Shown here piece by piece: positions 1-48,927 of a stretch of 48,927 nucleotides of DNA. The notes under the pieces were generated by a model. The model was given only the letters and a program-made list of their open reading frames with translations, did not search any database and had not been told where the DNA came from. How positions within the stretch are numbered: the stretch's first letter is position 1; every line of letters starts with the position of its first letter. The position numbers and the translations under genes were made by a program. Source of the DNA: Candidatus Cloacimonadota bacterium (lineage in GTDB: Bacteria > Cloacimonadota > Cloacimonadia > Cloacimonadales > Cloacimonadaceae); the NCBI GenBank assembly GCA_020532545.1, contig JAJBAW010000019.1:1-48927 (forward strand), read 5' to 3'.

Positions 1-1252
1 TGAAGGCTTCCGAGATATCGCGCTGACGCTGCATACCTTTCAGGCCGCTGGCAAAGGTCTTATGCTGTTCAAAAGCCAGGCGCAGCGCTTCTTTGGCGAT
101 AGCCTGCTCCAGCACCAGCTCTTGCAATAGCGAAGGAATGGTGGTGGGGCGGATCATCTTGTTTTTAATCATATTGCGCAGTTCGCTTTCGTCGATATCA
201 AAGGGCACCCAGCGCATGATGTTTTTCAGTCCACTGGAGGCCAGCACGTTTGAGATGCTATAGCTCATACCCAGGTTCGCGCTCACGGTACGGTTGAAAA
301 TGTATTCGTCTGTAAAAACGCTGAAGACGTCTGTGGTCGCGCCACCGATATCCACACCCACCACTTCGATATTATCGTTTTTGGCGATGGTCTGCATGAT
401 GTTTCCCACGGCTGCGGGAGTAGGCATGATGGGGACTCTTTTGTGGTCTGGACCCTGGGTCCATTCCATGAGTTTGTTGTAGCCGGGAGCCTGCTGCATC
501 ACGTGTTCCATGAAGATATCGTGAATCTTATCGCGGGCCGGACCGAGGTTCTCAGTTTCGAGTTTTGGACGCAGGTTTTCGGCTATGATCAGGTTCACTT
601 TATCGCCCAAAGTAGCCTCGATATCACCGATAGCTTCTTTATTTCCGGCAAAGATCACTGGAAGTTTGTAGGCGGAACCCAGACGCGGCTTGGGATCTGC
701 ACCAGAGACGAGCTCTGCCATTTCCACCACGTGTTTGATGGTTCCACCATCTTCGCCACCGGCCATGAGGATCATATCCGGCCTAAGCTGGCGGATGCGC
801 TCGATCTTTTCATGGTTCATGCGTTTGTCGTTGCTGGAAATGAGATCCATCACGATAGCCCCGGCACCCAAAGCGGCGCGTTCGGCACTCTCGCCTGTCA
901 TGGAGGCTACCACACCGGTAACCATCATCTGCAATCCACCGCCGGCGGAAGAGGTAGATACATAGGCATCTACACCGATATCGCCCTTGCGGGGAATGAT
1001 GAATTCACCATTTTCCATGAATTTGAGATTGGGGTTGTTATACTTCAGGCGAGCAAGCTCTTCCATTTCCTGAGTGGCATTGATCACACCCTTGGTTACA
1101 TCATTCAGAGGAGCTTCCACTGTGGTAGGAGCTTCGCCTCGGATGGTTTGACGGTATTCACCGTCCACATATTCGATCAAGATCGCCTTGGTCGTGGTGC
1201 TGCCACAGTCTGTGGCTACTATGCGCGTAAGGCGTTTTTCATCATATTGCAT
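1..1252 (-). CDS. GlmL/MutL-type aminomutase-associated ATPase (partial)
   Basis: The frame is open from an ATG at 1252 to the left edge, so the C-terminus is missing. The visible 417 residues start MQYDEKRLTRIVATDCGSTT and show the two phosphate motifs of an actin/Hsp70-like (ASKHA) ATPase: DCGSTTTK near residue 15 and VDIGGATTD near residue 308. This is the MutL/GlmL family (not the mismatch-repair MutL), which accompanies B12-dependent carbon-skeleton mutases and aminomutases and is thought to reactivate the cobalamin enzyme. A GAGGAT ribosome site sits 5-7 bases before the ATG, and the gene follows the hypothetical gene at 1264 by 11 bases. The mutase itself would lie beyond the edge, downstream. 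Family assignment is firm; the partner enzyme is inferred. Confidence 0.85.
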   Translation of the reverse strand, partial: MQYDEKRLTRIVATDCGSTTTKAILIEYVDGEYRQTIRGEAPTTVEAPLNDVTKGVINATQEMEELARLKYNNPNLKFMENGEFIIPRKGDIGVDAYVSTSSAGGGLQMMVTGVVASMTGESAERAALGAGAIVMDLISSNDKRMNHEKIERIRQLRPDMILMAGGEDGGTIKHVVEMAELVSGADPKPRLGSAYKLPVIFAGNKEAIGDIEATLGDKVNLIIAENLRPKLETENLGPARDKIHDIFMEHVMQQAPGYNKLMEWTQGPDHKRVPIMPTPAAVGNIMQTIAKNDNIEVVGVDIGGATTDVFSVFTDEYIFNRTVSANLGMSYSISNVLASSGLKNIMRWVPFDIDESELRNMIKNKMIRPTTIPSLLQELVLEQAIAKEALRLAFEQHKTFASGLKGMQRQRDISEAF

Positions 1253-1263
1253 ATATCCTCCGC

Positions 1264-1665
1264 TTATTCAGCTTTTTTATGTCTTTTTTTAAAGATCTTT
1301 TTAAAGGTTTCACGTATCTGGTTTTTGCGTCTTTTCTTGTGCAATCTGGCCTGCTGGCGACGCTCTCGATTGATCTCTTCATCCAGTTCATCGATGCGTT
1401 TGACCAGGGCTGTGATATATTCTTCCTTTTGGATCATCAGGGCAAAGCGTTGATACTTTGCACTGTCAAAGATGATCTCCGCAAAAGGCAGAACGAAATA
1501 CAAGACCTGGCTGCCGATGCTATGCAGTGGATGCAGGGATTCGATAAACAGGATTCCTGCCGGGGCCAGATGCCGGCTGGCGATGAAGCGAGCTACCTTG
1601 TCGATCATGGCGTAAGCTTCTTCGTCTGTGATCGTGCTGATAATCTCTTGATATTTATGTTTCAT
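1264..1665 (-). CDS. hypothetical 133-aa protein, basic coiled-coil tail
   Basis: I do not recognise this protein. From the ATG at 1665 it encodes MKHKYQEIISTITDEEAY... with a helical N-terminal part, a more hydrophobic middle (GSQVLYFVLPFAEIIF), and a Lys/Arg/Glu-rich C-terminus (residues about 80-133) that should be a coiled coil or a nucleic-acid or membrane-surface contact. The open frame extends upstream to 1740, but that part overlaps comF in another frame and has no ribosome site. The ATG lies 4 bases after the comF stop codon, so translation is probably coupled. It is the fourth gene of the purS-purQ-comF unit and precedes the GlmL-type gene. Confidence 0.6.
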   Translation of the reverse strand: MKHKYQEIISTITDEEAYAMIDKVARFIASRHLAPAGILFIESLHPLHSIGSQVLYFVLPFAEIIFDSAKYQRFALMIQKEEYITALVKRIDELDEEINRERRQQARLHKKRRKNQIRETFKKIFKKRHKKAE

Positions 1666-1669
1666 CGTG

Positions 1670-2353
1670 CTAGGCTCTGGTGGCCGTAAAGCCTGCCACG
1701 CTGGCAGCTCCGGCTTTGTAAAGTTCACCGCTGATCTCATTCAAGGTGCTGCCGGTGGTAAAAACGTCATCCACCAAAATCAGCTTTTTGCCCTGGGCCT
1801 GCTGGCTATAACGCACCCGGAAGGCACCGGCCAGATTGCTCAGACGCTGAGTCCTGTGCAGCTTGGTCTGGCTCAAGGTGTAACGGCTTCTTACCACAGG
1901 GCGGATGTAGGTCTTGCCGCTCAGTTTTGCCAGCTTTTTGGCAATTAATTCGCTTTGATTGTAGCCCCGTTCACGCCGGCGCACTCTATGCAGAGGCACT
2001 GCGGTGATGTAAGGATAGTCCTCAAATTCGGGATAGTCTTTCAGGCTCTTGGCCATCTTTTCGGCCATAAATGCAGCCGGAGAGCGGTAGCCGCTGTATT
2101 TTAAAAGGTGCATCAGCTCCGTAAGCGGAGTTTTATACTGCATACTGCTGCGGGAAAGTTCAAACTGGAACTGGGTCTCCCGGCAGCTTTCGCAATAGCC
2201 TTCGGTGAGCTCAGAGCCGCATTTGTAGCAGAAATTGTCCTTCACAAAAGTGATCTGGCTAGCGCATTCAGGGCACAGGCTCTTTTGCCCAGCACCCAAA
2301 CGGGTATGGCAGACCAAACAGGCCGGCGGAATCAGGATATCAATACCCGCCAT
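1670..2353 (-). CDS. comF: ComF family phosphoribosyltransferase-like protein
   Basis: The product has an N-terminal zinc-ribbon-like region with CxxC pairs (CLVC, CPEC, CYKC, CESC) and a C-terminal phosphoribosyltransferase fold with the PRPP-binding signature LILVDDVFTTGST (near residue 190) and the RRRERGYNQ motif typical of ComF/GntX. ComF proteins are cytoplasmic and take part in DNA uptake or processing during transformation, although their biochemical role is unsettled. I chose the ATG at 2353 (MAGIDILIPPACLVC), giving 227 aa, the usual family length; the frame is open to 2407, where two other ATGs would overlap purQ more. It overlaps the 3' end of purQ by 14 bases. A comM gene lies elsewhere in this window, so competence functions are represented twice. 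Confidence 0.85.
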   Translation of the reverse strand: MAGIDILIPPACLVCHTRLGAGQKSLCPECASQITFVKDNFCYKCGSELTEGYCESCRETQFQFELSRSSMQYKTPLTELMHLLKYSGYRSPAAFMAEKMAKSLKDYPEFEDYPYITAVPLHRVRRRERGYNQSELIAKKLAKLSGKTYIRPVVRSRYTLSQTKLHRTQRLSNLAGAFRVRYSQQAQGKKLILVDDVFTTGSTLNEISGELYKAGAASVAGFTATRA

Positions 2354-3035
2354 CAAAAAAGCTTTCAATCGCTTCAAAGATAAAGCTGCCATCTTGGCTA
2401 TACACACTTTCTGTAGCCGAGCGTTCCGGATGCGGCATCATGCCCAAAACGTTGCGCCCTTTGTTTACGATTCCCGCGATATTGTCGAGTGAGCCATTGG
2501 GGTTCGCCTCCCAGCTGGCATCTCCCTGGGCATCGCAGTAGCGGAAAAGTATCTGATCGTTATCCTGCAAGGCTTTCAGGCCCTCAGGATCGATAAAATA
2601 GTTGCCTTCTTTGTGGGCAATGGGAGTAGAGAGCAGTCTGCCTGGTGCCAGGCCTTGGGTAAAGGGACTGTCAGAGCTTTCCACCCTCAGCATCTGATGT
2701 TTGCACACGAAATTGATGCCGCTGTTTCTCATCAAAGCGCCCGGCAAGAGCCCGGCCTCGGTGAGGATCTGAAAACCATTGCAGATGCCTATGACCAGGC
2801 CGAATTTCTCGGCAAAAACTTTCACTTCGTTCATGATGGGCGAAAAGCGGGCCAAAGCTCCACAACGCAGATAATCCCCATAGGAAAATCCCCCGGGAAG
2901 TATCACCAGATCAGGATTTTGCAGGTCGTGATCCTTGTGCCAGATCATGCGGGCAATATGGCCACGGCTGCGAAAGACTTCATAAGCGTCATGATCGCAA
3001 TTTGAGCCGGGAAATGTGATCACACTTACTTTCAA
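2340..3035 (-). CDS. purQ: phosphoribosylformylglycinamidine synthase subunit PurQ
   Basis: The protein is the class I glutamine amidotransferase of purine synthesis step 4; it releases ammonia from glutamine for PurL to convert FGAR to FGAM. The start MKVSVITFPGSNCDHDAY is diagnostic for PurQ, the nucleophile Cys lies in GICNGFQ (near residue 85), and the catalytic His-Glu pair lies in MMPHPERS (near residue 200). The length, 231 aa, is normal for the small PurQ that works with separate PurS and PurL. Its ATG overlaps the purS stop by 4 bases, so the two are translationally coupled. PurL is not in the window. Confidence 0.97.
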   Translation of the reverse strand: MKVSVITFPGSNCDHDAYEVFRSRGHIARMIWHKDHDLQNPDLVILPGGFSYGDYLRCGALARFSPIMNEVKVFAEKFGLVIGICNGFQILTEAGLLPGALMRNSGINFVCKHQMLRVESSDSPFTQGLAPGRLLSTPIAHKEGNYFIDPEGLKALQDNDQILFRYCDAQGDASWEANPNGSLDNIAGIVNKGRNVLGMMPHPERSATESVYSQDGSFIFEAIESFFDGGY

Positions 3036-3286
3036 GACTTGGTCTCCTGCAGTTCAAAGCGGTAAGTCTCCGTATTCGGATTCGCCAAAAGGCTGTCACA
3101 AATCTTGGTGACTTCGGAGCTTACAGCATCTTTATCCGAGCTGTCAAAAACTATCTCAATGTACTTGCCAATACGGGTTTGGGAGACATCTTCAAATCCC
3201 AGATTGTGCAAGGAATTGGTTACGGCTTTACCCTGCGGATCCAGTACGCTGGGTTTGAGTTCTACGAAAATCTTGGCTTTTAGCAT
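3032..3286 (-). CDS. purS: phosphoribosylformylglycinamidine synthase subunit PurS
   Basis: This 84-aa protein (MLKAKIFVELKPSVLDPQGK...) matches the PurS family over its whole length, including the LKPSVLDPQG segment near the N-terminus and a GKYIEIVFD strand in the middle. PurS dimers bridge PurQ and small PurL and help channel ammonia in the FGAM synthase complex. The gene is first in the minus-strand unit purS-purQ-comF-hypothetical-glmL and overlaps purQ by 4 bases. The 320-base gap before it should hold its promoter, although I could not pick one with confidence. Confidence 0.95.
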   Translation of the reverse strand: MLKAKIFVELKPSVLDPQGKAVTNSLHNLGFEDVSQTRIGKYIEIVFDSSDKDAVSSEVTKICDSLLANPNTETYRFELQETKS

Positions 3287-3607
3287 GATACATCCATTTA
3301 TTTTTTATCAGAATACCACAGTTTGAAAATCACGGGTTTTAGTCAACTGATTTATTTAGATGCGCTTTGGAAGAGCGTAAATGGGAATAATTCGTGCTAG
3401 AGTTTGCCCTCAACAGGCTAGAACAAATTCCGTTTCGATATAGCGGATCGTTGCTTTTCTGATTGACAGCTAAAACGCTAACCATAGTTTGACAGTCAGT
3501 CTGGATTTATCAAAATCCTGATTCGGTTTTAGTATTTTGCAAGGACTATTTATCAAGCCTGAAAAGAGCGATCCGAATACAGGTATGATATTTTCAGCTA
3601 ATAGCTT
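3287..3607. other. intergenic region between divergent units
   Basis: This 321-base gap separates purS (minus) from the plus-strand relic cluster. No convincing ORF, RNA or terminator is visible. It is AT-rich and probably holds divergent promoters. Confidence 0.5.
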
Positions 3608-3859
3608 ATGATGAGATTAGAAAACATGAAATTTGGGACTCTGATCCAGGGTTTGGAACCTGACGAAGTGGTTCGCATTGTTACGAGTGAACCCATCGGG
3701 ACTGATGTGCTCATCAATACAGATGACCTTGAGGGGCCCCATTACATTTGCAAACCATTTACCCAAGAACTGGATTGGGCTGTTACCAGCACCAATCTGC
3801 TTATTAAACAGTTTGTACACAAGAACAGGGGGGGGCTATATGAATACGAAAGATATTGA
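3608..3859 (+). pseudogene. truncated helicase N-terminus (83-aa remnant)
   Basis: The first 37 or so residues (MKFGTLIQGLEPDEVVRI followed by VTSEPIGTD) resemble the extreme N-terminus of large SNF2/DEAD-type helicases found in restriction and DISARM-like defence loci, which start with a short GxxIxGLxPxxVVxIV strand pair. After that the resemblance stops, and the remaining 45 residues (from INTDDLEGPHYICKPF) match nothing I know. I read it as a deletion product: the head of a roughly 1000-residue helicase fused to a short unrelated tail. The stop lies inside the start of the next gene (20-base overlap with 3840). There is no strong ribosome site. It could still be a real small protein. Confidence 0.45.
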
Positions 3860-4991
3860 ATGGAACTTCAGATCTCTGGTCAATAGCATTGGGCAAATAC
3901 ATAGTGAGTTCAAGCAACAAGCTTTTCACAGCGTAAACACTTTGCTCACGCTCCGAAACTGGCTGATAGGCTATTACATTGCTGAATATGAGCTGAAAGG
4001 ATCGGATCGAGCAGATTACGGAGAGAAGCTCTTTGAGCGTTTGGAAGAAGAGCTAAAAAGATTTGGAGTCTCTCGCTCAAACAAGAGAGATTTATACAAG
4101 CTTCGTTTGTTTTACAACACTTACCCCCAGATTGTGGGGTCGCTGAACCCACAATTGCAAAAGCTTATCAACCATAAGCTTAGTTCTTCCTCATCAGTTA
4201 GTTCCATACTCATTGATCCATTCCCGCAGATTGTGGAGTCAATGACCCCACAATCGGACATAGCACTAAGAGAGCTAATCACAAAGCTCTCATTTACGCA
4301 TATAGAAGTCCTGATAAACATTGATGATGAGACAAAACGGCAGTTTTATGAAATTGAGTGCATCCGAGGAAACTGGTCTGTGCGAGAGCTTAAACGCCAG
4401 GTTAATTCTTTGTACTATGAGCGCAGCGGTCTTTCCACAGACAAGAAAAAGCTCTCCGAACAAACACAGCAAAAGGTAGAGATATTTAGTCCTGCGCAAT
4501 CAATCAGAGATCCCTACATCTTCGAATTCTTGGGGCTGAAACCCCTGGAAGTAATGAGCGAATCAGATCTGGAAGATCAAATATTGGATAGGCTTCAAGA
4601 GTTTTTATTGGAACTGGGGCATGGCTTCTGCTTTGAAGCCCGGCAAAAAGCCATCCTGATCGGGGATACAAATTTCTATATCGATTTGGTCTTCTACCAT
4701 AGAATCCTCAAATGCCATGTCTTGGTGGAACTCAAACTAACTGATTTTAACCATGAAAACATTGGTCAGCTCAATACTTACGTAAGCTGATATAGCAAAA
4801 ATATCAAAGAAGCCACTGATAATGAGCCTATCGGAATCCTACTCTGCACGGCAAAAAGCAACACCCTTGTGGAATATGCACTGGCAGGGATGGATAACCA
4901 TCTCTTTGTTTCGAAGTATATGCTGGAACTGCCCAGTAGGAAAGAAATGCAAAGTTTTATTGAATCTCAAATTCATGAGGAGATGGAATGA
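3840..4991 (+). pseudogene. DUF1016 (YhcG-type) PD-(D/E)XK nuclease with internal TGA
   Basis: From the ATG at 3840 (MNTKDIEWNFRSLVNSIG) the frame encodes the DUF1016 N-terminal helical domain and then the PD-(D/E)XK domain: FYIDLVFYHR and VELKLTD, with the catalytic Asp and the ExK at about residues 286-302. A TGA at 4788-4790 stops translation after QLNTYVS. The same frame continues for 66 codons (YSKNIKEATDNEPIGILLCT...) with the normal family C-terminus and ends at 4991. The TGA sits where relatives usually have Trp, so a single TGG to TGA change explains it. The family occurs beside restriction and other defence genes. The shortened 316-residue product keeps the catalytic residues but loses the last strands, so activity is doubtful. 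Confidence 0.8.
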
Positions 4992-5134
4992 CTGGATATA
5001 GGGTGAAAGCGCTCAGTAAGCTAATCGAAGCTGACTGTCTGAAAGGCTTTGATGGAGTTACCCAACGCACAAGCAAAGAAAACTGCAACACACTCAAGTT
5101 TGATCTGAGTGAGTTCAAAAAGGGGATACAATGA
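4988..5134 (+). CDS. 48-aa ORF of unknown function
   Basis: The ORF MTGYRVKALSKLIEADCLKG... overlaps the nuclease stop codon in an ATGA arrangement and itself ends in an ATGA overlap with the next fragment. This coupling suggests it was once part of a real operon. The product is small, mixed-charge and not recognised. It may be a shortened gene like its neighbours or a genuine small accessory protein. Confidence 0.4.
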   Translation: MTGYRVKALSKLIEADCLKGFDGVTQRTSKENCNTLKFDLSEFKKGIQ

Positions 5135-5253
5135 CTTTAGAATACCTATGGATTGAGGATTATCGATGTATTCAACGGCAAGGATTTAACTTTGGAGGGG
5201 CTTTGCTTGGTTATTTAGCCAACGATAATGATATGAAAAAAGCAGAGGAGTAG
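5131..5253 (+). pseudogene. N-terminal fragment of an AAA-type (RecF-like) ATPase
   Basis: The 40-residue ORF starts MTLEYLWIEDYRCIQRQGFN, which looks like the first strands of defence-associated SMC/RecF-like ATPases that begin with a strand pair and an IxNFxxI-type segment before the Walker A loop. Here the sequence ends 15 residues later (LLGYLANDNDMKKAEE) with no Walker A. The ATPase body has been deleted, leaving only the head. The start overlaps the preceding ORF by 4 bases, and the stop is 2 bases before the ATG of the chelatase-like gene at 5256. Confidence 0.5.
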
Positions 5254-5255
5254 AG

Positions 5256-6383
5256 ATGACAAAACAGCGCTTTCCTTTTATGGCGATCATGGGTCAGGAA
5301 GAATTAAGCTTGGCTTTGATCTTTAATCTCGTCAATCCCCAGATCGGGGGAGTATTGATTCGGGGCACCAAGGGCACAGGCAAAAGCACCGCTGTCTATG
5401 GTTTACCACAAATTGCTCCTTTGATTACCGTCCATCAATCCTGTCCTTACAACTGTTTACCTGAAGAGCCCGAAAATTGGTGCTCCTTCTGCAAAAACCA
5501 ACAGACCCACACAGTTCTAGAGCAAGAAATCGAGGTAGTGAATCTTCCCATGAACATCGCGGAGGAAAATCTGTTGGGCAGAATCGATGTGGAGAGGCTG
5601 CTCAAAACCGGGGAAAAGGCCTTTGTTCCCGGCCTCATTGCCAAAGCTCACCGGCAGATTTTGTATATTGATGAGGTAAATCTAATTCCGGATCACATCA
5701 CCGATAGCCTCCTGGACGTAGTAGCTTCGGGAGTGAACATCATAGAGCGCGAAGGCTTTTCCGTGCAGCATCCCGCCAGGTTTCTGCTCATTGGCACCAT
5801 GAATAGTGAAGAAGGCGAGCTCCGGCCTCAGATATTGGACCGTTTCCCCCTTTCTGTGACGATCAACACCATCACTAAAATCGAAGACCGGGAAGAGATC
5901 ATCCGGCGCAACTTTGCTTTTGAAGAGAATCCCGCCCGCTTTGTGGAGGGTTTTAGTCAGGTCAACGAACTCATGATGAACTCCATCCTGCAGGCCCGGG
6001 CCTTGCTCCCTGAGACTACCATCTCTCAAGAATTGGTGCGCAAAATGCTCGATTTCTGTGTGCATTTTGCCATCGATGGGCACCGCTCTGAGCTTGTCAT
6101 CGTCAAAACTGCCCGCACCTATGCCGCTCTGGAATTGAAGCAGCAAGTAGAGCTCAAACATCTCAAAATGGCGATGAAGCTCACCCTGCTGCACCGCACC
6201 CGTGATGGCGGCCTGAAGAAACCCGTAACCTTCTCTGATATCGAAACCTGGTTTGAAGGCGTGAAAGAGGATAGCGCGCCGGAAAGCACCTTCTCTCTGG
6301 ACTATAATCCAGAGAATCTGTCGCTGCTCAAAGGAGGTTATCTTAGCCCATCAAAAAAATCAGAGAAAGCCTCGCAGAGCTAA
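5256..6383 (+). CDS. magnesium/cobalt chelatase-type AAA+ ATPase (ChlI/ChlD N-terminal part)
   Basis: The 375-aa zero-frame product is a ChlI/BchI-like AAA+ ATPase: Walker A GTKGTGKS near residue 38, four cysteines (CPYNC, CSFC) near residues 68-80, Walker B ILYIDEVN near residue 139, the sensor strand FLLIGTMNSEEGELRPQ, and an arginine-finger region after it. Such ATPases drive metal insertion into tetrapyrroles or act in MoxR/VWA-type assembly systems. The ATG follows a purine-rich site, 2 bases after the preceding fragment. The last 11 codons (SPSKKSEKASQS) lie after an A7 tract and inside a hairpin, so ribosomes may shift to frame -1 here and make a longer protein (see the recoding signal). 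No large CobN/BchH subunit is in the window, so the substrate is unknown. Confidence 0.88.
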   Translation: MTKQRFPFMAIMGQEELSLALIFNLVNPQIGGVLIRGTKGTGKSTAVYGLPQIAPLITVHQSCPYNCLPEEPENWCSFCKNQQTHTVLEQEIEVVNLPMNIAEENLLGRIDVERLLKTGEKAFVPGLIAKAHRQILYIDEVNLIPDHITDSLLDVVASGVNIIEREGFSVQHPARFLLIGTMNSEEGELRPQILDRFPLSVTINTITKIEDREEIIRRNFAFEENPARFVEGFSQVNELMMNSILQARALLPETTISQELVRKMLDFCVHFAIDGHRSELVIVKTARTYAALELKQQVELKHLKMAMKLTLLHRTRDGGLKKPVTFSDIETWFEGVKEDSAPESTFSLDYNPENLSLLKGGYLSPSKKSEKASQS

Positions 6384-6405
6384 GTCTTTTATTAGCAGCC
6401 GAGGC
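6331..6405 (+). promoter_or_regulatory. candidate programmed -1 ribosomal frameshift signal
   Basis: Three elements lie in the expected order. An SD-like AAGGAGGTT is at 6331-6339. The heptamer A_AAA_AAA is at 6353-6359, in the correct phase for zero-frame codons TCA AAA AAA. A hairpin follows: GCCTCG 6369-6374 pairs with CGAGGC 6400-6405, and GCTAA 6379-6383 pairs with TTAGC 6392-6396. The zero-frame stop TAA (6381-6383) is within the stem. A -1 slip gives ATC AGA GAA and continues for 105 codons. Spacings (about 14 bases SD to slip site, 9 bases slip site to stem) are close to those of bacterial -1 sites such as dnaX. Programmed frameshifting is known in chlD genes. Confidence 0.75.
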
Positions 6406-6676
6406 AAACGATGACTACATCGACAGGCGTAGTCTGGTCAAGCTCATCCTGAAGCGAGTAGAAAACAAAGAATTATCCGAGGCAGAACTCAGCGAACTGA
6501 AGTACTGGGACACAATCTGGCAGTATTATGAAAAGCAGCCGGAGACCATCCAGGCTCTGCAGGGAATATTCTATCTGCTTTCTCATCCGGATTTGAAGAA
6601 TATCGCGTTTTCTCCAGAAGAACTCATGTCAGCCAAGGGCCCACTCCGTTCAATGAACTGTTCATGGATCCACTGA
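6347..6676 (+). CDS. frame -1 extension of the AAA+ gene (linker domain)
   Basis: This frame begins after an in-frame TAG at 6344 and has no ATG, GTG or TTG start near the AAGGAGG site, so it is unlikely to be an independent gene. It is reached from the chelatase gene by a -1 slip at 6353-6359. It reads IRESLAELSLLLAAEAND... and then a helical, acidic segment (WDTIWQYYEKQPETIQ..., FYLLSHPDLKNIAFSPEEL). This resembles the linker between the AAA+ and VWA parts of ChlD-like proteins. It ends at a TGA (6674-6676) that overlaps the VWA ORF by 13 bases. The frameshift product to this stop would be 473 aa. A further -1 change near 6637-6643 would continue smoothly into the VWA domain. Confidence 0.6.
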   Translation, partial: PIKKIRESLAELSLLLAAEANDDYIDRRSLVKLILKRVENKELSEAELSELKYWDTIWQYYEKQPETIQALQGIFYLLSHPDLKNIAFSPEELMSAKGPLRSMNCSWIH

Positions 6677-7707
6677 GCCTGAAAGAGATGGTTAAAATCG
6701 TCTTAAACTATGTGAAAAACAGGCTGGTGGTCGATAAATCATTAAAAACCATAATTAAAGGGATCAGCGGGCAATCCGCAGAGCAGGAAACGACCTTTGA
6801 TGTGGAGCTAAAATCCAGCGAGATCAGGAAGATAGGCTTCAAACGCAAGAAATTGGCCAGCCTCAAACATAATGCTGCCATGAGTTCATCCGGCGCACCC
6901 GTCGTCTTTTGGACCTCAAAATACGGTTCAAATGCCAAACCCGATATCTATCAGAGCCTGAAAGCCGCTATTCTGGAGGGAGCATTTGTCCGGGATCCTT
7001 TTCAGATCGGGATCCAGCGTCGGCATTTCCGCTATCCCGTCTATCAGCAAAAGCAGAATTTCAATATCATGCTGGTGCTGGATATCAGCAATTCCGTGAA
7101 GTGGATCCTCAAATTCATGGAAAAGATCATTGCGATGCTCACCGCAGAGGCCAACGCTGCCAAAGATAAACTGGGACTAATTATCTTTAATGATGACCGG
7201 GCGCAGATCATGCACTATCCCACCAGCAATGTGCGGCACATAGTAGGAACGATAAACACGCTTTCGCCAAAGGGTAAGACGCCTCTGGCCCAAGGGGTGA
7301 AGCTGGCTCTGCAGACCCTGGAGCACAGCAGATTTCAGGTGACCGGCATGTCCAATGCCATAGTGCTGCTCTCAGACTGTTTTCCCGAACCAATCACCGG
7401 AGAATACCCGGATCAAATGGATGAACCGGCCTGCCAAGAGCTACTGCATGTAGCTGATAGAGTGGCAGATGCCAAGATCAAATTGCTCATTTTGAACCCC
7501 AGCATCAGGACAATGCCACATTATGAAAAGCTCATTGGTTACAGATTGGGCACACTGGCTGCCGAGCGGGCCAAAGGCAGCTTCCTGAATCTGGTGGCAG
7601 ATGTGCAGCAGGCTCCAATGTCCGCGCAGAGAGATTATGTATTATCCGATCAAATGCTGAATAAATTCCTGGAAGGGATTAATGAATTCAGGATGGACTG
7701 CAGATAA
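6664..7707 (+). CDS. VWA domain protein, chelatase subunit D-like C-terminal part
   Basis: The 347-aa ORF holds a von Willebrand A domain with a complete MIDAS site: DISNS (near residue 142), the TPLAQG threonine (near 205) and LLSDC (near 240). The layout KGKTPLAQGVKLALQTL is typical of the ChlD/BchD/CobT family, in which the VWA part follows an AAA+ part. A basic segment (KIGFKRKKLASLKHN) precedes it, as in ChlD. The ATG at 6664 has no ribosome site, and the frame is open upstream with a matching continuation (PTPFNELFMDPLSL). So this may be the C-terminus of a longer polyprotein reached by frame change rather than a free-standing gene; reinitiation after the overlapping stop at 6676 is the alternative. 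Confidence 0.8.
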   Translation: MDPLSLKEMVKIVLNYVKNRLVVDKSLKTIIKGISGQSAEQETTFDVELKSSEIRKIGFKRKKLASLKHNAAMSSSGAPVVFWTSKYGSNAKPDIYQSLKAAILEGAFVRDPFQIGIQRRHFRYPVYQQKQNFNIMLVLDISNSVKWILKFMEKIIAMLTAEANAAKDKLGLIIFNDDRAQIMHYPTSNVRHIVGTINTLSPKGKTPLAQGVKLALQTLEHSRFQVTGMSNAIVLLSDCFPEPITGEYPDQMDEPACQELLHVADRVADAKIKLLILNPSIRTMPHYEKLIGYRLGTLAAERAKGSFLNLVADVQQAPMSAQRDYVLSDQMLNKFLEGINEFRMDCR

Positions 7708-7817
7708 GTCTGTGATAAATAATGATCTTTCGCAGGTCTGGACACTTTCAGATCCGGGGAACCATGGATACCGTGGTGGCGATATTTCAGATAGCAAACC
7801 CATAGTTATAAGAATCG

Positions 7818-7836
7818 TAAGTCCCTACAGGACTTA
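7818..7836. other. small hairpin between convergent genes
   Basis: TAAGTCC (7818-7824) pairs with GGACTTA (7830-7836) across a 5-base loop, between the VWA gene and the convergent kinase gene. It lacks a T-run on either side, so it is at best a weak terminator. Confidence 0.3.
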
Positions 7837-7853
7837 AAAGATGATATCTGCAG

Positions 7854-9794
7854 TCAAAGAGCCGCTTTCCGCAGTCTCGCACTGATGATCGTGCCAGAAT
7901 CTGTATTGCTGCTGATGAGCAGCTTACCCTTCATTTGCCCCAGATAATCAATACATAAGCCGATGCCAAAGCCGGTTACCAGCCCGGGGGAGTCATTCTT
8001 CTTTTTCTTAGCCGATAGCAGCGCAGCAAGCTCAGCTTTTGAAAGACCGGGGCCATTATCGCAAAAATCAATGTAAATATGCTTTTCATCTTCCCGGATG
8101 CTGATTTTCACCTCGGAATCGACGGGCGAAAACTTCAGCGCATTGTGCAAAAGGTTTCTAAATACGACCTGCAGGAAGGATGATTCCGCCAGCACGGCTT
8201 TGCCTTCGTCGCCCGGAAGAAGAACCTGGATATTCTTGAGATTGGCCATGTTTTTGTACAGCGAAACAGCGCTCTTCAGGATGGGGAGAACCTCTACTTC
8301 AGCCAGAATCAGCTTCGCTCCCGGCTGGCTGTTTTTGATCCAGAACAAAATGTCATTGATGATCGCGATAGAATTATCGGTGGAAACAGACATCTGGGCA
8401 TGCAGTTCCGCTACTTCAGGCGCGCTGAAAGAACCTGCCATAATCATCTTAATTGCCTGAGAAACTGAGGAGATGGGGCCTCTGATATCGTGCGCAATCA
8501 CAGATACCAGCCCTTTGAGAAAGCTCACGTTCTTTTGCATCTGGATATTGGCAGCATTGAGTTGCCGGGATTTTTGTGAGACAATGCGGTTCTTTTTGCT
8601 CAGTTCGATGTTGCTCAGGCGGTAGTTCTCCGCATGTTGCTCTGTTTTCTTACGGTAGAAATCTGCTTCGGATTGGGCTAACATCAGTTTGGGGTTTTCG
8701 TGGAAGAGTTTGTTGTATGTTTCCAGGTATTTCTCGTGATATTCGAGGGCTCTTTTATACTGTTTCTTGTGCTTGTGAATGCGATATAGTAGTTTATAGC
8801 ACCCCATCACCACGGAGGGATTGTCTATCTTGAGCGCCAGTTCCAGGCTTGACTTCACTTTTTTGAAGGCTTCTGCGATGTCGTCCATTTCAAAATAAGC
8901 CCAGCCAATGTTCAGATTGGAATAAGAGGTGGAATAGGGATCTTTGTTTTCTATATAGGTAGCCAGCGCTTTGTTATAGTATTCCAGGGCTTTGTCATGA
9001 TCTTCCAAATGCCTGTAAATACTGGCCAGTGTGGTAAGAGTTGTGGCTGTTTCCAAGGCGTTCGCATACTTTTCTTTCAGCACCAGACTTTTTGAGGCAT
9101 AATACAGAGCCTTGTTGTAATCCCCCATTTCTGTGTAAACGCTGCTGATATTCCCAAAGTTGGAAGCCAGGTAGCGATGGTTCTGATATTTTTCGAAAAT
9201 AGCGGTGGCTTTGAGATTGAGCTCCAAGCACTTATCATACTGCTGTAATCTCCAATAGGTATTGGCAAGATTGAGATAGTTGGTCCCTACGTCCTGTTCC
9301 AGACCCAGCTCTTCATCTATCTTTAGTGAACTGTAGTGGTTTTCCAGAGCTTTCTGGCATTGGTCCATCATCGCATAGGCAATGCCAAGGTTGTTATGAA
9401 CGTCTGCCTTTTGGCGCGGGTCTTCCACTTCAGAAATGATGGATTCCCAAGCTTCGATGCCTTGCAAAAACTCACCATGCACCATATAATTTACCGCGAT
9501 ACCATTTACGGCCTTGATCTTGTAGTAATTGTTCTTATTCTGCTCGGCCAGGATGCGCAGATGCTGATATTGGAGCAAGGCCTCATCATATCTTCCCAGC
9601 CGCCCCAGACCTTCTGCACGCATCGCATGGAGCTTCAGTTTCGTTTCGATGTCGCATTCATGCTTCTTTAGAAAACTGTCTATAGCTTCTATAACAGGTG
9701 GAATTTCGCTGCTGCTAAGGCAACTGATACCATCTTTGCTGTCCCAAACCTTCTGCAGCGGTTCGGAGAAGACATTACTGAAGTCACGTTTCAT
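7854..9794 (-). CDS. TPR-containing cytoplasmic sensor histidine kinase
   Basis: The 646-aa protein starts with about eight tetratricopeptide repeats (residues about 55-390; motifs such as NNLGIAYAMMDQCQKALEN), then a coiled coil (390-425), then a histidine kinase core: H-box AHDIRGPISSV (phospho-acceptor His near 435), N-box LLHNALKFSP (near 547), G1 DNGPGL (near 580) and G2 GFGIGL (near 608). No signal peptide or membrane helix is present, so it senses through its TPR domain in the cytoplasm. There is no receiver domain in the protein or beside it, so the partner is unknown. The TPR-AAA+ regulator at 11315 shares the same type of N-terminal sensor. Start ATG 9794 has an AAAGGTAG site. Confidence 0.9.
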   Translation of the reverse strand: MKRDFSNVFSEPLQKVWDSKDGISCLSSSEIPPVIEAIDSFLKKHECDIETKLKLHAMRAEGLGRLGRYDEALLQYQHLRILAEQNKNNYYKIKAVNGIAVNYMVHGEFLQGIEAWESIISEVEDPRQKADVHNNLGIAYAMMDQCQKALENHYSSLKIDEELGLEQDVGTNYLNLANTYWRLQQYDKCLELNLKATAIFEKYQNHRYLASNFGNISSVYTEMGDYNKALYYASKSLVLKEKYANALETATTLTTLASIYRHLEDHDKALEYYNKALATYIENKDPYSTSYSNLNIGWAYFEMDDIAEAFKKVKSSLELALKIDNPSVVMGCYKLLYRIHKHKKQYKRALEYHEKYLETYNKLFHENPKLMLAQSEADFYRKKTEQHAENYRLSNIELSKKNRIVSQKSRQLNAANIQMQKNVSFLKGLVSVIAHDIRGPISSVSQAIKMIMAGSFSAPEVAELHAQMSVSTDNSIAIINDILFWIKNSQPGAKLILAEVEVLPILKSAVSLYKNMANLKNIQVLLPGDEGKAVLAESSFLQVVFRNLLHNALKFSPVDSEVKISIREDEKHIYIDFCDNGPGLSKAELAALLSAKKKKNDSPGLVTGFGIGLCIDYLGQMKGKLLISSNTDSGTIISARLRKAAL

Positions 9795-9883
9795 TAGACT
9801 ACCTTTACATCCTAAACATATTTTTACTATGCTGTGCTGGAGGCAAATCAGCTGATTTCAGCTCCAAACAATTTGCTTTTGTC

Positions 9884-9912
9884 ATTTTCAAGTTAAACTA
9901 AAATTCTGTCAA
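9884..9912 (-). promoter_or_regulatory. promoter of the TPR histidine kinase gene
   Basis: On the minus strand a perfect -35 TTGACA (9907-9912) is followed after 17 bases by GAAAAT (9884-9889, 4 of 6 matches to TATAAT). It lies about 90 bases before the kinase ATG. The -10 box is weak. Confidence 0.45.
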
Positions 9913-10607
9913 GGACAAAATTGTGCCCCATTTTTCAAACAACTTGAGACTGTTCAATTCCTCTCCCCAAGTCACGCTACCTTCTTATGCACTTTAAGCT
10001 GAATAAGTGGCCAAAGCCTATTCCGATCCGTATTATCCAGGCAGAATACCGGCAAAGCGAGAACGGGACGCTATTTTAGACATCAACTTGGGATAGAGAG
10101 GCTTAGCTGCTTAGTTTGAAAGAGAGTCTTTTTCATCCAACGGATAAACCAGCATTCTGGGGTCCTCCTTGCTCATTTGAAACACTTGATCACATGTATA
10201 TCTAGCCTTAATCAAGCGTTAATTCTTAACGCTTGATTAAGGCTAGATAAAGATATGATCGACGTCTTGGGGAGAGGGAGAAAGGATCAATTACATAGGG
10301 TTTGCTATCTAGCTATCTAACTATCTAACTTATCTTACTTGACTGAAAACACATTTTCGCCAGCGGACCATGAAAGGCGTTGGAGTTCAATCCGGCTTCG
10401 ATTGTTTCAGTGTTACCGTTAATAACAGGCCGGAATGGACTTCAACAGCCGTCGGTGCAAGGTTTCCCATTGCTATTATTCTCATTGCTATTGTCGCTTG
10501 AAGTCCAAAGTGCCGCTAAGCTTATGGTAAATATATAGTTATCTTAGGCACTTTGAATTCCAAGGCTCACAGCTTAGGATCAGGGGGTTGATTTCAGAGC
10601 GGCTCTT
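9913..10607. other. gene-free region with palindromes
   Basis: No plausible ORF is seen here. The stretch holds the perfect palindrome at 10199-10249, a short direct repeat of CTATCTAA units near 10304-10337, and an imperfect inverted pair around 10380-10397 and 10432-10448 (GTTGGAGTTCAATCCGG against CCGGAATGGACTTCAAC). It may be a repeat-rich scar. Confidence 0.5.
10199..10249. repeat. perfect 24-bp inverted repeat with 3-base loop
   Basis: The arm at 10199-10222 is the exact reverse complement of 10226-10249, separated by TTC. No T-run follows, so it is not a standard terminator. It lies in a 700-base gene-free stretch. Confidence 0.9.
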
Positions 10608-11090
10608 TCAATAGTGTTCATAAAGCCAGGTGATGACTCTTGCTTGTATCTGCTCACACTGTTTGGGGCTGAGTTTCGCTGAAACCACATCCAGAGCCTC
10701 TTGCGCATCTTCGTATCCACTTATTAAAGATGCTAAACACCAAAAGAAAGCTTCTTCATAATCCTGCAAGACGCCTTCGCCGCTTGCGTAACACCCGCCC
10801 AAGCAGTATTGAGCTCTGTCATCTCCCTGCTCTGCTGCCTTGCGATACCAGCGTAGCCCTTCTTTTTTATCCTGCACCACACCATCACCAAGATCGTAGC
10901 AGGCGCCCAAATTGCGTTGCGCTTCGGCAAGTCCCTGATCTGCTGCCAGACGGAACCACTTGACAGCTTCTTTCTTATCCAGGCGAACGCCTTCGCCAAG
11001 GGCATAAAATATAGCCAGAAGGTTTTGCGATTCGGCATCGCCTTGCTCTGCTGATCGGTGCAGAGACTTGCTATAAACTATCTCAGTCAA
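10608..11090 (-). CDS. Sel1-like repeat protein
   Basis: The 160-aa product consists of three to four Sel1-like repeats (motif AxQGxAxAQxxLGxxYxxGxGVxxDxxEAxxWxRxAA; for example NLGACYDLGDGV followed by VQDKKEGLRWYRKAAEQGD) and a short helical tail. SLR proteins are protein-interaction scaffolds. There is no ATG: the frame opens after a TGA and the first usable codon is TTG at 11090, with only a weak purine run ahead of it. There is also no signal peptide, unlike the other SLR protein at 46332. It may be 5'-truncated. It lies between two TPR signalling genes on the same strand. Confidence 0.75.
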   Translation of the reverse strand: MTEIVYSKSLHRSAEQGDAESQNLLAIFYALGEGVRLDKKEAVKWFRLAADQGLAEAQRNLGACYDLGDGVVQDKKEGLRWYRKAAEQGDDRAQYCLGGCYASGEGVLQDYEEAFFWCLASLISGYEDAQEALDVVSAKLSPKQCEQIQARVITWLYEHY

Positions 11091-11314
11091 AATCGCTTCC
11101 CATCATCACAAGGATGATCAAACAGTGTTCTAATATACATATTTAATATCTCCAATATGCTTTTAATGAAGCCTTTATGGCATTTAGCCATCGTCTTGAA
11201 CAAAGCAGAATTCACCACTCCGTTTATGCTTTCTAAACTCTCTAAACATGCTCAACTTTCTAAACCCCACAAACAGAGCTGTGGGCTAAACGGAGTCCGC
11301 CACCGCTGGCCTAT

Positions 11315-13555
11315 CTATTTCTTGGGCTTGAGCTTATATCTTTTGATTTTGCGGCTCAGGGTGGATTCGCTCAGATTGAGCATTTTGGCGGCATCCTTTT
11401 GTTTGCCTTTGCACTTGCGCAGGGCTTCGATGATGCGGAATTTGTCGATATCCTGGATTTTATGTTCTACGAGGGCTGCGCTAAACTTCTTATCCCGGGT
11501 GAAGGCATCAATATGATTCAGGATTTCCTCGGTCCAGATCGGCTCGTAATGCAGGATGAAGATGCTTTCTATGATGTTTTTGAGTTCGCGCACATTGCCG
11601 GGGAAGCTGTATTTATTCAGCCTTTCAAAAAAGGAATCCTGGATCTGGGGCAGTTGGTGATTGGTCTCGCGGGCAAAGACGCGGGCAAAATTCTCTACGA
11701 AGATGGGAATGTCTTCCTTCCTCTCCCTGAGAGGTGGGATCACGATTTCCAGGGTGTTTAGCCTGTGCAAGAGGTCCAGCATGAACTTGCCTTTGCCCAG
11801 CATGTGCAGGGTATCCTGATTTGTGGAGCAGATGATTTTGCAGAGCAGAGGCAGGGCAGTTTCTTTGCCCACAGGGACATAGGATTTCGTCTGTATCGCA
11901 TGCAGGAGCTTGGCCTGAAAATCCTGGGGCAAGACCGAGATTTCATCGATAAAGAGGGTGCCTTCGCCGACTCTTTTAAAATAGCCGTGGCGATCTTCGG
12001 ACAAACCGGAAAGCTGCCCGGCCACTGCGCCAAAGAATTCGATTTCAAAAAGGGCGGGCGAGATCGCGGCGCAATTTACCGGCAGAAAGGGGGCGTCTTT
12101 CTGAGCAGAACTGTAATGGATCATCTGGGCCAGAACCTGTTTGCCGGTGCCGCTTTCGCCATGAATGAGCACAGAGGCATCCCGGTGCATGGAGGCCAGC
12201 ACAGCGCTGTCTATCACCCGTTTGGCGGCTTGGGATTTTCCTGAAAAGCGCTCGGATTGACGGGTGGAAATCTCATTGATAAGCTGGTCGTATTTCGCTT
12301 TGATGGCGCGGGAATCCTGAATAATCTCTTTTAGTTTGAGATCGCTCATTTGGCTGCGGCTCTGTTGCAGAGAGGTGAGATATTCCGCATTGAGCCTGTC
12401 CAATTCCAGCATTACAGCGAATCCAGGGGCATAATCTTCGCGCACCTGATAATAGTGGCCCATGGCCCGGGTCACCCGGATCAGGGCTTCCCGTTTGTCG
12501 TGCTTTTTGTAGAAAAGAGCGGCCTGCTGGAGCCGTGCGATAGCTTCATCCCAGCTCTCTAAAGAGATCAGGGACAAGGCGATATTCGCGCTGAGTCCCA
12601 TCTGTTTTTCCTGGTTTCCCAGGCCTTCGATTAGCTCTTCCGCCTTGAGTTGATAGTGCAGGGCCTGTTCGCTGAGATCCAGATGGTTCAGGGTGTCCGC
12701 CAGATGATTGTAGATGTCAAAAAGGAGCTCCGGAAGGTCTTTCCGGGAGTCCAGCAGGGCGTTCAGACTCTTCTGATAAAAAAGCAGGGCAGCTCTATGA
12801 TCCCCCCCTTTGCCTTTGAGAATGGCATAATTGAAGTTGAGCTCTACCTCAAAGATAGGTAAGCGCAATTGGCCAATCAGCCGCTGACCGAGATCATAAA
12901 AGTGCTCTGCCAGCTCATGTTTCTCCAGATTTGCGCAGGTGCCCACCAGCTCTATGCACAGCTCCAGAGAGCCGATGCTGAGCTGATGTTGGGAGCAAAC
13001 ATCGTAGGCCGCGCTTTGATAGTTTAAGGCCAGATCGTACTTCCTGAGCATGGCATAGATCAAGCCCAGCCAGCTCAGCAGCAGATAGCGGTAATAAGGA
13101 TGATCCGCCTGATCGATGGAGGCAGCGACCTTTTCCACCTGGTCTTCCACATCCACCAATTCACGATTTTGAAACATGATGTTTACCGCACTGATCAAAA
13201 GCTTTAGCGCTTCATTTTTGCTGGTTTTTACCCTGATAAAAGCCTCGTCGGAATAGCTCTTTTGGTTCTGGTAATCCCCTTTTTTGGTATAAATCCTGAT
13301 GATGGTGAACAGATTGAGCATCTGCAGATCAAGACAAGCCCCACCCTGAAGCTCTTCATTGAGCCGCAAAGCCAGCTCCAGGGCTTCATCCAGATGGTAA
13401 ATCGTGAGCAGCGCCTTAGCTTTTGCGATGCGGATCATGAGGATTTCATCCTCCGCAAAAGCGCCGTTCCGCTCATCTATAGCCAAATATATGACGGGAT
13501 CACGTAGCATCAACAAAAATTGATGCAGGGCCCCGGTAAGCAAGCTTTTTAACAT
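11315..13555 (-). CDS. TPR-domain NtrC-like AAA+ regulator with Fis-type HTH
   Basis: The first 430 residues are TPR-like helical repeats, followed by an AAA+ domain of the sigma-54 activator class: Walker A GESGTGKQ (near 466), Walker B GTLFIDEI (near 531), the arginine-finger region LHRLNTLEIVIPPLRERKED, and a C-terminal Fis-like helix-turn-helix (KQKDAAKMLNLSESTLSRKI, about 715-740). The GAFTGA loop that contacts sigma-54 is not conserved (FFGAVAGQLSGL at this place), so it may not act with sigma-54. I use the ATG at 13555, 12 bases after AAGGAG; the upstream TTG at 13585 falls inside the -10 box. The shared TPR sensor suggests a role related to the kinase at 7854. Confidence 0.88.
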   Translation of the reverse strand: MLKSLLTGALHQFLLMLRDPVIYLAIDERNGAFAEDEILMIRIAKAKALLTIYHLDEALELALRLNEELQGGACLDLQMLNLFTIIRIYTKKGDYQNQKSYSDEAFIRVKTSKNEALKLLISAVNIMFQNRELVDVEDQVEKVAASIDQADHPYYRYLLLSWLGLIYAMLRKYDLALNYQSAAYDVCSQHQLSIGSLELCIELVGTCANLEKHELAEHFYDLGQRLIGQLRLPIFEVELNFNYAILKGKGGDHRAALLFYQKSLNALLDSRKDLPELLFDIYNHLADTLNHLDLSEQALHYQLKAEELIEGLGNQEKQMGLSANIALSLISLESWDEAIARLQQAALFYKKHDKREALIRVTRAMGHYYQVREDYAPGFAVMLELDRLNAEYLTSLQQSRSQMSDLKLKEIIQDSRAIKAKYDQLINEISTRQSERFSGKSQAAKRVIDSAVLASMHRDASVLIHGESGTGKQVLAQMIHYSSAQKDAPFLPVNCAAISPALFEIEFFGAVAGQLSGLSEDRHGYFKRVGEGTLFIDEISVLPQDFQAKLLHAIQTKSYVPVGKETALPLLCKIICSTNQDTLHMLGKGKFMLDLLHRLNTLEIVIPPLRERKEDIPIFVENFARVFARETNHQLPQIQDSFFERLNKYSFPGNVRELKNIIESIFILHYEPIWTEEILNHIDAFTRDKKFSAALVEHKIQDIDKFRIIEALRKCKGKQKDAAKMLNLSESTLSRKIKRYKLKPKK

Positions 13556-13581
13556 AAGTTCATCAAACTCCTTAGCTGCTG

Positions 13582-13610
13582 ACAATATTACAGAGCTTTG
13601 TCTGTGTCAA
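13582..13610 (-). promoter_or_regulatory. sigma-70-like promoter of the TPR/AAA+ regulator
   Basis: On the minus strand TTGACA (13605-13610), a 17-base spacer and TATTGT (13582-13587) form a good promoter, 26 bases before the ATG at 13555. It excludes the TTG at 13585 as the start. Confidence 0.7.
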
Positions 13611-13648
13611 TAGAAATCTCGGTTCAGGTATATCCTTGAAAGAGAATG

Positions 13649-13802
13649 GTCACACGGATTTTATGGATCAGACGGATTTACACAGATTCATTCTGCCAAT
13701 ATACCTGTTTTGGCACAACAGTTCAAGGGAGCCAAGCCCACCAATCTGTTCTTCAAAAGAGTTGCTCCGCTTAATCCGCTCAATCCGTAAAATCCGTGTG
13801 AC
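13649..13802. repeat. MITE-like element, copy 1
   Basis: The ends GTCACACGGATTTTATGGAT and ATCCGTAAAATCCGTGTGAC are 20-base terminal inverted repeats with one mismatch, 154 bases apart end to end. Inside are further ACGGATT/AATCCG motifs. A second element with the same ends and the same length lies at 23976-24129. There is no ORF. Confidence 0.65.
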
Positions 13803-13828
13803 TATATAAAAGGGGACTGCCCCAAAGC

Positions 13829-14746
13829 TCATTTCCTCAGTAGCAGATAGATAAAGAAAGGACAGCCGATGGCTGCGGTGATCACGCCCACGGGGAGCTC
13901 GATCCCGGCCATATTCTTGGCCAGAAAGTCTGCCGCCAGCAGGAAACTGGCACCAAAGAGCAGGCTGCCGGGATAGATGCGCTTTTGATTGCTAAAGCCC
14001 AGCAGGCGCATGATATGAGGTGTGATGAGCCCCACAAAACCGATGATGCCGGCATAGGAAACCACAATGCCGATGATGAGCGAAGTGACCACAAAGATCT
14101 GCTGGCGCAGACGGTGCACTTCGATGCCCACGCTGGCGGCATAAAGATCGCCACTGCTCATGATGTCCAGGGCGCGGCTCTTCAGATAGAGCCAGATCAA
14201 AAGGATCAAAATCACGATCGAAAGCAGGACAAAGACCCGGTATTCTGAGTAGCTGAAGATGCGTCCCAGATTTCCCATCAAAGTGCTGAGTATGAGCACA
14301 GTATCTTCCCGCCGCAGATACATCATCAGCGAGATGCCGGCCGAGAAAAACATGCCTACGATCACCCCTGCGATGATCAATCTGCCCCGGTCAAAGGCGC
14401 CCCGTCTTTGCGCCAGACGCCAGACCAAAACCATGGTGATCAGCGCACCGATAAAGCCGCCCAAAGGCATGAGGATATAGAGCCCCATACTGGCAAAAAG
14501 GATGCTGCCAAACGCAGAACCGGATGAGATGCCCAGGATGTAGGGCTCGGCCAGGGGATTTGCCAGCATGAGCTGATACACAGAGCCGATGGCGGACAGG
14601 CTCATGCCCGTGACCAGGGTGAGCAAAAGCCGCGGAATACGCACCTGCCAGAAGATATTGGAGCTGGGATTGCCCCAAAAAAGATAGAGCGCCACTAATG
14701 CTATGCTGCCCAGAGCGATCAGGACCCAAACCAGGGTTTTCTTCAC
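13829..14746 (-). CDS. FecCD-family ABC transporter permease
   Basis: The product is a polytopic membrane protein of the BtuC/FhuB/FecCD family that imports cobalamin, haem or iron-siderophores: the family signature RIPRLLLTLVTGMSLSAIGS...QLMLANPLAEPYILG is near the N-terminus, then eight or nine further helices, and GFVGLITPHIMRLLG near residue 245. The GTG at 14746 overlaps the stop codon of the binding-protein gene in a GTGA arrangement; a second GTG at 14764 is possible. Length is about 305 aa. The ATP-binding subunit, which normally follows, is absent; the gene is followed by a MITE-like repeat. The ligand is unknown. Confidence 0.9.
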   Translation of the reverse strand: MKKTLVWVLIALGSIALVALYLFWGNPSSNIFWQVRIPRLLLTLVTGMSLSAIGSVYQLMLANPLAEPYILGISSGSAFGSILFASMGLYILMPLGGFIGALITMVLVWRLAQRRGAFDRGRLIIAGVIVGMFFSAGISLMMYLRREDTVLILSTLMGNLGRIFSYSEYRVFVLLSIVILILLIWLYLKSRALDIMSSGDLYAASVGIEVHRLRQQIFVVTSLIIGIVVSYAGIIGFVGLITPHIMRLLGFSNQKRIYPGSLLFGASFLLAADFLAKNMAGIELPVGVITAAIGCPFFIYLLLRK

Positions 14747-15594
14747 TGGGTGCGTCTTTCCCACAAAGCGTAGATTTCCTGCAATCCGATCATGCCCACA
14801 ATAACGCGCGGGCCCGCTCTCTGAATGATGTCTGGATCGATATCGCCCTCAAAGAAAACCATCACATTGCGGATGGCGGGGATGTTTCCCCAGCCTTTGC
14901 GCGAGAGCACGCCTTCCAGAGAATCCTGAGAATAGCAGATGATGATGTCCGGATTCGCCTGAATCACGTCCTCAGCCTTGATCCTGGAATAATCTCGCTC
15001 CAAAGTCCCAAAGATATTGTTCCCTCCGGCCGTCTCGATCAATTCGCCCACGAAGGAATTATCCGCCACACTCATCAAGGGATCGCGGTAGATTTCCAGA
15101 TACACTTTGGGCACAGGGCGCCCTTTGGCCATGTCTTTAACCTTCTCAATGTGCTCTGCGATAGTGCTTACCAGCTCACGGCCCTTATCTTCTCTACCGA
15201 TGATTTTGGCGATGCGGGTGATCTCGGTTTGCATTTCTGCCAGGGTTTTGGGATAGGAACTCTCCACCCGGATACCGAGCTTGCGCAGATCCTCCGCGAT
15301 GGATTCCTGCTCCAAAGCACTGGTAAAGACGATCTCAGGATTCAGGTTCAGGACCTGCTCCATCTTGACCGCACCAAAATTGCCCACAATCTCTTTTCCC
15401 TGGAGCTCAGCAGGGTAGTTGCATTCCTGGGTGATGCCCACGATCTTGTCTGCAGATCCCAAAGCTGCAATGATCTCTGCAATTTCCGGGGAAAGAACTA
15501 CATAGCGGCCGGCATTGCCCTGTTTGGAACTGTGGCAACTGGATAGTGTGCTCAGGATGATCAGGATCAACCCGATGTAATATAGATATTTCAT
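14743..15594 (-). CDS. BtuF/FecB-like periplasmic binding lipoprotein
   Basis: The ATG at 15594 (after GAGGTTTTT) gives a 283-aa protein with a lipoprotein signal MKYLYYIGLILIILSTLSSC (lipobox LSSC). The body is a helical-backbone binding protein of the FecB/BtuF class: VVLSPEIAEIIAALGSADKI, GNFGAVKMEQVLNLNPEIVF and IQANPDIIICYSQDS are typical blocks. It would deliver cobalamin, haem or an iron chelate to the permease encoded next, with which it overlaps by 4 bases. The open frame runs upstream to 15729, but that part is not a signal peptide. I saw no B12 riboswitch box upstream. Confidence 0.88.
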   Translation of the reverse strand: MKYLYYIGLILIILSTLSSCHSSKQGNAGRYVVLSPEIAEIIAALGSADKIVGITQECNYPAELQGKEIVGNFGAVKMEQVLNLNPEIVFTSALEQESIAEDLRKLGIRVESSYPKTLAEMQTEITRIAKIIGREDKGRELVSTIAEHIEKVKDMAKGRPVPKVYLEIYRDPLMSVADNSFVGELIETAGGNNIFGTLERDYSRIKAEDVIQANPDIIICYSQDSLEGVLSRKGWGNIPAIRNVMVFFEGDIDPDIIQRAGPRVIVGMIGLQEIYALWERRTQ

Positions 15595-15599
15595 AAAAA

Positions 15600-16078
15600 C
15601 CTCGTAAATCGTCTGAAGGATTAGTACTTTCATGGGCGGGGAATGGGGGGTTTTTGTCAAGGTGAATTTGGGAGAGGCAGGAAAGTTTAGGGGTTCGAGG
15701 GAAGGGAGGGTTCGGGTTAAACGGATCAAACGAATATAGTCCGGAGGACGGCAGGCGAATGCCTATAGCCCAGCAGTTAACTGCTGGGGGTCGATGTTCG
15801 CGTGACACCAGAGTCCGGAGGACGGCACCTGATGTATAAGGCTCGTACCGAACATGAAACCTGCCTCTGGAGCGTAGAGATATATTGGTTTGGTCTTGGA
15901 TTAAGTGTCGTCCTGCACTACGTTCCGGACTCGGGAATCCACCTGCGTGCCAACCCAGCAGTAAACTGCTGGGCTATAGCGATAAACGCTGTCGTGCTCC
16001 GCACTCAAAAGGCTGCACTGATAAACGGCTTCCTTATTCCGCACTTATTGGACCACATCTGCCCCACCTTCAACTGCC
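15600..16078. repeat. repeat-rich intergenic stretch with REP-like palindromes
   Basis: There is no credible gene. Two palindromes, CCCAGCAGTTAACTGCTGGG (15769-15788) and CCCAGCAGTAAACTGCTGGG (15954-15973), are inverted copies of one another, each flanked by CTATAG on one side. Around them AGTCCGGAGGACGGCA (15738 and 15811) and its relative GTGCTCCGCACT (about 16004) recur. This looks like a family of short interspersed palindromic repeats. Confidence 0.6.
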
Positions 16079-16169
16079 GAAATCCGTGTAAATCCGTCCG
16101 ATCCGCACAATCCGTGTAACCATTATCCTAGAAATCCGTGTAACCATCATCCCAGAAATCCGCCTGACT
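16079..16169. repeat. AATCCGTGTAA-type repeat cluster
   Basis: At least six copies of an AATCCGTG/AATCCGTC-like unit follow each other, including two longer copies of AAATCCGTGTAACCAT(T/C)AT. The same motif forms the ends of the MITE-like elements at 13649 and 23976. The cluster abuts the stop codon of the addA-like gene. Confidence 0.6.
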
Positions 16170-16170
16170 A

Positions 16171-19100
16171 TTATTCCCGCACATCCAGCCTAACATACTC
16201 CGTCTTAAAACTATAACCCTTAAAAGCGGGCAATGCAGCCAAGGCTTCCTGATAGACATCCAACTGCTCCTTTTCGTGCACATCGCCAGTCTTGTAGTCT
16301 ATGATCCAGGCCTTTTTCGCCGCGGTATTCAGCATCAGGCGATCCACGCGGAAGCTGCCTACCTCAAATTCATTGTAGATCTTGTCATAATCCGGATCAA
16401 AAAGATGGCTGTGCTTGTGGATTTCCTGGCAAAGCTTGGTAAAGAACCGCTGGAGCTGCTCGATCGGCAGAAGCGAGCCATAGCGGCTGATGCTTTCCCG
16501 ACGGGCGCGCTGGTGTTCATCATCGCTATCTATCTTGATGAAGGACAGATAGTAATGCGCCAGATCTCCCCACAGCGCCTGGCGTTTTTCCAGATAAACG
16601 TCTTTATAGGAGATCCCGGGCAGGGTGTCCGCGTTTTGGATGGCGTCCCAAGTAATGGCGGAAGGTTGGGCAAAGCGGAGATCGGGCCGGAGCTCTTGCG
16701 GCTTATCCTTTTGCTCAGTGTCTTTATCCTCCGCAGGAGTGTGATAGCTATCAAAGCGATAGATGCCATTTTCATTGGGCTCATTCTCCCCGAAATAGCT
16801 CTGGCAGGCGTTGGCCAAAATCGCAGGAAGCTGCAGTTTATCTTTGTCTTCTTTTTCGGCATAATACTCAGGCCAGGTCTTTGTTCCGGAGTAAGTAAAG
16901 AGGATGTGCAGGTGCTTTTTGGCGCGGGTGAAAGCTACATACAGCGTATTCAGTTCTTCCAAAAGGGAGGCTTTGTTTTTATCCTGCCAAAGCTGCGCGG
17001 CCGGGGAATGCTTCAGGACGTCTTCATAATGATAGCTAAGCGCATAGCCGGAAAGCTCACCCAAGCCTTGATTCAGATATTCTGTAGCCCAATACAGGCT
17101 TCCATCGGAAGGGTGCGCACCGGCCAGATCATAGAGCACAAAAACGCGGTCAAATTGCAGGCCTTTGGACTTGTGAATGGTGTTGAGCTGTATGCCCTCA
17201 TTACCTTCCACGCTCACCTGGGTAAAGCCATCCTGCACGGTATTCTCATTGACATACTTCAGAAAAGCGGGGATCGATAAGCCGGATTTTGCAAGGCCCA
17301 GCTCCCAATCTTTGGCTATTTTGAGGAAGGCTTCCAGATTCAGATAATCGCGTTCCGGGAAGGCCCCTATATCTCTGAGGCAGAAGCTGATGATCTCTCT
17401 GAGGATGGTGTAGGGACTATCGTGAGACTGTCTGTTAGCGAGCTCCAAAAGCTCATCCAAGGGGCTCAGAGCAGAGAGGTCTGGCGTGATGAGCTCAGGA
17501 TAATCCGGCTTTATGGCCTCAAACTCGGCAATGCGATCGATCAAAGCCTTCAGCGCAGCGCTATCCACGAGCAAAAAGTCGGAGCGGACAAAGGCCAGGA
17601 AATCCATCCAATCGCCATAGGAGACAAACCTCAGCCAGTGCATCAAGGCCGCCACCAGATGGTGTGTGGTGAGGGGCGCGCTGGGCTGGAAGATACCGCT
17701 TTGCTCGTGCTCTTCCAGGATCAATTGCAGTTCCTCCAGTTGCTTGGTTTTGCGGCATAGGATGGCCACTGTTTCCGGCTCACCCTCGCTTTGCAAAGCG
17801 GGCAGAATCATCTGCTCCACAAAGGCATTGTAAGTGTCTGATTTGCTGGTACCTAGATTAGGGGACTTGTTGGCTTCTACACTGTGAAAGTAGCCCATGC
17901 ATTTCAGTTCGATAGTGGTGGAAAGCGCTGCTATGGCGGATTGTACCTGCGGATATTGCCAGCTCATCTTATTGGCCGCAAGATATTCGTGCAGCGAGGC
18001 ATCGGAAAAGATGTGATTGATGAAGTCCATCATGTCCTTGCCGGCCCGCCAGGAGTGCGTGAGGGGCTCGATCTGGACCTCAGTCAGGGAGGGAATGATG
18101 TTCTTCAGGTTCAGCAAAAGATCGCGTTCACCGCCGCGCCAACCAAAGATGGATTGCTTCTCATCTCCCACCACGATGATGCCGCCAATCTCTTTGGCAC
18201 CATAGCCGGAGCAGATTTCTTCCATGATGGGGCGCAGGGTGTTGAACTGGATGAGCGAGGTGTCCTGAAATTCATCGATCAGCATGAAACGGGTGCGATG
18301 GCTGAGAAATTCGTAGAACTCCGTGGCCGCGCTCTCGCTGGAGAGGTCAAAGATAGGCGGTTCGGGGCTGAATAGCGCTTCAAAGGTGAACCAGGCTATA
18401 TCCTGATAGGTCATGTTCTTATAGCGATAGATCAGCTTGTCATACTCGGTCAGGATGATCTCCCAAAGCTCCAGAATCTCATTCTGTTCAGGAATAAAGT
18501 ATTCATGATAGAGCTTTTCCGAGAGTGCGTCCCGCAGTTCATCCTGCAAGGCTTGGATGCCATCCTGCAGGGCCTTGGGCACCAGAGACTTGCTGTAAAA
18601 GCCGTCGTCAACGATTTGTTTCAGCAGCTTCATCGCATCCGAAGAGCGCTGCAGAAGCGTCTCCACCATCTGATAAATCTGCGTGGGATTCTCGAATCCG
18701 CCAGGTATCAGGCTGGTGAAACCCTTCTTGAAATACTTCTCAAACTCGCCCTTGGCCTTGGCTTGATAGATCTCGTACAGACTCTGAATAAAGCTCTTGA
18801 AGGCCTCATCAAAATCATGCTGCCGGGGCAGAAATTCATAAAGATTCTGCTGGCAGCGCCGTCTGATGAGAAAGTAGGTCCAGCGGTTGTAGATCAGGCT
18901 TTTGAAGAAGTCACTGTAGTCATCCAAACTGCGGCGCACCTTGCGGGACAAGAGCTTATCCACCCGATCCCGGAAGGCCGGATCCATCAGGTGATTCATC
19001 AGATACGGCAGGCGTTTCTTGACCGCATCCTGATCCAGCTCATAGCTATCGATGCTGCGCAAAGGACGCACGATATTGCGGAAGATGCTGCTGGTAAAGC

Positions 19101-19458
19101 TATCGATGGTCATCACTTGCAGATTGCGCTGATCCGCGGAGATTTCCAAAAGAGCAGAGCGCAGGATGTTCTGTTCATCGATGCTCAGGCCCTCCGGATC
19201 ACCGGCTACATGCTTGCGCAAATCCAGAGCCAGACCGCCTTTGGGCTCATCGAGCAATTCCTGCAATTGGGACATGATCCGCTCTCTGATCTCGGCGGTA
19301 GCCTTGCGGGTAAAAGTAAGTGCCAGAACACTATCCAGCGAGAAATCCGGATGCCGGCGGTAATAACGCAAAATCAGGCTAATGTATTCGATGGAAAGGC
19401 GGTAAGTCTTCCCCGTGCCTGCGCTGGCGGAGATGATGCGGTTTTGAAATTCAGTCAT
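16171..19458 (-). CDS. addA: AddA-like UvrD-family helicase-nuclease
   Basis: The 1095-aa protein is a superfamily 1A helicase fused to a RecB-type nuclease. Visible motifs: Walker A SASAGTGKT (residues 10-18), motif II LIDEFQDTS (near 395), motif III VVGDEKQSIFGWRGGE, motif V GIQLNTIHKSKGLQFD, motif VI LYVAFTRAKKHL, and at the C-terminus WIIDYKTGDVHEKEQLDVY with the catalytic Asp and Lys. AddA with AddB processes double-strand breaks for RecA. The ATG at 19458 follows AGGAGGCAGC and overlaps the upstream addB-like gene by 8 bases. The frame extends to 19563 but inside addB. The name addA is by architecture; RecB-like subfamilies also fit. Confidence 0.88.
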   Translation of the reverse strand: MTEFQNRIISASAGTGKTYRLSIEYISLILRYYRRHPDFSLDSVLALTFTRKATAEIRERIMSQLQELLDEPKGGLALDLRKHVAGDPEGLSIDEQNILRSALLEISADQRNLQVMTIDSFTSSIFRNIVRPLRSIDSYELDQDAVKKRLPYLMNHLMDPAFRDRVDKLLSRKVRRSLDDYSDFFKSLIYNRWTYFLIRRRCQQNLYEFLPRQHDFDEAFKSFIQSLYEIYQAKAKGEFEKYFKKGFTSLIPGGFENPTQIYQMVETLLQRSSDAMKLLKQIVDDGFYSKSLVPKALQDGIQALQDELRDALSEKLYHEYFIPEQNEILELWEIILTEYDKLIYRYKNMTYQDIAWFTFEALFSPEPPIFDLSSESAATEFYEFLSHRTRFMLIDEFQDTSLIQFNTLRPIMEEICSGYGAKEIGGIIVVGDEKQSIFGWRGGERDLLLNLKNIIPSLTEVQIEPLTHSWRAGKDMMDFINHIFSDASLHEYLAANKMSWQYPQVQSAIAALSTTIELKCMGYFHSVEANKSPNLGTSKSDTYNAFVEQMILPALQSEGEPETVAILCRKTKQLEELQLILEEHEQSGIFQPSAPLTTHHLVAALMHWLRFVSYGDWMDFLAFVRSDFLLVDSAALKALIDRIAEFEAIKPDYPELITPDLSALSPLDELLELANRQSHDSPYTILREIISFCLRDIGAFPERDYLNLEAFLKIAKDWELGLAKSGLSIPAFLKYVNENTVQDGFTQVSVEGNEGIQLNTIHKSKGLQFDRVFVLYDLAGAHPSDGSLYWATEYLNQGLGELSGYALSYHYEDVLKHSPAAQLWQDKNKASLLEELNTLYVAFTRAKKHLHILFTYSGTKTWPEYYAEKEDKDKLQLPAILANACQSYFGENEPNENGIYRFDSYHTPAEDKDTEQKDKPQELRPDLRFAQPSAITWDAIQNADTLPGISYKDVYLEKRQALWGDLAHYYLSFIKIDSDDEHQRARRESISRYGSLLPIEQLQRFFTKLCQEIHKHSHLFDPDYDKIYNEFEVGSFRVDRLMLNTAAKKAWIIDYKTGDVHEKEQLDVYQEALAALPAFKGYSFKTEYVRLDVRE

Positions 19459-22255
19459 TGCTGCCTCCTGCCAAATACAAATCGCTACGCGTGATTTCTT
19501 GCAAGATGCCTTTGTATTCAGACTTTTTTGCGATGCCATAGCCCTGCTCAAAGCAGTCCACAAGGCCCTGGTTGATATCCGCTATGTACTGTTCGCGCTT
19601 CTTTTGGGTCGCGCTATTTTTAGTGTCGATACTCATCTCCAGGATCTGCCAGAAGAAAGAATCAAGCTCGCCCTCCAATTCCGGATTCAGAATCAAATAG
19701 TAGAAGTATTCATAAAAGATCAGTTGATTCACATGGGCCGCGCCGGTCTTGAAATCCAGGATGATCTTGCGGGTGGGCGTCTCGATTCTGAGATCGACCT
19801 TGCCGTGGATCATCACTTTGTAGATTTGCTCCTCATGGCAGACAGTGCAGAGCTCTTTGTAAGTTCTTTCTTCTTCGGTCATCTCTCTGGCTTCCGGGAT
19901 CAGAGTGAAGCTGCCGCTGCTCAGTTCGTGCAGGAAAAAGCGCCGATAAAACTGCTGCAGGGAATCCACCAGGCACTCGCTGATGATGACCAGGAGGAAG
20001 TCCTGATTGTAATTCTTGGGGATTTTGTAATGGAATTCATCGTCATGGATGACCTTTTGCAGGGCGGCGCGCAAGTTATTCGCGTTTGAAAAGAGCTGGC
20101 CCAGGTCCTTTACGCTCTTGTAGTGCTGAGGTTCCTCGCCCAAAACCACGTTAAAATAGGAGTGCATCAGGGTGCCAAAGAGGGCAGGGCTGATGCTTTC
20201 GGGCAGTTCGGCTTTGCGGGGATTCAATCTGCGCAGCGCGCGGATATACCAGGCGAAGGGGTTGTTGATCATCAGGCTGAGGGCATAGCTGTTTTGCTTG
20301 ATCTGTCCGGATTCGCCAAAATCCTGCCGGGGTTCTGCCGGCAAACGGAAGAAATCCCCAGTAGAGCTTGTGCAAAAGATCCCGGAGCTGCCTATCTTCT
20401 GCTGAAGCGGGTCTATCTGCATATCTTGCCAGAGTTTGAAGACATGGCCAAAGGGTATGGTCCCGGCCTTGCTTTCCTGAATATCATCCGGGCAGATCTG
20501 CCTCAGTTCTCCGATAAAGCTGCTGGGCTCGATGCTTTTTTCGGCATTTTGATAGCTATAAATGCTCACCTGCCGCGCTGTAAAGACCATACGGTAGAAG
20601 TAATAACGTTCCCAAGCCCGAATGATCTCATAATTCAGCATGCCCAGGCGGGCGCGCTGGGCTTCATTGAGTAGCCAGACCGGTCCGGGGGATTGGGGCA
20701 AGATGCCTTCCACCATCTGTAGTATCACCAGATTGTCCTGTTGTCTGTTCCGAAAGTCCAGGAGGTTGCTGATTTCCCAGGAGCTTTGGGTACTGGCATG
20801 GAGCTGATATCTGAGGCGCGCCGGCTTCACATAGTCCAGCCAGAGCCGGAATAGCGCACTGCCCACAGACGGAAAGATCACTGACCAATCCTGCACCACA
20901 TTCAGATGCTCCACTGCGCTGAAATTCGCCAGGGCAGTCCAGATCTGCGCCAGAATGTCGGTCTTGCCGATCTCTTCAGGGCTGCAGAACTTATCGGGGG
21001 CGAGCTCATCTGTGCAAAGCTGAACCAAATCTGCGATATCTTTCAGGCTCAGAATGCTCTTCACCAGGGCAAAAAGCTTGGTGCAAAGAGGTGCCAAAAG
21101 CGGGTATTTCTTGCGGGAGTCCATGCTGAATTGCTTCAAGGGATTCATATCCAGATACAGGACCTCGTTTTCGCTGAGGCTGAAGAGCTCTCTCAAGAGA
21201 GCGTCCTGTTTCACAGCATCCCAATCCTCCTCAAAGAGAGCCGGATAGCGCTGGTCTCTGAACTGCTGAATCACCAGGCTCAAAGGCACAAATCCGGGTG
21301 TGATCTGCTGGCTTTGCACCAGTTCATCCAGAAAGCTCATGAAGCCATACCACAGGCTCTGAGTGATGGGCAATTGCTGTTTGGCCTTCACAAAATCCTG
21401 GGGAAACCAGGCGGAATAGGCCTTTTGCCAAAAGCTGTTGTCGATGATAGTGCCATTGGGCGCAAGCTGCTCTCTCTGAGCGAGTAAGAGCAGTGCATGT
21501 TGCTCTTCATTCTCACATTGATAGATGTTTATATCAGGTTTCCGGGAGAGCTGTTTGTACAGCTCTGCGGGATCGAAACGGGGTGTTTGCCAGTTCCTCT
21601 CATCTGCCTGTCCCCCATGATAGAGTAGCCAGACTTCGTTTTGGCTCTGTTCACAGCCTAGCAGCAGTTCCTGCTCGAACTTGCTGTAATAGTATTGATT
21701 TACCGACACAATCCGATAGTTGCGATAAGGAATCTGCAGGCCGCTGATGCCTCCGGAAAAGATGGTATCCGTAAAGCCCATATCACTGATGCGCTGGCGG
21801 TAACGTTCCAGAATAGCGGAGATATGCCCGATGTGCACTTCCTGCCAATATCTGAGATACATATCCGGGGCATCCTGCAAGGCGGCAAGCTTGTTTACAT
21901 CCTGTCCGGCCTCAGTATAGTCCTGCATAAATTGGAAGAAGTTGTTGCCCCAATCCACCACATCATCGTAGCAGGTCAGGTGAAAATACTCGCATTCATC
22001 CTGGGTCAAAACCTGATAGAGGGTGAGCAGCCTTTTCTCATCCTCCAGCCGGGGCAGCTCCGAACTCATGATCGAGGCCTTAAAATCCTCCATCGCAGTC
22101 CAGATGATCTGCTCAAAACGCCAGCGTGGCTCAAAGCGCAGCCGGGCCAGATTGGCCGAAGCCCGCGTGGGGAAAATCATGATGCAGCGTTCGTTTACAG
22201 TGTCCAGTGCTGCATCCAGAATGTCCTCTGACAAATCGATATTGATAAACTTCAT
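19451..22255 (-). CDS. addB: AddB-like PD-(D/E)XK nuclease subunit
   Basis: The 934-aa protein pairs with the helicase downstream (8-base overlap). The C-terminal region has a RecB-like nuclease: GKVDLRIE then IILDFKTGAAHVNQLIFYEY (near residues 835-870). The N-terminus begins KFINIDLSEDILD and has the strand-loop IMIFPTRASANLARL where helicase relatives have Walker A; the GxxGxGKT loop is missing. The four cysteines of the AddB iron-sulfur cluster are also not evident (only CTVC near 825). It therefore looks like an inactivated-helicase, cluster-free AddB, as in some Bacteroidota-type systems. ATG 22255 has AAGGAAC before it. Confidence 0.8.
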   Translation of the reverse strand: MKFINIDLSEDILDAALDTVNERCIMIFPTRASANLARLRFEPRWRFEQIIWTAMEDFKASIMSSELPRLEDEKRLLTLYQVLTQDECEYFHLTCYDDVVDWGNNFFQFMQDYTEAGQDVNKLAALQDAPDMYLRYWQEVHIGHISAILERYRQRISDMGFTDTIFSGGISGLQIPYRNYRIVSVNQYYYSKFEQELLLGCEQSQNEVWLLYHGGQADERNWQTPRFDPAELYKQLSRKPDINIYQCENEEQHALLLLAQREQLAPNGTIIDNSFWQKAYSAWFPQDFVKAKQQLPITQSLWYGFMSFLDELVQSQQITPGFVPLSLVIQQFRDQRYPALFEEDWDAVKQDALLRELFSLSENEVLYLDMNPLKQFSMDSRKKYPLLAPLCTKLFALVKSILSLKDIADLVQLCTDELAPDKFCSPEEIGKTDILAQIWTALANFSAVEHLNVVQDWSVIFPSVGSALFRLWLDYVKPARLRYQLHASTQSSWEISNLLDFRNRQQDNLVILQMVEGILPQSPGPVWLLNEAQRARLGMLNYEIIRAWERYYFYRMVFTARQVSIYSYQNAEKSIEPSSFIGELRQICPDDIQESKAGTIPFGHVFKLWQDMQIDPLQQKIGSSGIFCTSSTGDFFRLPAEPRQDFGESGQIKQNSYALSLMINNPFAWYIRALRRLNPRKAELPESISPALFGTLMHSYFNVVLGEEPQHYKSVKDLGQLFSNANNLRAALQKVIHDDEFHYKIPKNYNQDFLLVIISECLVDSLQQFYRRFFLHELSSGSFTLIPEAREMTEEERTYKELCTVCHEEQIYKVMIHGKVDLRIETPTRKIILDFKTGAAHVNQLIFYEYFYYLILNPELEGELDSFFWQILEMSIDTKNSATQKKREQYIADINQGLVDCFEQGYGIAKKSEYKGILQEITRSDLYLAGGSND

Positions 22256-22265
22256 CTTAAGTTCC

Positions 22266-23831
22266 TTACAAAAGTGGCGAAAAGAGGCGGCAGAGGGATT
22301 CTTTGCTGCGCTGGAACAGGCCGCGCTGGTTGAATTCTTCCAGGATGATCTTGCGCGAATAGCTCAGATCCTCACAAAAGGCATCCACTGCTTTACTGAC
22401 TATTTTATCTTCAAAAACCAAGGCCGTAAGCTCAAAATTGTGGTTGAAACTGCGCAGGTCCATATTGGCCGTGCCTAGCCCCAGGATTTCGTCGTCCACG
22501 ATCAAGATCTTGGCATGCATAAAACCGCGGGTATATTCATAGATTTCCACGCCCACTTCCAGGAGCTCCTGGAAATAGGAGCGCGAGCCCCAAAAGACGA
22601 TCCAATGATCTGCCTGGTGGGGCATGATGATCTGCACCTTGACTCCGCTGATGGCGCTGGTCTTGAGTGCCATGAGCAGCGCTTCGTTCAGGATCAGATA
22701 AGGGGTATTGATCATGATCGAACGCTGAGCATTGGCGATGGCGGAAAAGTAGAGCTGCAGGATGCTGGCCTGATCCGAATCCGGGCCACTGGCCACCACT
22801 TGTACGGGCGATATCCTGGTGATGTCCTTGCCGATCTCCGGACAGATGTATTTGCGGAAACCGTCTGCGTTAAAGAGGTTCTCCTGGCTCACAAAGAACC
22901 AGTCTGCCAAAAAGATAGCCTGCATACTAAAGACGCTCTGCCCTTCAAAGATAGCCAGAGAATCCCGCCAATAACCATAATAAGGGTCCTTCCCCAGATA
23001 TTTATCGCCGATATTCAGCCCGCCCAGATAGGCTTTTTTACCATCCACGATCACCAGTTTTTTGTGATTGCGGTAGTTCATGCGGCTGTTGAGCAGCGGA
23101 ATCCAGACCGGCATGAAGGGAACAAACTTGACGCCGGCAGCCCGGAGCTCTCTTTTGAACTTCTTGGGCAAGCTCCAGCAAGCCACATCGTCGTAGATAA
23201 AACGTACTTCCACTCCGGCACGAGCCTTTTTGATCAAGAGATCTTTGAGGTAATTCCCTGTGCTATCTGAAGCTATCGAGAAATACTCCAGATGTACATG
23301 AGATGTGGCGGCTTCTATCCCTTCGCACATGGCTGCAAAGGCGATGGTGGTATCGCTGATCAGCTCTATTCTATTGCGCGCAGTGATGATGGCTTTGCTG
23401 TTGTTTTTGAGGAGTTTGTGCAGCTTGTGCTCCAGGCCGTCTTCCAGATGGTGGGAATAGAATTCTGGAATGCTCCTATCCAGGGCATGCAGAAAATCCA
23501 CATCAGATAGTTCCTTGCGTTTAAAGAGCTTGATCTGCCGCCAATTGCGTCCAAACAAGAGATAAAAGATAAAACCCACGATCGGCAGGAAGATCAGCAC
23601 CATGATCCAGGCCAGGGTGTGCACAGGAGAGGAATTTTCCAGCACCAGAATCAGGATAATCAGGACAATGGTCACTCCAAAGATCACATAGATGATCTGG
23701 GACGTAACCTGGGTGAAAGTGAGCAGTAGATCTCCTCCCCGCAAAAGCTGCGTGAGTGAGGCCACGACAAACAAACTCAAAAGCAAGGTCAAGATTAAAA
23801 CGATGGTGTCCAAGATCCGGTGCGATGCCAT
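22266..23831 (-). CDS. cls: cardiolipin synthase (phospholipase D family)
   Basis: The 521-aa protein has two N-terminal membrane helices (ILDTIVLILTLLLSLFVV and the VIFGVTIVLIILILVL region), the SSPVHTLAWIMVLIFLPIVG segment usual in ClsA, and two HKD motifs: HKKLVIVDGKKAYLGGLNIGD (near 225) and HAKILIVDDEILGLGTANMD (near 405). It condenses phospholipids to cardiolipin in the inner membrane. I chose ATG 23831, preceded by GGGAGGAAAA; the frame extends 30 bases further. It ends 10 bases before addB starts, so the three genes may be cotranscribed. Confidence 0.93.
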   Translation of the reverse strand: MASHRILDTIVLILTLLLSLFVVASLTQLLRGGDLLLTFTQVTSQIIYVIFGVTIVLIILILVLENSSPVHTLAWIMVLIFLPIVGFIFYLLFGRNWRQIKLFKRKELSDVDFLHALDRSIPEFYSHHLEDGLEHKLHKLLKNNSKAIITARNRIELISDTTIAFAAMCEGIEAATSHVHLEYFSIASDSTGNYLKDLLIKKARAGVEVRFIYDDVACWSLPKKFKRELRAAGVKFVPFMPVWIPLLNSRMNYRNHKKLVIVDGKKAYLGGLNIGDKYLGKDPYYGYWRDSLAIFEGQSVFSMQAIFLADWFFVSQENLFNADGFRKYICPEIGKDITRISPVQVVASGPDSDQASILQLYFSAIANAQRSIMINTPYLILNEALLMALKTSAISGVKVQIIMPHQADHWIVFWGSRSYFQELLEVGVEIYEYTRGFMHAKILIVDDEILGLGTANMDLRSFNHNFELTALVFEDKIVSKAVDAFCEDLSYSRKIILEEFNQRGLFQRSKESLCRLFSPLL

Positions 23832-23878
23832 TTTTCCTCCCGAAACTGATATTAATTCCACTATTCTTAATGAAAAGC

Positions 23879-23907
23879 AGTATCGGTTTTATCAGAGATT
23901 CTGTCAA
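23879..23907 (-). promoter_or_regulatory. promoter of cls
   Basis: On the minus strand TTGACA (23902-23907), a 17-base spacer and GATACT (23879-23884, 4 of 6) lie about 48 bases before the cls ATG. The sequence after the -35, TTGACAGAAT, is also seen in the kinase promoter at 9907. Confidence 0.5.
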
Positions 23908-23975
23908 GCTCAATATCGCACAGGCATATTCCCATTTTTATATGGGCGGTACTGGGTGCTGTAGTTTATTGAGTA

Positions 23976-24129
23976 GTCACACGGATTTAATGGATTTAAC
24001 GGATCAACAAAGATCAGAAACTAAGAGTATAAGCTCGAAAAACTGAATTGTCGAAGCAAGAGGTGGATTATCTCAGGCTTGTCTGAGATAATCCGTGTCA
24101 ATCCGTCTAATCCGTCCCATCCGTGTGAC
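23976..24129. repeat. MITE-like element, copy 2
   Basis: The ends GTCACACGGATTTAATGGAT and CCATCCGTGTGAC form imperfect terminal inverted repeats; total length is 154 bases, the same as the copy at 13649-13802. The middle differs and holds a perfect 12-bp hairpin (24065-24076 with 24083-24094, GGATTATCTCAG and its complement). Confidence 0.6.
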
Positions 24130-24322
24130 CATTCATTTTTTGGGGGGATGCCTGCAATATCGCGTAGGCATATTCCCGTCCTCCAGACTGACTCCAGATG
24201 CTTTATTTAGGAACAGATCCTTCATCCCCTGGCGGGCAAATAAAAGCCCGCGCACTCCTGCCACAAAGGCTGTGATGCACAGGCTTGATATATCTATGCT
24301 AAGTGCTTAGTTCTTATCAGGT

Positions 24323-24937
24323 TCAATTGCCAAATAAGAAGCCTAAATTCACCATAATTACGTTGTTCTTGAACTTCGTATCTTTTTTGACTATTTCCGT
24401 GAGACCCATATTGTATCTGAGTCCAAGCATGAAATTTTGCATTACTATGACATCAGCGCCGAGATTCAATCCAGCTTCCAAAGTTTCCATGTCATCTATG
24501 ACATCATCTGTGGTGGTGGTGGTGACTCCGAGAACGGTCTTTTTATTCTCTATTTCTGCAATCAATAAATAACCAATGCTAGCACCAATATAGGGCTGAA
24601 TTTTGATAGTTGGCATTTTGACATTATATTTCACAAGTAGTGGCATTTCTATATAGTTAACAGTGCCTGTGATCTCATTTTTGCCCAAAAACTCTAATTC
24701 GAAGGTGCCACCCTTCATGGTGTATAAGAGCTCAGGTTGCAGGATAAAATTTCCGCTCATCGGATATTGCATCATAGCACCGACATGAAAGCCAAGCTTT
24801 GAGCCGTAGTCATCCATGTCATCTTCTCCGGTTAATGAGGCGACATTCAGACCGGCTCTGATTCCAAAAACAGGCTGGGCAAAAAGCAAGCCCAAACAGA
24901 AACTGAGCATAGCGACGAGTATAATGATCTTTTTCAT
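24323..24937 (-). CDS. PorT-like outer-membrane beta-barrel protein
   Basis: The 204-aa protein has a signal peptide (MKKIIILVAMLSFCLGLLFA) and then an eight-strand-type barrel pattern: GIRAGLNVASLTG, LGFHVGAMMQYPMSG, LQPELLYTMKGG, YIEMPLLVKYNV, IQPYIGASIGYLL, GLNLGADVI, GLRYNMGLTEI, and the C-terminal strand NNVIMVNLGFLFGN. This is the OMP_b-brl_2/PorT family common in FCB bacteria. Its role is unknown; some relatives serve type IX secretion. ATG 24937 follows AAGGAGTGATTT. The strong barrel signature makes the class secure. Confidence 0.85.
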   Translation of the reverse strand: MKKIIILVAMLSFCLGLLFAQPVFGIRAGLNVASLTGEDDMDDYGSKLGFHVGAMMQYPMSGNFILQPELLYTMKGGTFELEFLGKNEITGTVNYIEMPLLVKYNVKMPTIKIQPYIGASIGYLLIAEIENKKTVLGVTTTTTDDVIDDMETLEAGLNLGADVIVMQNFMLGLRYNMGLTEIVKKDTKFKNNVIMVNLGFLFGN

Positions 24938-25446
24938 AAATCACTCCTTTAATTTCTACAGACACCAGTAATGAAAGCCTACTATTATAGCGAGAAGCCT
25001 GTAATAAAGCATGAAAGTAAGTGCCTAAACACTTTAGCCATCATAACTATAAACAGATTCTTTACTATAATTGTGATGAAGACAGCAAATTGCCCAAGGT
25101 GTCAAGTCAAATGATTTTGACCCTTCCCATCCCCCTGGCTTGAAGCAGGCTTCCTGGACAGCCTATGGTGGAGATGAGAGCAGAATATCGCATTTTGCCT
25201 ATTGAAGGTAAATTTACGAAGTGGGATACAATGCCCGCAGTACGCAGTGAGATCTGAATCTGCGGAAAAGCCATTACTCTAGGCTTCAGGCTCAGGACCT
25301 GCTGAGTCTCGAGCTAAAGAATGTATAATTTAGAATGTAGGATGCATAATTAGCTGACAAATCTTAGATAGAGGTGTAGGCGGAACGGCGTCCGCCACTA
25401 CGCTCGACCTCCAATAATTCTACATTCTACATCCTAAATTCTCCAT
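24938..25446. other. intergenic region with inverted repeats
   Basis: No secure gene. A TATAAT box (minus strand, near 24983-24988) lies ahead of the barrel gene. A palindrome GGCGGAACGGCGTCCGCC occurs at 25380-25397, flanked by outward-facing imperfect repeats (TTTAGAATGTAGGATG near 25330 and CTACATCCTAAATT near 25427). A 30-codon plus-strand ORF near 25165-25257 (MVEMRAEYRILPIEG...) may be a gene scrap. Confidence 0.4.
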
Positions 25447-25447
25447 T

Positions 25448-25485
25448 AAAAAAGAGCCCCCGGTCCGAGATTAGAACCGGGGGCT
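25448..25485 (-). terminator. Rho-independent terminator after the T9SS protein gene
   Basis: Read on the minus strand, AGCCCCCGGT and ACCGGGGGCT form a 10-bp GC-rich stem (25456-25485 region) followed by CTCTTTTTTAA. It lies about 20 bases after the stop codon at 25508. Confidence 0.9.
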
Positions 25486-25507
25486 ATATCATGTGTTATT
25501 ATCTATT

Positions 25508-28297
25508 TTATTTACTGAGCAGCATTTTGCGGGTAACCGCTTTGCCACTATTTTCTACACGCACGAAGTACAATCCACTGGCCACTGCATTACCGGAGGC
25601 ATCTTTGCCGTTCCAGGTAATGCTCTGGCTTCCAGCCGCTACTTCTTTGTTGACCAGGGTATTGATCATCTGACCCTTGAGGTTGAAAACCTTCACAGAG
25701 GTCATACCAGTTTCTGGCACAGAGTAAGCAATGGTGGTGGTGGGATTGAAGGGGTTCGGGTAGTTGCTGGCAGCCAATCTGGGTGCTACAGCTACGCCGT
25801 CTTCATTGTCGCTACCGGTGTAAACGATCGCACGGATCATGATTTCGCCAGTCTCGTAAGGTACCCAGCCAGCGCTGAGGTTTACGTAACTTTGGCCTAC
25901 ACTGCCGGTATCCACACCAATGCTGGAGGCATTAGGAGTTTCCATGATTACCAGGAAGAATCTTCCATCTTCAATCACAAAATCTGCAGGGAAGGGGATG
26001 TAGTTCCAGCCTACTACCACGCTGGAAGCAGGATATTGGACCTGACCCAGGTTGTCGCCGGGCATACCGTCTGCACCCACTGCATGGGCACGCACGATGA
26101 TGCTGGAAGGGCGAGCTTCGTGAACATAGACTTTGGCATATTTTAAGGTAACGGGAGTGTTAAACCAATCGTGCAACACAGCCATGGTGCGGGAAGAACC
26201 TACGTTCAAGCCCTGTTCGGCAGTGCCGTCATCATAATAGGTTTCGCCACTCATATCAGGCATCACAAACACAATCTCGGTGTTTGAAGCCGGGGATTCA
26301 TTGGCATCGTACATAGCGGTCACGTAATAGCTGTGCATTCCGCCTTCTACGTTGTTATCGGTATAAGTAAGGGTTGCGGGGCTCACTTCGTCGATCATGA
26401 TGGCGTCGCGATATACTCTATAGCCGGAAGCACGGGTGCCTCTAACTGTATTCGCACTCAGGGTGCCGCTCATGATTTGGTCATTCTGAGGAAGTTCGCC
26501 AAGCACGTATTCACGGCCATCAGCATCGGCTACATACACTCTGATATTCCAGTTGTAATCCAGATCGGAAGCCAATAATGTGCTCCAGCTTCCGCCCAAG
26601 CGGATCATATTGCCAAAACCGTCTATTGCAGGACCGGCATCGGTACCGGCAGGGTATCCGGTTTGGGTATTGTTGCGGTAGCCAACCATGATTTGGGCTC
26701 CGGCAGGAATGGTGTACGGGGTGGTAAGTACGATTTCGTTCCATGAACCAATGGTAGGACTAGTTACGGGTTGATCTACAACCAAAGTATTGGCAGAGCC
26801 AGACCAGACACGCATGGAATATACGCAATTAGCTTCGGCAGGAACGAATTTGATCTTGGTGATGTTCATGCCCACATAAGGATAAATGCTGTTGACATCG
26901 CCCATGGCACTCCATTTTGCGGCAACGTCAAAGTCTGCTGCTTCACCTGTGCCCACGGAGTTATCTGAAAATTCGCCGTCATAGTGTATCCAGCCTTCTT
27001 CACCACCGCCACCGCCTGAGCCGGGTTCATCCCAATTCAAGGTAACGGTATTGCCATCTACTGTAGCGGCAAGATTTTCGGGGGCGGCCACGATGACATC
27101 ATTGTAGATCTTAAAATCGTCGATCATGATGCCAGGGCCTTGAGTGATAGAAGCGTTGGACTGGAAGTACCAGCGGAATTTTACGGTCTGACCAGCAAAG
27201 TCGGAGATGTTCCCATCCAGAGAGTAGCTTTCGATCATGGAAGCCCAGACTGTAGGGGCATCCGAATACACATAGTTTGAGCCTTCGGGAGTAGCATAAG
27301 GATTGCTCATTGCATTCCAGAGTGTGCCATTATCGGGAGAGATTTCCCAACCCCAATAATCAACATCCGGGAAGGTGCCAGCATCGGAGAATTGACCCAT
27401 AATCTGGAAGTCAGCCCAGATATTGCCACTGGAGGGCAGGGTGATGGAAGGACTTACCAGGTAGTTCAACATATTGTCGTTGTAGCTGCCTTGGGGATTT
27501 TGGTTCTTCATCACATGAGTAGGTGAAGGAGCAGTGGCTTCGGTGGCGATGTGCCAGAAGTCTCCACCCAGGGGAACCATGCTGGCGAAGGTCATTTGAC
27601 CGTCATCGACGCCATTATTGGTATAGCCGCCAAAAGCGATGTCGTCCACCATAAAGCCAAACATATTCGGCTGTTGGACAGTGCTATAGGCAGGGTCCGA
27701 AGCAAAGGCAAAGCGAATCTTTACACTTTGACCGACGTAAGCAGAAAGATTGAAGGTGACAGGGGTCCAAGTGGTAACCACGTTACCCCAAGCAGGGACG
27801 TTAACGCCTTCACCGTGTTCGGAACCAAAAGCATAAGAACTTGTGAAATCATAGGCAGGACTGCCACCGGTGAGTACGGTCCAGGTAGTTCCACCATTTG
27901 TTGAGATACGGATATTGGCTGAATCCCAGCCGTTGTACTCAGGATTAGTGGTACTTGTGCCGGGCTCTTCCAAGCCGAGTCTCATTTTGAAAGTTAAAGT
28001 AGCATTAGAAGCGGTAAGGGTCTGGGCAGGGGTGTCCAAGACCAGGTACTGATGATTGTAATAACCACCGATATTGCCGCCGGCAGCGAGATCTGTATCT
28101 CCCATCCACCAGACGTTGGCTTGAGCGCCACCAAAATCATAAACGTGCCAATTGTTAGGACTTTCGGCACCATCGTAATGAATCCAGCCATCTGCGCCAG
28201 ACTCAAAATCTTCCTGATATGCCACGACTTCATAACGCTGTGCAAAAGCGCAAGTTACCAGCATAACAGCCAATATTACGAGTAAATGTTTTTTCAT
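25508..28297 (-). CDS. secreted multidomain protein with T9SS type A sorting domain
   Basis: The 929-aa protein has a signal peptide (MKKHLLVILAVMLVTCAFAQ), two choice-of-anchor J/MAM-like beta-sandwich domains (about 25-200 and 215-400; each with WIHYDG or FWHIA and GFMVDDIAFGG or GIMIDDFKIYN), fibronectin-III-like parts (VAAPENLAATVDGNTVTLNW, TASGYRVYRD), and a C-terminal type IX secretion sorting domain: NYPNPFNPTTTIAYSVPETG followed by VKVFNLKGQMI and GLYFVRVENSGKAVTRKMLLSK (last 85 residues). It is exported to the cell surface; no protease motif was seen, so it may be an adhesin or binding protein. ATG 28297 follows AAGGAGGATCA. A TTGACA box is at 28361-28366. Confidence 0.9.
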   Translation of the reverse strand: MKKHLLVILAVMLVTCAFAQRYEVVAYQEDFESGADGWIHYDGAESPNNWHVYDFGGAQANVWWMGDTDLAAGGNIGGYYNHQYLVLDTPAQTLTASNATLTFKMRLGLEEPGTSTTNPEYNGWDSANIRISTNGGTTWTVLTGGSPAYDFTSSYAFGSEHGEGVNVPAWGNVVTTWTPVTFNLSAYVGQSVKIRFAFASDPAYSTVQQPNMFGFMVDDIAFGGYTNNGVDDGQMTFASMVPLGGDFWHIATEATAPSPTHVMKNQNPQGSYNDNMLNYLVSPSITLPSSGNIWADFQIMGQFSDAGTFPDVDYWGWEISPDNGTLWNAMSNPYATPEGSNYVYSDAPTVWASMIESYSLDGNISDFAGQTVKFRWYFQSNASITQGPGIMIDDFKIYNDVIVAAPENLAATVDGNTVTLNWDEPGSGGGGGEEGWIHYDGEFSDNSVGTGEAADFDVAAKWSAMGDVNSIYPYVGMNITKIKFVPAEANCVYSMRVWSGSANTLVVDQPVTSPTIGSWNEIVLTTPYTIPAGAQIMVGYRNNTQTGYPAGTDAGPAIDGFGNMIRLGGSWSTLLASDLDYNWNIRVYVADADGREYVLGELPQNDQIMSGTLSANTVRGTRASGYRVYRDAIMIDEVSPATLTYTDNNVEGGMHSYYVTAMYDANESPASNTEIVFVMPDMSGETYYDDGTAEQGLNVGSSRTMAVLHDWFNTPVTLKYAKVYVHEARPSSIIVRAHAVGADGMPGDNLGQVQYPASSVVVGWNYIPFPADFVIEDGRFFLVIMETPNASSIGVDTGSVGQSYVNLSAGWVPYETGEIMIRAIVYTGSDNEDGVAVAPRLAASNYPNPFNPTTTIAYSVPETGMTSVKVFNLKGQMINTLVNKEVAAGSQSITWNGKDASGNAVASGLYFVRVENSGKAVTRKMLLSK

Positions 28298-28512
28298 TGA
28301 TCCTCCTTAGTTAGATCAGGGATATGTCTATATCATCAAGCATTGCCGTGTTATGATTTCTGTCAATCTCTTTTTTTCGGAAAGGAGAAATAGGGGTATG
28401 AAAAGTAGCCCAATCTGCTAACTATATTAGACTTCCCTGTAAATCTATTACAAAATAGAGCAGCTCGATTGGTCTGTTTATTTATCATCGCAGCGCGCAC
28501 AGACGCTTCCAT

Positions 28513-29120
28513 TTAGTCCTTGTAGATTTTGTCGAGAGTTGCGATCATATCCTGCATATACGTATATGAATACTGCTCGTCTGGCTGTCTTGGCTTCCCC
28601 AAGACCGAGAGCGAATTCTTTATAGCTACATCAATGTCTTTTTTTAGCTTTTCATACAGATCCTTCGTGTACTTGCCACGCTTGTCATAATCTGGTAAAC
28701 GATCTTTTTTTTGAGTTCCTTAAGCACGCTGTCACAATTTACAAAGAGCTTGTCTTGCAAAACAAAATGCAGTAGAAACCAATACTCTATGCACGGCCGT
28801 GATTCAATGATAGAGAAGTTACTATCACCAACCACTTCCAATTTCTTTTTCATTTGCTTGTAAATAGGTATTTTGCCCTGAGTGTACAAAGTATCCATAT
28901 CCAACACCAGAAACAGCCCTTTCAAGGCTTTGGTTTCAGGTTCATATAGCTCCTGAAGAAAACCCTCCAATATAGGTTCAATACTACCCTTAATTTTGGG
29001 CTTGAATTGAGCCCTTAGGCCTTTGTATCTGTCGGTAAACATAGCTACGAGATAACTTTTTTCGGTGTCACCTTCACAGTATATCCGTACGACCTTCTCA
29101 AATGACTTTTTAGGACTCAT
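28513..29120 (-). pseudogene. RloB/AbiLii-like protein, frameshifted at an A8 tract
   Basis: From ATG 29120 (MSPKKSFEKVVRIYCEGDTE) the protein matches RloB: the CEGDTEKSY motif near the N-terminus, LFLVLDMDTL in the middle and RPCIEYWFLLHFV (near 110), equivalent to the NPCFExWLLLHF block. After KELKKK the frame reaches a stop at 28644. Reading one base back after the A8 tract (28693-28707 region) gives DRLPDYDKRGKYTKDLYEKL..., a normal RloB C-terminus ending at 28513. The gene starts inside the ATPase gene before it (11-base overlap). This is the AbiL/RloAB pair, an abortive-infection or restriction-linked system. The break may be a mutation, a sequencing error, or slippage on A_AAA_AAG. Confidence 0.8.
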
Positions 29121-30408
29121 CACTACCATCCGATCCAATGTTGCCAATATCCGGTTTTCCACCAATCAAGCCCTTTCGGTATAGATTAGCGATGGAGTGC
29201 TCTTTCTTGATCGGATATTGTGTCAATCTGCTAAGTTCCGTAGCACCGCTTTCAAGCCTGTCCGTGATCCAGATCGTATCTCTGCGGATAATATCTTTCA
29301 TATTCAGAATAGAAGAATTGTGGGAAGTAAGGATCAACTGACTTTTTTTGGCGTAGGTTAGATAACTGGCAATAAAGTGTTCGATCAGATCTTCATGCAT
29401 TGCCCGCTCTATTTCATCTATTGGGATGATCTTATTTGTTTGTTGCATCCAGCAGAGAAATCCACAGAATTCGAAAAAACGTTGCGTCCCGGCTGATTCT
29501 TCCTCAAGATTCAGGATGAATTCGCCATCAGCCACCTTATGGGAAAGCAGAATATCTATCCGCTCCACTGTTTCCGGCATTTTATTGTTGTCTTTCTCAA
29601 TAGCATTTATAAGGTATTTTAAAGCGCTGTTAAGAGGTATATCGGTAAGCGCGACTTCTTCCTTTTTAACAGTGATATTGCTTATAATGAAATCTGCAAT
29701 TTGCAATTGCTGTACATAGAAGTCTTTATAGTTACATGGCTCTGTACTATTCAAAAAGTTATGAAGATTCCAGGGAATCAAGCTTGTATTTGGTTCCACG
29801 ATCGGAGCCAGGGTGTCCTTAAACCAGGAATAGACCTGCTGCATAGGGCCTGTGTAATTGTATTTTTTCAAAGACGCCAATACAGATTGGTTCGGCACAG
29901 TCAGTTCAAGGTTTTCTATCAAGGTTTTGTTTGCCTTTGAACCAGACCAATTATATTTGTATTCAGCTTCTTTAACCAATTTTTGTAGATCACGCGTAAA
30001 CACCCGTGTTTTAGTGCCTTTGGGCCAATAGTGTAAATGTTCTTTAACGATTATTGTCTGATTGAGTGTGAGCTGATACTGATAGACAATATCTTCATGC
30101 ACAAACTTTAGATCAAATACTGAATTCTTGTCCTTATCCAGTGCAAAAGGCTGAATGCCAGTGGGTTTGTTCTTGTCCGTGTCTTGTTGAAGGATGGAAT
30201 TTCTTAGGAAATCAAGCGCTCTCAAAATGTTGGTTTTGCCGGAGGCGTTTTTCCCAAAAATCATCGCCATTTTTAAGAGTTTGAGCTTCAAATCCGGGAA
30301 CTCTTGAATATAATATTCGGCCAATTCGGAATTGGGTGTAGCTCTGAAATCCAGGGTAATCTTATCCCGCAATGAGCGGAAGTTTTGCACACTAAAATAT
30401 ATTATCAT
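29110..30408 (-). CDS. AAA15-type ATPase, RloA/AbiLi-like
   Basis: The 432-aa protein begins MIIYFSVQNFRSLRDKITLD, has Walker A FGKNASGKTN (near 52), a long helical middle, the signature-like EESAGTQRFFEF (near 300), Walker B IIPIDEIERAMH (near 325) and the D-loop/switch ILTSHNSSIL. This is an OLD/AAA15-class ATPase. Together with the RloB-like gene that overlaps its 3' end it forms an AbiL-type two-gene defence cassette. The C-terminus is intact (VxxLxxYPIKKEHSIANLY motif). ATG 30408 follows AAGGAGACAAGCC, and a promoter lies at 30456. Confidence 0.85.
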   Translation of the reverse strand: MIIYFSVQNFRSLRDKITLDFRATPNSELAEYYIQEFPDLKLKLLKMAMIFGKNASGKTNILRALDFLRNSILQQDTDKNKPTGIQPFALDKDKNSVFDLKFVHEDIVYQYQLTLNQTIIVKEHLHYWPKGTKTRVFTRDLQKLVKEAEYKYNWSGSKANKTLIENLELTVPNQSVLASLKKYNYTGPMQQVYSWFKDTLAPIVEPNTSLIPWNLHNFLNSTEPCNYKDFYVQQLQIADFIISNITVKKEEVALTDIPLNSALKYLINAIEKDNNKMPETVERIDILLSHKVADGEFILNLEEESAGTQRFFEFCGFLCWMQQTNKIIPIDEIERAMHEDLIEHFIASYLTYAKKSQLILTSHNSSILNMKDIIRRDTIWITDRLESGATELSRLTQYPIKKEHSIANLYRKGLIGGKPDIGNIGSDGSDES

Positions 30409-30455
30409 GGCTTGTCTCCTTAGATGATCTGCAGATTAGCTGTTAATATGATACC

Positions 30456-30483
30456 AAGATAACCACATAAAGCTAATTGTCAA
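30456..30483 (-). promoter_or_regulatory. promoter of the AbiL-like operon
   Basis: Minus-strand TTGACA (30478-30483), a 16-base spacer and TATCTT (30456-30461) lie about 48 bases upstream of the ATPase ATG. Confidence 0.6.
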
Positions 30484-30484
30484 G

Positions 30485-30513
30485 TGATTTTTGCATATTT
30501 TATGCAAAAATCA
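30485..30513. promoter_or_regulatory. 13-bp perfect palindrome abutting the -35 box
   Basis: TGATTTTTGCATA (30485-30497) and its exact complement (30501-30513) flank TTT, one base upstream of the AbiL-like promoter. The position suits a regulator-binding site; it could also be a terminator-like element of a plus-strand transcript, though no T-run follows. Confidence 0.5.
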
Positions 30514-30904
30514 GCATAAAAAGCTTATACATGTCTCTGCATATTGGACTACCTCTTGTGCTTCAGACAGCAACAGAGCTTTTCACCCACGGCTTTCAGG
30601 GTATAAAACCCAGGGGCCAAGCCTTTCCCATGAACACGCTTTTCATGCGCCTTCGACTCGAGCTGACTCGAAATCTCAAGTCAGCTCGAGCCGAAAGCAT
30701 GTTAAAAGCAAATTGAAGGCGGAGGCTTGTAGCGTAAGACGCCGTTCTTACGGAACTGGATCTGACAAAAACGCACTTATTCCGCAGGAATGCGGAAACG
30801 GGATCTGATGAAAACTTCCTTCTTCCGCAGGAACGGCGTCCTTCCCTACATAAGTATCTCTCTACAAAAGGGTTGGGGCGAAACAAAGTCCGCCCCAAGA
30901 TGCC
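30514..30904. other. intergenic repeats between AbiL-like operon and ABC exporter
   Basis: No gene is convincing. A 12-bp perfect hairpin CTCGAGCTGACT/AGTCAGCTCGAG lies at 30657-30690. Two 43-base-spaced copies of a GGATCTGA...TTCCGCAGGAA unit lie at about 30758 and 30801. Confidence 0.5.
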
Positions 30905-31132
30905 CAATTTTCAATTCTCAATTAATTCTCAAATCCGCCGCTTAATTCTCAATTCTCCATTCTCAATTTTCAATTAATTCTCAGATCCGCCGCTTAATTT
31001 TCAATTCTCCATTCTCAATTCTCAATTAATTCTCAAATCCGCCGCTTAATTCTCAATTCTCCATTCTCAATTCTCAATTAATTCTCAGATCCGCCGCTTA
31101 ATTCTCAATTCTCCATTCTCAATTTTCAATTA
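30905..31132. repeat. 52-bp tandem repeat, about four copies
   Basis: The unit contains ATCCGCCGCTTAATTCTCAA and CCATTCTCAATT; ATCCGCCGC recurs at 30933, 30985, 31037 and 31089, exactly 52 bases apart. CAAATCC and CAGATCC alternate between copies, hinting at a 104-bp higher-order unit. The array ends just after the stop codon of the ABC exporter gene. Confidence 0.9.
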
Positions 31133-31134
31133 AC

Positions 31135-33294
31135 CTAAGTATATTGCAATCTATACAAATCGTAATACAAGCCCTTCTTATCCAGCAGATCAAAGTGCGA
31201 GCCTTCTTCCACGATCCGGCCTTTGTGCAGCACGATGATGCGATCCACATGCTGGATGGTGGAGAGTCTATGCGCGATGATGATCGAGGTGCGGCCTTTG
31301 ATGATCTTTTCCAGGGCGTCCTGGATCAGGATCTCGGTCTCGGTATCGATATTGCTGGTGGCTTCATCCAGGATGAATATGGAGGGATTGTAGGCCAGCA
31401 CCCGGGCAAAAGCGATGAGCTGTCTTTGTCCGGTGGAAAGGGTGGCACCACGTTCCATCACAGGTTCGTCATATTTTCCGGGCAGATGTTGGATGAATTT
31501 ATCGGCATTTACATGCTCCGCCATCTCTTTGATCTCGTCTCTGGTGAGTTGGATATTGTTCAGGGCTATGTTTTCGGCGATATTGCCACTGAAGATGAAG
31601 ACATCCTGCTGCACGATGCCCACGTTGGAACGAATATCGCTCAAGGCATAGCTGTGCAGATCTTTACCATCCACCAGGATGCGTCCCTTTTGATAAGGGT
31701 ACATGCCCAAAATCAGGTTCACGATGGAGGTCTTGCCGCTTCCGGTGTGTCCCACCAGGGCGACTTTTTCTCCGGGACGAATGTGGAAACTGATGTCTTT
31801 CAGCACCCATTCTTCATGATTATAGGCCAGCCAGAGGTTTTGAAATTCGATCTCGCCGGTGATTTTCAGGTTTGTAGCCAGATCATCACGGTAGTCTTCC
31901 GGCTGCTCTTCCATCAGGTCGAAGATGCGCTCTGCACCAGCCAAAGCGGCTTGCAGGACGTTGAATTTCTCGCTGAAGTCATTGATCGGTTGGAAGAGCT
32001 TGCGGATGTATTGGGTAAAGGCCATCAGCAGACCCACTGTGATCACGTTTCTGAGGATCTGTCCACCGCCGTACCAAATGATTACAGCCACGGCAATCTG
32101 CGAAGAAACGTGGATGATGGGTCTGAAAAAGGCGAAGAGCTTGAGCTGCTTCATCGCCGTGAGAAAATAGTTGTGATTGATTTCGCTAAATTCATCCCGT
32201 TTGTGCGTGTATTGGTTAAAAAGTTGGATGATCTTCTGCCCGGCGATGTGTTCTGCCAGAGTGGAATTGAGCTGAGCCAGGAGCTTACGCACGCTGCGGT
32301 AGATCACCCGCGTCTTTTTGCGGAAGATGACGATCACCCAGACCAAAAGCGGCAGAATTGCCATGCTCACCAGGGCCAATTGCCAATCCAGGATCAGCAT
32401 CAGGATGATGATCGCGATCACCAGGATCACGTCTTGAACTATCGAAATCACCCCGCTGGCCAGCATCTCATCGATGGTGCGGATGTCATTCGTCACCCGC
32501 GTTACCAGCCGCCCCACAGGGTTTTTATCAAAATACTGCGTGGGCATTCTTTGCAGGTGGGCAAAGACATCGTGCCTCAGGTCGTTCATGGCTCTTTGGG
32601 AGAACACAGTGGTCATCACTGCAATGATATAGCTGGCGATAAAGCTCACCAAAATGAGGATAAAGTAAATACCCGCCAGATAGAGTAGCGCTGTGGAAGA
32701 ATCCTTGCGGACCTCCAGACGCTCCATTCTGGGCAGCTCCAGCATCTGATCTCTGGCCACGGCGATCTTATCCTTGCCGATATAGAAATACCCGGCCAGA
32801 TCTGCAATGCCATCCTTGGGATTTTCGTCCAGGATCAGATGTTTGCTCAGGATCGCCCTGTTTTCGGGATTATCATTTACCAGAAACACCGTATTTGGGC
32901 TGATGATGCCTTCTTCTTCCAGGCTTTTTAGCTCCGGCTTGTCCATCTTATTGCGATCCCGGGAAGAGATCACCACAAAATGGGTACCAGCATGCGTATA
33001 TTCTGGCAGTTTTACATAGGCGTAACGGTGCATGAATGTCTGATAGCGGGCTTCATCCGCAAAGACGGCGATCGATTTGTCGGAGACAATGTGATCGTCA
33101 ATGGCAGAACGCTCGATCAAAGGGAGAACCAGTTCTGCGGCAGTCACAGACATCAGCACCATAAAGGAGATAATCACGAGTTTCAGATAGGGCTTCAGAT
33201 AGAAAGCCATCTTGGAAAACAGACGATGATCGTAGATTCTGGTCTTCAGATCATCTGTACTAAAGGCTCCACCGCCTCTTCCTCCGTGCATCAT
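31135..33294 (-). CDS. ABC exporter half-transporter (canonical NBD) with extracytoplasmic insert
   Basis: The 719-aa protein is a type IV ABC exporter half: six membrane helices, then an ATPase with Walker A GHTGSGKTS (near 513), signature LSTGQRQL (near 617), Walker B IFILDEATSNID with catalytic Glu, and the H-loop IIAHRLS. Between helix 1 and helix 2 is an insert of about 115 residues (about 75-190), rich in charged residues and containing TFMHRYAYVKLPEYTH and TVFLVNDNPENRAILS, which would face the periplasm and is not usual in MsbA-type exporters. It overlaps the partner gene by 4 bases, so the two form a heterodimer. Substrate unknown. Confidence 0.9.
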   Translation of the reverse strand: MMHGGRGGGAFSTDDLKTRIYDHRLFSKMAFYLKPYLKLVIISFMVLMSVTAAELVLPLIERSAIDDHIVSDKSIAVFADEARYQTFMHRYAYVKLPEYTHAGTHFVVISSRDRNKMDKPELKSLEEEGIISPNTVFLVNDNPENRAILSKHLILDENPKDGIADLAGYFYIGKDKIAVARDQMLELPRMERLEVRKDSSTALLYLAGIYFILILVSFIASYIIAVMTTVFSQRAMNDLRHDVFAHLQRMPTQYFDKNPVGRLVTRVTNDIRTIDEMLASGVISIVQDVILVIAIIILMLILDWQLALVSMAILPLLVWVIVIFRKKTRVIYRSVRKLLAQLNSTLAEHIAGQKIIQLFNQYTHKRDEFSEINHNYFLTAMKQLKLFAFFRPIIHVSSQIAVAVIIWYGGGQILRNVITVGLLMAFTQYIRKLFQPINDFSEKFNVLQAALAGAERIFDLMEEQPEDYRDDLATNLKITGEIEFQNLWLAYNHEEWVLKDISFHIRPGEKVALVGHTGSGKTSIVNLILGMYPYQKGRILVDGKDLHSYALSDIRSNVGIVQQDVFIFSGNIAENIALNNIQLTRDEIKEMAEHVNADKFIQHLPGKYDEPVMERGATLSTGQRQLIAFARVLAYNPSIFILDEATSNIDTETEILIQDALEKIIKGRTSIIIAHRLSTIQHVDRIIVLHKGRIVEEGSHFDLLDKKGLYYDLYRLQYT

Positions 33295-35048
33295 GATTCC
33301 ACCTCCTCATTTTCCAGCCGGGCCCGGATTCTCTGTTTCTCGTACAGAGCCCGGTAAATGCCGCCGGCGCGAATCAGGGAATCGTGATTGCCACGCTCTT
33401 TGATCACGCCATCGGTGAGCACGATGATCCTGTCTGCGTGCTGGATGGACGAGATGCGATGGGCAATGATGATGGTGGTCTTTTCCTGGCGGTCTTTGAC
33501 CAGACGCTCCAGGATCATGCTTTCGGTCTTGGTATCCACGGCCGATAAAGCATCATCCAAAATCAGGACCTGAGGGTTCGTGAGCAGGGCACGGGAAATG
33601 GCTACACGCTGTTTCTGCCCGCCGGAAAGAGTGACGCCCCGTTCGCCCACCAGAGTTTCAAATTTATGGTCAAATTCGTTGATTTCATTGTAGACATTGG
33701 CGATGCGCGCCGCTTCAAAAACCTGTTCATCGCTGGCTTCGGGATTGCCCAGGCGGATGTTATTGGCGATGGTATCCGAAAACAGGAAGATATCCTGCGG
33801 CACCAGAACCACATCACGCCGAAGCACTTGCAACGGAATGCGATGCACTTCCCTATCGTCCACATAAATTGTGTTTTTCGGAGGATTGTAAATACGCACC
33901 AGTAGCTCAATCAGAGAGGTCTTACCACAGCCGGTGGGACCCACGATGGCTAGTGTCTTGCCTTCCTCAATACAGGCGGAAATGTCCTTGAAAATAAGTG
34001 GTAAAGTCTCTCCATAACGGAAGCTGAGGTCTTTGATCTCAATCTTGCCATTGATCTTTTCTATGCTCATATCGGCTTCATCGTCATTGATTTCCGGCTC
34101 CGCCACGAAGATCTCGTTGAGTCTCTTCAGTGAAGCGGTTCCCCTCTGATACATATCCACGATCCAACCAATGGCGATCATCGGCCAGACCAGCATGCCC
34201 AGATATTGGAAAAAGGCGATGAAACCACCGATGGTAATATCTCCCCGGATGGCAGCACGACCTCCAAAATACAAGGTGATGATCATCGAACAAGAGATAA
34301 TAAAGCCTTGGAAAGGATGGAAGAAGCCGGCGATCCTGGCCATGGAGATATTCTGATCTACATAGACCTGGGAGACTTCATCTATCTTGTCCAATTCGCT
34401 TTTCTCCTGGCCAAAGGCTTTCACGATGCGGATGCCGGAGATGCTCTCCTGAATTTTGCCGCTCATCGAGGCAAAAGCAGCCTGCACCTTGGCAAAACGC
34501 TTGTGCATTCTCTTGCCAAAATAGCCGATGGTAATGGACAAAATGGGCATCGGAATGACAGCTAAAAGGGTGAGCTTGAAATTGATGGAGACCATAAAGG
34601 AGAAACTCGCGACCGTCATCAACACGATATCCATGAAGGCGATCAGTCCCATACCGAGGAGCATACGCACGGCGTTCAGATCATTGGTGGCATAGGCCAT
34701 CAGATCACCGGTTTTGCTCTTGTTAAAGAAGTTTTGCGAGAGCTTTAGCAGATGGTTGTAAAAATCTTGCCGCAGGCTCTGCTCGATCCGGTGTGAATTT
34801 CCGATGATGAGCATCCGCCAAAAGAACCTCAGAATCATCACTGCAAAGGCCAAAACTACGATTAAAAGGGCGATCCAGAGCAAGCCGCTTTGGTCGATCG
34901 TGCGCGCCTGGATGCTGTCTATGGCGTATTGCATCACCTTGGGTGTAATAAGTTGCACCACATCCACCAGGATCAGCATGATGATGCCACCGAGTATAGT
35001 TTTATAGCTCTTCTTCAGGTAGGGAAGAATCATTTCAAAAGTTCGCAT
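33291..35048 (-). CDS. ABC exporter half-transporter (degenerate catalytic site)
   Basis: The 585-aa protein has six membrane helices and an ATPase with Walker A GPTGCGKTS (near 368), signature LSGGQKQR, and Walker B VLILDDALSAVD, where the catalytic Glu after the Walker B Asp is Asp. This fits one degenerate site in heterodimeric exporters of the TmrAB/LmrCD/BmrCD type, paired with the canonical half at 31135. Such exporters move lipids, drugs or peptides. ATG 35048 follows ATAAGGATATG. It is the first gene of the pair. Confidence 0.9.
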   Translation of the reverse strand: MRTFEMILPYLKKSYKTILGGIIMLILVDVVQLITPKVMQYAIDSIQARTIDQSGLLWIALLIVVLAFAVMILRFFWRMLIIGNSHRIEQSLRQDFYNHLLKLSQNFFNKSKTGDLMAYATNDLNAVRMLLGMGLIAFMDIVLMTVASFSFMVSINFKLTLLAVIPMPILSITIGYFGKRMHKRFAKVQAAFASMSGKIQESISGIRIVKAFGQEKSELDKIDEVSQVYVDQNISMARIAGFFHPFQGFIISCSMIITLYFGGRAAIRGDITIGGFIAFFQYLGMLVWPMIAIGWIVDMYQRGTASLKRLNEIFVAEPEINDDEADMSIEKINGKIEIKDLSFRYGETLPLIFKDISACIEEGKTLAIVGPTGCGKTSLIELLVRIYNPPKNTIYVDDREVHRIPLQVLRRDVVLVPQDIFLFSDTIANNIRLGNPEASDEQVFEAARIANVYNEINEFDHKFETLVGERGVTLSGGQKQRVAISRALLTNPQVLILDDALSAVDTKTESMILERLVKDRQEKTTIIIAHRISSIQHADRIIVLTDGVIKERGNHDSLIRAGGIYRALYEKQRIRARLENEEVES

Positions 35049-35330
35049 TGCTATTTCATATCCTTATTTCTTACTGGTCTGAATGTATAGCCTCTTGATA
35101 TATAGAGTAATTCGAGGTTATCATGCCAAACTGCCTGCCACTCTCTTTTTGTCAATTGCTTTGTGCAAAATGAGCGATTGTTTGGTAGACTTTTGGAGGC
35201 TTCAGTCATTCTAAGCAAGGCACGTGTCCCCACTTGCTTGCAGGGAAAATATCTTTGCCCAAAGAACTTTCTTGACCAATCTCCGCTGGGCACAAATACT
35301 GGCCTTACTTAAGTAACCTAAGGAGTTCTG

Positions 35331-37484
35331 ATGCGTTTCAAAGCCCTGTGCCTGCTGATCCTATGCCTGTGCCTGCCGGCCCTCATGCTCGGTGCGGTGT
35401 ATCGCGCCCGGATAATAGATGAAGCGGGCAGACCCATTGCAAAAGTATTGGTGCAAGGGGGTAAAGCACACGCCTTCAGCGACAACGAGGGCTATTTCAG
35501 CATCAAAACCGAGGCTGCACTGCTCAGCTTTTCGCGCCTCAGTTACCACAGCCGGGAACTTTCCGTGCAAGACCTGCCGAAAAACATCGTGCTCAAAGCA
35601 GATCCTTTGGCGCTCTATACCGTTCGGGTCTATGATCATTACCAAAGCGCTGCCGCTCCGGCCCTGGATGCGAAGATCATCTATCCGGATACCAATTCCG
35701 GTGGGGGCAGTTCCGCAGATCTTTTGCTCAAACAGCATTCCATCACCAGCACCGATATCCCGCTCACGGGCGAATTTCAGAGCCTCTCGATCCTCGGGAA
35801 TCTCAGCCGCCACACCTTGGTTATGATCGATGGCGTGGCTGTGAATTCTGCCGGAGAAGCCTTTGACTTTTCCCGCATTCCTGCCTCACAGATCAGCCAT
35901 ATTGAGATCATCAAGGGTTCTTCTTCCGTATATGGTGGATCTTCTGCCATTGGCGGCATCGTCAATATCATCACCACCAGTCCGCAGGAGCATGCCAAAG
36001 CTGAGGTAGAGACAGGCTTTGGGAGCTTTGGGATGAATTCCCAGCGCTATCTGGCCTCGCTCGCCAAATCTCGCTACAGTCTCAGTGCAGAATACTCGCA
36101 TTATGCTGCCCGCAATGATTTTAAATACGAACCCTCCTGGGAGCCAAATGCCGAATATCCCCGTTTGAACAATAGCAAGGCTGCAGATTACTTCTTTTTG
36201 AAGAGCATGTATCACGGGAAAAAGCACTATTGGGAAGCTCTGTTTAATTACAATTCCTACAAAAGGGAATTGCCCGGGCCCATCAGCTTTCCCGCCTTGT
36301 ATGATGCCGCAGAACAGAGCGGGGCCAATCTCTTTGCCAAACTGAGCCAGGTCTATATCCACGAGGCTTTTAAGAATGAAGTTTCACTCTCGCTGGAGCA
36401 CAAGAAAAATACCTATACCAATCTTGAGAGTAGCAGCTTCATCGCTTACGACCACTATCGGCAGCTCTACTACAATCCTCTGCTCAAGGATAAACTCAGC
36501 CTGAACTTTAGCGGCTTTGATTTGGGGCTAAGCGGGGAATTTCAACCGGTGTATTATGACTATGATCAATATCCGATCGCGAACTATCACTTTGATTTTA
36601 AAGACTATCAGAACCTGAATACTGCCCTGGGCGCCCGCCTTGAAAAGGGCATGGAACTCGGTGCACTGAGTTCCCGCGGATCGTTGGCTCTGCGGCAGGA
36701 TTGGACCACAAACGAAGCTCATACCACCTGGCGGGCAGAACAGCAAAACACGCTCTATCTGCCTGTAGAAATCAGCCTTGAGGGCAGCATTGGCACGGCT
36801 TTTTCCCTGCCTTCATATTTTGATATGCACTGGATCGGCGATAGCCAGAGCCTGGTGAATAAAGCACTGAATAGCGAGACTTCCTTTGGTTATCATCTGG
36901 GCCTGGATCTCAAGCATTCTCTGTTCGAAAGCTCCGCCGCTTACTACTTTAACGACATCGATCAACTCATCCAATGGCGGCAATACTTTCTCAATGGCTC
37001 CACCTGGCGTCCCTTCAACGTGGGCCGTGCCAAGATCACAAATTGGGAATTTGCCTTCAGCCTCTTTCCGCTAATGCCGCTGAAACTGGATGCCGGACTC
37101 ACCCTCACCCAGGCGCGGGATTTCTCTAAAAACGCCCAGGGACAGCCCAGTTCTACTTACGATAAATACCTGCCCTATACCCCAGAATACAAAGGCTCTG
37201 TGGCGGCAGTATATTCGCAAAAGCTCTATGGTCTCAGCCTGAGCTATGACTTTGTGGGTGAGCAATATAGCACGGTGGATAATCTCGCCGGCAGCCTCCC
37301 TGCCTTTGATCTAGTTAACTTTAGCAGCTATCTCAAATACCCTTTCCGGAGCGTGGAAGCGCTGCTGGATCTGAGGCTCAATAATCTCTTGGGCAAGCGC
37401 TATGAGATCTATGCGCATATCCCCCAGCCCGGTTTTAATTGGAATCTGGGCCTCAGCCTCAGCTATACTTTGCAATTGCCTTGA
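35331..37484 (+). CDS. TonB-dependent outer-membrane receptor
   Basis: The 717-aa protein has a signal peptide (MRFKALCLLILCLCLPALML), a carboxypeptidase-like regulatory domain (about 22-95: YRARIIDEAGRPIAKVLVQG), a plug (about 120-225; HTLVMIDGVAVNSAGEAFD, EIIKGSSSVYGGSSAIGGIV), and a 22-strand-type barrel to the end. The layout is BtuB-like, and the C-terminus ends SLSYTLQLP rather than with the usual aromatic residue. It might serve the FecCD/BtuF-type importer at 13829, but it is 20 kb away and no B12 riboswitch is visible ahead of it. ATG 35331 follows AAGGAGTTCTG. Confidence 0.92.
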   Translation: MRFKALCLLILCLCLPALMLGAVYRARIIDEAGRPIAKVLVQGGKAHAFSDNEGYFSIKTEAALLSFSRLSYHSRELSVQDLPKNIVLKADPLALYTVRVYDHYQSAAAPALDAKIIYPDTNSGGGSSADLLLKQHSITSTDIPLTGEFQSLSILGNLSRHTLVMIDGVAVNSAGEAFDFSRIPASQISHIEIIKGSSSVYGGSSAIGGIVNIITTSPQEHAKAEVETGFGSFGMNSQRYLASLAKSRYSLSAEYSHYAARNDFKYEPSWEPNAEYPRLNNSKAADYFFLKSMYHGKKHYWEALFNYNSYKRELPGPISFPALYDAAEQSGANLFAKLSQVYIHEAFKNEVSLSLEHKKNTYTNLESSSFIAYDHYRQLYYNPLLKDKLSLNFSGFDLGLSGEFQPVYYDYDQYPIANYHFDFKDYQNLNTALGARLEKGMELGALSSRGSLALRQDWTTNEAHTTWRAEQQNTLYLPVEISLEGSIGTAFSLPSYFDMHWIGDSQSLVNKALNSETSFGYHLGLDLKHSLFESSAAYYFNDIDQLIQWRQYFLNGSTWRPFNVGRAKITNWEFAFSLFPLMPLKLDAGLTLTQARDFSKNAQGQPSSTYDKYLPYTPEYKGSVAAVYSQKLYGLSLSYDFVGEQYSTVDNLAGSLPAFDLVNFSSYLKYPFRSVEALLDLRLNNLLGKRYEIYAHIPQPGFNWNLGLSLSYTLQLP

Positions 37485-37594
37485 GCCGGATCGCCACCCC
37501 ATACAAGCACCCACGTTGCCCTCTCAAGATATTCCTTGCCAAAAAGACCATTTGTAAAATCATGGTAACTTAGACTAAATATAAGGACTTAAAT

Positions 37595-38158
37595 ATGGCT
37601 TCAATGGCTGATATCCGTAATGGAATGGTGATAACTTTTAAAGACGACCTCTGGGAAGTGGTAGAATTTCTACATGTAAAACCAGGTAAGGGTCCCGCTT
37701 TTATGCGTTCAAAACTGAAGAATCTGCGCAGCGACAAGGTGATCGAAAACACCTTCAGAGAAAGTGATTCTTTTGATGAAGTGCGCGTCGAGCGTAACAA
37801 AAAAGAGTATCTGTATCGCGATGGAGATTTCTTTGTCCTGATGGATGTCGATACTTACGAACAAATGCCGGTGGAACAATCCGTAATCGGAGATCTGGAA
37901 CAATTGATGACAGAGAACATGGAAATCACGGTTTCCTCCACCCCTGATGGCGATATCATCGGCATCGAACTGCCCACCACTGTAGTGATGACCATCGCTG
38001 AGTGCGAGCCCAATGTCAAAGGAAATACAGCTTCCGGCAGCGGAAAAGTAGCCTATACGGATACCGGACTGCGCCTGATGGTTCCCTTCTTTGTGGAAGC
38101 CGGAGAAAAGATTAAAATAGATACCCGCACCCGCGCGTACATAGAAAGAACACAATAA
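37595..38158 (+). CDS. efp: translation elongation factor P
   Basis: The 187-aa protein is EF-P, which rescues ribosomes stalled at polyproline. The three beta-barrel domains are visible: KOW-like N-domain with the modifiable Lys in KPGKGPAF (Lys32), the OB domain (YEQMPVEQSVIGDLEQLMTE), and the C-terminal TVSSTPDGDIIGIELP...GLRLMVPFFVEAGEKIKIDTRTRAYIER. Residues around Lys32 are the usual ones. Which modification (lysylation, rhamnosylation or other) applies cannot be told; EpmA/B-like genes are not in the window. ATG follows AAGGACTTAAAT. Confidence 0.97.
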   Translation: MASMADIRNGMVITFKDDLWEVVEFLHVKPGKGPAFMRSKLKNLRSDKVIENTFRESDSFDEVRVERNKKEYLYRDGDFFVLMDVDTYEQMPVEQSVIGDLEQLMTENMEITVSSTPDGDIIGIELPTTVVMTIAECEPNVKGNTASGSGKVAYTDTGLRLMVPFFVEAGEKIKIDTRTRAYIERTQ

Positions 38159-38174
38159 ATAAGAGGATATAAAC

Positions 38175-38381
38175 ATGGGAAAAGTAAAAAGCTTCGCCGC
38201 CAAAACGGCTCATGATGCACATACTGAAGGAAAGATAATCTGCCCGGTTTGCAATACTGAAGTCAAACGGATCAAACTCGTTCAAAATCGTAAGACCGAT
38301 GGCACCTGGCGCCCCGACAAGCAATACGTAAATATCTGCAAATGCAATGAAGCAGATATCATGAGTGGAAAAGTAATCTAA
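38175..38381 (+). CDS. small zinc-ribbon protein (68 aa)
   Basis: The protein MGKVKSFAAKTAHDAHTEGK... has CPVC near residue 23 and CKC near residue 57, which could bind one zinc ion. It follows efp by 16 bases on the same strand with a GAGGATATAAAC ribosome site, and a terminator follows. I know no function; the tight spacing suggests a translation-linked role. A basic residue-rich start and KTDGTWRPDKQYV in the middle are notable. Confidence 0.75.
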   Translation: MGKVKSFAAKTAHDAHTEGKIICPVCNTEVKRIKLVQNRKTDGTWRPDKQYVNICKCNEADIMSGKVI

Positions 38382-38403
38382 GAGATTTAGCTAGCAATAA
38401 TGA

Positions 38404-38433
38404 AATAGGCAATCTGCATGCAGATTGCCTATT
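38404..38433 (+). terminator. terminator after efp and the zinc-ribbon gene
   Basis: AATAGGCAATCTGCA and its exact complement form a 15-bp stem (38404-38433), followed by ATTTTGGTTTT. It lies 22 bases after the stop codon. Confidence 0.85.
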
Positions 38434-38440
38434 ATTTTGG

Positions 38441-38507
38441 TTTTAACGATTTAACGTTTTAACGTTTTAACGATTTAACGTCTAACGTCTAACGTTTATC
38501 GTTTAAC
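38441..38507. repeat. short tandem repeats of TTTAACG type
   Basis: Eight or so 8-10-base units (TTTTAACG, ATTTAACG, TCTAACG) follow each other between the terminator and the serpin stop. Confidence 0.8.
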
Positions 38508-38517
38508 GCCCAAGATT

Positions 38518-39810
38518 TTATTCCTTCGCGGCTACGGGTTTTACCACTTTGCCGGCAAAGAGGATGGTGTTGTCTTCCTTGTGAACTATCATGCAGAGAA
38601 AGGGTTTGTCTGCACGGAAGATGGGGACATTGAGCGCGGGAGGCTCAAAAGAGGTTTTGGCAAAGCCGATCTGAGTGGCGGCTGCAGCCTCGGTACCTTC
38701 TTCGATTACTTCCAGGAAAGCCTTGTGTACGATGTCCGAGATATAGATATTATCCTTTCCAGGGGCCAGGATGCCGGTGAAATCTGCACGTCCGGCACTA
38801 AAGGCATCGTGCATACCCATCGCCTTGAAGGTCTCAGGGAGATCCTCCAGGCTTTGTTCCAAACGGAACCGGGGCAGGAATACTTCCACCTTCTGGGATT
38901 CATTCAGATATTTCATCCAAGTCTGCCAGGTCTCATCGTTCAAGTCCTTGCTGGCAGCATCGATGTCTTTGGGCAGCATAAAGACCATGCTGAGATCGGT
39001 ATCCTCAAAGAACAGCTCAATAATCTGTCCTTCAGGCAGTTCTGCGTAATTAAAATCCCCTTTTTGCTGCATCATGGGCAGCATGATGTAAGAGTCTTTT
39101 TCACGCTGGGAACTGGTGTAAAACTTGTCTTCTTTAGTGCTCTTGCGGCTGAAAGGTGAGATCCAGGCGGATTTGAAATAGATGCTATTTACCAGCACCA
39201 GACCGTCGCGGCTATCGGCAATCTGCTTTTCGCTGACGATGTCTTTGATGCGGTCGTTGGTCTTTTTTTCCACCCAGGCGTTGATGAAATCAGCGCTTTT
39301 TTTGGCCTGCGAGAAATCCAGATAAACGAGCTCGCTATCGAAGGACTTTTGCAGGGTTTTTAGATAGTCCGGTACCAGCCGGTCTTTGTTTGTATCCGCA
39401 CTGAACATGGCATTGGCGATATCCAGCTCTGCTCTTTTGCGTTCCTTCACAGCCTTCAGCATTTCCTGGGATTTATTGAAGCTATAGTGTTGCTGTTCTG
39501 GGCTGTATTGATAGTCCATCACCTTGGCCATTTCCGCGGCAGTATTGCCTTTGGCACCGGTATAGGCCATGCCCATGGCGCTGTTTATGCTAAAAGGCGA
39601 GAACAGTAGATTCTGCCCTTCTTTGTCCACTTGATGCAAAAGCTCGAAGGCAAAGCTGTTGTTTTGTGTGCTTAGCTCGACTGTGCTGATTTGGTGATCC
39701 AGCTCTGCGGAAGCGGGCGCTTCGGGCGTTTTGCCGCATTTGTTTTTGCAGCAGGCTCCTGTAAGCATGATTAGTCCCATGCACAAGAGGGTAATAAGGT
39801 ATCTGTACAT
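38518..39810 (-). CDS. serpin (serine protease inhibitor) lipoprotein
   Basis: The 430-aa protein starts with a lipoprotein-type signal (MYRYLITLLCMGLIMLTGAC). The serpin fold is clear: NNSFAFELLHQV, NLLFSPFSINSAMGMAYTGA, LVLVNSIYFKSAW, and the hinge EEGTEAAAAT (residues about 367-376), typical of inhibitory serpins, then the reactive loop QIGFAKTSFEPP and the end FRADKPFLCMIVHKEDN, TILFAGKV. The P1 residue is uncertain (Thr or a neighbour, around AKTS). It would be anchored at the cell surface and block proteases. ATG 39810 follows GGAGGAACA. Bacterial serpins are sporadic. Confidence 0.93.
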   Translation of the reverse strand: MYRYLITLLCMGLIMLTGACCKNKCGKTPEAPASAELDHQISTVELSTQNNSFAFELLHQVDKEGQNLLFSPFSINSAMGMAYTGAKGNTAAEMAKVMDYQYSPEQQHYSFNKSQEMLKAVKERKRAELDIANAMFSADTNKDRLVPDYLKTLQKSFDSELVYLDFSQAKKSADFINAWVEKKTNDRIKDIVSEKQIADSRDGLVLVNSIYFKSAWISPFSRKSTKEDKFYTSSQREKDSYIMLPMMQQKGDFNYAELPEGQIIELFFEDTDLSMVFMLPKDIDAASKDLNDETWQTWMKYLNESQKVEVFLPRFRLEQSLEDLPETFKAMGMHDAFSAGRADFTGILAPGKDNIYISDIVHKAFLEVIEEGTEAAAATQIGFAKTSFEPPALNVPIFRADKPFLCMIVHKEDNTILFAGKVVKPVAAKE

Positions 39811-39851
39811 TGTTCCTCCAGTTTTATGTTTTCAATATGTGCTTAAAGTAA

Positions 39852-39920
39852 TCAGTGCCAGTATATACGCTCCAAAGCGCGATATTGGATGGCCTCTGAG
39901 ATGTCTTCGCTGTCGATATT
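39852..39920 (-). pseudogene. relic of a comM 3' end
   Basis: On the minus strand the frame reads SEDISEAIQYRALERIYWH and TGA, against SEHISEAIQYRTLDRKYWH at the end of comM (41328). About 70 bases are similar (roughly 75% identity), and a stop codon lies just upstream. It is a diverged scrap of another comM copy, lying between serpin and the OmpA-like gene. Confidence 0.7.
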
Positions 39921-39989
39921 ACCAGTATTTTACTCAATCGACAGCGATCATCTTTGTAAATTCAAGGGAAGAGTCAATTCAAACAGCTC

Positions 39990-41168
39990 TTATTTCTTCT
40001 TATCCTTGGGGACAAAGCGGAATTCCACTCTCCTGCTGAGACTCTTATCTTGTGATGCAGAATTCTGGGCACCAGAAAACTCGCCTTTACCGGCAATAAT
40101 GATCTTTTCCGGCGGGAAATTGAGGGTTCCCAGCATATAACGCACAACCGATGATGATCTGGCCAGGGATAATTCCCAGTTTGAGGCATACTTTTTCTTC
40201 AGCTTTGCCCCTATGGGTGTATCATCGCAAAAGCCTGTTATCATAATCTCATAATCGTCGTTGGCAGGAACGCTTGCGGCAAATTCTTGCAGGACTTTGA
40301 TGGCATTTTTATCCAATTCCACGCTGCCGGAATCAAAGTATATCTTATCTTCATAGGTCTTGCCCACGGGCAAATTGCGAAGCTCATCCAGGCGACGCTG
40401 CAATTCTTCCCTGTCCGCCTGCTCGGCATCAAGCATATCCTGGTAGCTGCTGATGTAGATCTGTAAATCGCCATATTGCTTCTGATTCGCCCCCGCTGAA
40501 GCATAATATTCATTTAAGAGCATCAAACTATTGTCCAGCATTTGCGTGTCTTTCCCTGTGTAAGCTACAAACTTGATGTAGTCGGCAGTAGCCTCCTGGA
40601 AGCCTTCAAATGCGTTGGCGTTCATCCCTTCCTTGGCCGTGGCTTTGGTCATGATGGCATAATTCGCTTTCATGGAATTGAGAATCAGAGGTGACAATTT
40701 GGGGCTCTTATCCATTTCCACAGCAGTGATAATCAGTAGAGCGCGGCTGTTTATTCTGCTATAGTAATCCGATATTTTTATCTCGGTTTGCTTGAGCTTG
40801 GTGTTCAATTGCTCAAGATTCTGATAGGCATCGGCCAGATCAGTTCTGGTCAGATCCAACTGATCTTGCAGAAGCTTCATCTGATTTTCGTTGATCTTAC
40901 CCTCATACTGCTTTAGCATCATGAGGCTTTCGATCTGGGCGCTGAGGACAGAATTGCGTTGTTTCAGATCTTTCTGTTCCAATTCCAGGATCATGTCCAG
41001 GATCTGTACCTGAGCCTTATAGATATCAACGGTGAGGATGAGTTCCTCTTTGATCAGGATATAAACATCTTCCTTGGTCTGCGCGACAGTTTTAGGAGTT
41101 GCCGCTGCCCATAGGATAGCCAAATTGAATATGATAGATAGCACGATTAAGCTTAGTATTTTCTTCAT
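39990..41168 (-). CDS. OmpA-family peptidoglycan-binding protein with coiled coil
   Basis: From ATG 41168 (MKKILSLIVLSIIFNLAILW; GGAGGAATA ahead) the 392-aa protein has a signal peptide, a long helical coiled-coil middle (about 30-260), and a C-terminal OmpA-like domain: YFDSGSVELDKNAIKVLQEF, MITGFCDDTPIGAKLKKKYA, NWELSLARSSSVVRYML, SQDKSLSRRVEFRFV. It probably links the envelope to peptidoglycan. A cysteine follows the domain's GF motif. The frame extends a few codons upstream to a TTG. Confidence 0.85.
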   Translation of the reverse strand: MKKILSLIVLSIIFNLAILWAAATPKTVAQTKEDVYILIKEELILTVDIYKAQVQILDMILELEQKDLKQRNSVLSAQIESLMMLKQYEGKINENQMKLLQDQLDLTRTDLADAYQNLEQLNTKLKQTEIKISDYYSRINSRALLIITAVEMDKSPKLSPLILNSMKANYAIMTKATAKEGMNANAFEGFQEATADYIKFVAYTGKDTQMLDNSLMLLNEYYASAGANQKQYGDLQIYISSYQDMLDAEQADREELQRRLDELRNLPVGKTYEDKIYFDSGSVELDKNAIKVLQEFAASVPANDDYEIMITGFCDDTPIGAKLKKKYASNWELSLARSSSVVRYMLGTLNFPPEKIIIAGKGEFSGAQNSASQDKSLSRRVEFRFVPKDKKK

Positions 41169-41327
41169 TATTCCTCCAAACAAGAATATAGATATTACTC
41201 TATATAATAAGCGAAATCTCTAAATAACAAACATGAAATAGCAGAAGCTATGTCGTGCCGATAAGGCCGAATCCTCTTCCTTTATCAGGTGATCACAGTG
41301 CTCTTCCCCATTTGTGGGGCGCAGGCT

Positions 41328-42872
41328 TCAGTGCCAGTATTTACGGTCCAGAGTACGGTATTGAATGGCTTCGCTGATATGTTCGCTGCTAATCTCTTTC
41401 AAGCCCTCAAGATCGGCAATGGTGCGCGCTACCTTGAGAATGCGGTCAAAAACCCGGGCGGAATAGCCCATTTTGTCGATCGCGTTTTGCATCAAGGCGT
41501 GGCTGGCCTCATCCATAATGCAGAATTTGCGCATCATCTTGCTATTCATCTGGCTGTTATTGAAGATGCCATGGTCTTGAAAACGGAGGTGTTGGACATC
41601 GCGCGCCTTATTCACCCTTTGCCGGATCGTGGCAGAGGTATCCCCGGAAGGCAGGGCTGCCAAATCCGCATAGTTCACGGCTGGCACTTCCACATGAATG
41701 TCGATTCTATCCAGCAGAGGGCCCGAAACGCGGTTCCGATAGCGATCCACCGCGCCACGCTCACAAGTGCATTTGTGATTGGGGATATTGGCGCCAAAAT
41801 AGCCGCAAGGACAGGGATTCATGGAGGCGATCAGCATAAATTCGGCCGGGAAAGTGAGGCTGGTAGTAGCCCGGGCGATGGTAACCACACCATCTTCCAG
41901 GGGCTGACGCAATACTTCCAGCACGGTGCGCTTGAATTCCGGCAGCTCATCCAGGAACAAAACCCCTCTGTGAGAAAGACTTACCTCTCCTGGTTTGGGG
42001 AAGGCACCACCGCCGATAAGTGCAACGTCACTTATCGTGTGATGTGGACTGCGAAACGCTCTGGTAGTAAGGATTCCGTTCTTAAAATCTTTGGAAAAAC
42101 CTGCTACGCTGTGGATCTTGGTAGATTCCAGAGCTTCGTCAAGAGTCAGTTCGGGAAGGATGGTAGGTACACGTCTGGCCAGCATGGTTTTACCAGAGCC
42201 AGGAGGGCCAATCATCAGGAGGTTGTGCCCTCCCGCTGCGGCCACTTCCAAAGCGCGTTTTACCTGAAATTGCCCCTTCACATCATGCATATCGAGCGGA
42301 AAGTCGTTGAGCACCTGGAAGATCTTGTCTCTATCCACCGTGGCAGGCGGAATGGTGATTTCGCCTTTCAGGAATTGCACAGTCTCATAGAGTGAGGTCA
42401 CCGGAATCACGGTGAGACCTTCTATAATAGCGGCTTCTTCAGCATTTTCATGAGGCACGATCAAGAGGTCCAGATCATCGCGTTTGGCGGCGATAGCGAT
42501 GGGCAAGACGCCATCCACGGGACGCACATTGCCATCCAGAGAGAGCTCGCCGATGATGCCGATCTTCTTCAGAGCAGCCTCTGGCACCCCATCATTATTC
42601 ATCATGATCGAGATCGCAATGGGCAGATCCAGCGAAGAGGAATCCTTTTTGATATCCGCCGGAGCTAAGTTGATGGTATAACGCCCGGTATGATAGCTCA
42701 GTTTGCTATTGCGGATGGCGGCAAAGACCCTGTCCTTGCTCTCTTTCACAGAGTTTGAGGGCATGCCCACGATATTGACGTTGTGCTGCATATTGCCATC
42801 GCGGTCACACTCCACGGAAACCTGAAGCGCATCTATGCCCAAGGTGGTGTATGTCAGTGCAATTCCGACCAT
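41328..42872 (-). CDS. comM: ComM/YifB family Mg-chelatase-like ATPase (intact copy)
   Basis: The 514-aa protein has the Lon-like N-terminal domain (MVGIALTYTTLGIDALQVSV), the AAA+ core with Walker A GPPGSGKTML (near 222) and Walker B GVLFLDELPEF (near 304), the zinc-type CPCGYFG...CTC motif and the C-terminal helical domain ending LDRKYWH. ComM is a hexameric branch-migration helicase for integrating DNA in natural transformation. ATG 42872 has AAGGATAGTTTA before it; the frame is open to 42887. The first two-thirds are repeated at 47664, with only three residue changes. A scrap of the upstream gene precedes it (42901-42947). Confidence 0.94.
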   Translation of the reverse strand: MVGIALTYTTLGIDALQVSVECDRDGNMQHNVNIVGMPSNSVKESKDRVFAAIRNSKLSYHTGRYTINLAPADIKKDSSSLDLPIAISIMMNNDGVPEAALKKIGIIGELSLDGNVRPVDGVLPIAIAAKRDDLDLLIVPHENAEEAAIIEGLTVIPVTSLYETVQFLKGEITIPPATVDRDKIFQVLNDFPLDMHDVKGQFQVKRALEVAAAGGHNLLMIGPPGSGKTMLARRVPTILPELTLDEALESTKIHSVAGFSKDFKNGILTTRAFRSPHHTISDVALIGGGAFPKPGEVSLSHRGVLFLDELPEFKRTVLEVLRQPLEDGVVTIARATTSLTFPAEFMLIASMNPCPCGYFGANIPNHKCTCERGAVDRYRNRVSGPLLDRIDIHVEVPAVNYADLAALPSGDTSATIRQRVNKARDVQHLRFQDHGIFNNSQMNSKMMRKFCIMDEASHALMQNAIDKMGYSARVFDRILKVARTIADLEGLKEISSEHISEAIQYRTLDRKYWH

Positions 42873-42947
42873 TAAACTATCCTTCACAAGTTCATTTTAT
42901 TTATATCGCACAGTTTGAGAGCTTTGCTATTGCGTCAAGAAGATTTT
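42034..42947. repeat. 914-bp direct repeat, copy A
   Basis: This block holds the 5' two-thirds of comM plus 45 bases of the tail of an upstream gene. It is collinear with 47698-48611 (same length, no net indel, roughly 90% identical overall, with a nearly identical stretch around 42490-42640). The tail reads NQNLLDAIAKLS where copy B has NENLLDAKAKLS, part of a real gene there. Confidence 0.9.
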
Positions 42948-43403
42948 GATTTCGGGGTTTTTAGGCTTTACAATCAGTTGGCTTGCCAGTCAGCAGGACT
43001 ACCTGTTTTGACTTTCATTTTTGATCTGGCCGATAAGCTTCAGATTGTCCTGTATCTTATTTTATCCCAAAAACTCCAAGCGATTCTCCCACCAAAAATG
43101 AGAGTTAAAACAGGGAGTTGAAAATAATACGACTTTTATTGAACAGTCTCGTACCGGCGCTTGCCGAAACGCTGCACACCTTATACCTTGATCTGCATCC
43201 GCCGGCAGCCTCCTCTTCCCCTTTAGCATTACGGGGTCATTACTGGCTTTACCCCGCAATGACCCCGTATTGCTAATGAGGGAGCATGGTGGCTCCCGTT
43301 ACACTCATTATAGGGTGGCGTCAACACCAATGAAGTCGAAACATACCGGTTCAGGTTTTCCCAGGCTAATGCTTAGCTACTGATTAAAGTCACTAGAACA
43401 CGT
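42948..43403. other. intergenic region with a 19-bp inverted repeat
   Basis: No gene. TTAGCATTACGGGGTCATT (43223-43241) and AATGACCCCGTATTGCTAA (43258-43276) pair at 18 of 19 positions across a 16-base loop. No T-run follows, so it is unlikely to be a simple terminator. Confidence 0.6.
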
Positions 43404-43691
43404 TTATCTTACAAAGTATAACCATAGAGCAGCGATTGATGCGCCGCCCATGGCATCGGCAATTGCCCTCTTTACATCATTCATTGTTCCGATCTTTTTG
43501 CTGTGTCCATCATAAATGTCAGTGCCCTTTACGAAGGCGATTTTGACATTGTGTGAATCATAAATATCACTGTCTCTCAATGTGGCAACTCGGACATTGT
43601 GTGCATTGTAAACACCGTTTCCTCTAATGAACGCCACCTTAACATTGGAAGAAGTGTAAAGGTCACTTCCCTTGAGTTTAAAACTAGCCAT
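43404..43691 (-). CDS. small 4-fold beta-flower-type repeat protein (95 aa)
   Basis: From ATG 43691 (AGGAGATTTAAC ahead) the protein is built of four 17-residue repeats: LKGSDLYTSSNVKVAFI, RGNGVYNAHNVRVATL, RDSDIYDSHNVKIAFV, KGTDIYDGHSKKIGTM, then a helical tail with VKRAIADAMGGASIA. Each unit has (V/I)YxxHNVKVA, fitting a small closed beta structure like the 4-fold beta-flower family. Function is unknown to me. The C-terminal segment may be membrane-associated (ALWLYFVR). Confidence 0.7.
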   Translation of the reverse strand: MASFKLKGSDLYTSSNVKVAFIRGNGVYNAHNVRVATLRDSDIYDSHNVKIAFVKGTDIYDGHSKKIGTMNDVKRAIADAMGGASIAALWLYFVR

Positions 43692-44065
43692 GTTAAATCT
43701 CCTAAAGCTTTTGTACGATTCTCTTAGATGCACTGGTTTTGTCAATCAGAATATCCTCATATCAACTTTAAGCTCATCGAGCAGGATCAAATCTTTGTGC
43801 AATGTGACAACGAAAACTGCAAATTGTGCAGACAAAACTGCAAACTGTCGCATCCTTATGCATCGTAGTGCATCCTTCACAAGACCATTTGTGAGTGTTT
43901 GTGACATGATATCTGCAAATTAGATCACCGAAAATTGCAAATTATGACAGAGAATCTGCATGCTTTTTGTGTTGGCTTAACTTGGAGATGGCATGAAATC
44001 TAACGTTCCATTTTTGAGATTGACATCCGTGTGTAGTTTCCAATTATTGCCAGCATGAGGATGAT
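43692..44065. other. intergenic region with short repeats
   Basis: No gene is seen. AAACTGCAAATT/AAATTGCAAATT-like motifs recur four times between about 43813 and 43947. The promoter of the small beta-flower gene probably lies near 43720-43760. Confidence 0.4.
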
Positions 44066-44611
44066 ATGAATAGCGAGCATGATGACCTTAAGACAAAACT
44101 GGAAAGTGCATTGAAGCGAATCAGTGAACTGGAGGCTGAGAACAACAGATTGAGAGTTTTGAAAGTAGAGGATCATCAAACAAATTTATCATATTCTGAT
44201 AAAACTGAATCCACTGAAAATGAACGACAGGAAACGCCCTGCATTGCACTTGCAGAAAGAATGGATTTTACACCCGCTTCAATAAACAATCAATCCAGTC
44301 CCGAAGAGAAAATACTTCTCTTTCAATGCTTGTTTAAGGGCCGAAATGATGCATTTGCGATCAGATGGACAGGGAAAGATGGAAAATCAGGATACTCGCC
44401 CGCATGCTATAATGACTGGAAACTCGGTGTGTGCGGCAAATACAAGAAAATACCCTGTGCCAGTTGTGATAGTAGGAAACTCATCCCCTTAGATGAGAAG
44501 CTGATCTACAAGCACCTCAGTGGAGATATCGTCATTGGCATCTACCCACTACTGGATGATGATAGTTGTTGGTTTTTGGCCCTTGATTTTGATGCAAAAC
44601 ATGGTTTATGA
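44066..44611 (+). pseudogene. truncated TOTE conflict-system primase (N-terminal part)
   Basis: The ORF (ATG 44066, GAGGATGAT ahead) starts with a coiled coil (about 1-40) and then the N-terminal part of an archaeo-eukaryotic-type primase of TOTE systems: SPEEKILLFQCLFKGRNDAF, AIRWTGKDGKSGYSPACYND, a C-x6-C-x6-CxxC knuckle (ACYNDWKLGVC, CASCD), KLIYKHLSGDIVIGIYPLL and CWFLALDFDAKHG with the catalytic DFD. It stops two residues later (GL, TGA). Complete proteins of this type have hundreds more residues with the rest of the primase, a helicase and nuclease parts. The break is followed by a GTGCTCCGCAC repeat (about 44627-44637). Confidence 0.75.
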
Positions 44612-44658
44612 CGACAAGCTTCTCCCGTGCTCCGCACTCTTTGTAAGATGCTTGTTTC

Positions 44659-45918
44659 CTAATTCTCTTCTTGGGTCAAGAGTGCCCGATACTTTGCGGA
44701 TTTGTCAGGAAGTCCCATTTTATCGTATAACTTCATCAAATTGTTGATGGTTTGAATAGTATCCGGATGCTCCGTACCCAAGACCTTTTCGCGGATATCC
44801 AGTGCTCTCAGATGCAGCGGTTCTGCCTGCTCATAATTACCCTGATGCCTGTACAATTCTGCCAGATTGTTCAGCGACGTTGCTGTATGGGGATGCTCCG
44901 CACCCAAGACCTTTTCGCGGATATCCAGTGCTCTCAGATGCAGCGGTTCTGCCTGCTCATACTTACCTTGATTATTGTATAAGATTGCCAGATTGTTCAG
45001 CGACGCTGCTGTACCGGGATGCTCCGCACCCAAGACCTTTTCGCTGATCTCCAGTGCTCTCAGATGCAGCGGTTCCGCTTGCTCATACTTACCTTGATCC
45101 CGGTACGATACTGCCAGATTGTTCAGCGACGTTGCTGTATCGGGATGCTCCGCACCTAAGACCTTTTGGCGGATCTCCAGTGCTCGCAGGTACAGCGGTT
45201 CTGCCTGCTCATACTTACCTTGATCATTGTATAAGTTTGCCAGATTGCCCAGCGACGCTGCTGTAGCGGGATGCTCCGCACCCAAGACCTTTTCGCGGAT
45301 CTCCAATGCTTTCAGATGCAACGGTTCCGCTTGTTCATGCCTATCTTGATCCAAGTACGATGCTGCCAGGTTGCTCAGCGACGTTGCTGTCTCGGGATGC
45401 TCCGCACCCAAGACCTTTTCGCGGATTTGTAGGGCAGTATTAAGATAAGTTTCCACTTTGATGAAATCGTATTTATCACTGAACCAAGATCCGGCTTTAT
45501 CGTAATAGACCGCTGCCTTATCTGCCATGCCAGCCTTTTCATAATGCCGGGCAATTTCTAAGGCATTTTCATCCATTGTATCGGCAAAGATAGCTTCCAT
45601 GGCCTCAGCGGCTAATTGGTGCAACTGCCTCAGCTTATCGCTCATCATACGCTGATAGATGATGTCCTTGATCAGAACATGGCTGAAGATATAGCGCAAC
45701 TCATCCAGGTCTTTCCAAATGCGGCTGTTCGTACCGGTGGCAAGCTCTGAACTGAGATCGGATTTCAGCATTTCGGAGAGTACTTTTACATTAAATTCCA
45801 TCCCCAGAACACAGGCGTTTAACACACATTCACGCACCTGATCGGTAAGACGCAAAAACGGCATATTGCTTGATACATTAGTTAGATATAACAAGTAATA
45901 TGTATGCCTAATGTGCAC
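44659..45918 (-). pseudogene. 5'-truncated signalling ATPase: TPR tail
   Basis: The ORF has a GTG at 45918 directly after a TAG, so there is no room for a normal start; the first ATG is at 45864. Residues 20-130 (LTDQVRECVLNACVLGMEF, LDELRYIFSHVLIKDIIYQR) are the helical end of large AAA/adenylate-cyclase-type sensor ATPases, and the rest is six 42-residue TPR repeats of the kinesin-light-chain kind (ALEIREKVLGAEHPxTATSL). The missing N-terminal cyclase and ATPase domains lie upstream of the break. Whether a shortened protein is still made is unknown. Confidence 0.7.
44766..45521. repeat. six exact-period 126-bp tandem repeats in the TPR gene
   Basis: GATGCTCC recurs at 44766, 44892, 45018, 45144, 45270 and 45396, exactly 126 bases apart. 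Adjacent units share long identical stretches, so copy number may vary by recombination. Confidence 0.92.
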
Positions 45919-45952
45919 CTATACAGTCACTTATTAATACATAGCTTTCATA

Positions 45953-46277
45953 TTACTTGTCTTTTAGTGCCGAGAAATAGGGCGAAAATACCTGTTTTTG
46001 CCTTGGGGGTGGTAAAGTCGGGTTAAGAGGAACCGGGCAATATGTGCCGCCAAACCACCTGAGAACATGGCGACTAATATGGACGGTATTGGTGTGATGA
46101 TAAGCTGGGATGCCGTAACCCAGACCATATTCGATACTTTTATAGAACCAGATTAGTTCATTGACTAAATCTTTATAGTCCTTACTTGCGTTGCTTCGGG
46201 GTGAATATCTGAAGATATTCCTCTGGCTTATATGTGTTTCCTTTATGGCTATACATCCCCTCAGGAAAGCGAGTCAT
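45953..46277 (-). pseudogene. decayed gene of unknown family
   Basis: Minus-strand frames encode MTRFPEGMYSHKGNTYKPEE then YLQIFTPKQRK and TAA at 46182, and then, after a shift of a few bases, DYKDLVNELIWFYKSIEYGL, GYGIPAYHHTNTVHISRHVL and RWFGGTYCPV, ending at 45953. The second part looks well conserved (Trp, His and Gly rich), so this was a real gene now split. I cannot name the family. It lies upstream of the truncated TPR gene. Confidence 0.45.
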
Positions 46278-46331
46278 CAAGTCTATAACATATTAATAAG
46301 CTAATGCTTATTATATTTTTAAAACACAATG

Positions 46332-47378
46332 TTAATCGGACGAATCGCCTCCCAAACTTTTCGCAAATATATCAAGCATATCTTTAACCGCATTTCCGTG
46401 GATCTTAATTCTTTCTAAAACCGGAATCTTGTACTCCAAGAGGGTTTCTATACCTGCTATAGTTGCGTTTTTAGACGGTCCACTACGCTTAAGCCAGTAA
46501 TAAGACTCCTTATAATCCTCATAGACCCCTTGTCCATAAAAATAGCATAATGCTAATTGAGAGCAGGCATCCTTGTTCCCCTGTGCTGCAGCCAGTTCGA
46601 ACCATTTCACAGCCTCTGTGTAATTCTGTCCTGTGCCATCTCCGTTATAATACATCATAGCAGTAATATATTGTGCATCTTCATGACCCTGTTCGGCTGC
46701 CATTTCTAACCACTTCAAGGCTTTTGCTTCGTCCTCACCAACGCCCTTTCCTTTGAGATACAAGATACCGGTGGCATATTGGGCATGCGCGTCTTTGTTC
46801 TCTGCACCTTTTTGGTACCATTTGAAAGCCTCAGCAAGGTCTTCATCGGTCCCTTCGCCGTTATAATACATCTCTCCTAGAAATACGAAGGCTTTCGTGT
46901 ATCCATGTTCAACAGAACGCCGCATCCAAATGAATGACTCTTCCAAGTCCTCTTCTACTCCAGTTCCAGTATAATAGCAAACAGCAATTTGGAATTCCGC
47001 CTCAGGTTCTTTTTTATCTGCTGCTGCACGCCATAGCACCAAAGCCTTGCTGACACCAATTTCAGATTCAGGTATCCCCTCACCTAAGGCAATGCAATTC
47101 CCCAGCTTGGTCTGAGCTCGGGGCAATTTTTTATCCGCGGCTTTGCGATACAGCTTTACTGCTTCGCTAAGATCTTTTCCCACACCCTCGCCATTGTAAT
47201 ACCTTTCAGCAAGTTCAAACTGAGCCTGGGCATCATCTACTGCCAGCTTCTTAAGCTCGCCTATATCAAGCGGCTTATAATACTCCGCCCCTTTCTTGCA
47301 AGAAGTCAAGAAAACTGAAAACAAGATAACTATCAATAAAACTGTGGGAACCGCTGTGGTCAACCTCTTAACTATCAT
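46332..47378 (-). CDS. Sel1-repeat lipoprotein
   Basis: The 348-aa protein has a lipoprotein signal (TVLLIVILFSVFLTSC, lipobox LTSC) and seven Sel1-like repeats (about 50-310; such as AEQGHEDAQYITAMMYYNGD and AAAQGNKDACSQLALCYFYG). Its C-terminus is helical (ILDFAKSLGG-like region). SLR lipoproteins are periplasmic or surface scaffolds. It is the only complete gene of the 42948-47697 cargo besides the small beta-flower gene. ATG 47378 follows AGAGGAGAATATGG. Confidence 0.88.
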   Translation of the reverse strand: MIVKRLTTAVPTVLLIVILFSVFLTSCKKGAEYYKPLDIGELKKLAVDDAQAQFELAERYYNGEGVGKDLSEAVKLYRKAADKKLPRAQTKLGNCIALGEGIPESEIGVSKALVLWRAAADKKEPEAEFQIAVCYYTGTGVEEDLEESFIWMRRSVEHGYTKAFVFLGEMYYNGEGTDEDLAEAFKWYQKGAENKDAHAQYATGILYLKGKGVGEDEAKALKWLEMAAEQGHEDAQYITAMMYYNGDGTGQNYTEAVKWFELAAAQGNKDACSQLALCYFYGQGVYEDYKESYYWLKRSGPSKNATIAGIETLLEYKIPVLERIKIHGNAVKDMLDIFAKSLGGDSSD

Positions 47379-47697
47379 CCATATTCTCCTCTATTATGTG
47401 CTTATCACTATATGACCATTAAAGTAATACATGTAATAAAGGTCAAGTAAAAGATACTCTTTTCGTGTGTTTCTATCGACATCAATATAATGTATCATGA
47501 TTTTTAGCAATTTCATGACATTATGTCTCATAGTCCCGGCATGTCATTTCATGTCGGCATCTTAGCGCTGCTCGGAATCACTTTCTGTAGGGCGGTATCC
47601 CGCTGCTTCAAATGGCAAAGCGGCAGGGATGGCGAGCTGTTCTCTATTTACACCTACTATCTGTCAGCCCACCCTAATGTCCATAGCTACGTCCGAG
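47379..47697. other. intergenic region before the comM copy
   Basis: Nothing gene-like. A CCCGGCATGTCATTTCATGTCG stretch (in parts) near 47530 is a small imperfect palindrome. The left edge of the 914-bp repeat is at 47698. Confidence 0.4.
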
Positions 47698-48536
47698 ATC
47701 GTGTGGTGAGGACTGCGAAAGGCTCTGGTAGTAAGGATTCCGTTCTTAAAATCTTTGGAAAAACCGGCTACACTATGGATCTTGGTGGATTCCAGAGCTT
47801 CGTCCAAAGTGAGCTCAGGCAGGATGGTGGGTACGCGCCGGACCAGCATGGTTTTACCAGAGCCAGGAGGCCCGATCATCAGCAGGTTATGCCCTCCCGC
47901 TGCGGCCACTTCCAGAGCGCGTTTTACCTGAAATTGCCCCTTTACATCATGCATATCCAAAGGAAAGTCATTGAGCACCTGGAAGATCTTCTCTCTATCC
48001 ACAGTGGCAGGCGGAATGGTGATTTCGCCTTTCAGGAATTGCACGGTCTCCCAGAGCGAGGTCACGGGAATCACGGTAAGTCCTTCTATGATAGCCGCTT
48101 CTTCAGCATTTTCATGAGGCACGATCAAAAGGTCCAGATCATCGCGTTTGGCGGCGATAGCGATGGGCAAGACGCCATCCACAGGACGCACATTGCCATC
48201 CAGAGAGAGCTCGCCGATGATGCCGATCTTCTTCAGAGCAGCCTCTGGCACCCCATCATTATTCATCATGATCGAGATCGCAATGGGCAGATCCAGTGAA
48301 GAAGAGTCCTTTTTAATATCCGCCGGCGCCAAGTTGATGGTATAACGCCCGGTATGATAGCTCAGTTTGCTATTGCGGATGGCCGCAAAGACCCTGTCCT
48401 TGCTCTCTTTCACAGAGTTTGAGGGCATGCCCACGATATTGACGTTGTGCTGCATATTGCCATCGCGGTCACATTCCACGGAAACTTGAAGCGCATCTAT
48501 GCCCAAAGTAGTGTATGTCAGTGCAATTCCGACCAT
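47664..48536 (-). pseudogene. truncated second copy of comM
   Basis: From ATG 48536 (AAGGATAGTTTA ahead) the frame matches the first 284 residues of the intact comM product except for three changes (Tyr to Trp in SLWETV, Asp to Glu in VDREKIF, Ala to Val in TMLVRRV). After SDVA it ends MDIRVG and stop. Walker A is present; Walker B and the C-terminal half are gone. It is expected to be non-functional but could make a dominant-negative fragment. Confidence 0.9.
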
Positions 48537-48611
48537 TAAACTATCCTTTTCCTGTTCTTTTTCTTTGTCTTGCATGCTTTGAGAGCTTTGCTTTTGCGTC
48601 AAGAAGATTTT
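47698..48611. repeat. 914-bp direct repeat, copy B
   Basis: This block is collinear with 42034-42947 (offset 5664 bases) and in the same orientation. Its upper end includes the tail of the partial gene at 48541. Confidence 0.9.
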
Positions 48612-48927
48612 CGTTGAGCTGATCTGGATAACAGAGACTGTTCAACAAGTTTCGATTATTCTCCAATAACTTAGCTGAATAGTCTAAAAAGTGGGCGAGG
48701 CTCCCTTCCTGCAATCCATTCCTCAGAATTGACCTGGCGACTTTGGATAGTTTATCATGCAAAACAGTGAATGTTCCTGTGTCGTTTACCTGAAAGCTGA
48801 GAGTCTTGGAGTTTACATGAAAAACCAGCCGGGGATTTGACGTACTGTCCCTATCAGGCGAATTTGCCTTGTTTGAGACAAGTGGTATGTTAGAGATTAT
48901 TTTACAGTAATGTGAGGCCGAAGTAGT
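48541..48927 (-). CDS. partial gene upstream of the comM copy, C-terminal part
   Basis: The frame is open from the right edge to a stop at 48541, 5 bases before the truncated comM start. It reads ASHYCKIISNIPLVSNKAN..., RLVFHVNSKTLSFQVND, LSKVARSILRNGLQEGSLAH, then a charged tail (LDAKAKLSKHARQRKRTGKG). I do not recognise it. The last part is what survives as a scrap ahead of the intact comM. Confidence 0.5.
   Translation of the reverse strand, partial: TTSASHYCKIISNIPLVSNKANSPDRDSTSNPRLVFHVNSKTLSFQVNDTGTFTVLHDKLSKVARSILRNGLQEGSLAHFLDYSAKLLENNRNLLNSLCYPDQLNENLLDAKAKLSKHARQRKRTGKG

What the first reader, a model, noticed from the sequence alone, without database searches (positions are those of the whole stretch)
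6331..6405. Programmed -1 frameshift cassette in a chelatase-type AAA+ gene
Seen: AAGGAGGTT, then A_AAA_AAA in the right phase, then a 6+5 bp hairpin covering the zero-frame stop. Slipping -1 opens 105 further codons with no start codon of their own. Known: chlD genes of some cobalamin-making bacteria use -1 frameshifting to make a small (ChlI-like) and a medium subunit from one mRNA, and dnaX uses the same three elements. Inferred: this gene does the same here, with a stop placed inside the stimulatory stem.
Basis: partly seen in the sequence, partly recalled or inferred. Interest (0 to 1): 0.8.

Follow-up and report, generated by a model that had tools for sequence, protein, structure and literature searches.

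The report
Frameshifting chelatase-motor gene without a chelatase
An uncultured Cloacimonadota bacterium carries a gene whose message most likely makes a short and a long motor protein through a deliberate ribosome slip, as in some vitamin B12 enzymes, yet the metal-inserting partner and the ring-pigment marker genes looked for were not found in its genome or its relatives, so what the motor works on is unknown.

Summary
The cassette is real: SD-like 6331-6339, in-phase A_AAA_AAA 6353-6359, two-part hairpin 6369-6405 whose inner stem holds the zero-frame stop. I compared 16 copies (window plus 15 relatives). The slip-site heptamer is A_AAA_AAA in 13, A_AAA_AAG in 2, C_AAA_AAA in 1; a stem follows; and in 15 of 15 relatives the -1 frame runs on 435-495 codons through a VWA domain. 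The window's "105 codons" come from a window-only break near 6622 (recent lesion or assembly error). So the gene most likely encodes a ChlI-like AAA+ protein and, by -1 frameshifting, a ChlD-like AAA+-VWA protein.

This is a known kind, fs-chlD: a published 7-A chelatase cassette shifts 10% in E. coli, and fs-chlD genes without a large subunit are described from Spirochaeta thermophila and Brevefilum fermentans. The cobalamin reading is not supported: CobN/ChlH, CbiC and HemC were each found in 0 of 124 genomes of the phylum. The Cloacimonadota copies form their own clade and have no consistent gene neighbour. Likeliest use: a stand-alone AAA+/VWA remodelling machine with an unknown client. 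Frameshifting itself was not measured, and the window's own hairpin is weak evidence when taken alone.

The parts
5256..6383 (+). zero-frame ORF, ChlI-like AAA+ ATPase, 375 aa
   Evidence: Pfam AAA_5, Mg_chelatase, AAA_lid_2; NCBIfam TIGR02442 1-318 of 641, TIGR02030 (both below the curated cut-offs); PDB ChlI 6l8d E 3.5e-80, BchI 1g8p E 1.4e-78
6331..6339 (+). SD-like element AAGGAGGTT, GGAGG ending 15 nt before the heptamer
   Evidence: sequence; by eye in the listing GGAGG is present at the same 15-nt spacing in 11 of 16 copies
6353..6359 (+). slip site A_AAA_AAA, in phase with the zero frame
   Evidence: A_AAA_AAA in 13 of 16 copies, A_AAA_AAG in 2, C_AAA_AAA in 1
6369..6405 (+). two-part hairpin: outer 6369-6374/6400-6405, inner 6379-6383/6392-6396
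   Evidence: modest in the window alone, stronger over the 16 copies
6381..6383 (+). zero-frame stop TAA, within the inner stem
6359..6676 (+). -1 frame after the slip, 105 codons plus stop: helical linker region of the long product
   Evidence: dN/dS 0.24 against G006 over 6359-6628
6600..6664 (+). stretch holding a window-only frame break (alignment puts a one-base length difference near 6622)
   Evidence: 15 of 15 relatives have no such break
6664..7707 (+). VWA part in the third frame (first ATG 6664; frame open upstream to 6532)
   Evidence: Pfam VWA_2 E 8.9e-11; TIGR02442 382-614 of 641; PDB 2x31 magnesium-chelatase 60 kDa subunit E 3.9e-6; dN/dS 0.19

Best explanation
A frameshifted chlD (fs-chlD) gene. 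Most ribosomes finish the zero frame and make a ChlI-like AAA+ subunit. A fraction, helped by the downstream stem and probably by the SD-like element, slip back one base on A_AAA_AAA and make a ChlD-like protein: the same AAA+ domain, a helical linker and a VWA domain. The two products probably assemble into a mixed AAA+/VWA ring complex at a ratio set by the slip. In Cloacimonadota no large chelatase subunit and no tetrapyrrole-synthesis marker was found, so the complex most likely remodels or metalates some other client. Shown by comparison: slip site, stem, -1 continuation into VWA, purifying selection, absence of the three marker families. Inferred: that ribosomes slip and how often, assembly, client. 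In the window's own assembly the long product is interrupted by the break near 6622.
For: Heptamer kept at the 3' end of the AAA+ frame: A_AAA_AA(A/G) in 15 of 16 copies, AAA+ identities down to 46-53%. -1 frame open 435-495 codons with a DxSxS motif in 15 of 15 relatives; Pfam VWA and TIGR02442 C-terminal half in 3 of 3 relatives scanned. 60 nt after the heptamer among the best 4% of windows in the same gene in 14 of 16 copies; codon-resampling z negative in 16 of 16, mean -2.04, control places mean z -0.41 to +0.37 per gene. Synonymous codons conserved at the slip site: second clade 0.87 against a gene mean of 0.51, 0 of 1000 random column sets as high; window's clade 0.62 against 0.49, 17 of 1000. 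dN/dS 0.10, 0.24 and 0.19 in the three segments, window against G006. Published chelatase cassette with A_AAA_AAA gives 10% frameshifting in E. coli (PMC3711429, passages). PF02514, PF02570, PF01379: 0 of 124 genomes each.
Against: No frameshift, peptide or transcript was measured. The window's own stem is not significant under codon resampling (188 of 1000 as good) nor is G006's (182 of 1000), and G006 is at 13% and the window at 10% of windows in their genes. Within clades the stems do not covary beyond shuffles (65 of 500 for pairing and 178 of 500 for the score in the window's clade; no informative change in the second clade). G021 has C_AAA_AAA. GGAGG is missing in 5 of 16 copies. In the window's clade the most codon-conserved 20-codon window lies elsewhere, at zero-frame codon 325. 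The window's long frame is broken.
Confidence: 0.88

Rival explanations
1. Transcriptional slippage: RNA polymerase stutters on the A run and the altered mRNA, not the ribosome, gives the long product.
For: A runs of 7 or 8 in 13 of 16 copies (sequences); A runs are also known sites of transcriptional slippage, with n above 7 cited in PMC3711429 (passage).
Against: In the window's clade the run is 7, and G021, G072 and G050b have only 6 As. A conserved stem and an SD-like element at fixed spacing are expected for ribosomal, not transcriptional, slippage.
Confidence: 0.05
2. Two separate coupled genes: the VWA protein starts by re-initiation at or near the zero-frame stop, and no fusion is made.
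For: In 5 of 16 copies the first -1 codon is ATG, overlapping the stop, with an SD-like element upstream in 3 of those 5.
Against: In 5 of 16 copies, the window included, the first possible start is 41 to 78 codons downstream, and in 6 it is 4-9 codons away; the heptamer and stem are kept regardless. The SD-like element lies too far from those ATGs for usual initiation (recalled rule).
Confidence: 0.05
3. The gene is broken in this genome (pseudogene), and the first reader saw decay rather than recoding.
For: The window has a second break near 6622 that 15 of 15 relatives lack.
Against: The first junction is shared by all 16 copies; all three window segments show dN/dS of 0.10-0.24 against G006. 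The second break may be an assembly error or a recent lesion; this concerns the second junction only.
Confidence: 0.02
4. Subunits of a cobalt or magnesium chelatase in tetrapyrrole synthesis. (This rival concerns function; it is compatible with frameshifting.)
For: NCBIfam TIGR02442 'putative cobaltochelatase' is the best match to both halves, in order; fs-chlD serves a cobalt chelatase elsewhere (PMC9227772).
Against: Scores are far under the curated cut-off (406 and 74 against 779 bits). PF02514, PF02570 and PF01379 in 0 of 124 genomes each, with 5, 7 and 11 of 14 control genomes positive. No consistent neighbour.
Confidence: 0.08

Closest known systems
fs-chlD / 'magnesium chelatase' frameshift cluster (PMC3711429, passages seen; PMC9227772, parts 1-3 of 4 read; Antonov 2020 MBE not held, known through PMC9227772)
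   Same: ChlI-like AAA+ in the zero frame, VWA part reached by a -1 shift, A-rich slip site, downstream RNA structure; 7-A heptamer like the 10% cassette
   Different: No detected large subunit or tetrapyrrole marker here; own clade; stop position differs between its clades
Orphan fs-chlD of Spirochaeta thermophila and Brevefilum fermentans ('stage 1' in PMC9227772)
   Same: fs-chlD without cobN/chlH and without chlorophyll or B12 pathways; function called unknown there
   Different: Different phylum; the Cloacimonadota copies form a separate clade from the four orphan Spirochaetota copies sampled here (those two named species were not fetched); phylum-wide lack of HemC, CbiC and CobN was tested here
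dnaX of E. coli
   Same: SD-like element, A-run heptamer and hairpin; short and long forms sharing an AAA+ domain (signal described in PMC3711429, passage)
   Different: In dnaX the zero frame gives the long form and the shift the short one (recalled); here the shift gives the long form
Stand-alone AAA+/VWA pairs such as MoxR-type ATPases with VWA partners (recalled, not tested)
   Same: AAA+ ATPase working with a VWA protein without a chelatase large subunit
   Different: Those are separate genes of another AAA+ branch; here one gene gives both, and the AAA+ domain is ChlI-like

Membership tests
fs-chlD | ChlI-like AAA+ domain in the zero frame | tested here: met
fs-chlD | VWA (ChlD C-terminal) part in the -1 frame, continuous after one shift | tested here: met
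   15 of 15 relatives; the window itself has an extra break
fs-chlD | A-rich slippery heptamer at the frame junction | tested here: met
   15 of 16 A_AAA_AA(A/G), 1 C_AAA_AAA
fs-chlD | downstream stimulatory RNA structure | tested here: met
   over the set; window alone not significant; no covariation beyond shuffles
fs-chlD | frameshifting in vivo | not testable with these tools
   needs a reporter or proteome
CobNST-type cobaltochelatase | CobN/ChlH large subunit in the genome | tested here: not met
   PF02514 in 0 of 124 genomes; control 5 of 14
CobNST-type cobaltochelatase | corrin / tetrapyrrole synthesis | tested here: not met
   one marker each: CbiC PF02570 0 of 124, HemC PF01379 0 of 124; import not excluded
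CobNST-type cobaltochelatase | score over the curated TIGR02442 cut-off | tested here: not met
   406.2 and 74.3 bits for the two halves scanned apart against 779.45; the joined protein was not scanned

The most novel reading that the evidence does not exclude
In Cloacimonadota a ChlI/ChlD-type AAA+/VWA motor, its two subunits set by programmed frameshifting, works in organisms that make no tetrapyrroles; the chelatase motor would then have a second, unknown client, and chelatases would be one specialisation of a more general machine.
Probability: 0.6. Interest if true: 0.7.

Novelty: new member of a known kind. Interest (0 to 1): 0.5.

Why it matters
Orphan fs-chlD genes have been described and their function called unknown (PMC9227772). 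This adds a separate clade in Cloacimonadota, for which the two searches made here found no relevant paper, and sharpens the question: a chelatase motor with conserved translational control is kept where HemC, CbiC and CobN/ChlH were not found in any of 124 genomes searched. It also shows how annotation can go astray: mechanical gene calling splits the gene, and family names suggest a cobaltochelatase that the genome gives no sign of.

Tried and rejected
Partner from gene neighbourhood: the first 20 kb of the window and 13 relative loci (3.3-19 kb; several contigs end close to the gene), ORFs of 90 aa or more compared by blastp at 1e-5. G006 shares the window's surroundings and G073/G079 share upstream genes; the other shared hits (L034 with L041; L035, L038, L042 and L043 among each other) are scattered and point to no common partner. 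Relatives G115 and UBA6081 were not in that comparison.

Fold of the post-slip protein of G006: mean pLDDT 63.6, pTM 0.50. The 50 rows shown of 1593 matches are VWA or I-domain proteins or larger proteins and complexes; aligned ranges are not given, and the helical N-terminal region yielded no clue.

Covariation of the stems: uninformative, because the arms hardly vary within a clade. Slid controls pair 32-43% against 85% in the window's clade and 9-76% against 97% in the second clade.

Possible pseudoknot in the second clade (loop GGCTC with downstream GAGTC, by eye in 7 of 7): not tested; the amino acids there are also conserved.

Papers: Cloacimonadota with frameshift, 0; Cloacimon with chelatase, 1 listing not opened; fs-chlD, only PMC9227772; a search on orphan AAA+/VWA chelatase terms gave 5 listings, none opened; Brevefilum fermentans with chelatase, only PMC9227772.

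Full report
What is in the window. The ORF 5256-6383 encodes a 375-aa ChlI-like AAA+ ATPase. Near its 3' end are AAGGAGGTT (6331-6339), A_AAA_AAA in phase (6353-6359) and a two-part predicted hairpin (6369-6405) whose inner stem contains the zero-frame stop. After the slip the -1 frame is open for 105 codons. Downstream, in the third frame, lies a VWA ORF ending at 7707.

Relatives. A profile of the AAA+ part finds 15 copies in 14 of 124 genomes of the phylum, the window included (E up to 1e-40); one more copy, UBA6081 (L047), came. All 16 were examined. The slip heptamer is A_AAA_AAA in 13, A_AAA_AAG in 2 (G072, G050b) and C_AAA_AAA in 1 (G021). In 15 of 15 relatives the -1 frame runs 435-495 codons and carries DxSxS; the aligned 15 share invariant MIDAS-type residues; Pfam calls VWA in 3 of 3 scanned and TIGR02442's second half matches in the same 3. 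The long product thus has the ChlD layout, AAA+ - linker - VWA.

The second break. Only the window leaves the -1 frame early. Against the nearest relative (G006, 90% identical in the AAA+ part) there is a one-base length difference near 6622. dN/dS (a simple Nei-Gojobori count) is 0.10 in the zero frame, 0.24 in the -1 part before the break and 0.19 in the VWA part, so all parts were kept by selection; the break is recent or an assembly error.

The stem. The 60 nt after the heptamer rank among the best 4% of windows of the same gene in 14 of 16 copies; the window stands at 10% and G006 at 13%. With codons resampled and the -1-frame amino acids kept, the real stem is more stable than average in 16 of 16 copies, mean z -2.04, while control places in the same genes average -0.41 to +0.37 (4 control places for the window, 20 for each other gene). 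On that test the window (188 of 1000 as good) and G006 (182 of 1000) are not significant alone. By eye, four different stem sequences occupy the same place (window's clade, second clade, G072, G050b), which suggests that structure is selected. Within clades covariation does not exceed shuffles. Synonymous codons are unusually conserved at the slip site in the second clade (0.87 against 0.51; 0 of 1000 random column sets as high) and moderately in the window's clade (0.62 against 0.49; 17 of 1000), where the 20-codon peak lies elsewhere (the window's own sequence not included).

SD, stop and start codons. GGAGG stands 15 nt before the heptamer in 11 of 16 copies (by eye). The zero-frame stop is 21 nt after the heptamer in the 7 copies of the window's clade and 0-3 nt after it in the other 9. 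The first possible start in the -1 frame is at the slip itself (ATG) in 5 of 16, 4-9 codons on in 6 and 41-78 codons on in 5, the window among these. What is kept is the heptamer, not a start codon.

What it is not. CobN/ChlH (PF02514), CbiC (PF02570) and HemC (PF01379) were each found in 0 of 124 genomes, 70 of which are at least 90% complete and at most 5% contaminated; the same searches rang in 5, 7 and 11 of 14 control genomes. Single markers on draft genomes cannot exclude use of an imported tetrapyrrole, but a cobaltochelatase has no support here. No consistent neighbour was seen among the window and 13 relative loci, and the gene is patchy: 4 of 12 genomes of the genus have it.

Known relatives. 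Antonov et al. 2013 (PMC3711429; passages only) report a magnesium-chelatase cluster of 23 frameshift genes and three tested cassettes: 63, 40 and 10% with 11, 9 and 7 As. Kuznetsov et al. 2022 (PMC9227772; parts 1-3 of 4) describe fs-chlD genes without a large subunit in Spirochaeta thermophila and Brevefilum fermentans and call the function unknown. In 392 genomes of the phylum of a Spirochaetaceae MAG, 11 had matches at E up to 1e-80. Of 15 loci from that search, five look like fs-chlD by an in-phase A run near the stop and a long open -1 frame (L075, L079, L081, L082, L083; VWA not checked). Of their five genomes four lack PF02514 and one (G258) has it; of all ten Spirochaetota genomes scanned, six lack it. 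In a tree of 33 AAA+ sequences the 16 Cloacimonadota copies form one group (100/100, branch 0.94), and the four orphan Spirochaetota copies another (98/96). The root is a midpoint and some rows are long, so no order of descent is claimed.

Mechanism and verdict. Comparison supports a programmed -1 frameshift that yields an AAA+ protein and an AAA+-VWA protein from one gene. That ribosomes slip, how often, and that the products assemble like ChlI/ChlD is inferred from published cassettes and homology. The client is unknown; the most economical proposal is a stand-alone AAA+/VWA remodelling machine. The kind is known; the clade, and the sharp lack of chelatase context, are what is new here.

Noticed in passing
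phylum of the window, 124 genomes: HemC (PF01379) found in none, nor CbiC or CobN/ChlH, suggesting no de novo tetrapyrrole synthesis in the genomes searched.
   Followed up: partly
window 41328-42887 and 47664-48602, minus strand: Two copies of a YifB/ComM-like Mg-chelatase-family ORF (named by eye from the translation), 93.9% identical over 851 nt; the second is truncated.
   Followed up: partly
L079, L081, L082, L083 (Spirochaetota): fs-chlD-like loci with A runs near the zero-frame stop in four genomes without PF02514; a second orphan group.
   Followed up: partly
L038-L043, L072, second clade: Loop GGCTC and downstream GAGTC are present by eye in 7 of 7 copies, a possible pseudoknot.
   Followed up: no
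L039, L040, L042, L043, L072: Zero-frame stop overlaps an ATG in the -1 frame right at the slip site, so re-initiation could add a separate VWA protein in these 5 copies.
   Followed up: partly
G050: L041 and L044: One genome carries two diverged fs-chlD copies.
   Followed up: no
window 13829-15729, minus strand: FecCD-type permease and Peripla_BP_2 binding protein, a possible cobalamin or iron uptake pair; also kept beside the gene in G006.
   Followed up: no
window 3678-4790: DUF1016/YhcG PDDEXK nuclease gene upstream, matching only 2-96 of 157 of the C-terminal model, so perhaps truncated.
   Followed up: no
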